Source: Kiritimatiellia bacterium (lineage in GTDB: Bacteria > Verrucomicrobiota > Kiritimatiellia > RFP12 > UBA1067). From it: 64,000 bases of DNA. The notes below the pieces were generated by a model. The model worked only from the letters and a program-made list of their open reading frames with translations. It was not told where the DNA came from and made no database searches. The DNA lies in assembly GCA_017450695.1 (NCBI GenBank), contig JAFSTA010000047.1:1-64000 (forward strand), written 5' to 3'. The first letter of the stretch is position 1, and each line of letters begins with the position of its first letter. A program made the position numbers and the translations under genes. Below are positions 1-64,000 of the stretch, in pieces.

Positions 1-139
1 GCGGCAGAAAACTGATTCACCCAAATGGTGAAAGTCCGGCTTCTTCCGGAATGCCGATATTCTTCCTATCCAGCCTTCATTTCTTTGTGATCTCTGTGAT
101 CTTTGTGGCTCAACAAAAATCTCAACAGAGGATTTTAGG
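1..139 (-). mobile_element. Partial type-M element, cut by the window edge
   Basis: The right boundary carries the M-type end (AGAGGATTTTAGG, ending at 139). Inside are the TTCACC/GGTGAA palindrome found in other M copies (around 15-34) and a nonamer array of three exact 9-nt units at 82-108 (TCTTTGTGA, TCTCTGTGA, TCTTTGTGG). The other end lies outside the window or is lost. I see no coding sequence here. Confidence 0.55.
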
Positions 140-384
140 TTCATTCAACGCGCGGGCGAGTTAGCCCGCGCACCTTCTACATGGTTGTTCTCGATGTTGT
201 CTCTGTTGTTTCCCAATCCTCATCTATAGTTCCGAGCGAGGCGTTCGGGGAAGCGGCACCCCTGCCGCTTCATTCTGTCCTGTTGCCCCGCGAAGCGGTA
301 AATCAACGTCCCTTTCGTGATGGGGAGTTTGGGAGGCTTGGAGAACAGCTACCCCTGTCTCCGACAACTCCGGGACTCCCCGTA
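140..384. repeat. Composite repeat: nonamer array plus REP-like hairpin
   Basis: A nonamer array lies at 184-210 (GTTGTTCTC, GATGTTGTC, TCTGTTGTT) and is followed by an AAGCGGCA/TGCCGCTT hairpin at 251-270. The stretch 184-300 is a degenerate direct copy of about 5909-6020. A short open frame crosses it, but the sequence is explained by the repeats, so no gene is called. Confidence 0.7.
251..270. repeat. REP-like hairpin, family B
   Basis: AAGCGGCA and TGCCGCTT form a perfect 8-bp stem around a 4-nt loop, preceded by CGTTCGGGG. The same core recurs in both orientations elsewhere in the window. Confidence 0.75.
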
Positions 385-858
385 GGGCGCATCTGTATGA
401 TTCAACCTAAATTCCGCTGTTGGACACTTTGAAAAAACACGGAAACCACGGAAAAACATCGGTTTCTTGGAACGGCGATTCCGTAAGTTCCGTATATCCC
501 GTGGTGAATCATGGCGCTTTGGAATTGTTCAGACTTTCACCATTTGGGTGAATCCGTTTTCTGTCGTAACGTATGTGCGGGGGATCGAAAGGCCTCTGTT
601 TCCGGCACTTTCTCCGTGTACTCTGCGGTCTCAGCGCCTCTGCGTGAGAACCCAGACGAGGAATCTAGGTTCAACAAAGGTTTGCTGTGTTCAAACACAG
701 AAGTTTTCATGTCATGGCCTCACGCCAAGTTCGCCAAGTACGCGAAGTGGCCGACTTCCTTCCCTTTGCGAACGTTGCGGACTTTGCGTGAGGTTCAATC
801 TCCGCGTTCGGTATCGCAGGCATCTACTTGGATCACGGTGAAAAACGCAGATGCGCCC
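385..858 (+). mobile_element. Type-H element interrupted by a type-M element
   Basis: The ends are GGGCGCATCTG (385-395) and CAGATGCGCCC (848-858), a perfect 11-bp terminal inverted repeat. Without the M insertion (406-669) and the extra TTCAA copy, about 205 bp remain. That remainder matches 50879-51074 in inverted orientation. Its interior has two complementary nonamer arrays: CACGCCAAG, TTCGCCAAG, TACGCGAAG at 721-747 and CTTTGCGAA, CGTTGCGGA, CTTTGCGTG at 764-790. The flanks of this copy show no matching target duplication. Confidence 0.8.
406..669 (+). mobile_element. Type-M MITE-like element inserted in type H, TSD TTCAA
   Basis: The left end CCTAAATTCCGC (406-417) and right end GAGGAATCTAGG (658-669) are imperfect inverted repeats. 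TTCAA lies directly on both sides (401-405 and 670-674). The inverted H copy at 50879-51074 has a single TTCAA at the matching point (51054-51058), so it is the empty site. The interior holds ACGGAA-type and TTCCGT-type units near 436-507, a TTTCACC/GGGTGAA palindrome near 528-543, and the array CTCCGTGTA, CTCTGCGGT, CTCAGCGCC, TCTGCGTGA at 612-647. It encodes no credible protein. Confidence 0.85.
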
Positions 859-885
859 CGGCATTCAAAAGTTTGAAATTCGTGC

Positions 886-914
886 TTTTCATTGGTGCGT
901 TGGTTTGCTATACT
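886..914 (+). promoter_or_regulatory. Promoter of tRNA-Arg
   Basis: TTTTCA (886-891) and TATACT (909-914) are separated by 17 nt, with TGC just before the -10, giving an extended -10 element. The -10 ends 14 nt before the mature tRNA. Confidence 0.65.
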
Positions 915-928
915 AGTGCCTGTTTTTT

Positions 929-1005
929 GCGCCTGTAGCTCAACTGGATAGAGTGACAGCCTCCGAAGCTGTAGGTTGCCAGTTCGACCCTGGCCAGGCG
1001 CACCA
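929..1005 (+). tRNA. tRNA-Arg(CCG)
   Basis: This is a complete cloverleaf of 77 nt. The acceptor stem is GCGCCTG (929-935) with CAGGCGC (995-1001). The seven-base anticodon loop CTCCGAA gives anticodon CCG, which reads CGG. The T arm is followed by discriminator A and an encoded CCA (1003-1005). It has its own promoter and terminator and is not part of a tRNA cluster. Confidence 0.97.
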
Positions 1006-1010
1006 TTTCT

Positions 1011-1049
1011 CCGCCGTATCGGTTTTTCCCGACGGCGGTTTTTGTTTTT
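1011..1049 (+). terminator. Intrinsic terminator after tRNA-Arg
   Basis: CCGCCGT (1011-1017) pairs with ACGGCGG (1032-1038), followed by a T-rich tract. It starts 5 nt after the tRNA. Confidence 0.88.
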
Positions 1050-1080
1050 CGTATGCTGAACTCGAAATCGCATTTTCAAC

Positions 1081-1234
1081 CCAGATTGCTCGTTTGATTC
1101 TCACGCAAAGCCGCAGAGATCGCAGAGTGCGCAGAGAAAGTACCGACAACAGAGGCGGAATCGGTGCTTATGATTTTTCCGTAAGTTCCGTGTATTTCGT
1201 GGTTTCAAAATTGTCCAACAGAGGGATTTTTAGG
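1081..1234 (-). mobile_element. Degenerate type-M element, inverted
   Basis: Read on the minus strand, it starts with an eroded left end near 1234 and finishes with CGAGCAATCTGG at 1081, a degenerate form of the usual right end. The interior arrays are CACGCAAAG, CCGCAGAGA, TCGCAGAGT, GCGCAGAGA (1102-1137) and TTCCGTAAG, TTCCGTGTA, TTTCGTGGT (1177-1203). No target duplication remains. Confidence 0.6.
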
Positions 1235-1471
1235 TTTGTACCCCCCTGCGTACTCTGCGCCCTCAGCGATTCTGCGTGAGAACTCCAACAACGAAACTGG
1301 GGGATAATTGCGGTATGGTATTTTGGACAGGGATATGGTAAAATAAGGTTTCTTTCGGAACGATTGTTTTGGGAGACCTGCACCCCGTGCTCGGTACGGG
1401 AATGTGCTTGAGGATCAGTTTTGTGAACTGTCAATTCAGGCACGGAACTTTTTGACGAGGAGAACATTCAG
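1235..1471 (+). other. Non-coding leader region with a fourth array and a promoter
   Basis: A further array of exact 9-nt units lies at 1244-1279 (CCCTGCGTA, CTCTGCGCC, CTCAGCGAT, TCTGCGTGA), probably the remnant of another M right end. The rest is an unannotated leader of about 120 nt before the phosphatase-like gene. I see no other gene. Confidence 0.5.
1316..1344 (+). promoter_or_regulatory. Candidate promoter of the phosphatase-like gene
   Basis: TGGTAT (1316-1321) is a weak -35. TAAAAT (1339-1344) is a good -10 preceded by TGG, with a 17-nt spacer. Confidence 0.5.
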
Positions 1472-2722
1472 ATGAAACTGGTTTTTCTGCCCTTTTTGTT
1501 GACGGTCGGCTTTCTCTCTCCCGCTGGCGCGTCGGTTGAGTTGGTGTCACCTGTGGATGGCGAAACGATTCCGCTCTTGCCTGAGGCGCAGAAGCAGATT
1601 CTCGCAATCCCGACTTACGAGGGAAGACTTGCCGCCTTGCGTGCCGATAAGGACGTGAAGAAGACTTATTTCAAAGACAAGTCGAACAAGTGGCGCGTCT
1701 CCATTCCCTTGACCCTGAAATGGAAGACAACGAAAGGGGAAAGAGGTCCTTGGAAACTGGTGGTCGGACGGAAGTCGGATCTTTCCGATGCGAAGCCGTA
1801 CTGGCTTGAATCGAAGCAAGCCACGCGCGAAGATGGTGATGGTTTTGCGCTGTGGACCTACCGACTGGAACGGGCGAATCTGGAACTCGGACGCGTCTAT
1901 TACTGGAAGGTCTGGAGCGATGTGAAATGTCCTGAGTATGATCATGGCTCGACGATCGGCAAAGATTGCTGCAAGAGCGGGAAACGTTCCAGCGAGTCCG
2001 GCATCGCCTCATTCCGTTCTGAGGATCAGGCGCCACGCTGGATCGCGATCGAGGGACGGGTTAGGAACATCCGCGATCTGGGCGGGTGGCGTACACGCGA
2101 CGGAAAGCGTGTCAAACAGGGAATGGTGTTTCGCGGTGAGGGGTTGAACGACAACAGCGTCAATGGGGAACGGCGCGGGAGGAATCGTTTGACTGTCGAG
2201 GACGTGCGCTTCTTCACCGAGGAATTGGGGATTCGCACCGATTTGGATTTGCGCAACAAACGCGAGATCTCCGACCTGGGTAAATCTCCGCTCGGCGAGA
2301 AAGTGACATTCGTGCCGCATTCGTCGGCGGCATACGCCGGAATCTTTGATGTCCACGGCAAGAAGGTCATGGCCGAAAACATCCGGCTCTTCTGCGACGA
2401 GAAGAACTATCCGATTTACTTCCATTGCATCGGCGGCGCGGACCGGACGGGATCGCTCGCGTATGTTCTGAACGGTATCCTTGGCGTGGAACGCCATGAT
2501 CTGGAGACGGATTGGGAATCGACCTTCTATCCAGTCCTTCCTGAACTCGAATCTGGTTATTCGGGCGAAAACTACTGGCGTCTTGAACAGCATTTCAATC
2601 GCGGGTTCGAGAAATATGGAACGAAGGAGACCTCTTGGAATGATCGGATCAAGCTCTATCTGTTGGACTGCGGCGTAACCGAGGAAGAGATTGCGAAAAT
2701 CCGTTCGATTCTACTGGAGTAA
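1472..2722 (+). CDS. Secreted tyrosine-protein phosphatase-like protein
   Basis: The product has 416 residues. Residues 1-20 form a signal peptide (positive start, hydrophobic core, AGA cleavage context). Residues about 21-190 look like a beta-sandwich domain with W-rich strands. Residues about 195-415 resemble the Y_phosphatase3 family: 'RNIRDLGGW' begins the domain, and HCIGGADRTG holds the catalytic CX5R loop with Cys319 and Arg325. In this family the Cys attacks phosphotyrosine or other phosphoesters. Export implies an extracellular or periplasmic substrate, which is unknown. The start is set by GAGGAGA eight bases upstream (1457-1463). The next gene follows closely on the same strand and may be cotranscribed. 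Confidence 0.82.
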   Translation: MKLVFLPFLLTVGFLSPAGASVELVSPVDGETIPLLPEAQKQILAIPTYEGRLAALRADKDVKKTYFKDKSNKWRVSIPLTLKWKTTKGERGPWKLVVGRKSDLSDAKPYWLESKQATREDGDGFALWTYRLERANLELGRVYYWKVWSDVKCPEYDHGSTIGKDCCKSGKRSSESGIASFRSEDQAPRWIAIEGRVRNIRDLGGWRTRDGKRVKQGMVFRGEGLNDNSVNGERRGRNRLTVEDVRFFTEELGIRTDLDLRNKREISDLGKSPLGEKVTFVPHSSAAYAGIFDVHGKKVMAENIRLFCDEKNYPIYFHCIGGADRTGSLAYVLNGILGVERHDLETDWESTFYPVLPELESGYSGENYWRLEQHFNRGFEKYGTKETSWNDRIKLYLLDCGVTEEEIAKIRSILLE

Positions 2723-2771
2723 CCGGTGTCGATAGAAGCCGAACGTGAAGGCAGGAGGAGAAACACGGAAG

Positions 2772-3830
2772 ATGAGTCGGTTTGCCTGGTATCGGTTGTT
2801 CGTCTTTTGCCTTGTATCGTTGACCGCGTCGATGTTTTGTTCGGCGCAGACCAATGAGAACATGGGGACACTCTCGGTTACGGTCCATACGCGGGTTCTT
2901 GACTGGGACCGGCTTGCGTCTGTGCTGGAGAGATCGGAGATTCAGACGGACGAACAGTTTTCCCATGCGCTGCGAAAGGCAGGCGTACAGTCCGAGAACT
3001 GGAATGAGACGTTTCTGGTGATTGCCGCCGGGGGAAAATTCCTGAAACGTATTCCCGTACGTTCAGAAAAAACCTTTCGAGAAAAGTTACCCGCCGGAGA
3101 GTACGATCTTGTGGTCATGAAACGGGGCGCTCCGACGTGGGTGAAGGGTGTCTCGCGTGACGCAATGTCTGAAATTCGCCATGTCCGCATTCTTGCAGGG
3201 CAAACCGCCTCCTGCCTATTTCTATTGCAGAATAGTCTGCTTGCCGTGCGGGGACGGGTGCTCGACTCCGGTACGGGGAATGGGCTCGCCAACCAAACGA
3301 TCATCTTCCGGTCACTTGATTTCACAAAAGGGGAACGGGAGCACCGGACTCCGTTCCGCATCAAGACGAATGAACAGGGAGAATACTTCATTGCGGGGAT
3401 TCCTCCAATCAATCCCTTCGATCTGGTTCCGTGTTTTTCCAGTGGTCTGGTCGGGAAAGGCATTGGACAGATCGAGACTGGGGACGGGAAAGAGAAAATT
3501 ATTTTCCTGCCCGCCACAGCGGACGAGGCAACGTTGGCGAAACGGTTGTTTGGCATTTTGGCGAAACGGGGGAAAGGTCAGGTGGCAGGGACGATCACAC
3601 CTCCAAAAGAGTTGCCGATTCTGCCCAGTACAAACAACGTGATTTTTTTGCCGGATATCCGTATCGCACCTTCCCGGAAAGGAATTCACCCACCTGTCGT
3701 TCCGAAATCGCCGGATAAAGTTGAGCCGAAAGCGTCGGCAAAACCAGTCCAGAGTACAGCACCGAAAACCAAACCCAAGCAACGTCAACAGCCCGAATCA
3801 AAACCCGTAAAGAAACCAGCGGCGAAATAG
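2772..3830 (+). CDS. Secreted protein with carboxypeptidase-regulatory-like domain
   Basis: The product has 352 residues and no recognised catalytic motif. ATG 2772 is preferred because AGGAGGAG lies at 2753-2760; an in-frame GTG at 2745 has no such site. Residues 1-28 form a signal peptide ending in CSA. Around residues 155-230, 'VRGRVLDSGTGNGLANQ' followed by 'KTNEQGEYFIAGIPP' is typical of the CarboxypepD_reg-like beta-sandwich fold, often used for adhesion or extracellular assembly. The last 60 residues are rich in Lys, Pro and Ala and probably disordered and basic. It lies 49 nt after the phosphatase-like gene, so the two may be cotranscribed. The biological role is unknown. Confidence 0.7.
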   Translation: MSRFAWYRLFVFCLVSLTASMFCSAQTNENMGTLSVTVHTRVLDWDRLASVLERSEIQTDEQFSHALRKAGVQSENWNETFLVIAAGGKFLKRIPVRSEKTFREKLPAGEYDLVVMKRGAPTWVKGVSRDAMSEIRHVRILAGQTASCLFLLQNSLLAVRGRVLDSGTGNGLANQTIIFRSLDFTKGEREHRTPFRIKTNEQGEYFIAGIPPINPFDLVPCFSSGLVGKGIGQIETGDGKEKIIFLPATADEATLAKRLFGILAKRGKGQVAGTITPPKELPILPSTNNVIFLPDIRIAPSRKGIHPPVVPKSPDKVEPKASAKPVQSTAPKTKPKQRQQPESKPVKKPAAK

Positions 3831-4056
3831 GCAATCGGGATGGGGTGGGCAACTGATGCCGTAGTTCGGAATCCAAAGTTCTGAGAAGCAGAGGATCCGG
3901 TGCCTGGGAAAAGAAGCGTTGCCACACCTGTTCATTCGGTCTGTTCCGTGTCTCCTCTGAAAGACAATTTTTAGAAACCACGGAACACACGGAATACACG
4001 GAAAATCATCAGTTCCGTGGTACGGCGATTCCGTGAGTTCTGTGTATTTCGTGGTT
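3831..4056. repeat. Non-coding stretch with an inverted nonamer-array pair
   Basis: ACCACGGAA, CACACGGAA, TACACGGAA (3977-4003) face TTCCGTGAG, TTCTGTGTA, TTTCGTGGT (4029-4055) across about 25 nt. The outermost units are complementary, so a long imperfect hairpin can form. It resembles the interior of type-M elements, but clear ends are missing. No gene is visible. Confidence 0.7.
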
Positions 4057-4075
4057 TGCCAATTGTCTCGTCTAG

Positions 4076-4220
4076 AACTTCATTGTTCACAAATCTCAAA
4101 TGTTCACAAATGCCAACAAGGTCACAAATCACAATGCCATTTCAATTTGTATTTATGGCAATGATGACAATTGTGCCAATTGTGAACAATCGGAGAAGTT
4201 ATCTGAATCGAATCACTCAC
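4076..4220 (+). repeat. A+T-rich dispersed repeat, copy 1
   Basis: It runs from AACTTCATTGTTCACAA to TTGTGAACAAT and GAAGTTA, so the ends are roughly inverted. The interior repeats TTCACAAAT at 9-10 nt spacing and contains ACAATTGTGCCAATTGTGAAC. Inverted copies lie at 51185-51329 (full) and 55610-55707 (truncated). Its base composition is very unlike the G+C-rich neighbours. Confidence 0.8.
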
Positions 4221-4269
4221 GCAGCGCGTGAGCGGAGGCCAGCAGAGAATTTCGTTTCATTCGGTGATT

Positions 4270-4296
4270 TTGAAATTGCTCCGATTGGTATATAAT
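4270..4296 (+). promoter_or_regulatory. Candidate promoter of the beta-helix gene
   Basis: TTGAAA (4270-4275) and TATAAT (4291-4296) match both consensus boxes well, but the spacer is only 15 nt. The start codon follows 28 nt later. Confidence 0.55.
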
Positions 4297-4324
4297 AGGG
4301 ACACTTTCTTGAGGGGGTATCGGA

Positions 4325-5419
4325 ATGAACAGGTGTCATGTTTGGTTTGGTTTATTCTTTCTCGCCATCGCTGTCGGCACGGCGGGAACACGCATCGTTG
4401 CGACGGATGCTGGCACCGACAATACGGGGAAGTCGGATGCGACTTCGGTTATCCAGCGGTGTATCGACACCGTTTCATGCAAGGGAGGCGGAACGGTTTA
4501 TCTTCCACCTGGTGTGTATCGGGTCGGCTCGCTTTCTTTGGGGGCGGGAACTAGATTGCAGCTGGCCGGAGGCGTGAAGTCCGCACGCATCGGATACACG
4601 GAGGAGGTGCGGAAGAGTACGCTCGATCCGTCCGTTTCCGCGATTCTCCGCACTTCGGGAAAAAGTACCTGTTCGATTTTCCTCTACAATCTGGTGACAC
4701 CAGCCTATTGCACGAACGGGGTGGGGGACATTACCGTTTCCGGTGGCGTATTCGACTGTCAGGGAAAAATGAAAGTATTGGCTTTCGCATGTGGACGGAA
4801 GATCCGGATTGAAAACATGATTGTGAAAGACATTCCCAACAACCACGCATTCCAGATTGACGGCTGTGAAAATGTGGTCATAACAAACTGCCTTTTCGCG
4901 GGGTATCGAATGGGGAAGGTCCTGACGCGCGAGACGATTCAGATCGAACAGACGTCGCCCTATGCCATCACGGGAAATCCCGACCGTTGGCCGTCCCCGA
5001 TTCTGTGTTCGAAGAAAGATGCATTTATAAACCGGAATGTCTGTGTTTCGGGGTGTTGGTTCGGTCCGAGCGAGAAATCCGGTCCCCATCTCGTCGCGGT
5101 CGGACATCATGGACGTGTACCGACATGCGCTGGATTTTCTTTTATCGGAAACACCGTCGTGGATCCGCTCTACTGTGGACTTCATCTGCCGGACTTTACG
5201 GATGTCGTCATTTCAGACAATACATTCATCGCGACCAATCGGGTTCTGGAACTGGCGCAAGATGCGGCAATGATCAGCCTGTACGGACAGCGTCCCCGTA
5301 CACCGGGTTCTCCCGCCGTTCGAATTTTCGGCAATCGGTTTGTGCTGGATCCGGAACATCCGCGCAAGAAGCTCTTCGTATCTGAACCGCGCCGAGCAGA
5401 CGTCTCGTTTCACGAGTGA
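4325..5419 (+). CDS. Secreted right-handed beta-helix protein (GH28/pectate-lyase superfamily)
   Basis: The product has 364 residues with a signal peptide (residues 1-20). 'VATDAGTDNTGKSDATSVIQ' followed by 'GGGTVYLPPGVYRVGSL' is the conserved entry to the pectate_lyase_3 / polygalacturonase beta-helix. Later 'ITVSGGVFDCQGK', 'IRIENMIVKDIPNNHAFQIDGCENVVITNC' -like coils follow (about residues 135-195). These families cleave uronic-acid polymers. I could not place the GH28 catalytic Asp triad with confidence, so the substrate is open. GGGGG at about 4312-4316 precedes the start as a weak ribosome site. It is monocistronic, with repeats on both sides. Confidence 0.72.
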   Translation: MNRCHVWFGLFFLAIAVGTAGTRIVATDAGTDNTGKSDATSVIQRCIDTVSCKGGGTVYLPPGVYRVGSLSLGAGTRLQLAGGVKSARIGYTEEVRKSTLDPSVSAILRTSGKSTCSIFLYNLVTPAYCTNGVGDITVSGGVFDCQGKMKVLAFACGRKIRIENMIVKDIPNNHAFQIDGCENVVITNCLFAGYRMGKVLTRETIQIEQTSPYAITGNPDRWPSPILCSKKDAFINRNVCVSGCWFGPSEKSGPHLVAVGHHGRVPTCAGFSFIGNTVVDPLYCGLHLPDFTDVVISDNTFIATNRVLELAQDAAMISLYGQRPRTPGSPAVRIFGNRFVLDPEHPRKKLFVSEPRRADVSFHE

Positions 5420-5523
5420 GTTGAGGGACGGCTGGTGGTGCCGCCAGTTCTGAGGTCTGGGCGAGACGTTCGGGGAAAGTTAAATCGCTTCGTTTTAAAA
5501 TGGTTCAATGGCTGGGCCGCGAA

Positions 5524-5543
5524 AAGCGACAGGAGTGTCGCTT
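5524..5543. repeat. REP-like hairpin, family B, inverted
   Basis: AAGCGACA pairs with TGTCGCTT around AGGA-type loop bases and is followed by CCCCG, so it is inverted relative to the copy at 251-270. Confidence 0.7.
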
Positions 5544-5571
5544 CCCCGATTGGGCGGCTCTTCAGCATTGC

Positions 5572-5591
5572 GGACGCGACGGGGCGCGTCC
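5572..5591. repeat. REP-like palindrome, family C
   Basis: GGACGCG (5572-5578) and CGCGTCC (5585-5591) flank a 6-nt loop; CATTGC precedes and CTCCC follows, as in the other family-C copies. Confidence 0.75.
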
Positions 5592-5623
5592 CTCCCGACG
5601 GGTGAGGCCGCCCCCATGACTTT

Positions 5624-5689
5624 GACAGGATTAACAGGATTTACAAGATTCGGATCTGCCGCCAATCCTGTGAATCCTGTAAATCCTGT
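5624..5689. repeat. Symmetric nonamer hairpin (ACAGGATT x3 / AATCCTGT x3)
   Basis: Three exact 9-nt units, ACAGGATTA, ACAGGATTT, ACAAGATTC (5625-5651), face CAATCCTGT, GAATCCTGT, AAATCCTGT (5663-5689). The two arms are nearly complementary over 27 bp, with a spacer of about 11 nt. It is the cleanest example in the window of the inverted-array design. Confidence 0.85.
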
Positions 5690-5737
5690 CTGAAAACTTA
5701 CCCGTAGAACGGGTTGTCAATCCGTTCGCGTCACAGC

Positions 5738-5757
5738 GGACGCGACGAGGCGCGTCT
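5738..5757. repeat. REP-like palindrome, family C (degenerate)
   Basis: GGACGCG pairs with CGCGTCT, one position off a perfect stem. Confidence 0.6.
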
Positions 5758-5807
5758 CCCAAACTCCGCACAAGCGCGGGCGGCGGGTAATTTCCCGGAA
5801 GGCCGAA

Positions 5808-5943
5808 AGGAAACAACTTCAACAACAAATTGACAACAGGCTGGTGGTCGTCTCGCAACCGCGCAACGGTTCTCATCCGGCTCGCGGTTGCGAGCCGTCC
5901 GGATTGAAGTTGTTCTCGATGTTGTCTCTGTTGTTTCCCAATC
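5808..5943 (-). repeat. Family-D repeat with AACAAC / GTTGTT arms, inverted copy
   Basis: AACAACTTC, AACAACAAA, TTGACAACA (5812-5838) and GTTGTTCTC, GATGTTGTC, TCTGTTGTT (5909-5935) flank a core with the CTCGCAACCG / CGGTTGCGAG hairpin. It is the reverse complement of the repeats at about 61580-61710 and 62507-62643. Confidence 0.7.
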
Positions 5944-5976
5944 CTCATCAAAAATTTCTAAACAAGACATTCGGGG

Positions 5977-5996
5977 AAGCGGCACTCCTGCCGCTT
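5977..5996. repeat. REP-like hairpin, family B
   Basis: AAGCGGCA/TGCCGCTT with loop CTCC, preceded by ATTCGGGG. It follows the family-D arms in the same order as at 184-270. Confidence 0.75.
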
Positions 5997-6236
5997 CATT
6001 CCGTTCTGTCGCCCCGCAAAAGCGACAAGTATGTATTCCGTCAAGTAGAAACCCCGAAAAAATTTCGCTGACGTGGGGATGTTTCCGGGATAAAGCCGTG
6101 GTTGCGTGGACGCGAGTCCGCTTGTGCAAGGACTGGCGGCGAGCTTTCCTTTCAGGTTAGCTGTCTGTTTCCACTGCACGGTCATGCGAAATCTGACTTG
6201 GAAAATTATTCGGGGAAATTCGAAACTTGAAATGAA

Positions 6237-6489
6237 CCTAAATTCCTCTGTTAGTTTTCCCAAACAACGGTATTTATCTCACGCAGAGGTGCAGAGACGC
6301 GGAGATTCGGCAAGTTTGTGATTGTTTGCCGTACGGTTTTCGCTTCACCCATTTGGTGAAGAATCGAGCCTTTCTTTTCTCTTCCCAAACTTCGCTCGAA
6401 CCTGCAAAATGCCCCTGTTTTCGGACTCTTCTCTGCGTTCTCTGCGACCTCTAGCGGCTCTGCGTGAGAACCCAAACGAGGAATCGAGG
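6237..6489 (+). mobile_element. Type-M MITE-like element, TSD ATGAA
   Basis: The ends are CCTAAATTCCTC (6237-6248) and GAGGAATCGAGG (6478-6489), inverted with two mismatches. ATGAA occurs on both sides (6232-6236 and 6490-6494). The interior array CACGCAGAG, GTGCAGAGA, CGCGGAGAT (6280-6306) is complementary to CTCTGCGTT, CTCTGCGAC, CTCTAGCGG, CTCTGCGTG (6431-6466). A TTCACC/GGTGAA palindrome lies between. It is closely related to 19480-19730 over its whole length. Confidence 0.87.
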
Positions 6490-6650
6490 ATGAAACCACA
6501 GAATACACGGAACTCACGTGATGAGGTGGTAGTATGCTGTCTTATATCTTGTGTTTGAAATCGTTGTGGGCGCGGTGGTTGAACATGAGCCTTGTCCGTT
6601 CCGCCATTCCTTCAGGGGACGGTATAGGCTAGTTTATAATTTTCTCGGTC

Positions 6651-8486
6651 TTATCCCTTATTTTCAAGTGCTGGAGACTTCGGGAGAATCAGAAATTCAT
6701 ACACAATCAGCAATGCCGGAATCCAAAGTAGACGCGTGAGTCCCGTTTCCAGATGCCACCTGAAGTCTGCCGCCAAGCTACATGCGTACAACCATGCGAA
6801 AGCCAATAGACTGAATGCGGTGAGCAACGAAACGGGAATCATTCTGGCGAAGGCGCTCCTCCTTGATTTCTTGGAAAGGAAAAGAATGAGGGAGACGATG
6901 AGTATCGGATAGGCGAATGCGTACTCCCACGGTTTTGTAAAGCAGTATTTCACCATGTCCAGACATACCGCCCACAATTTCCGAAGATCTGGGGAATACA
7001 GGGGCGCATAATCATTCAATGTCGCTCCCATTATCCGGCATCCGATCTGCCAGGCCAGGGGAACTGTCAGGGCGGCAAGCAGATGGGGCAAAGGTGCGGC
7101 TTTCGGACCTTTTGTTGCACGAAGCGAAAGCCATGCCGCGAGTAGATAGACGATACCCTCATTCTTGAACCAGCCGGAACTTCCGATCAAAAACCATCCG
7201 AGCCAATCCGCTTCCTTTTCGGATACCCGTTGCCATCCAGCCACGACAAGAATTGCAAGGAAAGGATCGGGGTAGAGGGATGATCCGATTTCCAGACAGA
7301 GCTGCGGCAGGAACAATGCGGCGAACCAGAATCCGCCTCCCGCAGCTCTCGTTCGCTTCAGCAACGTGAACAGGAGGAACGACATGGCCGCACATCCGAT
7401 TATCTGGGTACACCATTCTCCGCATCCGCCAGAAATCGCATAACACCCGGCCAGCAGGGACGCAAGTCCTGGAGGATAAGCCGGTTCCAAGCTCTTCCAG
7501 TCCGCAGAGGTGAAGAATCCGCTGGGGAAGCCGTTGCAAAGGGCGAGGAGTTTCGCCTTCCCGCCGACGACCGCCAGCCCGTTCGGGGGCAGGAACGTGT
7601 GCGTGAGCGCGAGTGCCGAAAGCAGGATGAATAGAGCCACGGCCATGCCGATGCGGTATCGTTTTACGGTAGGCTGGACAACAGCACATATCCCTTGACC
7701 GACCTTTCTGTACCGCTTGTTCAGTGAAAAGGTGATTATGCACGTCAGGGCTGATACGGCGAGAACCGTCATGCGCGTGAATGGGATCGGAAGGGAGAGC
7801 GACGCGAAGAGAAGAATGGACAGTAGCGAAACGGCGCCGACTGCGCCCCCAGTCCCTGCGGCGTATGCGCCACATGCCAGAACCATTAAGAGCGGCAGGA
7901 ACCCTGCAAACTCCTGCCAGACAGGAATCCGCCCAATGGGCGGCAGAGGCCCGGGCAACGCGATTTCTTCTTTCACCCAAAGAGACCATTCCTTCGTCTC
8001 CCCGGCGTGCAGGAAAGAACGGGTGTCGTCTGCTTCCAAGGTCGGCGGTGTATCCGTGCGCGGAACAAGAAAGGCATCTACGCGTTCAACCGAGTGCAGA
8101 TCTCCAAACCCAACCGGATCGGGCAGTCGTTGCCAGAGCAGCGTCTGGTGAATCGCGGTCAGCATGGAGGGATGCTCGTTCGGTTTCTTGGTCAGAAAGA
8201 TTCGTGCCCCCGGCACGACATTCCGCGCCACCAGGTCACGAACCGGGTCCATCGGCTCTCCTAAGGAATGGTATGACCTACCTTCCCACTCCAGTCCGAG
8301 CGTGAAAGAATATCGGCAGAAGTCTATCGAGTACGGGAGAGTACACGCAAGCGCAAGAAGGGGCAAGGCGATTCGGAAGAGAAACAGAAAGCGTTTCCAC
8401 CGCGTCTGCCCGATCTTATGGCAGAAGGAAACAGATGGGCTTCCGTTTCCGGTACGGTTTCCGGGATTCTTGTTCGGCTGGTCCAT
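6651..8486 (-). CDS. Polytopic membrane protein, GT-C-like
   Basis: The product has about 611 residues, and many hydrophobic segments are visible. One lies near residue 40, several fall at about 190-275, and more run to the C terminus. A non-membrane segment at about 60-185 contains 'RNVVPGARIFLTKKPNEHPS'. Around 330-350 'FTSADWKSLEPAYPPGLASLL' resembles the luminal loop of GT-C (PMT/ArnT-like) glycosyltransferases, in which an acidic residue binds a lipid-linked sugar. That is analogy, not proof. ATG 8486 is preferred over GTG 8498 because GTGGAAA precedes it. The gene lies 24 nt after the 1076-residue gene and is probably the last of that operon. An O-antigen ligase or an unrelated membrane protein is also possible. 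Confidence 0.6.
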   Translation of the reverse strand: MDQPNKNPGNRTGNGSPSVSFCHKIGQTRWKRFLFLFRIALPLLALACTLPYSIDFCRYSFTLGLEWEGRSYHSLGEPMDPVRDLVARNVVPGARIFLTKKPNEHPSMLTAIHQTLLWQRLPDPVGFGDLHSVERVDAFLVPRTDTPPTLEADDTRSFLHAGETKEWSLWVKEEIALPGPLPPIGRIPVWQEFAGFLPLLMVLACGAYAAGTGGAVGAVSLLSILLFASLSLPIPFTRMTVLAVSALTCIITFSLNKRYRKVGQGICAVVQPTVKRYRIGMAVALFILLSALALTHTFLPPNGLAVVGGKAKLLALCNGFPSGFFTSADWKSLEPAYPPGLASLLAGCYAISGGCGEWCTQIIGCAAMSFLLFTLLKRTRAAGGGFWFAALFLPQLCLEIGSSLYPDPFLAILVVAGWQRVSEKEADWLGWFLIGSSGWFKNEGIVYLLAAWLSLRATKGPKAAPLPHLLAALTVPLAWQIGCRIMGATLNDYAPLYSPDLRKLWAVCLDMVKYCFTKPWEYAFAYPILIVSLILFLSKKSRRSAFARMIPVSLLTAFSLLAFAWLYACSLAADFRWHLETGLTRLLWIPALLIVYEFLILPKSPALENKG

Positions 8487-8510
8487 GTTTGTTTCCACGA
8501 TTGAACACCG

Positions 8511-11500
8511 TCACTTCCGCTGCACGGAGATTTCCCTGACCACCAAAGGCTCTTGTTGGCGTGGGGTGGGAAGGACACGGACAAAGCGTATCTTGCCGGG
8601 AGTCTGGAACGTGCATTCGCCGGTAGTTCGGGAGAAGGTTCCGACATATCGCCAGGTTTTCCCGTCCGGCGACACCTCCGTTCTTCCCGATGATAGTCGT
8701 CCTTTCCCGTTCCGGTATCCTGTTTTCACCGTTACGTTCCCTGCGAATGGTTCGGGAAATTCCGCGACAAGCCAGTCTCCCCTTGCCGCCGGAGTCGCGG
8801 AGACGTATGCGGTCCCGTCCAGTCCGTCCGCCGCGAACTGGGGCATGGTTTTCCGGCCTCGCCCTGTTATGCTGGCGGTGCAGACGACGCCGGACGAGTC
8901 AATGGGCTTCGATTCTGAATTGCCGGTTTGCGCAAGGATTCCCGTTGCTGATTTCGGACGGATCTCGCGTACCGGGGTTCCGTCCGCCGTCTTCGAGAAC
9001 ATCCAGTCCCAGACCGCGTCCTCGCGCCACGCCGTGTCCCATGCGTTGTGTCCCTTTTTCGGATAGGAGCTGGATCGGTATTCTCCGCCCCGTTTCCGGA
9101 CGGTTTCCGCGAAAAACTCGCGTTCTTTTCGCATCTCGTCGGAGGGCATATCCTCATCATTGAAGAGCAGCCAGTAGTTGCCTGGTTTTTCCTTCGGGAT
9201 TGCGTTCGGGTCCATCCAGACGGAGACCGGTACGCAAGCCGCGTAACGGCCGGGGTAACCGGACAGCATCATGCATGCGGCATCACCACCCGCGGAGAAT
9301 CCGGTGACATAGAGCCGGTTCGTGTCCACCGTGTGTTCCCCGACCTGCCGGATCACGGCGGAGAGGGTGTCGTTCACCAGATCGGACAGCGCGTCCGGGC
9401 ATTCAGCCGTGCAGGAGTGGAGTTGTGCGTTCTTGGGGAGCATCGGCGCGAAGAGGTGGCAGGGATGTCGCTCCTGAAACGCCTTCCCCGTGACCTTCGC
9501 GAAGATCGTGCGGTGGCGGAACTGCCGTTCTAGGTCATAGCCGTACTCGCCCAGTCCGCCGAAGTAAAGGACGAGCGGCAGCTTGCGCCTCTGAGGATTC
9601 TGGGGGGTGAACAACAGGTAGGGGATGAAGTTGGTCGGGCAGTTGTGGGGGGTGATATAGTAGTTGTAACCTTCCGACAAGGAGTAAACCTTCTCCCGGT
9701 GGAATGTCCAGGCCGTCATCCGGTATTCCGACATCGGTTTCCGCAATTCGGGCGTGACCGGGTACGGTTCGATCTTCCCCGGATATCCGTCTCCCGGCCA
9801 TGAGTTTCCCTCCATACGGTAGGCGAAACGCGGACAATACCAGCCGCGGAGGACCGGCAGCTTCGGGTTCGCCACCTCGGCAACAGAAACCGGTATCGGA
9901 GGAGGCGGAGGACAGGATTGAGATGTCGGGGTGGAACGCCCGTCCGGCTGGTACGCTCCGTTCTGCATTTGTTTTTCCAGAAGGGAGAGTGTGTCGGCGA
10001 GCTCCCTCCCGATCTTCGTCCGGAATGTTTTCCCGACGGGCTTCAGCAGTTGCGGGCAGCGGCGGCAGGCGTCCTCGTATCCTTTCACTCCCTTCTCGCC
10101 TTCTAGTCTATACGCGATCCACACGATCTCCGACACTTCTTCCGGCGAGAGGTGCATCAGCTTCTTTTTGTACTGTTGGCGCCGGTCATCCCTTTTCCAT
10201 TCCCACAGCCGCTTTTCCCTTTCCGATGCGAAGGTCTTTTCGGGAAGCGGGTAATCGACATGGAATATACAATCGTCAACCGCCCGGTAAACCCGGTTCG
10301 AGAAAATTTCGGTGAGGTTGTGCTTCTCGAAGAACGCCTGCTGCGTCAGGTTCGTCGCGTCGATTGCCATTTGGGTGTATTCCCCCATGAGGCCGTCGGG
10401 TCTGACAAGCAGCCGCCTGTCAAGGTCGGTTGTCTTTTCCAGAAAGACGAGCCGGGCGTAGTGGTCGTCGGGAATCAGCCGGGGGCGATACGGTGCGGGG
10501 AGGCACGAGTCATGCCTTACGCCGTTCGGCATGACTCTGCGGTAGTAGAAACTGCTGGAGGGTCTCGAATAGATATACAGGTTGGAAAATTCCGAGAAGT
10601 TTCCCTTGATCGTCTGCAGATGCCGGGTGGTGGCAAAACACAGGATGCCAGCCGACTGGATCGGGTGGAGTTCCTTGTTTTCCGCTGTGCAATACACCAC
10701 CGCGATCTCCCCCTTTTTCACTTGTTTCGCCAGCTGCAGGGTGACAAACCTCTGTGTCAGTTCGTCCGATTCGTCGAACGTCAGGAAGGAATCGGGGGGC
10801 GGATCGGACTTGGGCGGTTCCGGTTTCTTCGGGGCGAGCGCTTCCGAGAGCCTCTTTCCGATCTCCGTCCGAAAGGTGTTTCCCACGGGTTTCAGTAGCT
10901 CCGGGCAGCGTCTGCAGGCATCTTCGTATCCTTTCACTCCCTTCTCACCTTCCAGACTGTACGCGATCCACACGATTTCCGACACCTCTTCGGGTGAGAG
11001 GTGGATCAAATTCCTGAAATGTTGCCGCAAAAAATCTCTTCTCTTTTCGGACTGTATCCGTTCCGCATCCGATTTGAATTCGATTGGGGGGAGAGGATAA
11101 TCTACTTGGAATGTACAACCGTCAAAAACTCGATAGACCCGGTTCGAAAATACTTCGGTGAGGTTATACTTATCAAAGAAAGTAGCTTGTGTCAGATTAG
11201 TCACATCAATCGTCATTTGATCAAACGGGGGAATCGCAGATTTTCTTTGATAACGAATTTTTTCTTTGTCCATATTCGTAATTCTTTCAAGAAAAACCAA
11301 ACGAATCCAATCATCACCTTGTATCAAATGGGGTATGTATGGGATTGGGATGCTTGTACACGAACGTACTTGACCATTTGGAAATGTTTTGTATGAACGA
11401 AAATTGGAGAGCCGACCATATCCTTCCATTTGTGGATACAAATAATAAGGTTGTTTTTTCGTATAAAAATTAGACTTGAGTTTTGTTAAGCACTGCACCT

Positions 11501-11741
11501 CGGTAAGTCCCAAAAGATGGGTAAGAAAGGGCTCAATTTCTCGTTGCCTATCAAATATATCAAAGGGCATAAATATTACCGCTATGTCACAAGCGCGAAT
11601 GGCTTTTTCAAGCTGTTGTATGACATATTGTTGGGTCGCGGTATTCGATTGAGTGAATGTTGGCAATTCACCGATTGCTGACCCGTTGATAGCCAAAACG
11701 GGTATTGCAAGACGCAGAAAATTTCTGAAGATTTCTTTCAT
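8511..11741 (-). CDS. Secreted fusion: duplicated N-terminal module, alpha/beta-hydrolase, discoidin-like C terminus
   Basis: The product has 1076 residues with a signal peptide (1-24). Residues about 33-302 and 326-586 are two copies of one module; both end in 'HLSPEEVSEIVWIAY' and 'LEGEKGVKGYEDACRRCP'. I recognise no family for it. A Pro-rich linker (608-618) leads to an alpha/beta-hydrolase at about 630-920, with GFSAGGD (nucleophile Ser816), acid candidates Asp862/Asp864 and His898, as in esterases related to LpqC/feruloyl esterases. Residues about 945-1076 resemble an F5/8 type C (discoidin) binding domain. Its start overlaps the upstream stop (ATGA). The first about 235 residues are encoded by A+T-rich DNA unlike the rest. 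The substrate is unknown, but acyl-ester removal from a bound polymer is a fair inference. Confidence 0.72.
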   Translation of the reverse strand: MKEIFRNFLRLAIPVLAINGSAIGELPTFTQSNTATQQYVIQQLEKAIRACDIAVIFMPFDIFDRQREIEPFLTHLLGLTEVQCLTKLKSNFYTKKQPYYLYPQMEGYGRLSNFRSYKTFPNGQVRSCTSIPIPYIPHLIQGDDWIRLVFLERITNMDKEKIRYQRKSAIPPFDQMTIDVTNLTQATFFDKYNLTEVFSNRVYRVFDGCTFQVDYPLPPIEFKSDAERIQSEKRRDFLRQHFRNLIHLSPEEVSEIVWIAYSLEGEKGVKGYEDACRRCPELLKPVGNTFRTEIGKRLSEALAPKKPEPPKSDPPPDSFLTFDESDELTQRFVTLQLAKQVKKGEIAVVYCTAENKELHPIQSAGILCFATTRHLQTIKGNFSEFSNLYIYSRPSSSFYYRRVMPNGVRHDSCLPAPYRPRLIPDDHYARLVFLEKTTDLDRRLLVRPDGLMGEYTQMAIDATNLTQQAFFEKHNLTEIFSNRVYRAVDDCIFHVDYPLPEKTFASEREKRLWEWKRDDRRQQYKKKLMHLSPEEVSEIVWIAYRLEGEKGVKGYEDACRRCPQLLKPVGKTFRTKIGRELADTLSLLEKQMQNGAYQPDGRSTPTSQSCPPPPPIPVSVAEVANPKLPVLRGWYCPRFAYRMEGNSWPGDGYPGKIEPYPVTPELRKPMSEYRMTAWTFHREKVYSLSEGYNYYITPHNCPTNFIPYLLFTPQNPQRRKLPLVLYFGGLGEYGYDLERQFRHRTIFAKVTGKAFQERHPCHLFAPMLPKNAQLHSCTAECPDALSDLVNDTLSAVIRQVGEHTVDTNRLYVTGFSAGGDAACMMLSGYPGRYAACVPVSVWMDPNAIPKEKPGNYWLLFNDEDMPSDEMRKEREFFAETVRKRGGEYRSSSYPKKGHNAWDTAWREDAVWDWMFSKTADGTPVREIRPKSATGILAQTGNSESKPIDSSGVVCTASITGRGRKTMPQFAADGLDGTAYVSATPAARGDWLVAEFPEPFAGNVTVKTGYRNGKGRLSSGRTEVSPDGKTWRYVGTFSRTTGECTFQTPGKIRFVRVLPTPRQQEPLVVREISVQRK

Positions 11742-13444
11742 GGTGTACCTCCGTTATTTCCTTCAAATGCAGGATGCACGTGGTCTTGCGGATTTGCGCC
11801 AAATTCAAGTTGGTATGTGCAATGGTAGCGAAAAGCGGCATTATAACCTGCATATTCTTTTGCTTTAAGTTCGATTAACCCTCTATCACGCAAATAGATG
11901 TTCCATGAAGTATTAAGTTCTAAAGCCTCACAGTATGACAGTAGATCAAGTGCATAGTTATATGTGCTGCTTTCTGTCCTTCCATAAATATAACAGGGGT
12001 TAATGGGGAAATGTCCAACATTTACCATCCAGTATTCAAGACCTTGTTTTGTGAAACAATCGGATTGTCCACCATTGGAAGTGACTACTTCTCCTTTCCA
12101 TTGTTTTGAATGATAACATTCCTCTGCCTGGACCTCATCTGCGTATTGATGGGTTGCCTCGACATTGACTATATAGTATTTTCTAAATCCTTCAAAAACA
12201 ATTTCGCACCTATACGGTGTGTTTGAATCTCCTGTCGGAACTGGCGCTGTAACATAGGAATAACTCGAAGGATTCCGTGCGGGAATACCAGTATTCGGAT
12301 CGATTAAAAAAGGTTTCATATCTGCATATTCATCTGGTATGCGTACGGAGTAATGGCGATTACAGTATATCGGAGCCCCTAATCCAAATACAGTCAAAGT
12401 AAAATGATAATCTTGTTTAATAAAGTAGCATTCCCAGTCTGGACGTATTCCGTACCAATATATTTTTGATGTTTTAAAAATGAGGCTGTTTGATGTCGGG
12501 GTGAATGTGATGCTTGTCCCGCATTTGTTCACAATAAGATCAGTATTCTCAACAGGTGCTGCACTAAACGAATAACTCAAACCAGTCGTGTTGATGAATT
12601 CCGGCGGCGTGATATGAATCGTCGCAGTGTGGTTGTCTGCCAAGGCACCGTCAGCCCAGACTGAAAGCGAATTGACGTTGTCCGATTGGATTGTGAAATC
12701 GAAATTCAATGTCGTGAACAGGGCGGTGTCGAGACAATGGTTCACGAGATGTTCAACCTTCACGCGGTGATCACCGTTGTCGGAGGAGGCATCGTTCGGA
12801 TATAGCCAAAACTGCATAAATCGAAGCTGGCTCGCCGTGTAGGTATTGGCAGCTGGTACGTAGTCGTTTCCGTTTTTGACCAGCAGGTTGCCGCCGGAAG
12901 CGGTCAGCTGAATGTCGCCCGGTTCGTCGCTCGGGGTACAGGAAACCGAGACGGGGATCATCGGATAGTCAGCCAGCGCGCAATGTTCGATGCATGGCGT
13001 AAATCCGGTCATGAGACCGCCTTCGAACTCCTCCGCCTGTTCCCCCATGTTCCGGAGCGTCACGTCCACTTGGAAGAGGATGATCCGTCCCGACTTGTAA
13101 ACCTCCCTGCCCGTGGTCTGCTTTACGCGGTAGTTGATCTTTCTTCCCGGCCAAACCTGTACGGGGCCTGTCGGTTCAATCAGCCGCCAACCGGGTTGCG
13201 CTTCCACGGTTAAGGTTGCTCGGTACGTCGTCTCGTAGAGGTTTTCCGTCGTCACATGGATGTCCTCTCCCGATGGAACCGCCACGACCGACTTCAACCC
13301 GCAGATCTGCTGCCAGGAATAACTGTCGGAGGCAGAAACGGAAACGAATTGGTTGTTTCCCGTCACGGTTCTCCCGAAAGTCGCGAAAACGCTGAACACC
13401 AGCGCAAGTCCTATATGCAGCAGAATTTTTCTCATCGTCAACAT
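11738..13444 (-). CDS. Secreted protein of unknown function
   Basis: The product has 568 residues. ATG 13444 is chosen because GGAGG ends five bases upstream. Residues 1-24 form a signal peptide. 'WRLIEPTGPVQVWPGRKINYRV' at about 85-105 and many alternating strands suggest repeated beta-sandwich domains, with pairs of Cys in the C-terminal half. I recognise no catalytic motif or named family. Its stop overlaps the next start by ATGA, so the two are translationally coupled and probably work together. The 3' part (about 11738-12590) is much more A+T-rich than the 5' part, and the change falls inside the reading frame. Confidence 0.68.
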   Translation of the reverse strand: MLTMRKILLHIGLALVFSVFATFGRTVTGNNQFVSVSASDSYSWQQICGLKSVVAVPSGEDIHVTTENLYETTYRATLTVEAQPGWRLIEPTGPVQVWPGRKINYRVKQTTGREVYKSGRIILFQVDVTLRNMGEQAEEFEGGLMTGFTPCIEHCALADYPMIPVSVSCTPSDEPGDIQLTASGGNLLVKNGNDYVPAANTYTASQLRFMQFWLYPNDASSDNGDHRVKVEHLVNHCLDTALFTTLNFDFTIQSDNVNSLSVWADGALADNHTATIHITPPEFINTTGLSYSFSAAPVENTDLIVNKCGTSITFTPTSNSLIFKTSKIYWYGIRPDWECYFIKQDYHFTLTVFGLGAPIYCNRHYSVRIPDEYADMKPFLIDPNTGIPARNPSSYSYVTAPVPTGDSNTPYRCEIVFEGFRKYYIVNVEATHQYADEVQAEECYHSKQWKGEVVTSNGGQSDCFTKQGLEYWMVNVGHFPINPCYIYGRTESSTYNYALDLLSYCEALELNTSWNIYLRDRGLIELKAKEYAGYNAAFRYHCTYQLEFGANPQDHVHPAFEGNNGGTP

Positions 13445-13469
13445 ACACACCTCCATCCAAAATGACAAT

Positions 13470-13499
13470 ATCCTACCACGCCGATTCGCCCGGTGTCAA
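13470..13499 (-). promoter_or_regulatory. Promoter of the three-gene operon 13444-6651
   Basis: On the minus strand a perfect TTGACA (13494-13499) lies 18 nt from TAGGAT (13470-13475), which is preceded by TGG. Confidence 0.7.
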
Positions 13500-13734
13500 T
13501 ATCACGTCGCTGAAAAAACGGGGCTTTCGGAAATCGTTCATGTTCACGAAAGCGGTGTTGTTTCCCCGCCTGGACCAGGAAAGCGGTCGTTTTGTCGATA
13601 AGTAGGCCCGTTAAGCGTGTTAAGCTATAGTTATGCGTGTGGAGCATTGCGATCGTGACGAAGCGTGAACAATTCGTGACTCAAAACTTTTCTGGTTTTT
13701 CGTGTCCCGCGTTGGCGGGATTTCGTGTTCTGAC

Positions 13735-13750
13735 GCGGGGCTTGCCCCGC
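13735..13750. terminator. G+C-rich hairpin downstream of the 14988 gene
   Basis: Perfect 7-bp stem with a 2-nt loop, about 190 nt past the stop of the minus-strand beta-helix gene. No clear T-tract follows, so a terminator role is weakly supported. Confidence 0.3.
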
Positions 13751-13864
13751 GGTAGGTCTTTGTGGTCGCGCGTATCGCCTCTTCCGCGGAGGAAAACCGA
13801 CGGCGCTTCGCGCCAGCTGAGAGGCTGAGAAGCTGAGAAGCAGAATAAGCGAGAGAAGCAATGC

Positions 13865-13884
13865 GGACGCGACGGGGCGCGTCC
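13865..13884. repeat. REP-like palindrome, family C
   Basis: GGACGCG/CGCGTCC with CAATGC before and CTCCC after. Confidence 0.75.
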
Positions 13885-13941
13885 CTCCCATCGTGTGAGG
13901 AAACAACGGTGGTAACTCAGAACCCGGAGCGAAGCGCAGAC

Positions 13942-14988
13942 TTATTTCACGTATGCTTTGTGTGTCTGGTCGGTGAGCTTCTTTTCGTTTACGCTGATGT
14001 GGTTGAAGAAGCCGACACCGCCGGGGGTGCCGACTTGAAGGATCACGTTCGACACGGAATTCTGATGGAAACCCACGCGGAAGTTTGTCACGTAGGAGTT
14101 GAACATTTCGTCGGCGCGGAAAGAAAGTTGCCGCTTTCCCTTCGCCGCGTACCAGAGCACGAAGCAGCTGTCCATCGTGCTGGAACAGCTTCTCGCCGTA
14201 CGGAACCCGGTTCCGAAATGGTCACTGTAACAGAAGCTGTACCAGTTGTTCCCTGTCTTGTCCCAGAAGCCGGTGCTGTCTTCGTAGTCGGTGTAGTCGC
14301 AGGTATAGAGCGGGTGGATGTTCCGCAGGGAATTTCCCGCCGAACGGAGTTCCACGCCGATATAGACATCCGCGATGCGCATATTCGAGAGTGTGTTGTC
14401 GTATCCCTCCAGCAACACGCCGATCGAATCGCGCGCCCGGTTGCCGACGATGTTCACGCTCATCACGTCGGAATCGGAGGAACCGCTGTTCGCGCCATGC
14501 TTGATGTGGATGCCGACGCGCGTGTGCTTGATGGAGACCTCGCGGATCGTGGTTTCGCGCCCGCCGTCAATCGAGATTCCGTTGGCTTTGCCGGACCCAT
14601 CGACGATGCCGCCCGTGAAGCCGTAGTTGCTGCCGATTGTCCGAATGTCGTTCGCGGGATCCTTCCCGCCCATGCGGATGATCGCTTCGGGCGAGTTCCA
14701 GTTCTCTGCCGCCTTCAGTACCGCGAAGTTGGAGAGGCGCAGATCGACGCTCCGCTTCGGATGGGCGGGTGTGGCGACCGGATGTCCCAGCAGATAGACT
14801 CCATCGGGGAAATAGATCGTCCGGTTCGGATTCGCGTCGATGAGCGCCTGCAGCCGGTCGGCGACATCAGTCTTGCCGTCCGCCGGAATCGTGTCCGTCA
14901 CGACCACGTATCCCGCGCGCGTAACCGTCTGCGCGGCGGCGATCCACGCCATCCCCAAACAAACACCAAACAGAATCTGCCATTTCAT
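13942..14988 (-). CDS. Secreted pectate-lyase-superfamily beta-helix protein
   Basis: The product has 348 residues. ATG 14988 is used because AAAGGA lies nine bases upstream and a signal peptide follows (residues 1-19, ending AAA). A longer open frame reaches 15156 but crosses the promoter. 'DTIPADGKTDVADRLQALID' with 'RTIYFPDGVYLLG' is the standard opening of pectate_lyase_3 domains. Later coils such as 'GISIDGGRETTIREVSIKHTRVGIHIK' continue a right-handed helix. The fold is shared by polysaccharide lyases, glycosidases and phage tailspikes; no active site can be fixed, so the substrate stays open. It is monocistronic. Confidence 0.75.
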   Translation of the reverse strand: MKWQILFGVCLGMAWIAAAQTVTRAGYVVVTDTIPADGKTDVADRLQALIDANPNRTIYFPDGVYLLGHPVATPAHPKRSVDLRLSNFAVLKAAENWNSPEAIIRMGGKDPANDIRTIGSNYGFTGGIVDGSGKANGISIDGGRETTIREVSIKHTRVGIHIKHGANSGSSDSDVMSVNIVGNRARDSIGVLLEGYDNTLSNMRIADVYIGVELRSAGNSLRNIHPLYTCDYTDYEDSTGFWDKTGNNWYSFCYSDHFGTGFRTARSCSSTMDSCFVLWYAAKGKRQLSFRADEMFNSYVTNFRVGFHQNSVSNVILQVGTPGGVGFFNHISVNEKKLTDQTHKAYVK

Positions 14989-15038
14989 AGAGTCTAATCC
15001 TTTCTTTCCCGACCGCAACCATACGAATCGATGCGCCC

Positions 15039-15067
15039 AGTATAACAAAACGAGTTTCGTAGAAAAA
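15039..15067 (-). promoter_or_regulatory. Candidate promoter of the beta-helix gene at 14988
   Basis: TATACT (15039-15044 on the complement) is a strong -10. The -35 (TTTTTC, 15062-15067) is weak; the spacer is 17 nt. Confidence 0.5.
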
Positions 15068-15195
15068 GGGGAAAAGATGGAAGTAAGCCGGTTCGAAAAC
15101 CACGGAACACACGGAATATGCCGATCCGTGCAAAGAACGGGTGACGGGCTAACCACCTAACCGTGAACGTATAGGCAAGCGACGACACCAACGTG

Positions 15196-15239
15196 GAAAA
15201 AAGAAAACCGCGCCTGATCGTTTTTTAGGCACGGTTTTG
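15196..15239 (-). terminator. Intrinsic terminator after tRNA-Ser
   Basis: On the minus strand AAAACCGTGCCT and AGGCGCGGTTTT form a 12-bp stem with one mismatch, and the 3' arm runs into a T-rich tract. It begins 5 nt after the tRNA. Confidence 0.88.
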
Positions 15240-15243
15240 AAGC

Positions 15244-15333
15244 TGGCGGAGAGGGAGGGATTCGAACCCCCGGTACCTTGCGGCACGCATGATTTCGAGT
15301 CATGTGCATTAAACCAGGCTCTGCCACCTCTCC
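15244..15333 (-). tRNA. tRNA-Ser(CGA)
   Basis: This is a class II tRNA of 90 nt with a long variable arm. The acceptor stem is GGAGAGG with CCTCTCC. The anticodon loop CTCGAAA gives CGA, which reads TCG. CCA is encoded (15244-15246 on the complement). It stands alone between its own promoter and terminator. Confidence 0.97.
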
Positions 15334-15347
15334 AAAAAAGTTCTCCC

Positions 15348-15375
15348 ATTATACCAAATCGAACTGGAAAAGCAA
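15348..15375 (-). promoter_or_regulatory. Promoter of tRNA-Ser
   Basis: TTGCTT (15370-15375) and a perfect TATAAT (15348-15353) are 16 nt apart on the minus strand, with TGG before the -10. Confidence 0.75.
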
Positions 15376-15449
15376 GAACGAATTCAGAAAAAATGAGATT
15401 GCGTTGGGTGCTTCGCGCCGGCTGAGAGGTTGAGAAGAAAGGGACACGC

Positions 15450-15494
15450 CTAGAACTTCTAGAATCCCTAGAGCCACTAGAGCCGCTAGAACCC
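15450..15494 (+). repeat. Nonamer array: five CTAGA units
   Basis: CTAGAACTT, CTAGAATCC, CTAGAGCCA, CTAGAGCCG and CTAGAACCC follow each other with no gap, at exact 9-nt period. A related array is at 55765-55791. No complementary partner array is near. Confidence 0.85.
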
Positions 15495-15617
15495 CTTGCC
15501 ATCCCGCTCGTCGCGACCGTAACGCCTACCCAGACTACCTGCATTACCGCCTTTCAGCTTCGTCGGCTGAACACGCCTGCCTCCGGAGTGTGGTACATGC
15601 ATTCCAGATTTTCGTTC

Positions 15618-15646
15618 TTTGTTTTTGAATGGGTATTTGCTAGACT
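15618..15646 (+). promoter_or_regulatory. Candidate promoter of yicC
   Basis: TTTGTT (15618-15623), a 17-nt spacer and TAGACT (15641-15646) preceded by TGC form an extended -10 promoter about 30 nt before the start. Confidence 0.55.
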
Positions 15647-15675
15647 GACTCAAAAGCGAGGTGAGTATGGATGTG

Positions 15676-16545
15676 ATGAGTATGACTGGCTTTGGGAGGG
15701 GTGAATTTTCTCAAGGCGCATGGAAAGTGATTGTGGAAATCGGGACTGTCAACCGGAAGCAATTTGACTGTAACGTATCGATGCCGCGTGAACTGGTTTC
15801 ATTGGATTCCAAGCTGCAGAGTCTGATCCACCAGCGCGTGACGCGCGGATACGTGAAAGGGCAGGTGACGATTGTTGCGACGGGGGATGATGCGTTGACG
15901 CTGAACACGGCCTTCCTCCGTGCGGAGATCGACGCCTTGCGCAATGTCGCTTCGGAGTTGGGGTTGGCCGATGATTTAAGCGCGTCTTCCCTGTTGCGGA
16001 TCCCGGAAGCTGTGAAGCCTTCCATCCTGCCGGATGACCCGGCGGAAATCTGGCCTTCCATTGAGCGGGCGACAACTTTTGCTCTGGAGAAGTTGACCGA
16101 GATGCGCCGGACGGAAGGACTCGCATTGGTCAAGGATCTCCGCGAGCGGTTTGCTGGACTTCGGAAATTGGTGGAGCTGATTGCCGGGCGTGCGCCTCTC
16201 GTCCCGAAAAACTACCATCTCCTGTTGCAACGCCGTCTTGCCGATTTGTTGGGCGGTACCACGCCTGTCGAACCGGACGTTCTGGCGAAAGAGGTTGCTT
16301 TGTTCGCGGACCGTTGCGACATCAGCGAAGAACTCACGCGCCTCGACAGCCATTTCCAGCAAGCGGAGAAAATCTTGTGCGAGGGAGGCGCTTGCGGGAG
16401 AACGCTGGATTTCCTTTGTCAGGAAATGTTCCGCGAAATCAACACGACGGGATCGAAAGCCAATGACGCGGAGATCGCCAAATGCGTGATCGGGTTTAAG
16501 GCCGGGTTGGAGTGCATCCGCGAACAGGTCCAAAACATCGAGTGA
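15676..16545 (+). CDS. yicC: YicC/YloC-family endoribonuclease
   Basis: The product has about 289 residues, the usual family length. The N terminus 'MSMTGFGRGEF' and the C-terminal 'EKILCEGGACGRTLDFLCQEMFREINTTGSKAND' region are diagnostic of YicC (YicC_N plus DUF1732). The family is linked to RNA decay; E. coli YicC acts on the small RNA RyhB, and YicC/YloC members are endoribonucleases. Several in-frame starts exist at 15661, 15667, 15673 and 15676. GAGGTGA at 15658-15664 overlaps the first two, so 15673 or 15676 is favoured. No gmk lies directly downstream, unlike in many genomes. Confidence 0.93.
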   Translation: MSMTGFGRGEFSQGAWKVIVEIGTVNRKQFDCNVSMPRELVSLDSKLQSLIHQRVTRGYVKGQVTIVATGDDALTLNTAFLRAEIDALRNVASELGLADDLSASSLLRIPEAVKPSILPDDPAEIWPSIERATTFALEKLTEMRRTEGLALVKDLRERFAGLRKLVELIAGRAPLVPKNYHLLLQRRLADLLGGTTPVEPDVLAKEVALFADRCDISEELTRLDSHFQQAEKILCEGGACGRTLDFLCQEMFREINTTGSKANDAEIAKCVIGFKAGLECIREQVQNIE

Positions 16546-16583
16546 TGAGTCGATTCGAAAGAAGGAGACCCTATAAGGTTACA

Positions 16584-16615
16584 GTTAGGTAGTTGGGTGG
16601 TTAGGTAGTTGGGTG
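16584..16615 (+). repeat. Octamer array GTTAGGTA/GTTGGGTG x2
   Basis: Four exact 8-nt units alternate (GTTAGGTA, GTTGGGTG, GTTAGGTA, GTTGGGTG) between yicC and the TraB-family gene. Complementary TAACCACC-type arrays occur at 62444-62499. Confidence 0.8.
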
Positions 16616-16668
16616 TTACGAACTTATCAAGATGAATGTTCCCGTGTGGAGCGCGTGAGGGGCTTGTC

Positions 16669-17571
16669 ATGAGAAAGCGTGTTTTGTGTCTGTTTGCCGT
16701 ATTCGGAATTGCGGCGTTGTGTCGGGGCGAGATTCGTTCCCCTTTGTTGTGGAAGATTGAGCTGCCGGGGTGCGCGGTCAGTTGGGTGTTGGGCAGTATT
16801 CACATCCCGTCCCCCGCGATCACGAATATGCCGGTTTGCGTGATGCGGGCGTTTCGAGAGAGCGATGTGATGGTTGGGGAGATCGAATTTGATTCTGCGA
16901 CGGTGAAGGAGGTACAGGATCAGACGATGTTGAAAACGCCGCGCGATCTGACTGCCGTTCTGCCTCCGGCGTTGTATGTGCGATGCGAAAAATATCTGCA
17001 GCGTTTTATGCCCGGCGTACCGCTTTCGGTTTTTAATCAAATGAAGTTGTGGGCTTTTTCTTTCTCAATCCTGCTGCTGGAGTATCAGTTGCGCTATCCA
17101 ACAATCGAGCCGATGGATTTGCGTTTCTACCGAATGGCGCAAAAGCTAGGGAAGGAAACGGGGGGACTGGAGACGGCGGCGGAACAGTTGTCCGCGATGG
17201 AGTCATTCTCGGATGCGGAAATCATCGAGATGCTCCAGCTTTCGATGGATGATGTGGAAGAGCTGGCGAAACGGGGGGAACATCCGATTGACCGCCTGGT
17301 GGAGGCATACTGCAGCGGGGATACCTCCCGAATCGACAAAGAGGTGTCGCGTACGGAGAACCAGCTCCCGGAGAAGATTCGCGACCGGTTTAATGAGGTC
17401 ATGCTGGTGGAACGGAACAAGCGCATGGCCGAACGGATGATCAAGCGCATGCGTGACGCTCCGTCTCGCAAGTTTTTCTTTGTGATCGGCGCCTTGCACG
17501 GAATGGATAAAGACAGTGTCTGCGAGTTGTTGCAAAAGGCAGGCGCACGTGTGACGCGCATTGATCGGTAG
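16669..17571 (+). CDS. TraB/GumN-family protein, exported
   Basis: The product has 300 residues. ATG 16669 is supported by GAGGGG six bases upstream and by the signal peptide that follows (residues 1-20). The family signature is present: 'SWVLGSIHIPS' near the mature N terminus, 'ETGGLETAAEQLSAM' mid-protein and 'FFFVIGALHGMDKD' near the end. These conserved Gly-His and Glu motifs are typical of TraB/PrgY/GumN proteins, thought to be metal-dependent proteases or peptidases related to Tiki. The substrate is unknown. It lies 19 nt before the next gene and is probably cotranscribed with it. Confidence 0.85.
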   Translation: MRKRVLCLFAVFGIAALCRGEIRSPLLWKIELPGCAVSWVLGSIHIPSPAITNMPVCVMRAFRESDVMVGEIEFDSATVKEVQDQTMLKTPRDLTAVLPPALYVRCEKYLQRFMPGVPLSVFNQMKLWAFSFSILLLEYQLRYPTIEPMDLRFYRMAQKLGKETGGLETAAEQLSAMESFSDAEIIEMLQLSMDDVEELAKRGEHPIDRLVEAYCSGDTSRIDKEVSRTENQLPEKIRDRFNEVMLVERNKRMAERMIKRMRDAPSRKFFFVIGALHGMDKDSVCELLQKAGARVTRIDR

Positions 17572-17590
17572 CGTCGAGAAGGAGCGGGAA

Positions 17591-19276
17591 ATGGGAAACC
17601 AGTTGCGGATGGCAGTAGGGGTTCTTTTATTCGGTGTAGCGGTTTCGTCCGCCGAACCGTTGTTTGTCAGTCTGCTGGAAATAGACGGTTTGTCCAGCGC
17701 GCGTTTTCAGAGTGAGGTTTTTGCGCGAACTTCCTCCTCTCCCGGAATCGTGGACGATGTGAACGCCTTCTTCGCCCGGCACTTGGTGATCCCGCATCAA
17801 TTGTGGTTGGCGGAGGACGAGGTGCTGCGGTTTATTCGAACGGCTGATGCCGACCGGGAGCTTTCGCCTGAAAATCCCGCCGTGCTTGCGATTGCTCCGA
17901 TCCGCAAGGGGGGGGACTACACCCGCGCGTGTGCTGGTGCCTATCGGAAGAAATCCGTGTGGGGCGGGTACGGGACGCTTTATGAGGATCCCGTCGCGAC
18001 GAATCTTCCGCCGAGGCTGGCCGTTGCTCAGGAAGAGCATCACTTGTTTTTGACGCCTTCGCCAGAACAACTGGATTGGGGGTGGAAGTTGCGTAAACGT
18101 TTTTTGCAGGCACCCCGGCAAAACATCCCCGGAACTTTCCGTGTTTTGATAAACGTGTCCCGCTTCTCGAATCTGCTCCCGCTGCTCTATCCAGAACTGA
18201 CCCGTTACGGATCCGTTATGCCGCTCCTGGGTAATTTTCACATGGCAAGTTTTTCGATTACGTTCAACGCGGATTGTTTGGGGTTCGCCATGCGTAGTAT
18301 CCCGATGAAGGGAAGTTCGTTGGAACAGATCGCAACGGCCTGGAATCCGCCATCCACGGAACAGTGGAGAAAATTGCCGGAAGACCACCTGTTCGTCTCT
18401 TTGACGGATAGTTGCCCGCCCACCTTCCTGCGCAATTTCTCCGAAGGAATTTATCGGGGGGTGCTGGATCCGTTCTCGGAGATTATTCCGGATGCCCATT
18501 ACAAGGGTGCCTCCACCAGCCTGCTTGTCTCCACGCCCAAGAAGGACGGGTTTTCATTCGCTACAATTTCTGAACTCGCACAGACGAACTTGGCGACATT
18601 CGCGCTCTCCCGCCTGGCGACGGAAGAACCTTCAACCAACGGTATCGAATGGCTCCATTTCCCCTCGCGACAGAATTCCGGGTTGACAATCGAACGGTAC
18701 AAGCTGAAAATGCCGAATCAAGAGACGTCGGGCGCGGATACCTCGGATGCGGCCTTGGCCCGGATGATCCTGCTCCTGTTTTTGGATAAGGCATACATGG
18801 AGACCACGGTGGCGGATGGGCATCTGATTGTAAGTTACGGTCCTGACGGGGCGTTGGATGACGTGTTGACCGCATGGCGGCAACGTAGAAAATCGACCGA
18901 AGACACGGGATGGTCGCTCCAGAAAAATCTAGAGCTGGACGATCCTTGCTTGCGGGACGGGAAGTTGCTGGCCGGTATTTCCTTGCGTCCGATCAAATGG
19001 TTGCGCCATGCCGTCTCGCTTTTGCCAGGTGCCACCAGCCGCTTTGCGGAGTGGATTCCGGAAAAAGGAAACGGGGCGACAATTGGACTTTCGCTAGGCG
19101 CTGATGGCGTCTATACCCTTTCGCTTCGTATCAGCAACAGCGAGATTGACGCCTTCCGGAAGATTACCGATAAGAGACGTCCGCTTCTGCAGGAAATTTT
19201 CTACTGTGTCTTCGCCGACCAGATCCGCGCAATCCGCGAGAAAGATGAGCAGACGAGAGAAAAGAAGAAAGAGTAG
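17591..19276 (+). CDS. Secreted protein of unknown function
   Basis: The product has 561 residues. ATG 17591 has AAGGAG six bases upstream; residues 1-21 form a signal peptide (…AVSSAEP). I recognise no family. The body mixes helices and strands, with sparse Cys, and lacks a lipobox, repeat or clear membrane span. The architecture (a long secreted protein with periodic 'LATFALSRL', 'DGHLIVSYGPDGALDDVL' segments) recalls DUF3352-like proteins of unknown role, but I cannot confirm it. The last 20 residues are Lys/Glu/Arg-rich. It follows the TraB-family gene, suggesting a shared envelope function. Confidence 0.65.
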   Translation: MGNQLRMAVGVLLFGVAVSSAEPLFVSLLEIDGLSSARFQSEVFARTSSSPGIVDDVNAFFARHLVIPHQLWLAEDEVLRFIRTADADRELSPENPAVLAIAPIRKGGDYTRACAGAYRKKSVWGGYGTLYEDPVATNLPPRLAVAQEEHHLFLTPSPEQLDWGWKLRKRFLQAPRQNIPGTFRVLINVSRFSNLLPLLYPELTRYGSVMPLLGNFHMASFSITFNADCLGFAMRSIPMKGSSLEQIATAWNPPSTEQWRKLPEDHLFVSLTDSCPPTFLRNFSEGIYRGVLDPFSEIIPDAHYKGASTSLLVSTPKKDGFSFATISELAQTNLATFALSRLATEEPSTNGIEWLHFPSRQNSGLTIERYKLKMPNQETSGADTSDAALARMILLLFLDKAYMETTVADGHLIVSYGPDGALDDVLTAWRQRRKSTEDTGWSLQKNLELDDPCLRDGKLLAGISLRPIKWLRHAVSLLPGATSRFAEWIPEKGNGATIGLSLGADGVYTLSLRISNSEIDAFRKITDKRRPLLQEIFYCVFADQIRAIREKDEQTREKKKE

Positions 19277-19479
19277 GGCAGCTGACGCTGTGCGCCAGCT
19301 GAGGGGATGAGAAGCGGGGATGCCGGGAAAGCAGGATATTCCGGGGATGCGTTACGGTTGCGACAGGCGGGATGGACGAATCTCTTGGATTCCTTTTGCT
19401 ATACACTCAATCGCGAAGCGACAAGAGTGTCGCTTCCCCGAATCTCTTGCGCAGAACTGCGGCTCAACACAAATCTAAA
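19277..19479. repeat. Non-coding stretch with REP-like hairpin
   Basis: It begins with a degenerate CTGAGAAG-type repeat as at 13800, then has a family-B hairpin (19416-19435), and leads into a type-M element. The genes on both sides converge here. Confidence 0.6.
19416..19435. repeat. REP-like hairpin, family B, inverted
   Basis: AAGCGACA/TGTCGCTT followed by CCCCGAAT. Confidence 0.72.
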
Positions 19480-19730
19480 CCTAAATTCCTCTGTTCCTTT
19501 TACCGGACAACGGATTCGCTCTCTCGCGGAGACGCAGAGACGCGGAGATTCGGCAAATTTGCGGTGGTTTGCCGGGCGGTTTTCGATTCATCCATTTGGT
19601 GAAGAATCGATCCCTTCTTTTCTCGCCCCAAACCCCGCTCGATTCTTCAAAATGCCTCTGTTTTCGGGCCTTTCTCTGCGTACTCTGCGCTCTTGGCGGC
19701 TCTGCGTGAGAACCAAACGAGGAATCTAGG
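19480..19730 (+). mobile_element. Type-M MITE-like element, TSD CTAAA
   Basis: The ends are CCTAAATTCCTC (19480-19491) and GAGGAATCTAGG (19719-19730), with one mismatch between them. CTAAA occurs on both sides (19475-19479 and 19731-19735). The interior matches 6237-6489: the array CTCGCGGAG, ACGCAGAGA, CGCGGAGAT (19523-19549) faces CTCTGCGTA, CTCTGCGCT, CTTGGCGGC, TCTGCGTGA (19674-19709). Confidence 0.88.
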
Positions 19731-19755
19731 CTAAATCTCACCAGCTGAATCCGGG

Positions 19756-21120
19756 TTAGTCCAAACGCAAGAGTATGCCGGATCCGCGGAGAAGCGTAAG
19801 GTCGAATGAGTTGTTCCCAACCGATGTCCAGGTGCGCTTCAGCGCATCGAACTGTGAGACTGCGCACGGAGCTGTAATCCGGACGGTCCGGTCTTTTCTG
19901 TAGTCCAGGTTCACAACCATCAGGTGCGTAGGCTTTCCCGGTGCTTCGAAACGAGATACAAGTGTCGTATCAGTCAGTTCTTTCTTGGGCTCTAACTCGC
20001 TGGCGGGTGTTTCTGGAGAAATCTTCAAGAGTGCCTGTTCGCACCACGGTGTAGTTCCGGGAGCATGGATGCCCTGAAGATAGGCACCCGTGAAACGCAA
20101 GGGAGCGAGTTCTTTCGCAATGGCGATGAACTCTCGGTTAAGGATCTTCAGCGTTTCGAATTTTTCATCTGGTGTACCGTCGAGCGCGACGATACTTCCT
20201 TCGTGTCTCGGATGGCAGTAAACATAGTAGTAAATCCCCTGTGCGCCGTACGCTGCGGTGGTATAGACAAGAAACCGCATTTCGTCGGATCCGGGAATGC
20301 GCGGCGAGGACGGGGATGCTGCCGATCCTGGAACCCATGTACAGGCCTGAACGCCATTCCAGAAGGGAACCTGTTGGGCGCTTGCGCTCTGCCGGATGAT
20401 TCCGAGATTCAACAGGTAATTCGGATTGTCGCCGTTGCGGGTGAATTGATAGTGGTCGTACGTGATGAATTCAGGACGGAAGATTTCGCCGAAGAGCCGC
20501 ACATGTTCCCAGTAGGCGCGAATGATTTCGCCTTCGACCCCCAGTTGCTTGTTGTTCGCGTAAGTCGGCAGCAGGTTGACCCAGACCGCATGGTTGGGAT
20601 CATGCCGCGCGATCCACGTCTTCTTGCGTGCCAACGGCGCGAAAAGGCTTACCGGCGGTTCGTCGTGAATGGAATAGATGTAAAGTGCGGGATGGTCCTT
20701 GATTCGGGCAATCAGCTTCGCGGTTGCCGACTCTTCCGCTTCGGGCTTGTCGAGAATCTTGTCCGAGATATCAGGGAGGCGGAAGATGACGCGCATCCCG
20801 TACTTTGCTGCGAGATCCAGTTCCTCCACGCTCATTGCCCAGACCGTGTTGAATCCACCCTCTTTCAATTGCGCGAGCCACTTGTCGGAAAGACGGTCAT
20901 TTCCTGGAAAGCCTGGTCCGGCCCAGTAGGTCGTGACCGGTTCGCCGGGATTCCATCCGGCTTGCAGGGAAGGAGCCAGGAGTCCAACGAGAATCGCGCA
21001 CAGTGCGCTGCAATGAAGCGGTCTGAGACGACGAGCTGCCGCCTTTGTTCCCTTCAGTCTGTCGGCCCGGTGTTCATCTGTCCTTGTCTCTGCAAAATGC
21101 CGCGTATTCTTCCTCAACAT
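19756..21120 (-). CDS. Secreted TIM-barrel glycoside-hydrolase-like protein
   Basis: The product has 454 residues. AAGGAGGT lies seven bases before ATG 21120. The N terminus is unusually basic for about 35 residues before a hydrophobic stretch (about 38-54), so the signal is long or starts late. 'WLAQLKEGGFNTVWAMSVEE', 'KDHPALYIYSIHDEPP' and 'RPEFITYDHYQFT' are typical of clan GH-A-like barrels; the Glu in IHDEP is the acid/base candidate. The C-terminal 60 residues look like an all-beta domain. It is a distant paralogue of the 39357 gene (DHPAL…DEP in both). The substrate is unknown. Confidence 0.7.
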   Translation of the reverse strand: MLRKNTRHFAETRTDEHRADRLKGTKAAARRLRPLHCSALCAILVGLLAPSLQAGWNPGEPVTTYWAGPGFPGNDRLSDKWLAQLKEGGFNTVWAMSVEELDLAAKYGMRVIFRLPDISDKILDKPEAEESATAKLIARIKDHPALYIYSIHDEPPVSLFAPLARKKTWIARHDPNHAVWVNLLPTYANNKQLGVEGEIIRAYWEHVRLFGEIFRPEFITYDHYQFTRNGDNPNYLLNLGIIRQSASAQQVPFWNGVQACTWVPGSAASPSSPRIPGSDEMRFLVYTTAAYGAQGIYYYVYCHPRHEGSIVALDGTPDEKFETLKILNREFIAIAKELAPLRFTGAYLQGIHAPGTTPWCEQALLKISPETPASELEPKKELTDTTLVSRFEAPGKPTHLMVVNLDYRKDRTVRITAPCAVSQFDALKRTWTSVGNNSFDLTLLRGSGILLRLD

Positions 21121-21152
21121 TCTTTACCTCCTTATTTTGTGAAAACAAATCT

Positions 21153-21181
21153 ATTGTACCATATCCGACTTGCATCTGGAA
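21153..21181 (-). promoter_or_regulatory. Promoter of the TIM-barrel gene at 21120
   Basis: On the minus strand TACAAT (21153-21158), preceded by TGG, lies 17 nt from a weak TTCCAG -35 (21176-21181). Confidence 0.6.
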
Positions 21182-21444
21182 GAGAAAAGCGTGTGGCGGT
21201 ACTGGGCGCGTCCAGGCGGTACCGGGGAGTTGTTCGTGCAGGCGTCTCCGTGGCAGGTACGCCAGGCAAAGGATCGCGGTGCCGCACGACTGAAACGTAG
21301 CCGGTCAAGTTGGGAAAAGGCAGTGGGGAATAGGGGGTAATTAGAAATCCAAACGCCACGCGCCCATCCGCCCATTCCTTGAGTTCTGCGTATTCTGTAG
21401 TTTGGAAATGATTTCCTTGAGAAAATCACCTGAGAAAATCGGTG

Positions 21445-21472
21445 TTGAGGTTTCGGGAAAGTGTGGTAAACT
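21445..21472 (+). promoter_or_regulatory. Promoter of the MFS/esterase operon
   Basis: TTGAGG (21445-21450), a 16-nt spacer and TAAACT (21467-21472) with TGG just before it. The leader is about 80 nt. The 21185-21440 stretch upstream holds only a degenerate TTCTGCGTA-type array and no gene. Confidence 0.62.
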
Positions 21473-21556
21473 GAATCGGCAAGTTGATACAGGGGACGGA
21501 TTCGGTTCGGTTGCGAACCGCGCTGGTCGGCTTGTTGAAAGTCGAGAGGATGTTTT

Positions 21557-22885
21557 ATGAAAAACGGGTACAAGTGGATTCTGCTGGCGATGCTTTCTTT
21601 CGCCTTCTTCTTCCATCAGGCGGATCGCGCGTTGTTTGGTCTTTTGACGATTCCGATTCAGGATGAGTTGCATCTGACGGACGTGCAGATTGGCTGGATC
21701 AACACGGTTCTCTCGTGGACACTTGCCTTGATGACGACGATCGCGGGGTTCTGCGGCGACCGATTTAGCCGCAAGTGGATTATCACCATTTCGCTGATGT
21801 TCTGGTCCTTGATGACCGTATGTATGGGATTCGTGGGTAATTTCACGATTCTGGGAATCGCGATTTCCGCCTACGCATGCGTGATGTTCTTCCGTTCAAT
21901 CGCGACGGGGGGCGGCGAGTCGTTCTATGCGCCAAGCGCCTACGCCCTGATTGCGGCGCATCACAAGGAGACTCGGTCTGTCGCACTGTCGGTTCATCAG
22001 GCGGCGCTTTACATCGGATTGATGACGTCCGGCGCACTGGTCGCATGGATCCTTCACGGGTTGAAGGGAAGTGTCTGGGTCACGGAGCATTTCGGAGAAC
22101 TCGGTTACTGGCGGCCCGTGTTCATCATTTTCGGCGCACTTGGCTTTGTTCTCGGGATCCTGTTCGTCTTCTTCCTGAAGGACAAAACAGATCCCTCTGA
22201 AAAGAAGGCGGATCCTGTCGCGAAAGAGAAAGGTTCTTCGCTTGTCGAGGGATTGAAAGCCTACTTCTGCAACCCGTCCGCGTTGTTGGCGACGAGCGGA
22301 TTTATCGCGATCGTCTTCGTAAACAACGCCTATCTCTTCTGGGCGCCGAAGTTTGTGGCGCAGAAGTTCGCGGCGGAGTTGGGGGACAAAGCGGTCGCGG
22401 TGGCGGGAAACGGCACGATGCTCTACCACCACATCTGCGCCTTCGCCGCGATCATGGCGGGGGGATTCTTGACCGATGCGCTTGTGAAACGCTTTCCCCG
22501 TTTTCGCTTGCTCTTTCAGTCCTGCGCACTCTTCTTGGGCGCACCTGCACTCGTGTTTATGGCGTTCGCTCCGAGTCTTGTGATGACTTGGATCGCAGTG
22601 GCTCTCTATGGTATTTTCCGCGGATGTTTTGAGGTGAATACGCACGCCTCCCTCTTCGATGTGATTGCTCCGAAGTACCGTTCCACGGCGGTGGGACTCT
22701 TGAACATGATCGCGTTCTTCTTTGGCGGGCTCTCCGGTATCCTGATGGGACATCTCTCCGAGAAGTACAAGGTCGCAGGGTTCGAGTACGGATTCGCGTT
22801 CATGGGCGTTGTTTACGCCTTGGCTGGATGCTTGATGCTTGTTTCGTTGTTCTTTACATTCAAGCGAAATCGTGTCACCGAATAG
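21557..22885 (+). CDS. MFS transporter
   Basis: The product has 442 residues with twelve likely membrane helices. Features of the major facilitator fold are visible: 'GFCGDRFSRKW' matches the loop 2-3 signature GxxxDRxxRR, and a cytoplasmic loop rich in Lys, Glu and Asp separates the halves (about residues 215-232). It resembles organic-anion/sugar-acid members, but the substrate cannot be read from sequence. It is the clearest importer candidate in the window. The SGNH esterase starts 15 nt downstream, so import of a deacylated sugar is a fair inference. Confidence 0.9.
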   Translation: MKNGYKWILLAMLSFAFFFHQADRALFGLLTIPIQDELHLTDVQIGWINTVLSWTLALMTTIAGFCGDRFSRKWIITISLMFWSLMTVCMGFVGNFTILGIAISAYACVMFFRSIATGGGESFYAPSAYALIAAHHKETRSVALSVHQAALYIGLMTSGALVAWILHGLKGSVWVTEHFGELGYWRPVFIIFGALGFVLGILFVFFLKDKTDPSEKKADPVAKEKGSSLVEGLKAYFCNPSALLATSGFIAIVFVNNAYLFWAPKFVAQKFAAELGDKAVAVAGNGTMLYHHICAFAAIMAGGFLTDALVKRFPRFRLLFQSCALFLGAPALVFMAFAPSLVMTWIAVALYGIFRGCFEVNTHASLFDVIAPKYRSTAVGLLNMIAFFFGGLSGILMGHLSEKYKVAGFEYGFAFMGVVYALAGCLMLVSLFFTFKRNRVTE

Positions 22886-22900
22886 AGGAGGATAACGAGG

Positions 22901-23716
22901 ATGAAAACAGTGCTGCGTGCGATGTTTGTTTCGTTTGCTACCCTGTTTGCTGCGCAGGGGGTGGAGCCGACTGCCGTACCCACGATGCCAAGCCAGTGGT
23001 CTGGAAAGAAGGTCGCGTTTCTCGGGGATTCGATCACCGACAAGCGGAAGATCGGGACCTCTGCGAATTACTGGCTTTATCTCTCGCAGATGATGGGATT
23101 CGAGCCGTGGGTCTATGGAATCAACGGACATGACTGGAACGGGGTTCTGGGACAGGCAAAGAAGTTGAAGGAGGAGAAGGGGGATGCCGTTGATGCGATT
23201 CTGATTTTCGCTGGCACGAACGATTACAATTCGGGGGTTCCGTTGGGCGAGTGGTGGCAGAACGCGGACGAGAAAGTCAACTCGCACGGGAAAGAGGTTG
23301 TCCTGTCACGCCGCCATCCCAACCGTGACCAGAGGACTTTCCGGGGGCGCATCAACGTAGTCATGGAGTACATCAAGGAAAACTTTCCGATGCAGCAGGT
23401 GATTCTCCTGACTCCGATTCATCGCGGTTTCGCGCAATTCGGAGGAGCCAATATCCAGCCCGAAGAATCCTTCCCCAACCAGATCGGGCTTTATGTCGAT
23501 GCCTACGTGGATGTGATCAAGGAAGCGGGAAATGTCTGGGCTGTTCCTGTGATCGACCTCAACAGCGTGAGCGGACTCTACCCTTTAACCCAATCGCATG
23601 GACGTTTCTTCCACGATACGCAGAACGATCTGCTCCATCCGAATGCAGAGGGACATCGCCGCATGGCCAAGGCAATCGCCTATCAGCTCCTCGCGTTTCC
23701 CGCAGATCTGAAATAG
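22901..23716 (+). CDS. Secreted SGNH/GDSL hydrolase
   Basis: The product has 271 residues with a signal peptide (1-20). The SGNH blocks are in order: GDSITD (Ser44), the Gly around 73-76, GTND (Asn107) and DLLHPN near 246-251 with the Asp/His pair. This is the fold of carbohydrate acetylesterases and lipases. It is translated 15 nt after the MFS gene with a GAGGA site. The likely role is removing acetyl or other acyl groups from oligosaccharides before uptake. Confidence 0.88.
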   Translation: MKTVLRAMFVSFATLFAAQGVEPTAVPTMPSQWSGKKVAFLGDSITDKRKIGTSANYWLYLSQMMGFEPWVYGINGHDWNGVLGQAKKLKEEKGDAVDAILIFAGTNDYNSGVPLGEWWQNADEKVNSHGKEVVLSRRHPNRDQRTFRGRINVVMEYIKENFPMQQVILLTPIHRGFAQFGGANIQPEESFPNQIGLYVDAYVDVIKEAGNVWAVPVIDLNSVSGLYPLTQSHGRFFHDTQNDLLHPNAEGHRRMAKAIAYQLLAFPADLK

Positions 23717-23850
23717 CTGACCCCATCTTTGCCATCCCGATCAGTTCGGTGGTTACGTGGTTTCTCGCGTAAAGAGCGCAAAAGGAAACAGGTCGCCAAA
23801 TCGCGAATCACTCGCTCTGAACTGACAACTGGCGGCAGCAGCTCTCCTGT

Positions 23851-26832
23851 TTAGTTGAGTTCGATGAGGGCGAGGTCATGCCCGGTCAGGTGGAATCGTA
23901 CCGCACCGTTGGTGACAGGGATAGATTCCTTGTTTTCCGCATTTTTCGCTGTGGCAATCGTGCCGGACTTGAGGGAGAGTGTGACCTCTCGTGCTTCTGC
24001 CGTCCAGCTGCCGCAGACCGCCAGCAGTTTGTCACCTCGACGGTACACGCTGACCAGCACATCTTTTTCCGAACACGTGACCGGATTCGTCGCGTTCCAG
24101 TAGGCCGTGTATTCACAGTCCTCTTCGGCGATGCCGAAATCCAGGATCGCGTTCAGTACGGAAATGACCGTTGGGGCGTGACATCCCAGTTGGCTTGTCG
24201 GGCGAACTTCGTGTACCAGCAGGGAGGCGAGCATCGTCCGTGTCACGCGGATTCGCTCTTGCGGATTCTTGCCGAGTCCCTCGATGCCGTCCAGCGCGGT
24301 CGGGAAGAATCCGCCTTGCAGCCCTTGGCAGACGGCGCGGATGTAGTCCGGTGTGAAGCGCGTCTGGAAATCGCTGCTGCCGTATTTCCATTCCATGCCC
24401 ATCGAATTCGCGGCGAATCCCAAAACAGGAAGAATGTTGCCGTTTGTGTGGTGTACCGTGATCCACGGGAAGAGTCCGCGCGCGACCAGCACATTGGCTT
24501 GGCGCCGCCGATATTCACGCGAGTTCCAGATACCGAACGAGGGATGCACCGCACCTTTCGCATCGACTTTCGCCTCTCCCGTCGCCCAGTTGTAATTGCA
24601 ACAGATGAAGGTGTTATCGTCATAGACTCCCTGCAACCCGCACGCCAGCATCTGATCGAGATGCCAAATCGCGTAGTCGGCGTACGAGGGAATCGCGATT
24701 TTGCAGGATGCCCATTCATCGCGGAACACGGCGTATTCGGCAAGTCCTGTTGCACCCTCCGAATCGCACGTGTAGAAGTAAAGGATCGGATCCCTCAGGC
24801 CGTGCAGGTGCTTGGCGATGTAGAATCCGGCCCATGCGTGATTCGTCACGTATGTCCGCCGAGCCGCAGGATCTTTCTGGTTCGTCCAGCCTGTCTCCGG
24901 TGACGTTCCCTCGCAGACGCGCTCGATCCATTTCTTCACGTAGGCATCATCGGCTTTTCCTGTGTCCAGCGTCTCACGCAGTTTTCGGATGTATTCGAAC
25001 TCCCCCCAGGCGGGATAACGTCCCGCCCATGCGCAGAAGTTCCCCCAGTAAGGCGGTGAGATGAGGCAACGCGTGTTTCGCGATCCCCGATAGGCAAAAT
25101 AGTCCGCCCAGCCACGCCATCCTTTCGGCATGGGTTTCACAGGCGATGCCATCAGGGCGAGTTCGATTGTACAGGGAATCGCATCCCGTTCCGCGTTCGG
25201 TTCGTTCAGAAGGTTCAGCACAATCGACACCGTGCCATCCGGCTTGCGCACGATTTCGACGGCATCGTGTTTCTCCGAATGAAGCCATCCCAAATCCGTG
25301 TCGGCGGCATACGCGATTCCGCGCGTGTCCGTTCCCACCCAACAGTAGGGGATGAAGTTGGAAGCGTGCGTCTGCGGAATGCTGCGGCTCTTGAAAACCA
25401 CGCCCGTCCCTTCCGGAACGAATCCGGCGGGATTCGACCGTACACCTTCCCCGCAGGCGTGGAACAGGGGTGCGAACTCTTTCTTCACCGGGATTTCCAA
25501 CCAGATGCGATTCGCGGCCGGGATACGGGAAAGGTGAAGGGTGAAGCGGAGGAGACCGTCTTGTTCCAGTCGTCCCGAAACGGAATATCCATCGGCGTCC
25601 GCCTCGTATTGGGCGACCGTGTCGGAGAGTTTGCGCGAGGTGACGTTGCCGTTTCCAGCGGGCAGTGCCCATTCCCGTCCGTCACACTCCGCATGAAGCG
25701 CGACAGGGGCGGCCAGGATCTGTTCCCCGTCCGCGAGAATCCGCACGGGAAACCCGTTCGCCCCGATCTCGTAGGTGCGCCCGACACACTTCAGGACAGA
25801 ACCGTTCGCCTCGACCGGCGTGAACCCCGGCAGGAGGCGGTCTTCCTTGCCGAGGTCGTTCTGAACCCAGTCGTACTTCTTCACGGTGAACTCTTTTTGC
25901 AGGAGCGAGTCCGACGGATTGCCTGTCGGGGAAAGCGTCGCCGCATACTCGCCGTTGGGGAGATTGGCGCCAAGCGGCAGGACGGTACGGATCAGTTTCA
26001 GCTTGCGTCCGCAACCCTTGATCGCGAATGAGTCTGTAAGCCGCAATTCGCCGTGCGCAACAGGCGACGTTGACGGAATCGTATCGCCACGCGGCGTGAC
26101 GCGCCAGGCGAGAGCGTTCCCCGTGAGGTGGTTCGGATCGTAGGTGAAATCTGCCACCAGCGCGTTTCGCGACGGATACCACGCGAGTGTTCCATTCAGG
26201 GGAGAATCGCCCTGCGCGAGGACTTTCACCTCCGCATCCGTCAGGGGGCGCCGGTAGAGCGTCCATTCGGTAATCTCAAAACCGCCCTGTCCGCCACCTA
26301 ACACGAGGCATCCTAGTTTTTCAGGGTGGAGTTCCATCGGCAAATCGATCTCTCCTTGTTTCTCTCCGTTCAGGAAATAGGTACACTTTCTTGGCTCGAT
26401 GTTGAAAGAGATGGAGGTGTTTTTCCCGATGGGGGTGCGTTTCAGGAATTTGTTGACCGCTGCGTTCGGGAAATCATGAGCGAAGAACAACGCGGCGTCT
26501 GGAGCCGCCATCTCCTGGGAGCCAGGCATCTCCTGATAACCGAAGTACCCGGTCTGTCGATACTCGCTGGCGAAGAACCGTCGCCACCCGTTCGTGATCG
26601 TGTGGAAGGTCTTGACACGCAGCGTGAGATTACCGGGGACGGGAATCCGCGCATCGGGAAGTCGAAGCGAATTCTTGTGTGCGGCGGCATCCACCTTCGC
26701 GTCAAACACCAAGTTCGAACCTGCCGCCGCGATACACGTCTCCGGTGTGCTTCCGGTGAAGGGAACAGCAGCGTGGACCAACACAATCGCCGGAACAAGC
26801 AGACACAACACGACCAATCGCTTGTGAATCAT
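23851..26832 (-). CDS. Secreted LamG-like/glycosyl-hydrolase-like protein
   Basis: The product has 993 residues. ATG 26832 is chosen over 26862 because AGAAGG precedes it and the signal peptide (residues 1-22) follows at once. Residues about 45-225 resemble a LamG/concanavalin-like sandwich: 'FEITEWTLYRRPLTDAEVKVLAQG' is its typical last strand. The remainder (about 230-990) resembles the DUF6067-type glycosyl hydrolase region, with 'CLISPPYWGNFCAWAGRYPAWGEFE' and 'YDDNTFICCNYNW' as barrel motifs and a C-terminal beta-sandwich. The substrate is unknown. It lies 49 nt after the antiporter gene and may share its transcript. Confidence 0.68.
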   Translation of the reverse strand: MIHKRLVVLCLLVPAIVLVHAAVPFTGSTPETCIAAAGSNLVFDAKVDAAAHKNSLRLPDARIPVPGNLTLRVKTFHTITNGWRRFFASEYRQTGYFGYQEMPGSQEMAAPDAALFFAHDFPNAAVNKFLKRTPIGKNTSISFNIEPRKCTYFLNGEKQGEIDLPMELHPEKLGCLVLGGGQGGFEITEWTLYRRPLTDAEVKVLAQGDSPLNGTLAWYPSRNALVADFTYDPNHLTGNALAWRVTPRGDTIPSTSPVAHGELRLTDSFAIKGCGRKLKLIRTVLPLGANLPNGEYAATLSPTGNPSDSLLQKEFTVKKYDWVQNDLGKEDRLLPGFTPVEANGSVLKCVGRTYEIGANGFPVRILADGEQILAAPVALHAECDGREWALPAGNGNVTSRKLSDTVAQYEADADGYSVSGRLEQDGLLRFTLHLSRIPAANRIWLEIPVKKEFAPLFHACGEGVRSNPAGFVPEGTGVVFKSRSIPQTHASNFIPYCWVGTDTRGIAYAADTDLGWLHSEKHDAVEIVRKPDGTVSIVLNLLNEPNAERDAIPCTIELALMASPVKPMPKGWRGWADYFAYRGSRNTRCLISPPYWGNFCAWAGRYPAWGEFEYIRKLRETLDTGKADDAYVKKWIERVCEGTSPETGWTNQKDPAARRTYVTNHAWAGFYIAKHLHGLRDPILYFYTCDSEGATGLAEYAVFRDEWASCKIAIPSYADYAIWHLDQMLACGLQGVYDDNTFICCNYNWATGEAKVDAKGAVHPSFGIWNSREYRRRQANVLVARGLFPWITVHHTNGNILPVLGFAANSMGMEWKYGSSDFQTRFTPDYIRAVCQGLQGGFFPTALDGIEGLGKNPQERIRVTRTMLASLLVHEVRPTSQLGCHAPTVISVLNAILDFGIAEEDCEYTAYWNATNPVTCSEKDVLVSVYRRGDKLLAVCGSWTAEAREVTLSLKSGTIATAKNAENKESIPVTNGAVRFHLTGHDLALIELN

Positions 26833-26881
26833 CCTTATTTTCCTTCTTGCTATGGCGTCCATACGGGACGGCCGAGTCGGC

Positions 26882-27868
26882 TTAATGAAGTTCCTGGATG
26901 AACATCACCGTCATGTAGGCGACGAAAACCAAGAGCCAGATTCCCGCCATCCAGCGAGAAATCCGCCCCTCCTTGCGTGGATTCTTGTAGTTGACCCCGA
27001 AGAGTCCGATACTCAAAGAAAGGAAGACCATCACGGGCAGATCGCGGACTAGAACGTAGGGCGAGACATCCGCGAACGGTTGGATGGTTCCGCTCAACCC
27101 TACCACCGCCAGCGTGTTGAAGAAGTTGGAGCCGATGATGTTGCCGAGCACGAAATCTGGCTCTCCTTTCCTGGCCGAGGCGATGCCCGCAGCCAGTTCG
27201 GGAAGTGAGGTGCCCGCCGCGATGATCGTCAGACCGATCAACAGTTCCGACACGCCGAGTGTACGTGCCGCCGAAACCGATCCCCAGACCAGAATATGCG
27301 AGGAAAGCGCAAGCAGGACGAGTCCAGCCAGAAGCACGAGCCAGGGATGGCGGATCTTTTCACCGTCCCCCGATTCCTCCTCGTTGCCGCCATTCTTCGA
27401 TTTGCGGTCAAACCAACAGTAGAGGGGGAGCAGGATCGCGAATACGAGTAGCTCCACGATCCCGTCCATTCGGGAAAAGCCGCCGCCTAGGCAGACGAGC
27501 AGACAGGAAAGTACCGCAATGATGACCAGGAGCGGCGAGGCGACGAACGCCACCATAGGGCGCACCGTGACGGGACGGATGAGTGCCGCGATCCCGAGAA
27601 TGACGGCGATGTTGAAGACGTTGGATCCATAGGCGTTTCCGAGAGAGAGGTCGGAGTGGCCCATCGAACTGGAAATCGCCGAAACGGCCAATTCGGGCGC
27701 GGAGGTCCCGAAGCCGATGACCACCATACCGATGATGAAAGGGGAAATGCCCAATAATTTCGCGACCGCACTGGCACCGTCCACGAACTTGCTTGCGCTC
27801 CACGCCAAAAGCCAAAGACCGCCTAAAATGAAAACAAACGACAACCACAACGGAATTTCGGGATACAT
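26882..27868 (-). CDS. Calcium/cation antiporter, CaCA family (YrbG-like)
   Basis: The product has 328 residues. Both alpha repeats of the family are present: GFGTSAPEL (52-60) with 'LGNAYGSNVFN', and AAGTSLPEL with 'LGNIIGSNFFN' in the second half, in inverted topology. Ten helices are likely, with a charged central loop 'KSKNGGNEEESGDGEK'. The acidic residues in these motifs coordinate Ca2+ or Na+. The start at 27868 has GAGG six bases upstream; a longer open frame lies over the promoter region. It exchanges Ca2+ for Na+ or H+ across the inner membrane. Confidence 0.93.
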   Translation of the reverse strand: MYPEIPLWLSFVFILGGLWLLAWSASKFVDGASAVAKLLGISPFIIGMVVIGFGTSAPELAVSAISSSMGHSDLSLGNAYGSNVFNIAVILGIAALIRPVTVRPMVAFVASPLLVIIAVLSCLLVCLGGGFSRMDGIVELLVFAILLPLYCWFDRKSKNGGNEEESGDGEKIRHPWLVLLAGLVLLALSSHILVWGSVSAARTLGVSELLIGLTIIAAGTSLPELAAGIASARKGEPDFVLGNIIGSNFFNTLAVVGLSGTIQPFADVSPYVLVRDLPVMVFLSLSIGLFGVNYKNPRKEGRISRWMAGIWLLVFVAYMTVMFIQELH

Positions 27869-27967
27869 CGACTCCCTCGCGCAATCTTTTCCCAATACTC
27901 TCTCGCAGACTCCCGACGAACACACCATCAGTACACGCGTCCGTCCCTGCATGCAAAGAACGAAACC

Positions 27968-27997
27968 ATTTTATCAAGTTTCTATCCCGTCCGTCAA
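27968..27997 (-). promoter_or_regulatory. Promoter of the antiporter gene
   Basis: TTGACG (27992-27997) and TAAAAT (27968-27973) with an 18-nt spacer on the minus strand, about 100 nt upstream of the start. Confidence 0.6.
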
Positions 27998-28095
27998 TTC
28001 ACCATTCGTTGGCAGATGGTGGGAAATGGCTTCGATTGAAATGGTTCAATCGCTTTGCTTGAAATCGCTGTGGAAACCATGCCGCCAAATCGGGG

Positions 28096-28114
28096 AAGCG
28101 ACACTCTTGTCGCC
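28096..28114. repeat. REP-like hairpin, family B
   Basis: AAGCGACA with TGTCGCC, preceded by CGGGG; the distal half of the stem is eroded. Confidence 0.6.
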
Positions 28115-28144
28115 TTTCGGCTGCGCGTCAATTGAACCATTCAA

Positions 28145-28314
28145 CCTAAGTTCCTCTGTTGGACAATTTGAAATCACCACGGAACACACGGAAAAATCCC
28201 AAGTCCCGATTCCGCTTCTGTCTCATTCTGTCCTTTGCATCGTATCACATTTTGCAAAGTGAGATACCTGCCAACTGGGGTACTCTGCTTGAGAACCCAA
28301 ACGCGGAATCTAGG
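28145..28314 (+). mobile_element. Type-M element, short copy without matching TSD
   Basis: The ends are CCTAAGTTCCTC (28145-28156) and GCGGAATCTAGG (28303-28314). The flanks are TTCAA and ATGAT, so no duplication survives. The interior keeps one ACCACGGAA, CACACGGAA pair and a different middle part than the other copies. With the family-B hairpin it fills the gap between divergent genes. Confidence 0.7.
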
Positions 28315-28428
28315 ATGATACTCTGGAGATCGGAGATGGGAAAACTGGGACTGGTGACGCATGTCGCGTGTCATTTGCGAAGGCAGAGACGCGGTGCGGC
28401 ATCAGTTTCGCCAACCCAAAACGGAGGC

Positions 28429-28457
28429 TTTTGTTTTGCGTGTAAGTGTGCTATGCT
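28429..28457 (+). promoter_or_regulatory. Candidate promoter of the beta-propeller gene
   Basis: TATGCT (28452-28457) with TGC before it; TTTTGT (28429-28434) at 17 nt is a weak -35. Confidence 0.5.
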
Positions 28458-28490
28458 GATTTCGTTTTCGACGTTACAGAAAGGAAAAGC

Positions 28491-29579
28491 ATGAAAACTA
28501 CGTTGGCTTTGGTGGCGGCTTCTTTGGCGGTCTTGTCCTCTTTTCATTCTTTTGCGGGAGAGTCTTATCGTCCGCGACTTTACAAGCAGTTCGGCGAGAT
28601 GGTCAACACGCCGGACGGAATGGCGGTCAGCGCGGACGGCGAACTGTATCTCGCCTCTCCGAATTGGCAGAATGCCTCGTATCCGGGCGTGATCCTCAGG
28701 CAGTGCAAGAAGACGGGACGCTGGTCTCTTTTCACCGTCGGGTTGCTTCATCCCGAAACCGGCGGGGCGTTTCCCATGGGACTGGCGTTCGGACCGGACG
28801 GCAACCTCTACTACTGCGATAACCAGTACAAGCGAAACAAGAACTACAAGTCGCGGATCCTGCGCGTCCTGATCGACCGCGATGGCGCGGCGACCCGCAT
28901 CGAGCCTGTCGTGGAGAACATCAAGGCCGCGAACGGGGTCCGCATTGTCGATGACGCGATCTACTTTACGGACACCTACCACGATCTCCCCGATCGGTAT
29001 GTCGGTGGCGTGTACCGCGTTCCCCTGACCGCCTGTCAGGAACGTCCCGCACGTCTCTTGCCCAAAACCATGGCGGAGAAGGATCCCTTCTTCCTGGGCG
29101 AGGTCGGTACGACGGTGCTGAAGCACAGAGGCTCGACCGGTGCGGCGGACGGCATCTGCATTTCCCGCACGGGCGATGTGTATGTCGGATCTTTCGGCGG
29201 CGGCGATCTTTTCAAGATCACCAAGAAACAAGACGGGACGTTCAGCAAGCCCGCCAAGATTTTCTCGGATCCGAACGTCCTTCCTTGCTGCGACGGGATT
29301 TGTTATTACGAGGCGAAGAACTGGATTCTCATCGCGGACAGCGAACGGAACGCGATTCATTGCTGGGACATCGACAAGGAATCGGAGGGCGCAAACGCGC
29401 ACAGCATCCTGTGGGAGAACGACGATACTCTCGGACTGGACGGTTTGCTCGACCAGCCTAGCGAACCGTGCGTGATGGGCGACCGTTTGTTCGTCGCGAA
29501 CTTCGACCTCGCAGGGAAGGGGATGAAGAACAAGGTTAGCGACAAGATTCACACGTTGAGCGTGATCTCGCTTCAGTAA
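28491..29579 (+). CDS. Secreted SMP-30/gluconolactonase-like beta-propeller
   Basis: The product has 362 residues with signal peptide 1-22. Repeated blades such as 'NTPDGMAVSADGELYLASP', 'FPMGLAFGPDGNLYYCDN' and 'GAADGICISRTGDVYVGSF' are the NHL/SMP-30 pattern. This family includes lactonases and other sugar-acid hydrolases that bind a divalent metal at the propeller centre. The metal ligands cannot be fixed. ATG 28491 has AAGGAAA eight bases upstream. metF follows 28 nt later on the same strand and may be cotranscribed, though function gives no reason for it. Confidence 0.75.
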   Translation: MKTTLALVAASLAVLSSFHSFAGESYRPRLYKQFGEMVNTPDGMAVSADGELYLASPNWQNASYPGVILRQCKKTGRWSLFTVGLLHPETGGAFPMGLAFGPDGNLYYCDNQYKRNKNYKSRILRVLIDRDGAATRIEPVVENIKAANGVRIVDDAIYFTDTYHDLPDRYVGGVYRVPLTACQERPARLLPKTMAEKDPFFLGEVGTTVLKHRGSTGAADGICISRTGDVYVGSFGGGDLFKITKKQDGTFSKPAKIFSDPNVLPCCDGICYYEAKNWILIADSERNAIHCWDIDKESEGANAHSILWENDDTLGLDGLLDQPSEPCVMGDRLFVANFDLAGKGMKNKVSDKIHTLSVISLQ

Positions 29580-29607
29580 CCAGACTGCACGGGGAGGGAA
29601 GAACGCC

Positions 29608-30480
29608 ATGACTTTTTTCGAGCGACTTCAAAGCCATCAGCCGACATTTTCCGTTGAGTTCTTCCCCCCGAAGACGCCATCGGGGTGGGCGAAGCTGTAT
29701 TCGACCATCGCCGATCTTTCGGTATTGAAGCCCGATCTGGTTTCCGTCACGTACGGCGCAGGGGGATCGACGCGCGAAAACACGATTGATCTCGTCGGCA
29801 GCTTGGAGAACCATTTCGAGCTGCATACGATGGCGCATCTCACCTGCCTCGGACATTCGCAGGCGCAGTTGACGCGCATCTTGGATGCCTTGTCCGAAAA
29901 GCGGATTTCCGCCGTGATGGCGTTGCGTGGCGATCCGCCGCAGGGCGAGACTTCTTTCCGCCCCCATCCCTACGGTTTCGCGCACGCGACCGATCTCATC
30001 GGGTTCATCAAGTACGAGTGGCCGCAGTTTCGGATTGGTTGCGCCTGTTATCCGGAAGGGCATCAGGAATCGCATCGTGACGGAGAAGAACATCTGCCTG
30101 ACCATGATTTGGTGTACCTCAAGATGAAACAGGATCTCGGCGCGGACTACGCGGTCTCGCAACTGTTCTTCGACAACGCGCGGTATTTTTCATTCGTGGA
30201 GAAAGCGCACGCTGTCGGCATTTCCATTCCGTTGATTCCCGGTGTGATGCCGTTGACATCCGCGAAACAGATCGAGAAGTTCACCAGTCTCTCCGGTTGT
30301 TCGATTCCCCCCGATCTGCTTGATGCGGCTCATTCGCAGGATCCGGCAAAGGAGGGATACGCATTCGCGCTCCGTCAATGCCGCGAGCTGCTGAAAGGAG
30401 GCGCCCCCGGCATCCATCTCTTCACCCTCAACGCCTCCCAAGCGTCCTGCGACCTGATCCAGGAATTGCGTGGCTTCTAG
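29608..30480 (+). CDS. metF: Methylenetetrahydrofolate reductase
   Basis: The product has 290 residues, typical for bacterial MetF. 'FSVEFFPPKT' near the N terminus, 'VSVTYGAGGSTRENT', 'AVMALRGDPP' and 'SQLFFDNARYF' are the family blocks for FAD and folate binding. It reduces 5,10-methylene-THF to 5-methyl-THF for methionine synthesis. GGGAAG precedes the start. It is one of the few cytosolic housekeeping genes here, sitting alone among secreted proteins. Confidence 0.96.
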   Translation: MTFFERLQSHQPTFSVEFFPPKTPSGWAKLYSTIADLSVLKPDLVSVTYGAGGSTRENTIDLVGSLENHFELHTMAHLTCLGHSQAQLTRILDALSEKRISAVMALRGDPPQGETSFRPHPYGFAHATDLIGFIKYEWPQFRIGCACYPEGHQESHRDGEEHLPDHDLVYLKMKQDLGADYAVSQLFFDNARYFSFVEKAHAVGISIPLIPGVMPLTSAKQIEKFTSLSGCSIPPDLLDAAHSQDPAKEGYAFALRQCRELLKGGAPGIHLFTLNASQASCDLIQELRGF

Positions 30481-30505
30481 CCTGTAGCGGACGGCTCGTC
30501 TTGTG

Positions 30506-30526
30506 GTGCGGCATACCATGCCGCAC
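30506..30526. terminator. GTGCGGCA/TGCCGCAC hairpin between convergent genes
   Basis: GTGCGGCA (30506-30513) and TGCCGCAC (30519-30526) form a perfect 8-bp stem between metF (+) and the GH5 gene (-). Similar hairpins lie at 37274-37293 and 55425-55445. No T-tract, so it could be a REP-type repeat rather than a terminator. Confidence 0.45.
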
Positions 30527-30569
30527 AACCGAACGCGGTCAGGAGACACGCGGTTCTTGTTTCAGCGCC

Positions 30570-32093
30570 CTAGTATTTCCGCAGGAGGTCAAGCATTTTG
30601 CGGTCGAGCTGGTGTCCGCGGAATGTCTCGTACTGAACATCCGCCCGATTGCTGTCGAGGATCCCGAATTGGCCGCGCAGATTCCACATCGCCCAGCCTG
30701 CTCCGCGCTCTTTCCAGAGACGAAGGTAGTCTTCCAACCAGTCCATCACCATCTCATGCGGCGTGTACTTGAAGGCTCCGAATTCGCCGACCATGTAGAA
30801 TCCACCCTGCGCCGCGAATTTGTCCCAGTTGACGAGGAGCTTGCGGTAGAGGTATTCCATTCCGGCGTCGGCATATTTTGGCTGGAACTCCCCGGACGGG
30901 GTGTCGATACGGAAAGAGTCCCCGTTGTTCCAGCCGGTGAAGCGTTGCTCGTGATTGATCGGTTTTCCCCAGGTGTTGTCAAAGGTCAAGACGGATTCGC
31001 GTCCGTCCTTCGGTGAAACGAAACGGATTGACTTGAGGTTCACCCAATCGCCTTTCGTGACGGAGAACGTCAGGTCGCCGGGCTGGTCGGCCAGACGGAT
31101 GGAGAACTCCTCTCGCGGAGTACCCTGCACGATCTTCCAGTCGGGATAATAAACCGCATTTGTCCAGGCGGGTGAATTCGTCTGCGGAACCAGCTCGATC
31201 TCTTGGATCTGTTCGCCGTTCTTCGCGACGCGGAAGGCGACGGGACCGGAAACTCGCTCGAACCGGATTCGCGCCTCGCAGGGGGGAACGCCCTTCAGCA
31301 CGAGGGGCGTGTTCCAGGGGCTTTTCCCCGGACCGTAGCAGAAACAGGTCGGGCGGAAGGGATTGATCGGCCAGACCGGCGGAACATCGGAGTTTTGGAT
31401 CCACGAGGCGCGGTAGTGCGAGATCGGCATCGGCGAGTAACCGCGGGAGGCCTGCCCGACACCCGGGATGCCCAGCAGCGACATCGCGGGTCTAGTCCCC
31501 CACGAGAGTCCGTCCGCGACGATGAAACGCAAAGGATCCTCGTGGCGGATTGCCTCGATCAACGCTTTCGCGACCTTCCCGTACTCCTCGTCCTCGATGT
31601 CTGGCGGTTCGTTGAAGAGGTTGAAGCTGACCTCTTCGTTCGGGATTCCCTTGTACCGTCGCGCGAAGAATGCCCAGTGCTGGCAGCAAACGCGAAGCGC
31701 GTCCGCGTCGTTGAACAGGCTCTTCGCCTCTGTCGGCTTCGCCACCGTGTAACCGGGCGCGCGGTGGAAGGAGAGCTGGACATGGATTCCGTATCGCTTT
31801 CCCCATTTCACCGCCTGGTCGATCGGCGCGAATTTCGACTCGTCGATCTTCTCCCAGTCACCGTCCTGAATCCAATACCGGTAGTCCATCGGAAGACGCG
31901 CGAAATTAAATCCCCATTCGCGCATCACCTCGAAGTCGAATTCGTCGAAATGGCCGGGCGACCATTCCTTGATGAACAGTCCGGGGAGATTGAAGCCGCG
32001 CCAGCGTTCTTTCGGACGCCAGTTTGCGCCGTCGTTCCCAGCCATTGCCGGAATGGCGAGCGCCGTCAGGAAAAAGAGGAGAATCGTTTTCAT
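30570..32093 (-). CDS. Secreted GH5 cellulase-family enzyme with an inserted beta domain
   Basis: The product has 507 residues with signal peptide 1-18. The GH5 barrel is clear: 'WRGFNLPGLF', 'NFARLPMDYRYW', 'HVQLSFHRAPGY' and 'VSFNLFNEPPD' with acid/base Glu162, then 'GFYMVGEFGAFKY' with nucleophile Glu437. Between strands 4 and 7, about residues 240-405 form an extra beta-rich segment ('GPVAFRVAKNGEQIQEIELVP', 'LTFDNTWGKPIN') not normal for GH5; it resembles a carbohydrate-binding sandwich. GH5 enzymes cleave beta-glucans, mannans or xylans. The start overlaps the upstream stop by ATGA. Confidence 0.87.
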   Translation of the reverse strand: MKTILLFFLTALAIPAMAGNDGANWRPKERWRGFNLPGLFIKEWSPGHFDEFDFEVMREWGFNFARLPMDYRYWIQDGDWEKIDESKFAPIDQAVKWGKRYGIHVQLSFHRAPGYTVAKPTEAKSLFNDADALRVCCQHWAFFARRYKGIPNEEVSFNLFNEPPDIEDEEYGKVAKALIEAIRHEDPLRFIVADGLSWGTRPAMSLLGIPGVGQASRGYSPMPISHYRASWIQNSDVPPVWPINPFRPTCFCYGPGKSPWNTPLVLKGVPPCEARIRFERVSGPVAFRVAKNGEQIQEIELVPQTNSPAWTNAVYYPDWKIVQGTPREEFSIRLADQPGDLTFSVTKGDWVNLKSIRFVSPKDGRESVLTFDNTWGKPINHEQRFTGWNNGDSFRIDTPSGEFQPKYADAGMEYLYRKLLVNWDKFAAQGGFYMVGEFGAFKYTPHEMVMDWLEDYLRLWKERGAGWAMWNLRGQFGILDSNRADVQYETFRGHQLDRKMLDLLRKY

Positions 32094-34768
32094 CGAATGG
32101 ACAGAAGAGTACCCCTTGCTTTCGTAGCCACGACTGCGTACCAGCCGAGATTCCAGTCGCCGCTGACCGGGGGTTGCGGAGTCGCGGTGGAAACGTAGAT
32201 GTCGCCATATCGTGCATGGCCGACATTGGTCCAAGATGTGCCGTCGTTCCGGTAAAGGATGACGGTTTCGCTTTCCTCGACCCGCGTGTCATCGAAACGG
32301 AAGGTCAGGAAAGCGGTGTCATACTCGACAGGGTTTGCCGGTTCCGCCTGCAACTTCTCCGAACAATGGCTGATCCGATAGATCGACAAGACTTTCGCCG
32401 AGCTTTCCCAGGGGCGGTTTCCGGGGATGTCGCTGCGGTCGGTGGCGTACAGTGCCGCATGCGTGTACTTGCCGCTGGCAAGTTCCGCCCCGTTTTTGGT
32501 GAGGTTGAGCCGGAAGCTGTTGATTAGTGTCGGAGACTTCTTCCACGGGTGTTCCCCGATGGAGATGCCTTCCGAAGAACGCGACTTTTCCTGGTAGTAG
32601 GGGAGGAAGAGCCGTCCCTTGTTCACAGCGTACCATCCGTTGGTTCCGCAGAGGTTTGAGTTCTTGTTCTCATAACCGACCGTGCGGATCATGCCGACAT
32701 TCAGGTCGCGTTCCTCACCCTCGCCGTCGGCGATGACCTGTCCCCACAGGTCGATGCGGATCGCGTTGCCGTTGTTCGGATTCATACGGTACAAGTTGCC
32801 CCAGCCGCGAATCTGCCCGATGCTGTTGGTGGAACCCACGAGAAGCGGGTAGTATCCGCCTGTTCCATCTTTGATCGAGAGGGTACCGCCTTTCATCCGG
32901 ATTGTTCCGCGCGATCCATCGGCGATTCCAACCGCGACATAGATTGTGTTCGAGAGTGTGCCGTTGCCATTGAGCTGCAACTCCGCCACGCTGTTGTTCG
33001 CGTTGGCGACCTGAACGGTGCGCACGTTCGAGATCACGCTCTCGTCGTTCAGCGTGAGAGTGGCTGTGGAGCTGGCGCCTTTTCCGATGCAAATCAGGTC
33101 GATGTTATTCAGATAGGACTGGTCGTTCAGGACCATCTCGGCAGAAGAGGAGTTCCCGTATCCAAGGTTGATAGGCGAGATTTGGGTGGGGCTGGCATGC
33201 TTGTTCAGGATGATTCTCCCGAAGGTGGAGGCGCCGCGCGCCGCGCTCAACTCGATCCATTTCGCGAAACTCGGTGTCTCGTCCAGCACCAGTGTGCCAG
33301 TACCGTTGAAACCGACATGAATCATGGTATTGTCCGTCTTGATTAGCGAACCGCCTTCGCAGAGGTGGAAGTAACCGAAGGCGTTCTCGTTGCGTCCGAT
33401 CGTCAACTTTCTCTTGACCGTCATGCTCCCCGCGCACTCCACGACCCCGGTTCCGCTCTCGCCGGGAAAGACATCGTAGGCAAGTATCGTCCCGTTGTTC
33501 GTGACGATTCCGCCCGGGCCCGTGGAAACGGTGCAGACGCGGAACTCGCCGTTCGTTGCGATCAGCGTCGCGGCTGGATCGATCGTAATCCGATTGAGCG
33601 CTTTTGACTTCCCGACGTTGAAGTTCCCGAACGTCTGCCAGTATCCCGCATGGAAATTGACGGTGCCGCGGGTTGACCCTCCGTCGCCGATCGCTGTGTT
33701 TCCGTAGTTCACCAGCGTGCCGCCATCGAACTCGAACAGGATATGGCGGCCGTCTCCCGCAGTCTGCCCGACCGAAAACGCCTTGGTCACGGCAGAGACG
33801 CCCTCGGAAAGGTGGAGCGGGTTGCTTTGCAGGACATCAGCCCACAGATAGGTGTTGTTGTTGGAAGTCGGAACCGCGAAGACCTGAGGATGCGCCCCGC
33901 TGTGCTCGACCCAGTTGCATGTCTCATCCCACTGCAGATTCTTCTTTTTTCCCTTGCGATAGGCGTATTCCAGATCTACCGAACCGCCCAGCCCGTTCGC
34001 GGCGGAGACCATCGTTTCGAGTGTGTCGGTCAGGATGAATTCGACACCCTTCTGGTAAAAGGAACGGATGGTCGTAGGGTCGTCAGAGCCGAAGTAGTTG
34101 ATCCGGATTCCCGCGTTCTTGAGCTTGGTGTAGATCGCGGTGTCGCAATCGGAAAGAAGCTGAATGAAGTCGCAGTTGTTGGTGATGGTGTCCGTCGCGT
34201 ACTGGTCGCTCTCCGCGTAAGTCCAGTTGTTTCCCGAAGCCGGACGGCTCATGTTGCAGGTGAGGACTGATGACACCGAGGCGCGCGCCAGGGCGATACC
34301 GGTGAGCGATGCCGCGATGAACGCTTGGTGCAGTCTCCCTTTCGCCTGGATTTTTGCCGCGACCTCGGCGCACACGTCGTTGGCGCAGTGCAAATTGATC
34401 CAGATGTTCGTCGGCAGACAGTCAATCGCTTCGTCGAGTGTCGGCACCTGAATGCCGTTCCCCGTGTCGAGCGCGCGGATTTGCGCGAAGGTGAGGTCGG
34501 CGACACGTCCCGTTCCGTCCGTGGTACGATCCACCGTCTCGTCATGCATGATGATGAGTTCTCCGGTCTGGCAACGCTTGATGTCCATCTCGATCATCGC
34601 TGCGCCAAGCGTCACTGCGTTGGTGAATGCGGGCACGGTGTTCTCCGGCATCGTCTGGTGTTCGCCGCGATGGGCGCCAATACCGATCGACGGCATTCCG
34701 CCACAGGCAGAGCGAACGAGACAACTGATCGCGAATAACAACCCGAAAACTTTCATTTTCTTCTCCAT
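32090..34768 (-). CDS. Secreted glycerophosphodiester phosphodiesterase fused to a long beta-repeat region
   Basis: The product has 892 residues. ATG 34768 has AAGGAG six bases upstream, followed by a signal peptide (to about residue 24). Residues about 28-265 are a GDPD domain: 'GAHRGEHQTMPENT', Glu60/Asp62 in 'EMDIKRCQTG', and 'MHDETVDRTTDGTG' (His33, Glu42, His75). It would split glycerophosphodiesters to glycerol-3-phosphate, or related phosphodiesters of teichoic-acid-like polymers. Residues about 300-890 are repeated strands rich in Asn, Gly, Ser and Thr, like an autotransporter passenger or beta-helix, ending in LLSIR. There is no membrane barrel. It is coupled to the GH5 gene. Confidence 0.83.
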   Translation of the reverse strand: MEKKMKVFGLLFAISCLVRSACGGMPSIGIGAHRGEHQTMPENTVPAFTNAVTLGAAMIEMDIKRCQTGELIIMHDETVDRTTDGTGRVADLTFAQIRALDTGNGIQVPTLDEAIDCLPTNIWINLHCANDVCAEVAAKIQAKGRLHQAFIAASLTGIALARASVSSVLTCNMSRPASGNNWTYAESDQYATDTITNNCDFIQLLSDCDTAIYTKLKNAGIRINYFGSDDPTTIRSFYQKGVEFILTDTLETMVSAANGLGGSVDLEYAYRKGKKKNLQWDETCNWVEHSGAHPQVFAVPTSNNNTYLWADVLQSNPLHLSEGVSAVTKAFSVGQTAGDGRHILFEFDGGTLVNYGNTAIGDGGSTRGTVNFHAGYWQTFGNFNVGKSKALNRITIDPAATLIATNGEFRVCTVSTGPGGIVTNNGTILAYDVFPGESGTGVVECAGSMTVKRKLTIGRNENAFGYFHLCEGGSLIKTDNTMIHVGFNGTGTLVLDETPSFAKWIELSAARGASTFGRIILNKHASPTQISPINLGYGNSSSAEMVLNDQSYLNNIDLICIGKGASSTATLTLNDESVISNVRTVQVANANNSVAELQLNGNGTLSNTIYVAVGIADGSRGTIRMKGGTLSIKDGTGGYYPLLVGSTNSIGQIRGWGNLYRMNPNNGNAIRIDLWGQVIADGEGEERDLNVGMIRTVGYENKNSNLCGTNGWYAVNKGRLFLPYYQEKSRSSEGISIGEHPWKKSPTLINSFRLNLTKNGAELASGKYTHAALYATDRSDIPGNRPWESSAKVLSIYRISHCSEKLQAEPANPVEYDTAFLTFRFDDTRVEESETVILYRNDGTSWTNVGHARYGDIYVSTATPQPPVSGDWNLGWYAVVATKARGTLLSIR

Positions 34769-34811
34769 GCCTTGCTCCTTATTCAATCGAACCGATACAA
34801 ACAATGAAATT

Positions 34812-34840
34812 ACTGTATCAAAAATGAAAGAAGGATACAA
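34812..34840 (-). promoter_or_regulatory. Promoter of the GDPD/GH5 operon
   Basis: TTGTAT (34835-34840), 17 nt, TACAGT (34812-34817) on the minus strand, about 45 nt before the start. Confidence 0.55.
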
Positions 34841-35199
34841 GCTTGGAAGAAGGAGTTGGTGGTTGTGTGGTTGGGTGGTTAGTCCGCCGCCTACGCTGGG
34901 CGCGGGAATGTGCATGATCGAAGTAAACGGGAGGGGCAACGTCCTCGTTGCCCAAATTGGGAGGGGCGCGCCCCGTCGCGACCGCAATGCCGAACACGTA
35001 AGCCTACTTGCCCAGGTAGTTAGGTGGTTGGGTAGTTAGCCAGCAGTCCGTATTTCGTGCGGGAATGGAAATGAGGGAATGTTTGTCGCGCGCGATGGCG
35101 CGGAGAAAGATGAGGGAAAACATGAGTCGAATAAGGGAAGCAACGCGCTTGTCGCTTGGCTGGAACCCCGTCGAATGTCGTAATTGATTGTTGCCGTAC
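34841..35199. repeat. Non-coding region with REP-like palindromes
   Basis: It holds GGTTGTGTGGTTGGGTGGTTAG-type octamer units, an AACGTCC/GGGCAAC inverted motif near 34938-34950 and a family-C palindrome (34973-34992). A weak ACGCGCTTGTCGC hairpin sits near 35141-35155. No gene is visible. Confidence 0.55.
34973..34992. repeat. REP-like palindrome, family C (degenerate)
   Basis: GGGGCGCG with CGCGACC, followed by GCAATG as in other copies. Confidence 0.65.
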
Positions 35200-36399
35200 C
35201 TACTGTTTACCGTTACGCTCTAGAAGGAGGGCGGTACGCGGCAAAAGTCTGCGGATATTCGCAAAGGTTGCCTCTCCGAATCGTTCGCGCGTGAACGGGA
35301 CGGGAATCGTGGTGACGGCGTCCGATCCGATGGTTCTTCCATACTTGAACTTGCGCGTGAGTTGTCCGTCTGGTGTGAGGCACTCTTGCGGAAGATTCGG
35401 ATTTGCCACCGACAGAAAGGCCATTGCCGATGCCTGCTTCTTCGCCGTCGATAGGCGTCCCGCGTCCCGTAGCAGACGGTGGCACTCTGCCGCCGTGTAG
35501 AACGCCGGATCCACAAAGCGGAAGTCGGCGGCGAGCGGTGCGCCTTGGGCGCGAAGTTCCGCAACTGTCCGGTTCAAAGCACCCAACACGAAGGGGTAAT
35601 GTGTGCATCCGAGAATCACGGCCTTGATCGGCACGGTGCTGCCTGACGCGCGGTGTTGCGTGACGAGCGCAACGAGGTTGGAGCTGGCGATTGTGTCTGC
35701 GGAGGGCAACCCAGCCTCCACTGCGTCGGCAAGTCCCGCACACCCTTGGTTGAGAATCGGGATATTACTTGTTACGCCGCGCACTTTCAATTCGGTACGG
35801 ATGGTACGGGCGTAAGCACCGGAGGCGATCGTGCCAGGCGTTGCCATCACGCCGATGGCAAACGGCGGGGAATCGGGAGTGGCGGAGATTTGATCGAGCG
35901 CGGCGCGAACACCTGCCTCGATGACCCCCACCACTTTGATGTCGCTGCCGATCGACGCCAGATAACGGCGCACATCGTCCAGCCCCCACGCCGTCGCCGT
36001 ATTGCAGGCGATGACGATGATTTTCACGCGTTGCTTGACGCCGCTCGGCTCTTGCTCTTCCACGCGTGTGTAGTAGTTGGTGGAGAGAAGGAACTTGGCA
36101 TCCTTGAGAATCAGCTCACGCAGGTAGTCGCTTTTGCCTTCCGCCGCATAGTCGCCGTAGGGCATATTGGCTTGGTCGCCGAGATAGACGAAACTCTCCC
36201 GCGCGAGATCGGGTACCCCATCCGGACCGTACAACCCGGTGGCGTTATTGACCTGATCCACATCCAGAAGTCGTTCAAGAACGGTCAGCCCGCCCAGACC
36301 GGAGTCAAACACACCGATCGGAGCCTCATCGGCTCTCACGGCGGCACCGTATGTCGCAGCGGCAGCCAACAGCGGTAATGAGATGCGTAATTTCTTCAT
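35200..36399 (-). CDS. Exported glutamate-racemase-family enzyme
   Basis: The product has 399 residues against about 265-285 for ordinary MurI. The racemase core is intact: 'IGVFDSGLGGLTVL' (from 28), 'GDQANMPYG', Cys132 in ACNTATA and Cys265 in GCTHYPF, the two catalytic Cys of the Asp/Glu racemase superfamily. Before the core is a signal peptide (MKKLRISLPLLAAAATYGAA), which cytosolic MurI lacks. Insertions at about 50-65 and 110-125 and a C-terminal tail (about 320-399) add length. ATG 36399 has GGAG eight bases upstream. It lies 100 nt after barstar in the same direction. It may act on D/L-glutamate or a related amino acid outside the cytoplasm; the true substrate is untested. Confidence 0.85.
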   Translation of the reverse strand: MKKLRISLPLLAAAATYGAAVRADEAPIGVFDSGLGGLTVLERLLDVDQVNNATGLYGPDGVPDLARESFVYLGDQANMPYGDYAAEGKSDYLRELILKDAKFLLSTNYYTRVEEQEPSGVKQRVKIIVIACNTATAWGLDDVRRYLASIGSDIKVVGVIEAGVRAALDQISATPDSPPFAIGVMATPGTIASGAYARTIRTELKVRGVTSNIPILNQGCAGLADAVEAGLPSADTIASSNLVALVTQHRASGSTVPIKAVILGCTHYPFVLGALNRTVAELRAQGAPLAADFRFVDPAFYTAAECHRLLRDAGRLSTAKKQASAMAFLSVANPNLPQECLTPDGQLTRKFKYGRTIGSDAVTTIPVPFTRERFGEATFANIRRLLPRTALLLERNGKQ

Positions 36400-36460
36400 T
36401 TGAACTTCTCCATCAGTGCAAGGTTGGGTGGTTCGGCAATCAATCGCAGTCGATCGCCTT

Positions 36461-36472
36461 CGATAGCTATCG
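36461..36472. promoter_or_regulatory. 12-bp perfect palindrome between barstar and racemase genes
   Basis: CGATAGCTATCG lies in the 100-nt gap, flanked by further GTCGAT/ATCGAC-like repeats. It could be an operator or part of an mRNA hairpin that reduces expression of the racemase. Confidence 0.35.
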
Positions 36473-36499
36473 ATGATTCTCGACCGCCTCTCTGGGGGG

Positions 36500-36766
36500 T
36501 TACCGGAACTCGATTTCGAGTCCGGGCGTCTGTGACACCGCGTCATCACAGACAAGCCGGAACATCTTGAAAGCGGCGGAGGTATGCAGGAAGATGATCT
36601 TCCAGTTCGTACCGTATTCTGTCAGCATGTCGTGCAAGGCATCTAGATTGCATCCATATCCATCGGGGAAGGGGAGTGCGGCCGCCAGTGTTTCCTGCAG
36701 CGCGGCATAGCTCTTGACGCCATGCAGATCGATTGTGAATACCCTTTTTTCCATGGTTGGACTCAT
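36500..36766 (-). CDS. Barstar-family ribonuclease inhibitor
   Basis: The product has 88 residues, the size of barstar. 'YGCNLDALHDMLTEY' matches the barstar helix 'YGENLDALWDCLTGW'; Asp42 and Asp46 correspond to barstar Asp35 and Asp39, which fill the barnase active site. 'FTIDLHGVKSYAALQETLAAAL' matches the first strand and helix. It has no signal peptide, as expected of a cytosolic protector. The start is inside the end of the barnase gene (ATGA at 36763-36766) with GAGGAGG just upstream, so translation is coupled. Confidence 0.93.
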   Translation of the reverse strand: MSPTMEKRVFTIDLHGVKSYAALQETLAAALPFPDGYGCNLDALHDMLTEYGTNWKIIFLHTSAAFKMFRLVCDDAVSQTPGLEIEFR

Positions 36767-37224
36767 TTGACCTCCTCGAATGAACGGTAGTGGTTTTCTG
36801 TGTAATAGACCTTTCGCGCCGATGAATAGACGATGCGCTTCGTCCCGCGCGGCTTGCCTCTGGTGTCGATATCGCATTCCCGGTACTGTCCCGGCGGCAG
36901 CTTCCGTTCATAGTTGCCGTAACGGTCTCCTCCGATCGATTTGCCGGGGGCATACGGTTCGAGCGGACCTCCCTGCCACCCTAGGCTACGGGCCTGCGAC
37001 TTGGTGATAAAGTTTTTGGGGAGACAGCCGAACTGCTTGATGAACTGCGCAACTTCCTGCTTTCCGGTGTATTCTCCCTCACGGACCACATGTACCGTTA
37101 CGGCAGGACGAGCCGGGGTGCGCTGCTGTTGACGGTCTGGAGGCGTACCTGGCGCAGAAGCGGCTGTCCACGCCATACAGACGGAGAACAGGAACGGCAA
37201 AATCAGATTCTTCAGTTTCTTCAT
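36763..37224 (-). CDS. Secreted barnase-family ribonuclease
   Basis: The product has 153 residues. Residues 1-24 form a signal peptide and about 25-52 a Pro/Gln-rich linker. Residues 55-153 match barnase over its whole length: 'LPKNFITKSQARSLGW' (Lys75 equals barnase Lys27), 'APGKSIGGDRYGNYERKLP', 'YRECDID' (Glu116, general base), 'RIVYSS' (Arg130) and 'TENHYRSF' (His145, general acid). All catalytic residues are kept, so it should cleave single-stranded RNA after guanine. Cys67 and Cys117 could form a disulfide next to the active site, which barnase lacks. ATG 37224 is preferred because AGGAG lies just upstream. The inhibitor follows with a 4-base overlap. Confidence 0.95.
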   Translation of the reverse strand: MKKLKNLILPFLFSVCMAWTAASAPGTPPDRQQQRTPARPAVTVHVVREGEYTGKQEVAQFIKQFGCLPKNFITKSQARSLGWQGGPLEPYAPGKSIGGDRYGNYERKLPPGQYRECDIDTRGKPRGTKRIVYSSARKVYYTENHYRSFEEVK

Positions 37225-37273
37225 CTCTTCTCTCCTCATTTTACTTTAACAGGTGTGTGTCGCGCGTCTTGCG

Positions 37274-37293
37274 GTGCGGCAGATATGCCGCAC
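37274..37293. repeat. GTGCGGCA/TGCCGCAC hairpin
   Basis: A perfect 8-bp stem between the alkaline phosphatase stop and the barnase start. It may lower read-through from the phosphatase gene or be a repeat. Confidence 0.5.
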
Positions 37294-37324
37294 AATCGAC
37301 CTCGCCGCAGCACCCCGCTCTCCG

Positions 37325-39100
37325 TTACTGAGCCAACTCAAGCCCGAGGCATTCGGCGAAGATTCGCGGGATGTCGGTGTTGTCAATCCGTCCCTCGAAC
37401 CTTTCTGCGCCGCGCCCGAACGCATGGGTCGTAACCGGTGACGAGGTATGGCTGGTGGCTTCGAAGAAGGGCGTGACCTTTCCCGTAGCCGGACTGCGGA
37501 TCGCACGGACTCCGCCCGTATCGTGATCGGCTGTGACCAACACCAGCGTGTCGCCGTCGTGGGCCAGTGAATACGAGATGGCCGCCCACGCCGCCCAGTC
37601 CGCCTTGACGGTTCCGTAAATGCTCTTTTCTGGACTGTTGGCGTGGTTCCCGTGGTCAGGGTCACAACTCTCGAACATCAGGAAGAATCCCTTCTGGTTT
37701 TGCGAGAGCCGCTCGATCGCCGTGGTCGCGAGCGGGGCATAGCAACCTTCCGCCGCCATCGACTGATCTTTCATCAATCCAATCACGCGCTTGTCTTTCG
37801 GTGCTTGTAAGAAAGCGTCCACATCCTCGACCAGCGTGAACCCGCGGGCCAACATGCCGGAGAGAAGTTCCTTCCCGTCCTTCCGCCAGCCGCCCTGTTC
37901 CTTCGGCAAGAGCCAGTTCTTGCTTGCGTAGCCCAACAGGATTTCGAAGTCGCTTTGCGAGGCATCCAGCATGATTTTCGCCGTGTCGCCGCGCGTCGCG
38001 GCATGGGCATAGAAAACGGCGGGCGTCGCGCCGAACAGCGGATCGTCGGTCATGATTCCGACGGAGAGTCCCGCCTTATGCGCAATCGTGGCGATCGAGT
38101 CCAGCGGTTTCTTCTCCAGATCGAGCGCGATGGCAGTGTTGTAGGTCTTGTGGCCGGTTGCGAAGGCCGTTCCTGACGCGGCGGAGTCGGTTACGTCCGC
38201 TGTTGCTGAAAAGGTCGTGCAGTATCCTGAAAAGGGCATCTGGTTAATCACGAGACCATCCGACTTTTGGTCCTTCCTGAGGTAAAGGTCCGCGAGATCG
38301 AGCGCACCCTGTCCCATCCCGTCGCCCAGCACAAGGATCACGTTTTTGGGACGTGAGCCAGCCGGATAGACGGGGAGCGGCTGGTTGAACTTCGGAGGCG
38401 CATCGAACTTGCGTTCGAGTGTCAAATCGGGCAGGATTGGACGCAGGGTTCGTTTGTCTCCGATGGTCATGCCGGCGACGATCCATGTTCCCGCGCCCTC
38501 TTCCAACGAGACAGAGGCAACTTCCTGCCCCTGCTCGATCGGAATCCCGGTGAGGAAGAGCGAAACCTGCGAAACCTTGTTGTAGATCGTCCAGGATCGC
38601 ACGGCATTGCGATAACTCTTGGGAGAGGTCCAGTCGCCGACATCGCGCCCCAGCCGAACGTGTTTCTGCAGAGTCTTTCCGCTCTTGTACGTGAGGACAA
38701 CCGTGCCGATGATCGGATTTTTGTCCTTCTCGGTTGCGGACACCATCGTCACCCCGTGGAAGAGGTAGAGGAAATCACCCCGTTCGGGGTGCGCCAGAGA
38801 GACCGTTGCCTTCCGTCCTAGGTACGGACGCTTCGGACCGCCGAGTACGATACAGGCTTTCTCGTCCGTTGAATGCGAGCTGCCCAGTTTGAACGGGATT
38901 CCGTTGATCGTCTGCAGCCCGGACGGCAACAGGTGCAAATCGTTCGGTCCTTGGTCGATAAAGCCGCCTTTTTGATCCTCAGCCACCTCATCCATCAATG
39001 AGGCGTTCGCACCGTCCCCTAGCGGAACCGGCACAAAAGCAGCTTCCGAAACCACTGCGGCGAACAAACCCGCGACCATCCATCCCAACACTCTTCTCAT
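37325..39100 (-). CDS. Secreted alkaline phosphatase with N-terminal beta domain
   Basis: The product has 591 residues with signal peptide 1-20. Residues about 25-230 form a beta-sandwich-like region ('LHLLPSGLQTINGIPFKLG', common in carbohydrate-binding NPCBM-like domains). The PhoA-type phosphatase covers about 250-585: 'NVILVLGDGMG' (Asp260), 'VTDSAASGTAFATG' (nucleophile Ser306), 'ESCDPDHGNHAN' and 'TADHDTGG' are the metal and nucleophile blocks. It releases phosphate from phosphomonoesters. The barnase gene starts 100 nt downstream on the same strand, so RNA fragments could be joint substrates; this is inference. Confidence 0.92.
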   Translation of the reverse strand: MRRVLGWMVAGLFAAVVSEAAFVPVPLGDGANASLMDEVAEDQKGGFIDQGPNDLHLLPSGLQTINGIPFKLGSSHSTDEKACIVLGGPKRPYLGRKATVSLAHPERGDFLYLFHGVTMVSATEKDKNPIIGTVVLTYKSGKTLQKHVRLGRDVGDWTSPKSYRNAVRSWTIYNKVSQVSLFLTGIPIEQGQEVASVSLEEGAGTWIVAGMTIGDKRTLRPILPDLTLERKFDAPPKFNQPLPVYPAGSRPKNVILVLGDGMGQGALDLADLYLRKDQKSDGLVINQMPFSGYCTTFSATADVTDSAASGTAFATGHKTYNTAIALDLEKKPLDSIATIAHKAGLSVGIMTDDPLFGATPAVFYAHAATRGDTAKIMLDASQSDFEILLGYASKNWLLPKEQGGWRKDGKELLSGMLARGFTLVEDVDAFLQAPKDKRVIGLMKDQSMAAEGCYAPLATTAIERLSQNQKGFFLMFESCDPDHGNHANSPEKSIYGTVKADWAAWAAISYSLAHDGDTLVLVTADHDTGGVRAIRSPATGKVTPFFEATSHTSSPVTTHAFGRGAERFEGRIDNTDIPRIFAECLGLELAQ

Positions 39101-39145
39101 TCCTCATTTCCTCTTCTTTTTTTGACAACGTAAAAGACAGAGACC

Positions 39146-39174
39146 AGTATCGCATTTTTTTCCCGGTAACTCAA
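39146..39174 (-). promoter_or_regulatory. Promoter of the alkaline phosphatase gene
   Basis: TTGAGT (39169-39174), 17 nt, GATACT (39146-39151) preceded by TGC on the minus strand. Confidence 0.65.
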
Positions 39175-39246
39175 GAACAGTTTCAATCGCCGCTTCGCGG
39201 CTTTCAATTTCAAGGTCGTAGGCCGATTTCAAGTGAGCGTAGCGGA

Positions 39247-39270
39247 CATTTAACCATTTAACCATTTCAA
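39247..39270. repeat. Octamer array CATTTAAC
   Basis: CATTTAAC, CATTTAAC, CATTTCAA are contiguous. They are complementary to the AAATGGTT array at 52756-52787. Confidence 0.75.
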
Positions 39271-39296
39271 GTCCGAAGGACGATTACCCAAAATGC

Positions 39297-39325
39297 TGGT
39301 GGCAGACTGTCAAATTTGCTATACT
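39297..39325 (+). promoter_or_regulatory. Extended -10 promoter of the TIM-barrel gene at 39357
   Basis: TATACT (39320-39325) preceded by TGC; the -35 position (TGGTGG) is poor, so the TG motif probably matters. Confidence 0.55.
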
Positions 39326-39356
39326 GGTCGGCAAAGAAAGGAAAGGAGTTTTCGAA

Positions 39357-40625
39357 ATGGCAGTTGCGAAAACGCTGCGCGTTGCGGCGATGGTTCAGGC
39401 ATTTGTCTGTACGACGGTATTGGCTGCGGAGAAAACCATCCCCATCTTGGGATGGCATGGTATTCAACCAGATCAGGTTTCGGCGGCACGTTATGCGGAG
39501 GCTCGTGATATGGGGATGACGATCCTTATGCAGTGGGCTCCGAATGTCGAGACCGCCCGGAAATACTTGGACCTGGCGCAGGGACAGGGATTGAAGCTCA
39601 TGATCCACATGGGCGATCTCTACGAAGAGGGGAAATGCGAGGCGGTCGCGCGTGCGCTCAAGGATCATCCCGCGCTTGCGATGTACCATATTGTCGATGA
39701 GCCGTTGATTCCCGCCTTCGATAAGATCGGCCGCGTTGTCCGCAAAATGAACGCCGCCGATCCTGTGCATGAGCCGTATGTGAACCTGATCAACTGCGTG
39801 GGGCGCAATCCGAGCCAGTGGTACGGAGGGACGGATCGTTATCCGGAATACGTCAAGACCTTCCTTGACAAGGTTCCCGTGAAGTCAGTCAGTTTCGACA
39901 AGTATCCTGTCATTGCGCGTGAATTCTTTCCAAAAGATGCGCCGCTGCGTACCTGTGAAGCCGGGTACTGCGTGAAAACCAACTGGTACGAAACGCTGGA
40001 ACCCTGTTACCGCGAGGCGAAAGCGAGAAAGATTCCCATGTATGCGTTTGCCCAATCCTGCGCCTACCGTTGTCAGGATCGTTGGGATTTTGCGGAACCG
40101 CAGGTCGCCCACATGCTGCTTCAGCAGAATGTGAACCTCGCGTACGGGGCGCAGCTGTTGCAGTACTACGTCTATTGGCAAACCAGCAGCCACGAGTCCA
40201 TGCCGTTCTCCGTCCAGAAGCCGTATCTTCGCACTTCGGTCTTCGACCGTGTGCGTGAAGTGAACCGTCGCATCCAGGCGCGTGCCTTTGTTTTCGAGGG
40301 ATGCGATGTGAAGTGCGTGCGGCACACGGGAAAGGAAATCCCGACTGCTACGACGCGCCTTACAGTAACAGACCTGCCGCCGTTCGTCACATCGTTGGAA
40401 ACGCCGGACGGCGGGGCGGTGGTTTCACGCCTTGCCAATGCCGGTACGGAGTACATCGCGATTGTAAACCGCAGCCCGGAGAAGGAACTGACGCTGAAGA
40501 TCGGTTTCACGGCGGGCGTAAAGCGCATACGCGATGACGGTACCGTTGTTGATGCGGCTCTCTACACGGACGAGTACTGGCTTGAACCGGGATCAATGGA
40601 GATCTTTGCGGCACCAGTCCAATGA
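39357..40625 (+). CDS. Secreted TIM-barrel glycoside-hydrolase-like protein
   Basis: The product has 422 residues with a signal peptide (1-22, ending LAA). AAGGAG lies eight bases upstream. 'PILGWHGIQPDQVSAARYAEARDMGM', 'LKLMIHMGDLYEEGK' and 'DHPALAMYHIVDEPL' form the first half of a barrel, with Glu in VDEP the acid/base candidate. 'QSCAYRCQDRWDFAEPQVAHML' and 'LQYYVYWQT' follow. The last 80 residues are a small beta domain. It is paralogous to the 19756-21120 gene but only distantly. The substrate is not known. Confidence 0.72.
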   Translation: MAVAKTLRVAAMVQAFVCTTVLAAEKTIPILGWHGIQPDQVSAARYAEARDMGMTILMQWAPNVETARKYLDLAQGQGLKLMIHMGDLYEEGKCEAVARALKDHPALAMYHIVDEPLIPAFDKIGRVVRKMNAADPVHEPYVNLINCVGRNPSQWYGGTDRYPEYVKTFLDKVPVKSVSFDKYPVIAREFFPKDAPLRTCEAGYCVKTNWYETLEPCYREAKARKIPMYAFAQSCAYRCQDRWDFAEPQVAHMLLQQNVNLAYGAQLLQYYVYWQTSSHESMPFSVQKPYLRTSVFDRVREVNRRIQARAFVFEGCDVKCVRHTGKEIPTATTRLTVTDLPPFVTSLETPDGGAVVSRLANAGTEYIAIVNRSPEKELTLKIGFTAGVKRIRDDGTVVDAALYTDEYWLEPGSMEIFAAPVQ

Positions 40626-40843
40626 GGGGAGGCGGGGCGCTTGTCGCCGCCTAGCGATAGCGGGTGGCAGCTCTCATCTCTCCTGTTCCGCCTGTCGCGT
40701 GTCTCACGTCACTTGTCCTTCACGGCGCGAGACGTGAGACTGGAGACGCGGCCTGCAAGGGGGAGGGTGTTCCCGCTGCGTCGTGGCGACTCGTCTGTCC
40801 GCACCACTTTTCAGTTGGCGGCTTCAGCCGCCGGGAGGTAACA
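40626..40843. repeat. Non-coding gap with inverted repeat
   Basis: GTCTCACGTC and GACGTGAGAC (both in 40700-40745) form a perfect 10-bp inverted repeat. The gap also contains a GGCGG…CCGCC hairpin. No gene is seen. Confidence 0.6.
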
Positions 40844-42028
40844 ATGAACCAATTGACCAGACGTGAATTTTTCTCCGGTGCGCTTGCTGCCGGAAGCGTA
40901 GCCTTTCTGCCGGGGTGTTCGTCCCCAAACTCGTCCCTCGTTGCGCAGACAGATGCCTGCCGCCTCGCCGCCGGGCGGCCGGTTAAGTTCCTCTTTATGA
41001 CGGACCATCACATCGAGAGTGACTTCATCGAGAACTTTGGCGCGGGTGCGGGGAAGCCTCGTTACACCATGTGGAAGCCCGGAAACCATGCCGCCCTCGT
41101 GAAGACTTACGAATTCATCAATTCCGATCCGTACTGCCGTGACATTCAGTTTGCGCTTTTTGGTGGTGACCAGCTCAACACCGGTTACATGAGCCATCGT
41201 ACGTATCTGGAGGAGGAGCGTGTCAACTACTACCGTACCCTTCGCTCGCTTGACCTCTACCGGAAGTCGAAAGGAACGGACATCTCGGACCTCGACTTCC
41301 ATGCGCCCGATACGTTTTTCTGTACGAGCAACACGCCCAAAGGATACGTGCAAAGACCAATCCCCTTTGTGAAGCTGGACTCCCGTGTCATTGCCATTCA
41401 GGGCAATCACGATACAGCCGTAGAGGACTTTTATCGCGAATGTTCGTTCAAGTGTGGTGATACGCGCTTCATCACCTTCTTCGCTTCCTATGTGGGTTTG
41501 CCTGCGCCCAAGGGAGAGTACCGATCCACCGCCCGAATCTCTGATGACGCGTTTTCCTTCATCGAGAAGGAGATGTCGGCTGCGGCCTCTGATCCCTCCA
41601 TTCGCCACATCGTTCTTGTCTCGCATTGGGCTATCGCCCCCAAGGGAAAGGACTTTGTGTGTCCTATTATCGACGCCTGTCAAGAGAACAAGTTCAACGG
41701 CAACCGACGGAAGCTCCTCGCACTCGCCGAGAAGTATGGTTGCGAACTCTACATCAATGGACACGAACACAACGGGAGTTATCCGGTCGGTAAGATCGGG
41801 AATCTTTCGGATATCAACTGCGGTACGGTGACAGGTGCCAAGGCATCTTGGTCTATCGTGGAGATCCACCCCGACAAAGCCGTGTTCAACGTCTATTCTC
41901 GCGCCGTTGCCGTCGAAGCGCCGGATGGCACTGTGACATACACCCAGTTGCCGCAACGCCTTTTCATACGCGAGATTCCCCTGGGCCACCTGCCGCCACC
42001 GGCTGCTCGCTCATCCGTTTCAGGTTAG
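40844..42028 (+). CDS. Tat-exported lipoprotein-like metallophosphatase
   Basis: The product has 394 residues. The N terminus 'LTRREFFSGALAAG' is a twin-arginine signal, and 'FLPGCSS' offers a lipobox Cys at 25. The calcineurin-like blocks follow in order: 'FLFMTDHHIE' (Asp54, His56), 'LFGGDQLN', 'IQGNHDTA', 'VLVSHW' and 'INGHEHNGS'. These ligate two metals and hydrolyse phosphoesters. GGGAGGT precedes ATG 40844. Another Tat metallophosphatase in the window (58650-60116) has the same plan but is not close in sequence. Confidence 0.87.
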   Translation: MNQLTRREFFSGALAAGSVAFLPGCSSPNSSLVAQTDACRLAAGRPVKFLFMTDHHIESDFIENFGAGAGKPRYTMWKPGNHAALVKTYEFINSDPYCRDIQFALFGGDQLNTGYMSHRTYLEEERVNYYRTLRSLDLYRKSKGTDISDLDFHAPDTFFCTSNTPKGYVQRPIPFVKLDSRVIAIQGNHDTAVEDFYRECSFKCGDTRFITFFASYVGLPAPKGEYRSTARISDDAFSFIEKEMSAAASDPSIRHIVLVSHWAIAPKGKDFVCPIIDACQENKFNGNRRKLLALAEKYGCELYINGHEHNGSYPVGKIGNLSDINCGTVTGAKASWSIVEIHPDKAVFNVYSRAVAVEAPDGTVTYTQLPQRLFIREIPLGHLPPPAARSSVSG

Positions 42029-42120
42029 CCCCCGCCCGTGTGCAATACGGGAATGTACAGGAGGGCAAGTTCCGATCCTTCAACCACCTTGCCTATCAGT
42101 TCTGCGCGAGGCGTTCGGGG

Positions 42121-42140
42121 AAGCGACACTCCTGTCGCTT
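42121..42140. repeat. REP-like hairpin, family B
   Basis: AAGCGACA/TGTCGCTT, preceded by GAGGCGTTCGGGG, the same lead as at 251-270. Confidence 0.75.
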
Positions 42141-42278
42141 CACGCAGTGCGCTGGTAGTAGAACATTGCTTTCGCTACGGGGAGTCTCGGAGATAAAGGT
42201 CGGGCTGTTCTCCAAACCGCCAAAATACCCAGGAACGAATTGTAACTCCGTTCGCTTTTGCGTTCCGGGTTCCGATCG

Positions 42279-42298
42279 GGACGCGTCCCGTCGCGTCC
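42279..42298. repeat. REP-like palindrome, family C
   Basis: GGACGCG/CGCGTCC with GCAATGC after it. Confidence 0.72.
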
Positions 42299-42412
42299 GC
42301 AATGCCCTCCGTCGTTCCGCAAATGTCCCTGCCCGACGGCTCGCCGGGGACTGTTCGCCCCGGTAGCGTTTCTCCGAAACCCGACGGCGAGGGCGCCGTC
42401 GCTACGCAAGGG

Positions 42413-42432
42413 GGACGCGACGTGGCGCGTCC
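42413..42432. repeat. REP-like palindrome, family C, inverted
   Basis: GGACGCG/CGCGTCC. With the copies at 42121 and 42279 it fills the 42029-42466 gap between convergent genes, which holds no gene. Confidence 0.7.
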
Positions 42433-42466
42433 CAATCTTCTCAGCTGCGCGAAGCTCCCCCTTCAT

Positions 42467-44032
42467 CTACATTCCCGCCCGATAGACAAAGGGGAGGCGA
42501 CCTAGAGGCGCGACGACGCCGAGGTCGTACCAGTCCAGCGGATCTTGGCAGGACACGGTGGAATCGACAAACTTGAACTCGAAACGGAACGAACCGGATG
42601 TCGGTAGCCCAAGAGCTGTACGTGGCGCGGTAAACATGAAACGGTTCCCCGTGACGGTGACTGTTCCAAGCGGGTTTGCAATCCTTCCGTTCACGTACAC
42701 TTGCATCCAATCACCGATTCCTTTTCCTGTGATGGGCTCCAGCGTTTCAATCTCAAAGCGTACGGAGTCATCGGTGTGACTCACCTCAATCCACCTCGGC
42801 ACGTTGCGTTGGGTGCGGTTCACATAATTCGTTCCGTAACCGGGTGCGTCGCGCGGCATCCCTGCATCGGTGAAGCAACGGTAGCGACGGGGCTTGCCGG
42901 ATGGGGTTACGGGTTCTTCATCCGCGATACGCTTGTACTGTTTGACGTTCTCGACGAGTTGCAGGAAGTAGGCGTCTCCGTAACCTCCGCGCATCATTTC
43001 GATGTCGCGCGAATACTCGCCGTTCGCGCAATCGACAAACATGATCGGTCGATCCGGGCGACCTTTCCAGCGACCGGCAATCCACTCGTTCCATCCGGTG
43101 ACCAGTACGATGTCGGGTTTCGCCTCGAAGACGCGCTGCCACTGCTCCGCCGCGTTCCATCCCTTCTTCCAGGCATCTGGCGCGGGATCGTTTCGCCCAT
43201 TATGGAAGGCTCGTCCACAGTTGTTTGTCTCGCCATACATCGCGCTGTCCCCGAAACGCAGTTGGGGGTGTTGCGCGATGGAGACGTTCATGACGGAGCG
43301 GTTGACCTTCTCGCCGGGGAAGAGTCGTTGCGGTCGCGAGAAATCCATCCACGGCCATCCGCCCTTCTTCGCGGCCTCGTTCGGCCACTGCGATTGGACG
43401 ATGGTGAAAAACGCCTTCGTCTCTTCAGAACACTCGTCTTCCTTTGCGACGATAACCGGTTTGCCGTCCAATTCAAACCAAACGCTTTTCGCGAAACCGG
43501 GCTTGTAGATCGTCTCGTAAATCTTCTGCACGGTCTTCCCGGATGCCGAGTTCGTGTAGAACATGATCTTGGGAACTTTCCAGCCCGCGTCATGGTACTC
43601 CTGAAGGACACGCATCACCAACTTCGCATTCTTCTCGTAGATAAACGAGTTCGTCACGTCGAAGAAAAGAAAGTCCACATTCGCCTGCATCAGGAGTTTC
43701 ATGTGACGGCGCACGACCCACTCGTCAGTGGAGAAATAGTAGCCGTACAACGGTTCCCCCCAGTGGTGGTAAAACCCGATCGGTCCCCATTTCGGATCAT
43801 TCGGTTTGTCTCCCGCATGGGGATCCTCCGACAGGATTTTCGAGATGTCGCGTGGCGCACCACGACCGTGCTCGCCGAGCCAGAGGAAGTAGAAGATGCC
43901 AACCAGACGCTCTTTTTCCGCGTGTGCGGAATACCCGAACATCTGGGTCAGCAGACAAACAAGAAAAAAAGTCCAACGGATTGTCCATCCGTAACGCGAA
44001 CGTGCTGCCTTCCCACTTTTCCAAGGACTCAT
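42467..44032 (-). CDS. Secreted GH99/GH71-like glycoside hydrolase (WbsX/DUF5010-like)
   Basis: The product has 521 residues. ATG 44032 has GGAAGG a few bases upstream. A basic stretch precedes the hydrophobic signal (about residues 16-38). 'VGIFYFLWLGEHGRG', 'DFLFFDVTNSFIYEKNAKLVMRVLQEYH', 'VPKIMFYTNSASG' and 'IVLVTGWNEWIAGRW' match the barrel of GH99-like and WbsX-like enzymes; the WNEW motif is typical. Members act on mannans or related glycans. A C-terminal beta domain (about 420-521) follows. It is 46 nt after the phosphodiesterase gene, probably one operon. Confidence 0.75.
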   Translation of the reverse strand: MSPWKSGKAARSRYGWTIRWTFFLVCLLTQMFGYSAHAEKERLVGIFYFLWLGEHGRGAPRDISKILSEDPHAGDKPNDPKWGPIGFYHHWGEPLYGYYFSTDEWVVRRHMKLLMQANVDFLFFDVTNSFIYEKNAKLVMRVLQEYHDAGWKVPKIMFYTNSASGKTVQKIYETIYKPGFAKSVWFELDGKPVIVAKEDECSEETKAFFTIVQSQWPNEAAKKGGWPWMDFSRPQRLFPGEKVNRSVMNVSIAQHPQLRFGDSAMYGETNNCGRAFHNGRNDPAPDAWKKGWNAAEQWQRVFEAKPDIVLVTGWNEWIAGRWKGRPDRPIMFVDCANGEYSRDIEMMRGGYGDAYFLQLVENVKQYKRIADEEPVTPSGKPRRYRCFTDAGMPRDAPGYGTNYVNRTQRNVPRWIEVSHTDDSVRFEIETLEPITGKGIGDWMQVYVNGRIANPLGTVTVTGNRFMFTAPRTALGLPTSGSFRFEFKFVDSTVSCQDPLDWYDLGVVAPLGRLPFVYRAGM

Positions 44033-44078
44033 TCTGCCTTCCTTCTTGGACTGAACCAGATTATTCGGACTGGGACTT

Positions 44079-45800
44079 TTATCGGGGCGATTCGATAGGA
44101 CGTTTGCCTTGTTTCGAAAAGTTCCAGATTTCACGGACTTCGCCATGCGTGAACCCGCGTGTCCAAATCGCCAATTCATCCACATCGCCTACGAACGGGC
44201 GCTCGTAAATCCCGCGACCGTCCTGTCCGATGTAAAAGGGCATACCCGTCGCGAATGCGATGTCGGAAAGATCGTCCGCAACGCAGTACAGATAACCGTC
44301 GCTTCGGCCCTGATAGAAGCGCACTTTGCCGTCCGCGCCGCGCGTCATCGCGTAGAAGACCCATTTGCCAAATTCGGGATTGTACACGCCCAAATCTTCC
44401 CGTTTCTTTCCCTCGCGACCGCAGTTGAACATGAAACCGGGGGTGTGATGACCTTTTTTCTTGAAGTTGTAGCCGGATGTGCGTGACATATCAACATGGC
44501 GCGACGCGATCAACGCGACGCCGGGATTCGATCCGCCGCTCCAGTTTTTGTTGCACAGCACGACCGGATCTCCGACCTGCGGCCCGAACGTGCGTACCCA
44601 CATCGCGAAGGTAAATTCATTCCCGTTTTCGAACTGGAGTTTTTCTGACCCTTTGAGTAACGCATACCCCGCCCTGTTCGTAGCGGCTGAAACCCGCAGA
44701 AATCCGCCGAAACGCCCATCGTTGGTTGGGATGGACGCCCCGCCATGCAATTCGCATGAAACTTCCGCCGAACCGCGGTTTTCCGCCTTTCCGCCATCGA
44801 ACGGCAGATAGACGGCAAGACCGTCTTTCCACGGACGCGCCGTATCGGTGACCGTCTGGTTTCCGGTCACGTTCCCGTCGAAACCCATCATTGAGATATC
44901 TACTCCGAAATGGGCAAGTGCCGTCGGCGCCGCGTCATAGTTGTGTACGGTTGCCGCGATCCGCCCCGCCTCGATATGCCGTCCGACGAGGATGACCGGT
45001 ACGGTGTAGCATTGCGTGCTGCTTTGTCCGTGATAACCTTCCCATCCGCCGTGGTCGGAAGTGATGTAGAAGAGCCAATCCTCCTGACCGAATGTCGGAC
45101 GAGAGGCGATGGCGTCCAGCACGGAACCGATTTCATCATCGCACTCGTGGACGGCTTTCAGATACTGGCTCGAATACGGATAATAACCCGATCCGTGTCC
45201 TGCATGGTCCGGTCGGTCGATGTACCACATGACTGCATCGGGCGCGTCGGATTCCGCCATCATCTTCTTGAGCAGCTGCGCGTTTTCGGGATCGCGGTCA
45301 AAAATGAACCGTACTCCGTAATCGGGGCTGATGTTCAGATCCCCATACCACGAGAAGATGTGCAAGGCCCTTGTGCCGCGACGCTCTTTCGCAAGTCGGG
45401 CCAGCCACGTGGGCCATTTCCGGGTATCGGTACCTGCCGTGCAGACAAGGTCCGGATTCCAGCTTATGCCGGTTTTCTTTGTCGTCATCCCGGTGGCAAT
45501 GGCCACGTGGTTCGGCGCACTCTCCGTCGAACCGTCACGGATCGTGCTGGCGCAAAGCGACCACGCTCCTTTGTAACCCGGTTGCCACTTTCCCTCCATC
45601 AACTTCTTCATGTAGGGGAGATCGCCGTTCTCCACGACATCGGCGCGCAACCCGTCCAACATGATCACGAGCGCTTTTGGAACGCGCGTTTCCGACGGAA
45701 CCTGTCCGAAAGCGGATATGGCCGCGAGAATAAACAAAGCAACGATCCAACGGTTTCCTGAAACCGTACAAACATACCTTCTTTCCTTCCGATCTCTCAT
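44079..45800 (-). CDS. Secreted phosphodiesterase/pyrophosphatase-LamG fusion
   Basis: The product has 573 residues. ATG 45800 has AAAGGAA upstream; the hydrophobic signal lies at about 18-34. Residues about 40-320 belong to the alkaline-phosphatase superfamily, type I phosphodiesterase group: 'VIMLDGLRADVV', 'STESAPNHVAIATG' (Thr/Ser nucleophile), 'DAVMWYIDRPDHAGHGSG' and 'YITSDHGGWEGYHG' give the metal ligands. Residues about 345-560 are a LamG/concanavalin-like domain ('DGLAVYLPFDGGKAENRG', 'FVGDVDELAIWTRGFT'), likely a glycan binder. It would hydrolyse a phosphodiester or phosphonate-type bond on a polymer. Confidence 0.85.
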   Translation of the reverse strand: MRDRKERRYVCTVSGNRWIVALFILAAISAFGQVPSETRVPKALVIMLDGLRADVVENGDLPYMKKLMEGKWQPGYKGAWSLCASTIRDGSTESAPNHVAIATGMTTKKTGISWNPDLVCTAGTDTRKWPTWLARLAKERRGTRALHIFSWYGDLNISPDYGVRFIFDRDPENAQLLKKMMAESDAPDAVMWYIDRPDHAGHGSGYYPYSSQYLKAVHECDDEIGSVLDAIASRPTFGQEDWLFYITSDHGGWEGYHGQSSTQCYTVPVILVGRHIEAGRIAATVHNYDAAPTALAHFGVDISMMGFDGNVTGNQTVTDTARPWKDGLAVYLPFDGGKAENRGSAEVSCELHGGASIPTNDGRFGGFLRVSAATNRAGYALLKGSEKLQFENGNEFTFAMWVRTFGPQVGDPVVLCNKNWSGGSNPGVALIASRHVDMSRTSGYNFKKKGHHTPGFMFNCGREGKKREDLGVYNPEFGKWVFYAMTRGADGKVRFYQGRSDGYLYCVADDLSDIAFATGMPFYIGQDGRGIYERPFVGDVDELAIWTRGFTHGEVREIWNFSKQGKRPIESPR

Positions 45801-46009
45801 TCGCTTGATTTCCTTTGCGTATTTCATGGTTTGGTAGTTAGGTGGTGGGGCGTTTTAAGTCGGTTCAGTATTGCGGACGCGACGGGGGGCGTCCCTCCCG
45901 TTTTGCGGACTTTGCACCAATCACGCATCGCAGCATCTCAGCTTCCCCGCTTTTCAGCTGGCGCGAAGCGCCCCCCATTTACGTTTCCGCTGTTGCACGG
46001 CAGGCGGTG
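45801..46009. repeat. Short non-coding gap with REP-like palindrome
   Basis: It holds a GGTAGTTAGGTGGTG-type octamer piece, a family-C palindrome (45875-45894) and an inverted copy of the AGCTGAGAAG repeat of 13800 (about 45935-45975). Confidence 0.6.
45875..45894. repeat. REP-like palindrome, family C (degenerate)
   Basis: GGACGCG with GGCGTCC; one stem base differs from the others. Confidence 0.65.
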
Positions 46010-48130
46010 TTACAGCTGTATCAGGGCGAAGCCGTCGGCAACGACATATCCCTTTGACTTCGAGGGAAGGATCTTGAGCGTGGCACCGGGCGCGAGATCG
46101 AACTCTCCCAGCTTCTGCCACTGGCCTGTCCCTTGCGCCTGGTCGGCGGAGAATGCGGTAGGCTTGCCGTCCGATTCAATCTCGAATGCCGTCTTGGAGC
46201 CCTGTTTCGCGCTCCAGCTATACGGGACTCTACCCATCAACGCATAGCGGCCTTTCTTGGCGACCGGCAACGGATACGTGACGGGGTCTGCTTTTTGGGT
46301 CGGGAAATGCGCGTAGCCACCCACCTGTTCCCCGTTACAGTTTCTCGACATTTTCCATCCCTTGCCGAACTTCACGCCCTCGTTTTCATCGTCGATGATC
46401 ACCCATCCGGCAGTTTTCCGTTCCGGCACCCCGGGGAATCCACCGCCGAGGCGCTCCTGGAGTTTCCGCACATGCCCGTCTTTCCAGATACCGCGTGGCG
46501 TCACGCCCAATTCGCGGCACATCGCCGCCGCCTCGCCTGCCGCCACGCCAAGCTGGGCAAGCGTGTTGATCACGCGCGGACCGCCAAGTCCCACATGGGT
46601 GCAGGAGAAACAACGCCCGGCCAGGAAGAGGTTCGCGACGTTGCGTGAATAGATGCTGCGGTAGGGGATCCAGTAACGACCAAACTGCGGGCCTTGGCAT
46701 GTCGTGAGGAAATCGACACCCGCCCGATAGTTGTCGTAGTGGAGATCGATGCCCCATGAACCCGTGGCGATGGCATCCTCGAACTCCTTGTGTTCCGTCA
46801 CGTCTTTCTGAGAGTAGATCCAGTCGCCTAGGATGCGGCGGGATTCTCGTTTGCCGAGCAGGTACGGACAGAAATTCAGAATCCGGTTGGCGTTCTCCGG
46901 GCGTTTCTTCGCGAGCGAGAATGCGCCGTAGATCGCGAGGAAAAGTCGGTCACGGATTTCTTCCGCCTCGGCGATCATGTCGCGGTGGATACCGTACTCC
47001 CAGTTCCATTCGCCGTTGACGGCAACTTGCCTCTGCGCATGGGGTTCCGCCCACGGAGCGGAGAATTCGACGGGCGCGTTCGCGATGGCGCTGGTCCACA
47101 TGAGCGAGGCGCCAAGCGTGTCGCCATCCGCCTTGTCGGGCGCCATGTCCTCTCCAAACTCGCCTTTCGCCTCGCGTCCCATTTTCCAGTCCGCGCCGGC
47201 CCAGAATCCGACCCATCCGTCGCCGGTCGCGTCGCAGAAGAGCGGGGCCTCGAAGCGGACGATCCGGTTGTGCTTGAGATCGAGCGCCCGGACTGCGGCA
47301 ATCGTACCGTCCGCGTTCTTCTCTACGCCGAACGCCCGCGTGGAGACGCGCAGGGTAATGTTTTTCTCGTCCGTCACGATTCGCATCCGGCGCGCATCGT
47401 CCAACACGAGGTTCCCGTCTCGGTTCATGAAACGTCCCCGCAATTCGCGCACGAGGTCGTAGCGCGCCTCGCCACCGCTCCACACGCGGATTTCGGAGGA
47501 GGCGTTGCCCCCGAGAACCGGACGGTCCTGCACGAGCGCGACCCGAATTCCGCGTCTCGCCGCCGCCACCGCCGCGCAGGTTCCGGGAAGCCCACCCCCG
47601 ACAACCACGAAATCCACTTTGACCGTCTCGGCTGTGTTTGCCCCGTCGATCTTCAACGCTCCCTCAGGGGCGCCGCCTTTTGCGTTCGAATCGAAGACGA
47701 TACCGGCGCACCGTCCGTCGAACCCCGTCAGGTCATGGAGCGCGACGGTCGCGTCCCCCTTTTCCACCTGTACGATTCCGCCGTCCTCCCAGGTCCATTC
47801 GCGGGAACCCGCTCCAAACACCTTGGCAAGCGGTTTGCCGTTGACCAGGACACGGAAACGTCCCGGCGCTCCATCCGCCCAGTTTTTCGTCCGCACCCAC
47901 ACGCGGTACTCGCCAGGTTCAGGGAAGGGGACTTGCGCCTGCGCGTCCAGGACGCGGATCCCGAGTCCGTGCGCGATGAGGTACGGCGACCCCACCACGT
48001 CCATGAACTGCGCGTCCAGTCCCCAGCCTCCCGCCTCAAAACTCTGCGGATAGACGTCCACTCTTGCCGCACTCGCCGCAAGTGCAATTGCCGACGTCGC
48101 GAGCATCACCCGAACAATTTCTACTTTCAT
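46010..48130 (-). CDS. Secreted FAD-dependent oxidoreductase
   Basis: The product has 706 residues with signal peptide 1-20. Residues about 25-160 form a beta-sandwich ('GEYRVWVRTKNWADGAPGRF', carbohydrate-binding-like). 'KVDFVVVGGGLPGTCAAVAAARRG' (GGGLPG at 178-183) is the FAD dinucleotide fold of FAD_oxidored proteins, with 'LGGNASSEIRV' and 'CDATGDGWVGFWAG' as later family blocks. A second beta domain covers about 600-706. The family accompanies glycan clusters in PVC bacteria; its substrate is not established. AAGGAGAGG lies six bases upstream. It is 12 nt after the 958-frame gene, so an operon. Confidence 0.87.
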   Translation of the reverse strand: MKVEIVRVMLATSAIALAASAARVDVYPQSFEAGGWGLDAQFMDVVGSPYLIAHGLGIRVLDAQAQVPFPEPGEYRVWVRTKNWADGAPGRFRVLVNGKPLAKVFGAGSREWTWEDGGIVQVEKGDATVALHDLTGFDGRCAGIVFDSNAKGGAPEGALKIDGANTAETVKVDFVVVGGGLPGTCAAVAAARRGIRVALVQDRPVLGGNASSEIRVWSGGEARYDLVRELRGRFMNRDGNLVLDDARRMRIVTDEKNITLRVSTRAFGVEKNADGTIAAVRALDLKHNRIVRFEAPLFCDATGDGWVGFWAGADWKMGREAKGEFGEDMAPDKADGDTLGASLMWTSAIANAPVEFSAPWAEPHAQRQVAVNGEWNWEYGIHRDMIAEAEEIRDRLFLAIYGAFSLAKKRPENANRILNFCPYLLGKRESRRILGDWIYSQKDVTEHKEFEDAIATGSWGIDLHYDNYRAGVDFLTTCQGPQFGRYWIPYRSIYSRNVANLFLAGRCFSCTHVGLGGPRVINTLAQLGVAAGEAAAMCRELGVTPRGIWKDGHVRKLQERLGGGFPGVPERKTAGWVIIDDENEGVKFGKGWKMSRNCNGEQVGGYAHFPTQKADPVTYPLPVAKKGRYALMGRVPYSWSAKQGSKTAFEIESDGKPTAFSADQAQGTGQWQKLGEFDLAPGATLKILPSKSKGYVVADGFALIQL

Positions 48131-48142
48131 ATCGCCTCTCCT

Positions 48143-50605
48143 TTAGCGGATGCTGAGAACCAGTCCTGATTGTCCATAGACGACCAGATTTCCGCTGGCG
48201 TCTTTCCGCAGACGGGAAAGGCCTGCGGACGGGTTGACGAAGTTCAACGCAGTACCACTGAGATCATAACCGGTTGTGAGCGTCACTCCTTCGCTTGGCA
48301 GCCCGAACGGGATATCGCGGCCGATCGAAATGTCGAGCGAATCCGGGATGGACGAGCCGGATTGGAGCGTCAGCAGAGGAACGGCGTTCTTGGCCGCAAA
48401 ATGGAAGCCGAGCGAGGTGCCGTCCGCCATTGTCAGCACCGTCGCAAGCGGCGCGCCTACGATAAACCCGCCGAATCGAACATCCGTTCCGCCATTGTAG
48501 AACTGGTTGGAAACGCTCGACAGGAACGCGCCAGCACCCTCCTTGACGAGTTTCAGGTTGCCGCCGAACCGTACCGTCGAGTTCGTCGCTGCCGCTCCGT
48601 CCTCCACGTCCACGTGCAGTTCGCCCGGGAAGAAGGTGTTTTGAATACGGCAGTATTCGATTTGCGTGATCTCAAAGTGGGGAGAACTCCCATTCTCCTT
48701 CACCTTGAAACGATAGTATCGATAGGCTGCGTCGTTGACGAACACCTTGGTGCGGCATTCAGACCTCGCCCAGTCCGGTTCGCTGGATCTTGCGTCGAGA
48801 AGCGTCCAGCCCGTTTCATCAGATGACCCGAAGGCTGTGTCCGACCCCAAGATTTCCCACGCCAACGGTGTCCTTTCCTCGCCACCGCCGTAGATCCTGT
48901 ACATGTTGACGGCCTGCGCATTCCCTTCTCCAAAGTCATAGTCGATCGCGGGCTTTTGATTCCCGATGTTCACGACGATGAAACGCGTCGTGGAAGAATC
49001 ACCGTTGACGTAATTGTTGTTGAAGAGGTTGGTGACAGTGGTCGCCCTGTAGGTGGTATCTTTCACGGACGCCCAGCACCTTCCGTCCGGTTGCGTAAGA
49101 TCTGCAGGCTGGAACGGTCCCGGTGTCAGGACGGGTGTTGCAGGGATTCCCTGCTGGCATTCCGGCAGGATGAACACCCCGTCCAATCGGTTGTGGAAAC
49201 CAACCGAGCCGTCGGGTATCCGCCTCGCGGGAACGAGGTCGAGCTTCAGGTTTCCGTCCTTGTCGTACACGCGGAAGTAATACATCCGGCAGGCGTTCGC
49301 GTAGGTTGAGTGTCCGCTTCCCTTTGTCCCCATGGCGAAAAGCCGCAGGGTTAATCCGGTGGATGCGGACTCGTCATCGGAGTTGGCGGTGAGGTTGGTC
49401 GCGGACATCACGCCGTTGACCGAAAAGCCTAGTGTATTGCCGTCCATGACGATTTCATAGTCTTTGTCTTTCACGAATGCCGTAACCGTCCCGCCTGTTT
49501 TGTGATAGACATACGGGGTTGTCACATGATGGTCGAAACGGAGCGTGAAGATTCCGCCGTTGGGGACGATGACGCAGGAGAAGGTGTTCGTTTCCGAGGT
49601 GGCGCGGGCGGAGAAGACCGTTTGGTAGTTCGATGCGTCACCGGGGCGGATTTTCGTCTCCACCCGATCCGTCAGAAGCGGCGTATATCCCGTATTCACA
49701 TACGTATGCGCACTGATGTTTTCTCCTGGCGACTGGACATAATCGAGCTGATAGTAGGCGAGAAGCGCACCTTTTGCGGGCGCCAGAAACATCTTGCGTA
49801 TCGTGTCGTAGAAACCGACGACTCCGTCCCGGATCACCGGAACCATGTTGACTTTCAGATTGTCGTCCTTGTCGTACACGCGGAAGTAGTACATCTTGCA
49901 GGATCTGGCGAAATTGCCTATCTCGTAAACCGAACCGTTCAGAACTCCCGCCGCAAAGAGAAAAATGTTCGTATAGGCCGTGAAATCGCCGGTTCCCGAT
50001 GTCGTTGAAAACGGTCCTTCGGCATTGACGGTGTAGTGCAGATTCCCGAAGTCGGCGACGACCTCGTATGGCGTATTGACCGCGACGGTCCCGCTGTTGG
50101 CATGCCCGTATTTGGTGTTTCTGTCAAAGCGGAATTGGTTGTTGTTTCGTAGGCAGGTAAGAGTCTGCGCAGTACTTGTCTTGCGCGAAGAGAAAATCAT
50201 CTCGGCGCCCGAAATGGCACCGAACACGACCTTTGTTTCGACGCGGTCTGTGCAGAGTGGCGTATAGAGCGTATCCACAAACACTTCGCTGTTGTTGCTT
50301 GGCGTCTCCACAAAATCCAACCCGAAGCAGCCGTCGAACAGCTCGGTTCCGTCTTGCGTGGCGGAGATGATCGTGCCACCGCCGGAAAGAGCGCTTGTTG
50401 TGAGTTTGTTCCCTCTCAGGTCAAGTGTCGCGTTCGGCGCCACGCTCACCGTTTCATAGACGGCATTTGTCGTGAGTGACAGATCGCGTTCGACTTCCAA
50501 TGCCGCCGCACGCGACAGCAAGGGTGCCGTCGCGAAGCCAAGGGCGGCAATCGCCGCGAACAGGATCGATCCGGTCGCCCGTTTTAAGAAGAGGTCGCTG
50601 TTCAT
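48143..50605 (-). CDS. Large secreted modular surface protein
   Basis: The product has 820 residues from ATG 50605, which has AAGGG six bases upstream; a start 66-72 nt earlier is possible. A hydrophobic signal lies at about 10-32. Two tandem modules of about 180 residues each end in 'CKMYYFRVYDKDDNL…' and 'CRMYYFRVYDKDGNL…', followed by 'GFYD' or 'GFHN', a LamG-like unit seen in gut bacterial and phage proteins. Then comes an F5/8C-like region ('RTPLAWEILGSD', 'YRYYRFKVKENGSSPHFEITQIEY'), and an autotransporter-associated repeat ('FGGNLKLVKEGAGAFLSS'). The end is GLVLSIR. It probably binds glycans or matrix; no catalytic site is seen. Confidence 0.72.
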   Translation of the reverse strand: MNSDLFLKRATGSILFAAIAALGFATAPLLSRAAALEVERDLSLTTNAVYETVSVAPNATLDLRGNKLTTSALSGGGTIISATQDGTELFDGCFGLDFVETPSNNSEVFVDTLYTPLCTDRVETKVVFGAISGAEMIFSSRKTSTAQTLTCLRNNNQFRFDRNTKYGHANSGTVAVNTPYEVVADFGNLHYTVNAEGPFSTTSGTGDFTAYTNIFLFAAGVLNGSVYEIGNFARSCKMYYFRVYDKDDNLKVNMVPVIRDGVVGFYDTIRKMFLAPAKGALLAYYQLDYVQSPGENISAHTYVNTGYTPLLTDRVETKIRPGDASNYQTVFSARATSETNTFSCVIVPNGGIFTLRFDHHVTTPYVYHKTGGTVTAFVKDKDYEIVMDGNTLGFSVNGVMSATNLTANSDDESASTGLTLRLFAMGTKGSGHSTYANACRMYYFRVYDKDGNLKLDLVPARRIPDGSVGFHNRLDGVFILPECQQGIPATPVLTPGPFQPADLTQPDGRCWASVKDTTYRATTVTNLFNNNYVNGDSSTTRFIVVNIGNQKPAIDYDFGEGNAQAVNMYRIYGGGEERTPLAWEILGSDTAFGSSDETGWTLLDARSSEPDWARSECRTKVFVNDAAYRYYRFKVKENGSSPHFEITQIEYCRIQNTFFPGELHVDVEDGAAATNSTVRFGGNLKLVKEGAGAFLSSVSNQFYNGGTDVRFGGFIVGAPLATVLTMADGTSLGFHFAAKNAVPLLTLQSGSSIPDSLDISIGRDIPFGLPSEGVTLTTGYDLSGTALNFVNPSAGLSRLRKDASGNLVVYGQSGLVLSIR

Positions 50606-50822
50606 CGCGAACCCTTCGTCGCGGCACAGGATCCTATTTCCACCTCCGGTTGCTGTACTCGCTGGATTCATTCTCATCGCCTCTCGTCTCTTGTCGGGTC
50701 GGTTGTCGGGAAAACGGATCCCGTCCACCCGTTGAACGAGAACGCCGCGTTGCTGACGGAGCGGTTGCGGAATACCATCTCCGCATGAAAAATGCCTTCT
50801 CACTCTCAATAGCAACCAGAAC

Positions 50823-50851
50823 ATTATACACGATCCTCCTTTGAATCGCAA
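50823..50851 (-). promoter_or_regulatory. Promoter of the surface protein/oxidoreductase operon
   Basis: TTGCGA (50846-50851), 17 nt, perfect TATAAT (50823-50828) on the minus strand. The leader is about 210 nt, unusually long here. A type-H element begins 28 bp upstream. Confidence 0.72.
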
Positions 50852-50878
50852 TGCAGATTTGCCAAGTGGGATTCCCGA

Positions 50879-51074
50879 GGGCGCATCTGCGTTTTTCACC
50901 GTGATCCATGTAGATACCTGCGATACCGAGCGCGGAGATTGAACCTCACGCAAAGTCAGCAAAGGGAAGGAAGGCGGGCACTTCGCGTACTTGGCGAACT
51001 TGGCGTGAGACCATGACATGAAAACTTCTGGGTTTAAACGCGGCAGACCTTTGTTGAATTATACAGATGCGCCC
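50879..51074 (-). mobile_element. Complete type-H element with 9-bp TSD (empty site for type M)
   Basis: GGGCGCATCTG (50879-50889) and CAGATGCGCCC (51064-51074) are perfect 11-bp inverted ends. GATTCCCGA stands directly on both sides (50870-50878 and 51075-51083), a perfect 9-bp target duplication. Inside, CTTCGCGTA, CTTGGCGAA, CTTGGCGTG (50981-51007) and a shorter CGCAAAGTCAGCAAAG part near 50949 form the opposed arrays. There is no room for a transposase. The matching element at 385-858 carries the M insertion. Confidence 0.92.
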
Positions 51075-51184
51075 GATTCCCGACTGTTTGGGATGCAGCC
51101 AACGCCCATCCTTGCTCCTCCAGTACCGATTAACCTAGGTGTGGCTGTCAGCTATTAGCTGTTAGCTCCCCGCTCGCACGTTGC

Positions 51185-51329
51185 ATGAGTGATTCGATTC
51201 AGATAACTTCTCCGATTGTTCACAATTGGCACAATTGTCATCATTGCCACAAATGCAAATTGAAATGGCATTGTGATTTGTGACATGGTTGGCATTTGTG
51301 AGCATTTGAGATTTGTGAACAATGAAGTT
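51185..51329 (-). repeat. A+T-rich dispersed repeat, copy 2
   Basis: This is the inverse of 4076-4220, matching over nearly the whole length, including TATCTGAATCGAATCACTCA outside the AACTTC end. The surrounding 51075-51464 has no gene and shows short TAGCTGTTAGCT-type repeats. Confidence 0.82.
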
Positions 51330-51464
51330 ATTGAAGAGTTTGTAGCGGGTAGCTGTTAGCTTTTAGGCCAGCTTCCTCCATCCTTGCTCATCCGGGCGGC
51401 CGATTTCAAGTCACGTCAGCGACGATAGAATCATTGAACCATTTAACCCAACAGCCGTGCGGTG

Positions 51465-52517
51465 TCACTTGCCGAGCGCCTGTTCGCCACCGGCCCCTTT
51501 CGTCGGGATCGTGAAGTCGGCGGTGTGGCCTTTCACTTGGCGAGAAAGGAAGTCAAACCCGGCGGGATAGTTGCCGGCGTGACCTCCCTCGAACAAGGTC
51601 AGACGCACGTTCTTCGAGGTTCCGCGAAAATGGATTTTTTGCTTCGGTCCATAGAACGGATCGGATGCCCCCTGGTACACAAGGGCAGGGGGAACCGCTT
51701 GTTCTTCTTCAATCTTCGTGATGTCAGCTTCGGAAACACGGTCCTTCGCGTCCGCGAGCGCATTGAACGCGCGGAAGGAATGGCCCACAGGCACGGACCC
51801 TTTCCAGCCGTCGTGGATGCCGGTCGCGATGTACACCGGAACACCCGCCTGGGCGGCGGCGTCGATCCATGTGAGCGGGGAACGATGACGGTACTCGTCC
51901 GGCTTGCCGGACGGAGTGCCGCCGCACGCCTCCTCCATCATCCTCGCGTAGTTTTTGCCGCGTCCGGGATGCGGGAGAATCGAATCGGCATGCCAGCGCG
52001 CCAGATCGGTTATCGGACAAAACGCTACGCATCCGGCCCATATCTCAGGATGCCTGCCTGCCATCAAGAGCGTCATGTGCCCGCCCCCCGATCCGCCGAT
52101 GATGTAGATTCGGTTCGTGTCAATCTGGACGTGCGCTTTGGCGTAGTTGACTGCATCGACAATGTCCTGTACGGCGGGATCTCCGCCACAGGCGGGTGGA
52201 GTCTTGTTCGGGCCGCGAAAATCCGGTCCCACCATCGCCCAGCCGCGTTTCTTGGCCTCACCCAGGCAAGTGGCATAGACACTTTTTTGCCGATATCCGT
52301 TGCTCCAGGTGTGAAGTCCTACGACAAGCGGAACGGCCTCGCTCTTTGCTTTCTCCGGAGCCCAGAACCAACACGGTTGAATCGTTCCGTCCAGAGACGA
52401 TTTCACCTGTACGAGTAGTTCATCGCCGAATGGTTCAGATTTTACTTGCTTGGGCTTCGCAATCCCTTCGCAGAATACCATCAAGGCGGCAACCGCCGCA
52501 ATCGTCAGACGTTTCAT
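51465..52517 (-). CDS. Secreted prolyl-oligopeptidase-like alpha/beta-hydrolase
   Basis: The product has 350 residues with signal peptide 1-20. 'VPLVVGLHTWSNGYRQ' and 'RGWAMVGPDFRGPN' form the first strands and oxyanion loop, then 'NRIYIIGGSGGGHMTLLM' with nucleophile Ser143, 'GASDPFYGP' with the acid and 'FEGGHAGN' with the His. It belongs to the peptidase S9/esterase fold; acyl esterase or glycan deacylase is as likely as peptidase. ATG 52517 has GAGGGAAG upstream. It is monocistronic. Confidence 0.8.
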   Translation of the reverse strand: MKRLTIAAVAALMVFCEGIAKPKQVKSEPFGDELLVQVKSSLDGTIQPCWFWAPEKAKSEAVPLVVGLHTWSNGYRQKSVYATCLGEAKKRGWAMVGPDFRGPNKTPPACGGDPAVQDIVDAVNYAKAHVQIDTNRIYIIGGSGGGHMTLLMAGRHPEIWAGCVAFCPITDLARWHADSILPHPGRGKNYARMMEEACGGTPSGKPDEYRHRSPLTWIDAAAQAGVPVYIATGIHDGWKGSVPVGHSFRAFNALADAKDRVSEADITKIEEEQAVPPALVYQGASDPFYGPKQKIHFRGTSKNVRLTLFEGGHAGNYPAGFDFLSRQVKGHTADFTIPTKGAGGEQALGK

Positions 52518-52584
52518 CTTCTTCCCTCTCTTTTCGAGCAGACCGTTCTGTGGTATGGCTTTGACAACCACCGAAAACGACGTT

Positions 52585-52613
52585 AGGATACCATTTCCAA
52601 TCGCCGAATGCAA
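52585..52613 (-). promoter_or_regulatory. Promoter of the alpha/beta-hydrolase gene
   Basis: TTGCAT (52608-52613), 17 nt, TATCCT (52585-52590) preceded by TGG on the minus strand. Confidence 0.65.
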
Positions 52614-52755
52614 GAGAGAGAACTCGCCACAGAGAGGCGAGGCGCATCTTTGAGATTCATTACTGTTTCTTTTGAATCTGGAACGGAAATGTAACCACGG
52701 AATATACGGAATATAGGCCGCCGCGGGTGCTTCGCGCGACCACGAAAGGATGGAT

Positions 52756-52787
52756 AAATGGTTAAATGGTTAAATGAGTAAATGGTT
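52756..52787 (+). repeat. Octamer array AAATGGTT
   Basis: AAATGGTT, AAATGGTT, AAATGAGT, AAATGGTT are contiguous exact 8-nt units. The 52614-52899 stretch otherwise contains only short array pieces (ACCACGGAATATACGGAA near 52693) and no gene. Confidence 0.82.
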
Positions 52788-52899
52788 AAATCGCTTCGCA
52801 TTAAATCGCCGCTTCGCGGCTTTAAATTGAAAGGCCGTATGCCGATTTCATGTGAGCACAGTGAACATGTAACCATTAAAAGGCCGAAGGCTGATTTAA

Positions 52900-53081
52900 C
52901 CTATTTCTCTGTTGGACACGTTGAAAACCACGGAACACAAGGACCACACGGAAAAGCATCAGTTCTATAGAACGGCGATTCCGTGAGTTCCGTGTATTCC
53001 GTGGTTCATACTGCGTTTGGGAATTTTGCGGACTCTGCGAACTCAGCGGCTCTGCGTGAGAACCCAAACGAGGAATCTAGG
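52900..53081 (+). mobile_element. Type-M element with ACGGAA/TTCCGT arms
   Basis: The right end GAGGAATCTAGG (53070-53081) is typical; the left end CCTATTTCTC lacks two bases. The flanks are TTTAA and TTTAC, a 4/5 match. The interior pair is ACCACGGAA, CACAAGGAC, CACACGGAA (52927-52953) against TTCCGTGAG, TTCCGTGTA, TTCCGTGGT (52979-53005), followed by a TCTGCG array at about 53025-53060. So the same ends enclose a different array pair than in 6237-6489. Confidence 0.8.
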
Positions 53082-53116
53082 TTTACCTTTCCCAATCGAT
53101 TTCCCGCCTCACGCCC

Positions 53117-55174
53117 TTACTTCACGAGGATGGTCAGACGGCGCGCGCGATAATCCGAGGCGTTCCCCATAAACGTCCAATCGGGATTCTCGCCCTCGAC
53201 GTTGTTTCCGATTCCGATGTCGGGTGAGCCGTCGTTGAAGCGGTTGTAGGCGAAGATGGTCGCGCCGGTCGCCGCGTCATGAACCTGCATGCAACCGTAA
53301 CCGGGTTTGTCCGAGGGGGTCGCGGAATCGTTGGAGTCGTAAATCGCGTCGCTTCCGCTCGCATCCCTCAGGCCTTTCTTCTGCCCGTAGTTGGTGTTGA
53401 AGAATTCGATGATTCCTCCTGCGGGGGCAGGTCCTTCCTTGACGCACTCGCGGTTCGAGCGAACCACGAGGTTCGAAACCTTTTGCTGGATGAACGCCTT
53501 GCTCGCGGCGGGGACGCCGAGTTTCGCAACGTCGTTCGTGAATGCGTCCATTGCCGCGACCGCCCAATCCACCGAGCCGTCTGCACGTTCCAGTTCGAGA
53601 ACGTAGGCGACGCGAGAGAACGCGCCGGCGTCCGCGCTCTTGTCCAACGAATAGCCGGCAAAGCGGCTCATGGGGATGTCCGCCGCAAGGACGGCGCGGA
53701 ATCCTTCGAGTTCGGGGATCTTGAGCGCATCGCCCAGTTTCGCGGCGGGGCCACGCCGTCCTTCGGAGGGATCGCGCGCATCGATTTCAAACGGTCCGAG
53801 CGGAAGCCCCGACTCGAATGAATACAGGGAACCGATCCAGGGCTTGGAATAGAGGTAACGCAGACGGCGGGGTTCGGCGACACCCGAAGCCGAAATCACC
53901 AGGTCGGAACCCTTGAGCGTCATGTTCGCGCCGGAATTCTCGATCTTGGCAGGGACGAATTTTCCGTCACGCCCGGCGATTTCGAAGCCGACGGCGGAGG
54001 AGCGATCCGCGTTGTAGGCGTACCACGACTTCGCGTTGTCGAAGGAGAGAACGAACTTGTTGCCGTCGATCTTCCAGTTCTTGAGGGTAGGGGAATCGTC
54101 GATGAAGTACTTGAAACCGTAGTCGCGTTTCAGCGCGTGGAGCGCAAGGCGCTTGGCGACAGTTTCTTTGTCGTTCGGGTGGATGTCCCAGGGGTTGCCG
54201 ATGTCGCAAGTGGTGACGATCGCGGCGTTCTTTTCCTCCGCCGCGAACTTCGCCTGTCCCATCTGGACACTGAACCAGCTGCGCGAGAACGGGGCGAGCT
54301 GGACGAAGTAGAGCTTGAGGTTCGGATTCTCGAATTCCTTCGCCCACCCGTCATAGAGCCGGTGCATCTTCGTGCTGTAGGAGAGCCCGTCGCCGGCATT
54401 GGCGCACCCCTGGTACCAGATGAACCCGCGGATCGCGAAAGGCGCCCACGCGGCAACCATGCCGTTCCACAACGAGGTCGGGGTTCCCGATCCGACCTTC
54501 TCCGGCAACACCGGCGCCGTCTCAAAGGCGCTTGCCGGTGTCCACGGCTCGATGCGCGTACCGCCCCAGCTTGAATCGATGATGCCCACCGGGATCTCCA
54601 ACGCGCTGTACAGTTCCAGCGCGTAGTAGAACGCGACGGCGGAGAGGTTGTAGCCGAACGTCGCCTGGAAAGACTCCGGTGAGTAATCGCGCCAGACAGC
54701 CTTCCAGTCGTAGCGGGGCGTACGGGAACAGTTTCTCCCGTTCTTCGCATACCGGATGAACGGGCGACGCGTCACGGCGGTCATTATCGCGCCCTTGGCG
54801 TCGCGGTAACGCGGACTATGTCCCCAGATCGGGCACTCCATGTTCGATTGCCCGCTCGCGAACCAGACCTCACCCACAAGCACGTTCTTGAGTTCCTCGC
54901 CGTCCGTGGTTCCCGTAACCTTCAGCGTGCGGGATTCCTTGGATGCGGGCATTGCATCCAGCGCAACGCGCCAAGCGCCTTTCGCGTCAGCGGTTGCCGT
55001 CTTCGTCTGTCCCGCGAAAAAAACCGTCACCTTCTCGCCCGGCGAGGCCGTACCCCATACGGGCACCGGTCGATCACGCTGAAGAACCATATTGTCCGCG
55101 AATGGTGTCGCGGTCTTTACCGCCGCAACGGATACGAACGCGAGCAGCGAACTGGCTGCCGCAATCAGTTTCAT
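53117..55174 (-). CDS. Secreted sialate O-acetylesterase-family protein (SASA)
   Basis: The product has 685 residues from ATG 55174, where GAGGG lies eight bases upstream; starts at 55192 or 55198 are possible. A signal peptide covers 1-19. 'FASGQSNMECP' holds nucleophile Ser110, 'SWGGTRIEPW' is the second block (about 202-211) and 'WDIHPNDKETVAKRLA' contains His332. The family removes O-acetyl groups from sialic acids or from xylan and other polysaccharides. A C-terminal region from about 520 is extra: Ser/Asp/Asn-rich, ending in YRARRLTILVK. It is monocistronic. Confidence 0.88.
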   Translation of the reverse strand: MKLIAAASSLLAFVSVAAVKTATPFADNMVLQRDRPVPVWGTASPGEKVTVFFAGQTKTATADAKGAWRVALDAMPASKESRTLKVTGTTDGEELKNVLVGEVWFASGQSNMECPIWGHSPRYRDAKGAIMTAVTRRPFIRYAKNGRNCSRTPRYDWKAVWRDYSPESFQATFGYNLSAVAFYYALELYSALEIPVGIIDSSWGGTRIEPWTPASAFETAPVLPEKVGSGTPTSLWNGMVAAWAPFAIRGFIWYQGCANAGDGLSYSTKMHRLYDGWAKEFENPNLKLYFVQLAPFSRSWFSVQMGQAKFAAEEKNAAIVTTCDIGNPWDIHPNDKETVAKRLALHALKRDYGFKYFIDDSPTLKNWKIDGNKFVLSFDNAKSWYAYNADRSSAVGFEIAGRDGKFVPAKIENSGANMTLKGSDLVISASGVAEPRRLRYLYSKPWIGSLYSFESGLPLGPFEIDARDPSEGRRGPAAKLGDALKIPELEGFRAVLAADIPMSRFAGYSLDKSADAGAFSRVAYVLELERADGSVDWAVAAMDAFTNDVAKLGVPAASKAFIQQKVSNLVVRSNRECVKEGPAPAGGIIEFFNTNYGQKKGLRDASGSDAIYDSNDSATPSDKPGYGCMQVHDAATGATIFAYNRFNDGSPDIGIGNNVEGENPDWTFMGNASDYRARRLTILVK

Positions 55175-55332
55175 CTGTGTTTCCCTCTTCATGATCATGA
55201 GTTCCTTTCTTGTCCAATTCGTCGCCGTTCAGGCGAGAAATCGAATACGTCGGACGGCGAAACGATTCCCCTTGATCTAAGGAGGGAAATCCCTTCCGCT
55301 GAGTCTCTTTACCGTCCCATTCAGCGACGGTC

Positions 55333-55362
55333 ATTTTACCAAACTGAACCTCGCCTTGGCAA
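55333..55362 (-). promoter_or_regulatory. Promoter of the sialate O-acetylesterase gene
   Basis: TTGCCA (55357-55362), 18 nt, TAAAAT (55333-55338) preceded by TGG on the minus strand. Confidence 0.6.
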
Positions 55363-55424
55363 TCTCGCTTTTGGAATTGTTCCGCTGAGAAAAACCAACT
55401 CGCGACGTGGACGGCATGTCTTGT

Positions 55425-55445
55425 GGTGCGGCAGAAGATGTCGCA
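55425..55445. repeat. GTGCGGCA/TGTCGCAC hairpin
   Basis: Third copy of the hairpin seen at 30506 and 37274, with one mismatch. Confidence 0.45.
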
Positions 55446-55609
55446 CCACCGAGCGCGAGACAGAAGCCCCGGTTATCCCATAGCCTCTGCGTGAGGCAAT
55501 GAGGTAAGGATTGATTTTCCCATCCTCTGCGATGCCGTTTCTCTGTTCCCTAACTCCTTGCCGCCCGTCTCCCAACTGGCGCGCAGTGCCCGTTCAACCC
55601 TGAAAAATA

Positions 55610-55707
55610 TAATTGTCATCATTGCCACAAATACAAATTGAAATGGCATTGTGATTTGTGACATGGTTGGCATTTGTGAACATTTGTGATTTGTGAACAA
55701 TGAAGTT
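55610..55707 (-). repeat. A+T-rich dispersed repeat, truncated copy 3
   Basis: It matches 51205-51329 but lacks the ATTGTGCCAATTGTGAAC-side end. Next to it, 55730-55755 holds a degenerate family-C palindrome, and 55765-55791 a CTAGACGTT, TTAGAACCT, CTAGCCACC array related to 15450-15494. No gene is seen in 55446-55837. Confidence 0.72.
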
Positions 55708-55837
55708 ATAGACGAGGCCGTTGCGCAATCGGTCGCGACGGAGGGCGCCCCTCCCGCATCTTACCTAGACGTTTTAGAACCTCTAGCCACCACCTACCAG
55801 CTACAAGCTACCACCTACCAGCCTACATAGGCAAGGG

Positions 55838-57481
55838 CTATTTCTCGAACCCTGTCTGCTTCGTCTCGATGCAAGATGCGTCAAGACGGGCGACACTGCG
55901 CGGACGATTCTCCAGCTTCCATTCGCCACCGTCTAGGTAATACAAGCCGGGGTAAGGAGCGACCGGCATATTTACGTTTCTGTCACGCCACTTCACGTAG
56001 ATCTTTTGCGGTGCCGTGTCCTTCTCGCACCAGCTGACAAGAAGTTCTTTCAGCTGACGCCCTGACGGCGAACCGGTCATGACACGTCCCTTTCCTCCTC
56101 CGTGTGCACAGCCGGGGATACAGAAAAGCCGCATGAACTTTGAGACTTCACCTAGCCCTCCATTTGCCTCGCAGACTCGTTCGTAGTAGTCGATGATCGG
56201 TCCTGGCGGAACCGTCTGGTCTTCCCATCCCGTTGTCATGATAATCTTTCCGCCGCGTTTTACGAAGGCTGAAAGATCTGTCGAACAGGCGTTAAACTCC
56301 GGGGTGAACTCTTTGAGGTAGAGGTCAATCTGTTCAAAGCCAACCTCGTTCCATCTTGCTTGTGAGAATCCTCTGCCTGACAGAAAGTGCTGGAACGAAC
56401 CGAGGCTGCCCCAGTGAAAGTTCACGCCGTTGTTTGTGCCTGGCGCGAATCCGGTGAAGTAGCATTTGCCGTTGTGTACGAGTGGCATGTACAACGACTT
56501 GAGCCGCATAAGCCTGTCATCTTCCGCGAGAGAGGGCCGTTTTTTCGCGGCAAACGCAAGGAAATCGTCTATCTCCTTTTCGGAGAAGCGTCCGTCGGCG
56601 AGGATATGCCCTGCGTAGGGCTTGGGATCGGTTTTCGCCTTGAAGGCAATTGCCAAGTCGGCTACGGCCACCAAATCTTCCTTCGAGATGAGGGGCTTCC
56701 CGTTTGGATCGTGGGTTTGCCGCCAGAGGTGCCAGATGGCAAGCTCGTTGACGGCTGCGTTGTTGGCGGGAAGCACGGAGATGATACCGTTGTAGTCTTC
56801 AGGGAAACGTAGTACTTCGCTCATGCCCTGCCTCCCACCGGTAGAACCGCCGTTGAAGTAGGTACGGCTACAGGGGCGACCGTAGAAAGCCGTTACGATC
56901 CGTTTCCCATAGACCGTCATGAGATGTGTCGCGCGCCAGTGGAAATCGCGAAGGACACCTTTCGGCCACGGGATCGACTTGTCACGGTAGTTCGGTCCGG
57001 CGGCGGTCGTGCCGAGGTCGGTGGTGACGGAGGCTGTGTCCATTGCGACATACGCGTCGAGGTCCGGTAACGATCCAGCGCGTCCACTGTTGCCTTGTCC
57101 CCAGAGACGACCGTCCCACTGTTCGGGCAAGGGCAGGACCGCGCGGCATTTAATGTCGCTTCCTGTTTCGGGAACGAGTGTGAAGTCAACTCGTGCGAAT
57201 GCACCCGTCACGGTAACATTCTCTTTCGCCTCCGCCCGCCACATCTCAAGCGGATCCTGGCCCTTGGGATCGGACTTCCGGCGAAGGGAAACGTCCGTGA
57301 CGGTACAGATATCGTCTGTGATCGTCCTGACATTGGCAAATGCCGCCTCGAGAGAAGCCGCGTCTGCGGCCGATGCCGCAGGGGAGCAAAACAGAACGGC
57401 GGACACAGCCGCGCTGCAAAGCGCGAACGTTGTCGTGGCAACCCTACGCAAAATCCCAAAGTTTTGTCTTATCATGTTCAT
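55838..57481 (-). CDS. Secreted tannase/feruloyl-esterase-family protein
   Basis: The product has 547 residues. ATG 57481 has AAAGGA five bases upstream; a longer open frame crosses the gap. The signal peptide is at about 14-38. 'YFNGGSTGGRQGMSEVLRFPEDY' (Ser213) is the tannase-family nucleophile block, 'IMTTGWEDQTVPP' the acid and 'GCAHGGGKG' the His. Paired Cys around these blocks (CS and CAH) suit the family's disulfide near the active site. It hydrolyses feruloyl or galloyl esters of plant polymers. It is the last gene of the operon starting at 61454, 62 nt after the acyltransferase remnant. Confidence 0.88.
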   Translation of the reverse strand: MNMIRQNFGILRRVATTTFALCSAAVSAVLFCSPAASAADAASLEAAFANVRTITDDICTVTDVSLRRKSDPKGQDPLEMWRAEAKENVTVTGAFARVDFTLVPETGSDIKCRAVLPLPEQWDGRLWGQGNSGRAGSLPDLDAYVAMDTASVTTDLGTTAAGPNYRDKSIPWPKGVLRDFHWRATHLMTVYGKRIVTAFYGRPCSRTYFNGGSTGGRQGMSEVLRFPEDYNGIISVLPANNAAVNELAIWHLWRQTHDPNGKPLISKEDLVAVADLAIAFKAKTDPKPYAGHILADGRFSEKEIDDFLAFAAKKRPSLAEDDRLMRLKSLYMPLVHNGKCYFTGFAPGTNNGVNFHWGSLGSFQHFLSGRGFSQARWNEVGFEQIDLYLKEFTPEFNACSTDLSAFVKRGGKIIMTTGWEDQTVPPGPIIDYYERVCEANGGLGEVSKFMRLFCIPGCAHGGGKGRVMTGSPSGRQLKELLVSWCEKDTAPQKIYVKWRDRNVNMPVAPYPGLYYLDGGEWKLENRPRSVARLDASCIETKQTGFEK

Positions 57482-57543
57482 CCGATTCCTTTGATTTGGT
57501 AAACACTTGACGTTAGCCCGCGCTCGTGGCCGCAGCCGTTTTC

Positions 57544-58647
57544 CTATACGCGCAGGAAGATCTTGTGACGATAGAGGAAGAAGAGTACGAGCCACCGTAA
57601 CAGAACAGCTCCGGCTGCGAGCAACACCGCGCCCCATGCGTCCGGGAGAAGTTTGGCTGTGCCGCCGAACACCTTTCCGCTCAGGGCGTAAAAATTCCAC
57701 GCCCACTGGAGCAGGTAGATTGTAAGGGCATTCATTCCGATAACCTGGAAGAAGAACGCCCACTTTTTCCATCCGCGTACATCAATCATCCAGTAGAACA
57801 CCCCCATCAATGCGAACGAGATGCTGCCTGTGAGCAGGATGTATCCGGGGGTCCATAAGCATTTGATGCACTTGCATCCGGTAAGGCTGGCAAGCCACGC
57901 TCCTACGCCCAATGCTGCCGCCTAGATGAACAGCCGCACTGTTTTGCGTCCGCCAGACAGGGTGTCGTCCTTCAACAGTTGCCCGGCGAACACGCCGAGG
58001 TAGGCGGAAGAGATGCAGCAAAAAGCCTGGAAGAACCCTTCATCGCCGTATTTGTCTGGAACGCGGTCACCCAGCCAATGATCGAAAACGGATTGGAAAT
58101 TACCCGCCCCCCACGGATTCTGTCCCGGTGAGAAGACGAGCGGCAGAAACTGTTGCGCGGCCCAGTAACCGAAGAAGCAGAACGCGGCGAACACCCAGTT
58201 GCCCTTGCGTCCGAAATACAGGGTACCGAGTGCGGCCACCGCCCAGCCGAATCCGATCCTTCCGAGGATGGAGTTGAACCGCACATGCGCGAAGTCGAAC
58301 CCCAGCAGACCGAACATCACTGCGCCTAGTAGAAACAGGATCACGAAGCGCCGGAGTATCCCCAGCGTGATGCGCCTGTTGGAATATCCGCGTACACGAC
58401 GGTTGGCTAGCGAGAATGGCCATGAGGCGCCGGCGAGGAACAGGAAAAGGGCGAAGATGAGGTCGTAGATATGCAATCCTGCCCACTTGACATGCGTCAT
58501 CTGCACGGCGATCCAGTTGTCCGGACTGCCCGTGACGAGTTTGCCCAGGGCGATCAACAGGGCAGAACCTCCGGTGATGAAAAACATGTCGAACCCGCGC
58601 AGTGCGTCAATCGATTCAAGCCGCTGTTTCATGTTCATAGTTTCCAT
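57544..58647 (-). pseudogene. Inner-membrane acyltransferase (DUF5009/HGSNAT-like), interrupted by in-frame TAG
   Basis: The frame from 58647 reads 241 residues, stops at TAG (57922-57924), and continues in the same frame for 125 residues to 57544. Together they give a complete protein of about 367 residues with several membrane helices. 'RLESIDALRGFDMFFITGG' is the family start; after the stop, 'CIKCLWTPGYILLTGSISF' and 'VIGMNALTIYLLQ' are conserved C-terminal family segments. Relatives transfer acetyl groups to sugars across the membrane. The first part alone lacks the last helices. TAG is a true stop elsewhere in the window (metF), so recoding is unlikely. A nonsense mutation or a base-call error explains it. 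The start is 2 nt after the upstream stop. Confidence 0.82.
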
Positions 58648-58649
58648 TT

Positions 58650-60116
58650 TTATCCTCGTGACTCCGCACTTGACCGCCGAATGTCGGGAAGGAAATCAAT
58701 GTGGTTCCCGCAGTTCCCGAACGAATCACGCGGCGCGACCGTGAATGTTACGGATGTGTGCCAGTCGTTCGGGAGATCGGACTTCGCGAACGCGCATCGG
58801 ACAGGCGATGTATCCAGCCTGTCCGCCCAGAACTGGCCGTTTGAAAATACGGCCTTCTCCTGGAGGACCTTGCCGTCCTTCTTCGCGGCCACGACATAGT
58901 CGAACGCGCGGGGCGCATTCGCTGTCTCATGCGCGACGGGGAAGGAGACAATGACCGCGTCGGTCGATTTCTTCGCCCGGTTGACGACGGTTGCCTCCGA
59001 AACGGTGACCTTCGCGTCTGGTGCGAACTGCGGGGCGACGGCACGGCGTCTGCGCACTTCCGTGCGAAGTGAACCGTCTTGACTCGGCAACGGAATCACC
59101 CAGTCCGGTCCGAGCGGTAACCCGTTCAGGAAGTCACGACGCTCGACCACGAACCGGTCTGCATACATCGTACCGAACATTCCCTGCCACGATTTCGTGA
59201 TGTACGCCTTCGGCATGATGGCAGCCTTGTCTGCGCTGTGATACCCGTTCTCGCGTCCACGCCGTGTGCAGCAGTAGTTTATGGACGGCACCTCGATCGC
59301 TGTGAACTCACCTTGCCAAAGATTGAGATCATCCGTCGCATTGAGATGCCCGTGCCCGCATACGGCGATGGCATTCGGATACTTCTTCAGCACTTCGGTT
59401 GTCTTGCCGCTCTCCCACCCGCAGCTTGCTTCCACGCCTACCGTTCCTCGAAACACCCTGTGTTGCACGAAAAAGAACGGTTTCTTCGGGTCGATATTCT
59501 GTTTCGCCAGGAACGCCGCGAGACCAGGGATTGTATTGCCGTGATCCGAAGCCTTGGTATGGAGCGGGTGGTGGGCAAGTACGACCGGATAGCCACAGCA
59601 CTCCTTCACCTGAATCGGTGCCCAGTCCTCACGGAAACATTCCTTCCAGAGCCGCGCCGCGTTGTCGCCGTCGGAGATGATCTCGTCCAGTTCTCCCGGA
59701 ACGGTACAGGCGGTTTTTGCCCATTCCCTGTAGCCCTTGTGCATATAGCCGCCCATATCGTGATCGCCGTAGATGAACAACGGCACGATCGGCTTTCCGT
59801 CGGAACGGCGGTTGTCGGGGAAGACCTTGAACCAGATGTCTGCAACCTGCCGGAGTGCGGCGCCTGTCCCGAAGTCGGTGATGTCGCCGGCGACGAGAAC
59901 GCCGTCTGCCTTTCGTTCGTCGAAGTAGCGGAGAGCCGGTTCATAGCAGAGGCAGTTCTGCACGCCCTTGCCATTCTCGCCTGTCTCCAGATGCACGTCC
60001 GCGATCATGCCGAGCCGCATCAGCGATGGCGTATCCGGGCGAGCGAATGCCGCATACGGTCCTGTGGCGGCAAACGCCGCCGTACCGATCAAGAAGTCCT
60101 TGCGTGTCAGATTCAT
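58650..60116 (-). CDS. Tat-exported metallophosphatase
   Basis: The product has 488 residues. ATG 60116 has GGAGG six bases upstream. 'LTRKDFLIGTAAFAATG' is a Tat-like signal with a KR-type pair (Arg-Lys). Blocks 'GMIADVHLE' (Asp40, His42), 'LVAGDITD', 'IYGDHDMG', 'VLAHHPLHT' and 'AVCGHGHLN' are the calcineurin-like metal ligands. The C-terminal third is beta-rich. It lies 39 nt after the CE7 gene and 2 nt before the acyltransferase, so all are in one operon. Confidence 0.86.
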   Translation of the reverse strand: MNLTRKDFLIGTAAFAATGPYAAFARPDTPSLMRLGMIADVHLETGENGKGVQNCLCYEPALRYFDERKADGVLVAGDITDFGTGAALRQVADIWFKVFPDNRRSDGKPIVPLFIYGDHDMGGYMHKGYREWAKTACTVPGELDEIISDGDNAARLWKECFREDWAPIQVKECCGYPVVLAHHPLHTKASDHGNTIPGLAAFLAKQNIDPKKPFFFVQHRVFRGTVGVEASCGWESGKTTEVLKKYPNAIAVCGHGHLNATDDLNLWQGEFTAIEVPSINYCCTRRGRENGYHSADKAAIMPKAYITKSWQGMFGTMYADRFVVERRDFLNGLPLGPDWVIPLPSQDGSLRTEVRRRRAVAPQFAPDAKVTVSEATVVNRAKKSTDAVIVSFPVAHETANAPRAFDYVVAAKKDGKVLQEKAVFSNGQFWADRLDTSPVRCAFAKSDLPNDWHTSVTFTVAPRDSFGNCGNHIDFLPDIRRSSAESRG

Positions 60117-60155
60117 TCGCGTCCTCCATTCCTCAGAGATCATCAAGATCCGTTG

Positions 60156-61454
60156 TCAGCGGTTGAATAGCCAGCCTTTCAGGTCTGTCTCGTCGATGGC
60201 TCGCCAGCCGTGTCCTGCCCCTGGCAACAGGGCAAGTTTCTTGTCCTTGGACGCAAGGGAATTGAACGCCGCGATTCCGCCGACCGTCTGGCAGTTGTCA
60301 TCCATCGTGCCGTACCCCATTCTCACCGGCGTTTGGATCAGCCGCGCAAAGTTGCAGGCATCGTAGTAGGGGGCGGCTTTCTCCGCAACCGGCCGATGGG
60401 CATCCGTCTGGTCCTGAATGTGCTCGCTTCCCGGTTGCCGCCCGAACTTGTACGCCAGCATATCGCACATATTCGGGCACGCGATGCAGGACTTCGCAAA
60501 CTTACCCCAAAGCGCCGTCAGGTAGATTCCGTAGCCACCGCCCTGGCTACCGCCCAAATACAGGAAACGCGCGGGATCGACATACGGCTCGTTCGCAAGC
60601 CACTCGATGGCTCTCGCCATGCCGAGGATGGTGTCGTGGTAAATCGGCGCCTCGCGATGTCCGGAGGCAAAACCGTACCGCTGGTATTTCGGTTCGCCGC
60701 TTTCTGCGGAAAGCCTAGCCATCATTTCGTTGTATCGGGCTTTCTGCTCGCGCTCCGTCCGGCAGTGGGGGAAGTCGTGTACGTTCATGATCAGCGTGAC
60801 ATAACCGGGCCTGACGACCCTCCCGCGAGGTTTCCAAACACCCGGGCCCGCACCCGGCACGTTGACGATCACAGGATGCCGTCCCTTTTCTTGGGGCACC
60901 ATGAGAAAACCATAGACCCGTTTTCCGCCGAATGTCGCAAAGCTCACGCGAAACGCCTCAAGACCATCGGTCGAAAGATCAGGTGCCGGTGTCTTCTCGA
61001 CGGCGATCGGCACCTCCCGTTCGAGCCGTTTCTGTTCCCCACGCCAGTACTCCTCGAAGTCAGCAGGGCAGGGGGTCAGCGGCTTGATGTCCGCTACGCC
61101 GAACAACACCCGTTCCGGTCTCTCATGTACCTGAATATCCTTTCCACGCATCCAGAGTCGGAGCGATCCCGGCGTCGAACGGGAAAGTTCCATCCTCACC
61201 GTCTGCTCCGTGGCGAGGTTTATCGTGCATCGCCAGACGACATTTGTCCATCCGTCGTCCGCCCAGGCTTCGACGGTCCCTTTCTTCTGGATATTGCCCG
61301 ACTTGTCGGTGACGCATGCCTCGACAACGGCCTTGCCGCCGACTGGATACTGGTGGTTGGACGAATCCGGACGGAATTTCGCATAGAATACCGTCTCTGC
61401 ACCGGCAGTACCGAGCAGAAGCAACGCAATTGTTGTAGTAACCGTTTTTTTCAT
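60156..61454 (-). CDS. Secreted acetyl xylan esterase-family protein (CE7/AXE1-like)
   Basis: The product has 432 residues with signal peptide 1-19. Residues about 20-115 form a beta-sandwich before the hydrolase. 'PCPADFEEYWRGEQKRLE' is the typical CE7 entry, 'YLGGSQGGGYGIYL' holds Ser303, 'GTMDDNC' the Asp and 'PGAGHGWR' the His. CE7 enzymes deacetylate xylo-oligosaccharides and cephalosporins. AAGGAG lies seven bases upstream. It is first in the operon CE7, metallophosphatase, acyltransferase, tannase. Confidence 0.88.
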   Translation of the reverse strand: MKKTVTTTIALLLLGTAGAETVFYAKFRPDSSNHQYPVGGKAVVEACVTDKSGNIQKKGTVEAWADDGWTNVVWRCTINLATEQTVRMELSRSTPGSLRLWMRGKDIQVHERPERVLFGVADIKPLTPCPADFEEYWRGEQKRLEREVPIAVEKTPAPDLSTDGLEAFRVSFATFGGKRVYGFLMVPQEKGRHPVIVNVPGAGPGVWKPRGRVVRPGYVTLIMNVHDFPHCRTEREQKARYNEMMARLSAESGEPKYQRYGFASGHREAPIYHDTILGMARAIEWLANEPYVDPARFLYLGGSQGGGYGIYLTALWGKFAKSCIACPNMCDMLAYKFGRQPGSEHIQDQTDAHRPVAEKAAPYYDACNFARLIQTPVRMGYGTMDDNCQTVGGIAAFNSLASKDKKLALLPGAGHGWRAIDETDLKGWLFNR

Positions 61455-61499
61455 GGCAAACTCCTTTTCTCTTTCCCGTTTCGTACCACGAACACCTAT

Positions 61500-61528
61500 A
61501 CTCTACCATATTTACGGATCCCAAACAA
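61500..61528 (-). promoter_or_regulatory. Promoter of the CE7 operon
   Basis: TTGTTT (61523-61528), 17 nt, TAGAGT (61500-61505) preceded by TGG on the minus strand. Confidence 0.62.
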
Positions 61529-61578
61529 GAGCGCGGGCGTCGGGCTAACCACCCAATCCCGACCCACGTTAAGGAAGG

Positions 61579-61713
61579 GATTGGGAAACAACACAGACAA
61601 CTTGAAACAACTTGGGAAGGGACGGTTCGCAACCGCGAGCCGGATAAGCCCGTCGCGCGGTTGCGCGACGACCACCAGCCTGTTGTCTATTTGTTGTTGA
61701 AGTTGTTCTCCTT
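61579..61713 (+). repeat. Family-D repeat with AACAAC/GTTGTT arms
   Basis: It starts GATTGGGAAACAAC, runs through CAACTTG units at about 9-10-nt spacing, then a core with GTTCGCAACC and GCGCGGTTGCGCG hairpins, and ends in GTTGTTGAAGTTGTTCTCC. Direct copy at 62507-62643; inverse at 5808-5943. Confidence 0.75.
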
Positions 61714-61955
61714 TTGCCTACCAGTTTCGAGCGAGAGATTCGGGGAAGAGGCACTCGCTTTTATGTTCCGGGGTCAGATCGGGAGGGACGCGCTCCGTCG
61801 CGTCCGCAATGCTGAACACGCTTACCTATCAGTCCAAGGTTAGGTCGCTGGGCGGTTTAGAAAACCACGGACGTACACAGACAGGCATCGCTCACGCTCG
61901 CTCTGGTTGGAAATGCGCAAGCGTAAGCGTGGCGAGTCCGTGTTGGTCTGTGGTT
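61714..61955 (+). repeat. Long direct repeat, copy 1 (about 242 bp)
   Basis: It is nearly identical to 62042-62289. It includes a degenerate family-B hairpin, a family-C palindrome (61786-61805), the stretch CCAAGGTTAGGTCGC, and an inverted pair AACCACGGAC / GTCTGTGGTT. Confidence 0.88.
61786..61805. repeat. REP-like palindrome, family C
   Basis: GGACGCG/CGCGTCC followed by GCAATGCTGAAC. Confidence 0.75.
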
Positions 61956-62073
61956 TGGTTATTTGGCTCAATGTTCGTGGAATAGAATGAACGGCACGGA
62001 ACCGCGAGCGAGTTGTCTATCTGTTGTCCAGGTTGTTGTCCTTGCCTATCAGTTTCGAGCGAGACGTTCGGAG

Positions 62074-62093
62074 AAGCGGCACTCCTGCCGCTT
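62074..62093. repeat. REP-like hairpin, family B
   Basis: AAGCGGCA/TGCCGCTT with loop CTCC, inside the long direct repeat. Confidence 0.75.
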
Positions 62094-62118
62094 TTGCGTT
62101 CCGGGGTCAGATCGGGAG

Positions 62119-62138
62119 GGACGCGCTCCGTCGCGTCC
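62119..62138. repeat. REP-like palindrome, family C
   Basis: GGACGCG/CGCGTCC followed by ACAATGCTGAAC. Confidence 0.75.
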
Positions 62139-62369
62139 ACAATGCTGAACACACTTGCCCATCAGTCCAAGGTTAGGTCGCCGGGCGGTTTAGAAAACCA
62201 CGGACGTACACAGACAGGCGTCGCTCACGCTCGCCCTGGTTGGAAATGCGCAAGCGTAAGCGTGGCGAGTCCGTGTTGGTCTGTGGTTTAGGTGGGTGGG
62301 GTTCTCACGCGGAGGCGCAGAGCCGCAAGTATGGGGGATGGGCAACGTCCCCGTTGCCTGAATTGGGAG

Positions 62370-62389
62370 GGACGCGCTCCGTCGCGTCC
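62370..62389. repeat. REP-like palindrome, family C
   Basis: GGACGCG/CGCGTCC followed by GCAATGCTGAAC; the third such copy within about 600 bp. Confidence 0.75.
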
Positions 62390-62443
62390 GCAATGCTGAA
62401 CTTATCAAGATGAATGCTTCTGCGTGAGCGCGGGTGTCGATTT

Positions 62444-62499
62444 AACCACCCAACCACCCAAACACCTAACCACCTAACCACCTAACCACCAAACCAGCC
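62444..62499 (+). repeat. Octamer array of seven AACCACCT-like units
   Basis: AACCACCC, AACCACCC, AAACACCT, AACCACCT, AACCACCT, AACCACCA, AACCAGCC are contiguous at exact 8-nt period, the longest such array in the window. Confidence 0.88.
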
Positions 62500-62506
62500 A
62501 TAAGGG

Positions 62507-62643
62507 ATTGGGAAACAACGCAGACAACTTGAAACAACTTGGGAAGGGATGGCTCGCAACCTCGAGCCGGATAAGCCCCGTCGCGCGGTTGCGCGACGAC
62601 CACCGGCCTGTTGTCTAGCCGTTGTTTCTGTTGTCTCCAATCA
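62507..62643 (+). repeat. Family-D repeat, copy 2
   Basis: It begins GATTGGGAAACAAC and ends GTTGTCTCCAATC, so its outer bases are inverted. The core GCGCGGTTGCGCG hairpin is conserved. The stretch 62644-62830 after it shows no gene. Confidence 0.72.
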
Positions 62644-62830
62644 AAAGATTACAGTCGCATATAAGTTTCGAGTTCTGGACGTTTGGCGACAAGTTTCCCG
62701 CTGCGTTCTTGGCGGACTTCATGCGCAAATCAAAACCCCAGGCCTACGAATCACAAATCAAGCAGGGTAATTCTTGCTGATTCCTTACCCTGCTTGACAT
62801 GGGCAGCAACCTGACGGTTTCTTCGTCCCG

Positions 62831-64000
62831 TTACCGCATCATGAGCAGGGTGCCGATCGGGTTCGTGTAGGAAACCGCGCATCCCATCGTGGTTATGCCG
62901 GGAACCAGAAGCCGCCGCCCCGATGAGGTCACCTCCCCGATGCCATCTACCAGATACGCTGCGAACAGGTGATCTCCGCAGGTGAAGAGCGAGAACGGGT
63001 CTGGATCAAATGTTCGGGTAACGAGGGAAAGTGTCCCGTCACGGTACCGGTAGAGCGGGCCGTTTGCGTTCTTCAGGAGGATGTACAGGGTCGAGGACTT
63101 TCGGTCATAGTGCAACGCCTGCGGCATGGTATCGCCCGTGATGGACAAGACTGTCTCCAGAAGGTTCCCTTCCGAGTCGATGCGCTGGACTTTGGAATCC
63201 GCACGGTTGGCGAAGAGGAGCGTTCCGTCGGGGAGCGGTTCGAGAGCGCGGCAGGTGTGGATCGCGCCGTTGTTTTCCGCGTAGGAGATGATCTTCGTGA
63301 AGGTGCCGCTGGCAAGGTCGCAGCGGTAGAGGCAGTCGTTGACGAATGCGTCGGAGGCGTAGAGCGTCTGTTCGTCAAGCGACAGGGCCAGCTCGTCCAT
63401 CCGTCCCGGCATGGTCCAGAGACGGACGAACTCGCCGGACTTGTTGAACTCCCAGATGTAGGGGGTATCGGCTGTGATTCCGCTCACGAAGAGGCGTGTC
63501 GCGCCGACCGCAAGTCCGTTGAGGGATTTCAGCGTCTGGCCTCCGTAGGTTCCCCGCTGCGCGAAAATCCCGTCGCTCAGCATCTCGTTGGTTTCTTCGC
63601 AATACCAGTATTTCGCGACGTAAGCGGCATCGTTGAGGACGTGGTAGATGGTGGTACGTCCCTTCTTGTGCAGGGGAAACGACCGGAAATTCGCGAGGCG
63701 GCGGATGCAGAGGAAATTCGACTCGCTGGTGTATCGGATTCCCACGTCGCCGTCCGGTGCCGCGACACCGAAGGCGATCACGAGGTCGTTCCCGTCAATG
63801 GCGAGGGATGGGTCGTTGAATCCCAGTGCGGTGCAGCTGCCCGTGGCGGGGATGATGTCCGTCACGAAAGCCCAGCTCTCCAGATCGGTCGTGGCGTAGA
63901 GGGAGAGGGTGTTGCGCTGGTTGACCGAAGCGATGCCCGAGACGTGCGAGGCGGGATGGTCCGGGGTGCAGACGGCGTACCAGATTCCCGACACGTCGTC
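62831..64000 (-). CDS. Partial secreted BNR/NHL-type beta-propeller protein, 5' end beyond the window
   Basis: At least 389 residues are present; the frame stays open to the window edge, so the true start is missing. 'GIWYAVCTPDHPASHVSGI' with 'NTLSLYATTDLESW' resembles sialidase/BNR-type repeats. The later 'LALSLDEQTLYASDAFVNDCLYRCDL' and 'ALEPLPDGTLLFANRADSKVQRIDSEGNLL' resemble NHL/SMP-30 blades. No sialidase Asp-box is certain, so no enzyme is claimed. The C terminus is GTLLMMR, like the ends of other large secreted proteins here. Confidence 0.7.
   Translation of the reverse strand, partial: DDVSGIWYAVCTPDHPASHVSGIASVNQRNTLSLYATTDLESWAFVTDIIPATGSCTALGFNDPSLAIDGNDLVIAFGVAAPDGDVGIRYTSESNFLCIRRLANFRSFPLHKKGRTTIYHVLNDAAYVAKYWYCEETNEMLSDGIFAQRGTYGGQTLKSLNGLAVGATRLFVSGITADTPYIWEFNKSGEFVRLWTMPGRMDELALSLDEQTLYASDAFVNDCLYRCDLASGTFTKIISYAENNGAIHTCRALEPLPDGTLLFANRADSKVQRIDSEGNLLETVLSITGDTMPQALHYDRKSSTLYILLKNANGPLYRYRDGTLSLVTRTFDPDPFSLFTCGDHLFAAYLVDGIGEVTSSGRRLLVPGITTMGCAVSYTNPIGTLLMMR

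Follow-up and report, generated by a model that had tools for sequence, protein, structure and literature searches.

The stretch of DNA analysed here, referred to as the window, comprises 64,000 nucleotides from a Kiritimatiellia bacterium and is part of contig C215 of a genome of 5.0 Mb in 287 contigs. Near its start lies a repeat, H (385-858), which is interrupted by a second repeat, M. The left arm of H (385..405, plus strand) has an intact left terminal inverted repeat (TIR; GGGCGCATCTGTATGATTCAA plus the C of M) and ends in a first TTCAA (401-405); M, which carries no gene, follows at 406..669 (plus strand; ends CCTAAATTCC and GGAATCTAGG); and the right arm of H (670..858, plus strand) starts with a second TTCAA (670-674) and ends in the right TIR CAGATGCGCCC. 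This is the arrangement of the original prediction, with M inside H and TTCAA on either side. An Rfam search at the site gave no match.

The 9-mers outside H differ, and there is no 9-bp TSD at the window copy: the H-insertion mate of the left 9-mer, CTCCCCGTA (376..384, plus strand), lies on contig C225 rather than at 859, and that of the right 9-mer, CGGCATTCA (859..867, plus strand), lies on contig C255 rather than at 376, as synteny also indicates. A promoter-like site, TTTTCA-17-TATACT (886-914), directly precedes a tRNA-Arg, and the right end of H lies 28 bp upstream of this site (window 858-1005); positions upstream of promoters are a reported insertion spot of some ISKra4 elements (PMC3942029). 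Within M there is a short hairpin, TTCACCATTTGGGTGAA (536-552), and similar hairpins lie upstream of the IS1380-like genes at loci L193 and L241.

The empty copy of H in the window

A second copy of H lies at 50879..51074 on the minus strand between two copies of the 9-bp TSD GATTCCCGA (50870..50878 and 51075..51083, plus strand). We found that this copy has a single uninterrupted TTCAA exactly at the junction, as had been claimed (51054-51058 on the minus strand, TTGAA on the plus strand). The expected good alignment of the two copies was also obtained: when the joined H (205 bp after removal of M and one TTCAA) was aligned with the 196-bp reverse complement of 50879-51074, 183 positions matched, 13 were mismatched and 9 columns had gaps, and the score was 313, compared with a maximum of -79 over 200 shuffles. 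Similarly, TTCAA is present at the junction in nearly all of the 49 empty ends among the 75 left ends catalogued in the genome.

The two copies had been presented as a direct before/after view of a transposition event. This wording is too strong on three counts: the two H copies occupy different positions, and neither is the other's closest relative; the nested H-M-H unit is present at about a dozen sites, the product of earlier amplification; and 385-858 combines halves, left and right, of two different composites. Among H right arms, the tree places the copy on contig C103, which holds another M subtype, as the nearest occupied relative of the empty H. The H copy at 50879-51074 is a paralogous empty site. 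A further repeat, apparently unrelated to H or M, is present at 4067-4235, 51170-51338 and 55611-55725 of the window, in direct and inverted orientation and with 92-93% identity.

The H and M families and their partner elements

H has the TIR GGGCGCATCTG..., exact 9-bp TSDs and roughly 65-75 copies in this Kiritimatiellae MAG, where its end pattern gave 131 matches versus 0 for the reversed control. Its units are mostly 196-207 bp, gene-less, multi-copy and bounded by terminal inverted repeats, as is typical of MITEs. The duplications are of fixed length: exact 9-bp TSDs such as TCGGGAATC, ACTTCCTCT, CGGGCTGCA, CTGCCGAGA and GGCACCGGG were found in this genome and others in relatives, and the chance expectation is 0.5 matches of at least 8/9 over all end pairs. 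Among named genomes, the H TIR is shared mainly by Kiritimatiellae of ruminant guts.

Scanning the first loci for long TIR pairs revealed no autonomous H; this was found only via an ISKra4 search. In relatives, 1.8-kb elements carry an ISKra4-like transposase between the same 22-bp TIR and have a 9-bp TSD: L220 (111-1915, TSD CCGCGTTTT), L223 (1404-3179, TSD ATTGCTTAT, gene decayed) and L219 (928-2731, at a contig end). L220 and L223 provide the autonomous counterpart of H within the same GTDB family, outside the window's genome; in the window's genome itself, we found no intact ISKra4-like transposase and only a decayed piece in C13. The partner transposases scored 148.6 and 148.8 bits, below the NCBIfam equivalog cut-off of 205 for NF033572, and ISKra4 is still their best family (E 2.8e-43). 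Hence, they represent a divergent branch, and we label them ISKra4-like rather than ISKra4 family proper.

The p-MULT elements, which include the ISKra4 group, have inverted repeats of 18-39 bp and direct repeats of 8 or 9 bp (PMC3942029). H resembles the ISKra4 group (p-MULT 4), which is prokaryotic Mutator-like, in its 22-bp TIR starting with GGG and its 9-bp TSD, and its autonomous relatives encode an ISKra4-like transposase of 438 aa as in that group; unlike the insertion sequences of the group, H has no gene (PMC3942029). H is therefore most readily interpreted as the MITE of an ISKra4-like element, with putative trans-mobilization. In related genomes, H-ended elements also enclose GxxExxY gene pieces (L178 1501-1854, L132 300-883 and L171 889-1397); the piece in L132 matches PDDEXK_3 (PF13366) at 2.5e-15, and L178 has a near-perfect 9-bp TSD (8 of 9), whereas L132 and L171 have none.

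M is likewise a short, gene-less, multi-copy MITE with terminal inverted repeats. Its ends (CCTAAATTCC / GGAATCTAGG) follow CCTARATTCC, it is flanked by 5-bp AT-rich TSDs, and at least 43 matches were found (397 candidates at first look). Perfect 5-bp TSDs, within the 4-5 bp range, flank about ten distinct full-length copies and include TTCAA, TTGAA, TTTAA, ATGAA, ATGAT and CTAAA, with a preference for TTNAA-like pentamers. Two solo copies lie in the window, at 6237..6489 (plus strand, TSD ATGAA) and 19480..19730 (plus strand, TSD CTAAA).

An IS1380-like element of a relative in the same GTDB family, L193 (1114-2955, TSD TTGAA), has the ends CCTATAGTCCTCTGTT and CCTAAAATCCTCTGTT and corresponds to M in both ends and TSD type, as an autonomous partner would. 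One end of L193, CCTAAAATCCTCTGTTG, is also the start of a second M subtype, which lies on the reverse strand at window 1-145. The L193 transposase scored 86.8 bits against PF13701, above the cut-off of 34.7, and 154.3 bits (E 3.7e-45) against NF033539, below the cut-off of 180. Searching the window's genome with PF13701 gave no IS1380 transposase, and no intact IS1380-like transposase matching M was found there; the end of C198 has a truncated gene with different ends. L190 and L191, the loci strongest for PF13701, were rejected as partners of M, as neither has a convincing CCTARATTC end pair.

Comparison with ISEcp1 (IS1380 family), which generates 5-bp repeats, points the same way: its ends CCTAGATTCTACGT and ACGTGGAATTTAGG resemble the M ends CCTAAATTCC / CCTAGATTCC, and both have a 5-bp AT-rich TSD (PMC7864471). 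Unlike the IS1380 family, M has no gene, and the transposase of its partner L193 is under the NF033539 cut-off. M is probably a MITE of an IS1380-like insertion sequence, with trans-mobilization again putative. The prediction that both repeats are mobile units was borne out, since each has its own TIR, its own TSD length and its own transposase family identified in relatives.

Nested copies across the genome

We searched the genome for occupied and empty sites, as had been proposed, using a catalogue of 75 left and 66 right H ends. At the TTCAA, 49 of the 75 left ends are empty, 12 have M, and 14 are variant or unrelated. A right end with an identical 9-bp flank was found for 10 of the 12 occupied left ends. 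Two composites lie within one contig stretch, on C103 (flank AGAAGTATC) and C286 (AAGCTGAGA). The other eight are split pairs: C39/C100 (AAGCTTACG), C99/C112 (ATTACTCTG), C108/C44 (GTGACTTGG), C191/C223 (TCCCCGATT), C215:79715/C34 (GGCATGTTG), C221/C281 (ACATCCGTT), C215:385/C225 (CTCCCCGTA) and C255/C215:858 (CGGCATTCA). The composite on C143 (AGCCCCATT) was paired by eye, its right end being absent from the catalogue, and C156/C246 (CAATCGGTG) matches with a one-base shift. The halves of the eight pairs are apart because the assembly breaks inside near-identical composites; with most composites split across contigs, the interiors were read in part, and for C34 and C223, which are short right halves, M was seen only on the left.

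M also occurs at a second point of H, with ATGAT in C1 and C14 and also in C172, which lacks the right side. A third element lies in H in C211, C48 and C202/C210. The third element (L071 1501-1946, L063 1074-1522 and L069) lies between GTTATTCC and TATTCCCC in these three H copies of the genome, and an exact 9-bp H TSD flanks two of the carriers, C211 and the C202/C210 pair. In addition, several H copies have a common outer flank: C57, C117, C206, C278 and C7 form one set and C131, C189, C202 and C269 another (shared flanks GCAGGCCCT / GCAGCCCCT; ATGAATTGA). Hence, these H copies apparently lie inside larger repeats that have themselves multiplied.

By their 9-bp flanks, the two sides of the window copy have swapped mates, the left pairing with C225 and the right with C255. 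In G001, a genome of the same genus, the gene at the end of C255 and the first gene of the window have orthologues (89% and 91%, respectively) that are neighbours on contig C3, separated by 821 bp that include a tRNA-Arg. Hence, at least ancestrally, the sequence that starts at 859 has its place next to C255, and that of 1-384 is elsewhere. The corresponding gap in G001 is not a clean empty site: an H-type end lies there a few bases from the same point. We conclude that 385-858 is a hybrid whose left and right halves come from two different composites.

Such a join could reflect either recombination between composites within their near-identical M sequences or a switch made by the assembler. 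We lean slightly towards the latter, in which case 385-858 would be absent as such from the cell: beyond the pairing of the outer 9-mers with C225 and C255 and the gene order in G001, many contigs end 140-141 bp into the repeat, resembling a k-mer limit, and the window, C255 and C225 are identical over 500-575. However, bases found only in the window copy flank 500-575 to the left and right (399G, 437A, 591G, 615C and 617T), which would fit a real recombinant as well.

Composites at different sites share changed junctions, AGGGTCAAC occurring in several and the junction of CAAGGAA with TCAAC in both C143 and C225. The occupied copies cluster in the H right-arm tree (4 label changes compared with an average of 10.2 after shuffling); leaving C103 aside, the M elements of the composites are mostly 90-99% identical and always in the same orientation. 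In C103, by comparison, M has just 68-74% identity to every other M compared, and its H groups with the empty H of the window (support 96/80). Hence, M hit this TTCAA at least twice. Apart from C103, one nested unit appears to have reached about 11 sites, with transposition of H as the most likely route, and from these comparisons the nesting would predate a round of amplification.

Movement of the composite by transposition, which we infer, has to be weighed against gene conversion between H copies, by which M would have entered H elements already in place. This would leave the old 9-bp TSDs just as they are, and H copies are near-identical. However, only about 21 bp of H remains to the left of M, which is little for homologous exchange, and the whole H right arm of the occupied copies forms its own cluster; we regard gene conversion as unlikely.

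Still less probable is that M entered each of about 12 H copies independently at the same TTCAA hot spot and that the composite never moved. The preference of M for TTNAA-like pentamers, the two or more independent hits at this TTCAA (C103 versus the rest) and the presence of M at a second H point in C1, C14 and C172 all fit a hot spot; however, the junction changes shared between sites, the single orientation throughout, the identity of M outside C103 and the clustering of the occupied H arms make independent insertion at every site improbable. A scheme in which H-M-H came first and short H was derived from it by exact loss of M through the flanking TTCAA copies is refuted in practice. A deletion spanning 5-bp direct repeats would indeed produce the empty form, but solo M copies with 5-bp TSDs of their own exist elsewhere, M occupies further positions in other H copies, and most H copies, across diverse subfamilies, are empty.

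Taken together, we give a probability of roughly 0.8 to the reading that H and M are unrelated MITEs, that the M-in-H composite is mobile and has spread, that a second, independent hit occurred and that the window copy is a hybrid. In this sequence of events, H would be moved in trans by an ISKra4-like (p-MULT 4) transposase acting on the 22-bp TIR and producing the 9-bp TSD, and M by an IS1380-like transposase acting on the CCTARATTC ends and producing the 5-bp AT-rich TSD (TTCAA, TTGAA, TTTAA). The TTCAA at the inner edge of the H left TIR would have been a suitable target, into which M inserted. With the duplicated TTCAA and the first C of M, the outer 22-bp H TIR remains intact, a plausible reason why the nested unit could keep transposing. 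The composite of about 450-475 bp would then have transposed to about 11 sites; separately, a different M subtype would have inserted at the same TTCAA of another H, that on C103; and two composite halves would have been joined, in the cell or in the assembly, into the window copy.

Relation to known elements

Like H and M, bacterial MITEs and mosaic non-autonomous elements such as TIMEs are small, gene-less and multi-copy, with mainly the ends shared with an autonomous partner, and elements of this kind can form larger non-autonomous units (PMC3852290, PMC4133298). The present case differs in that a MITE lies inside a MITE of another family and the nested unit is itself multi-copy. In a 2024 review of prokaryotic MITEs (PMC10969869), the terms 'nested', ISKra4 and IS1380 were all without a match, and nothing direct was found in the literature on nested bacterial MITEs or on MITEs of Kiritimatiellota. 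H and M belong to known kinds, the uncommon part being a MITE-in-MITE amplified as a unit; the case as a whole is known in kind and unusually well documented.

A broader and rather doubtful idea is that H-type elements are the prokaryotic counterparts of Pack-MULEs, being Mutator-like and gene-less, taking up DNA and amplifying with the passenger. The passengers that suggest it are M at several points, the third element (N) and the GxxExxY / PDDEXK_3 gene pieces in relatives.

Matching 9-bp TSDs across contigs pairs broken MAG ends (e.g. C39/C100, C151/C43 and C106/C105) and is a route to scaffolding; it also reveals hybrid joins, including the one at the window start. For the organism, a member of a rumen Kiritimatiellae lineage, the results describe two MITE families of high copy number, each linked through its ends and TSD with a family of transposases, and a nested unit able to go on spreading because its outer ends survived the insertion of M.
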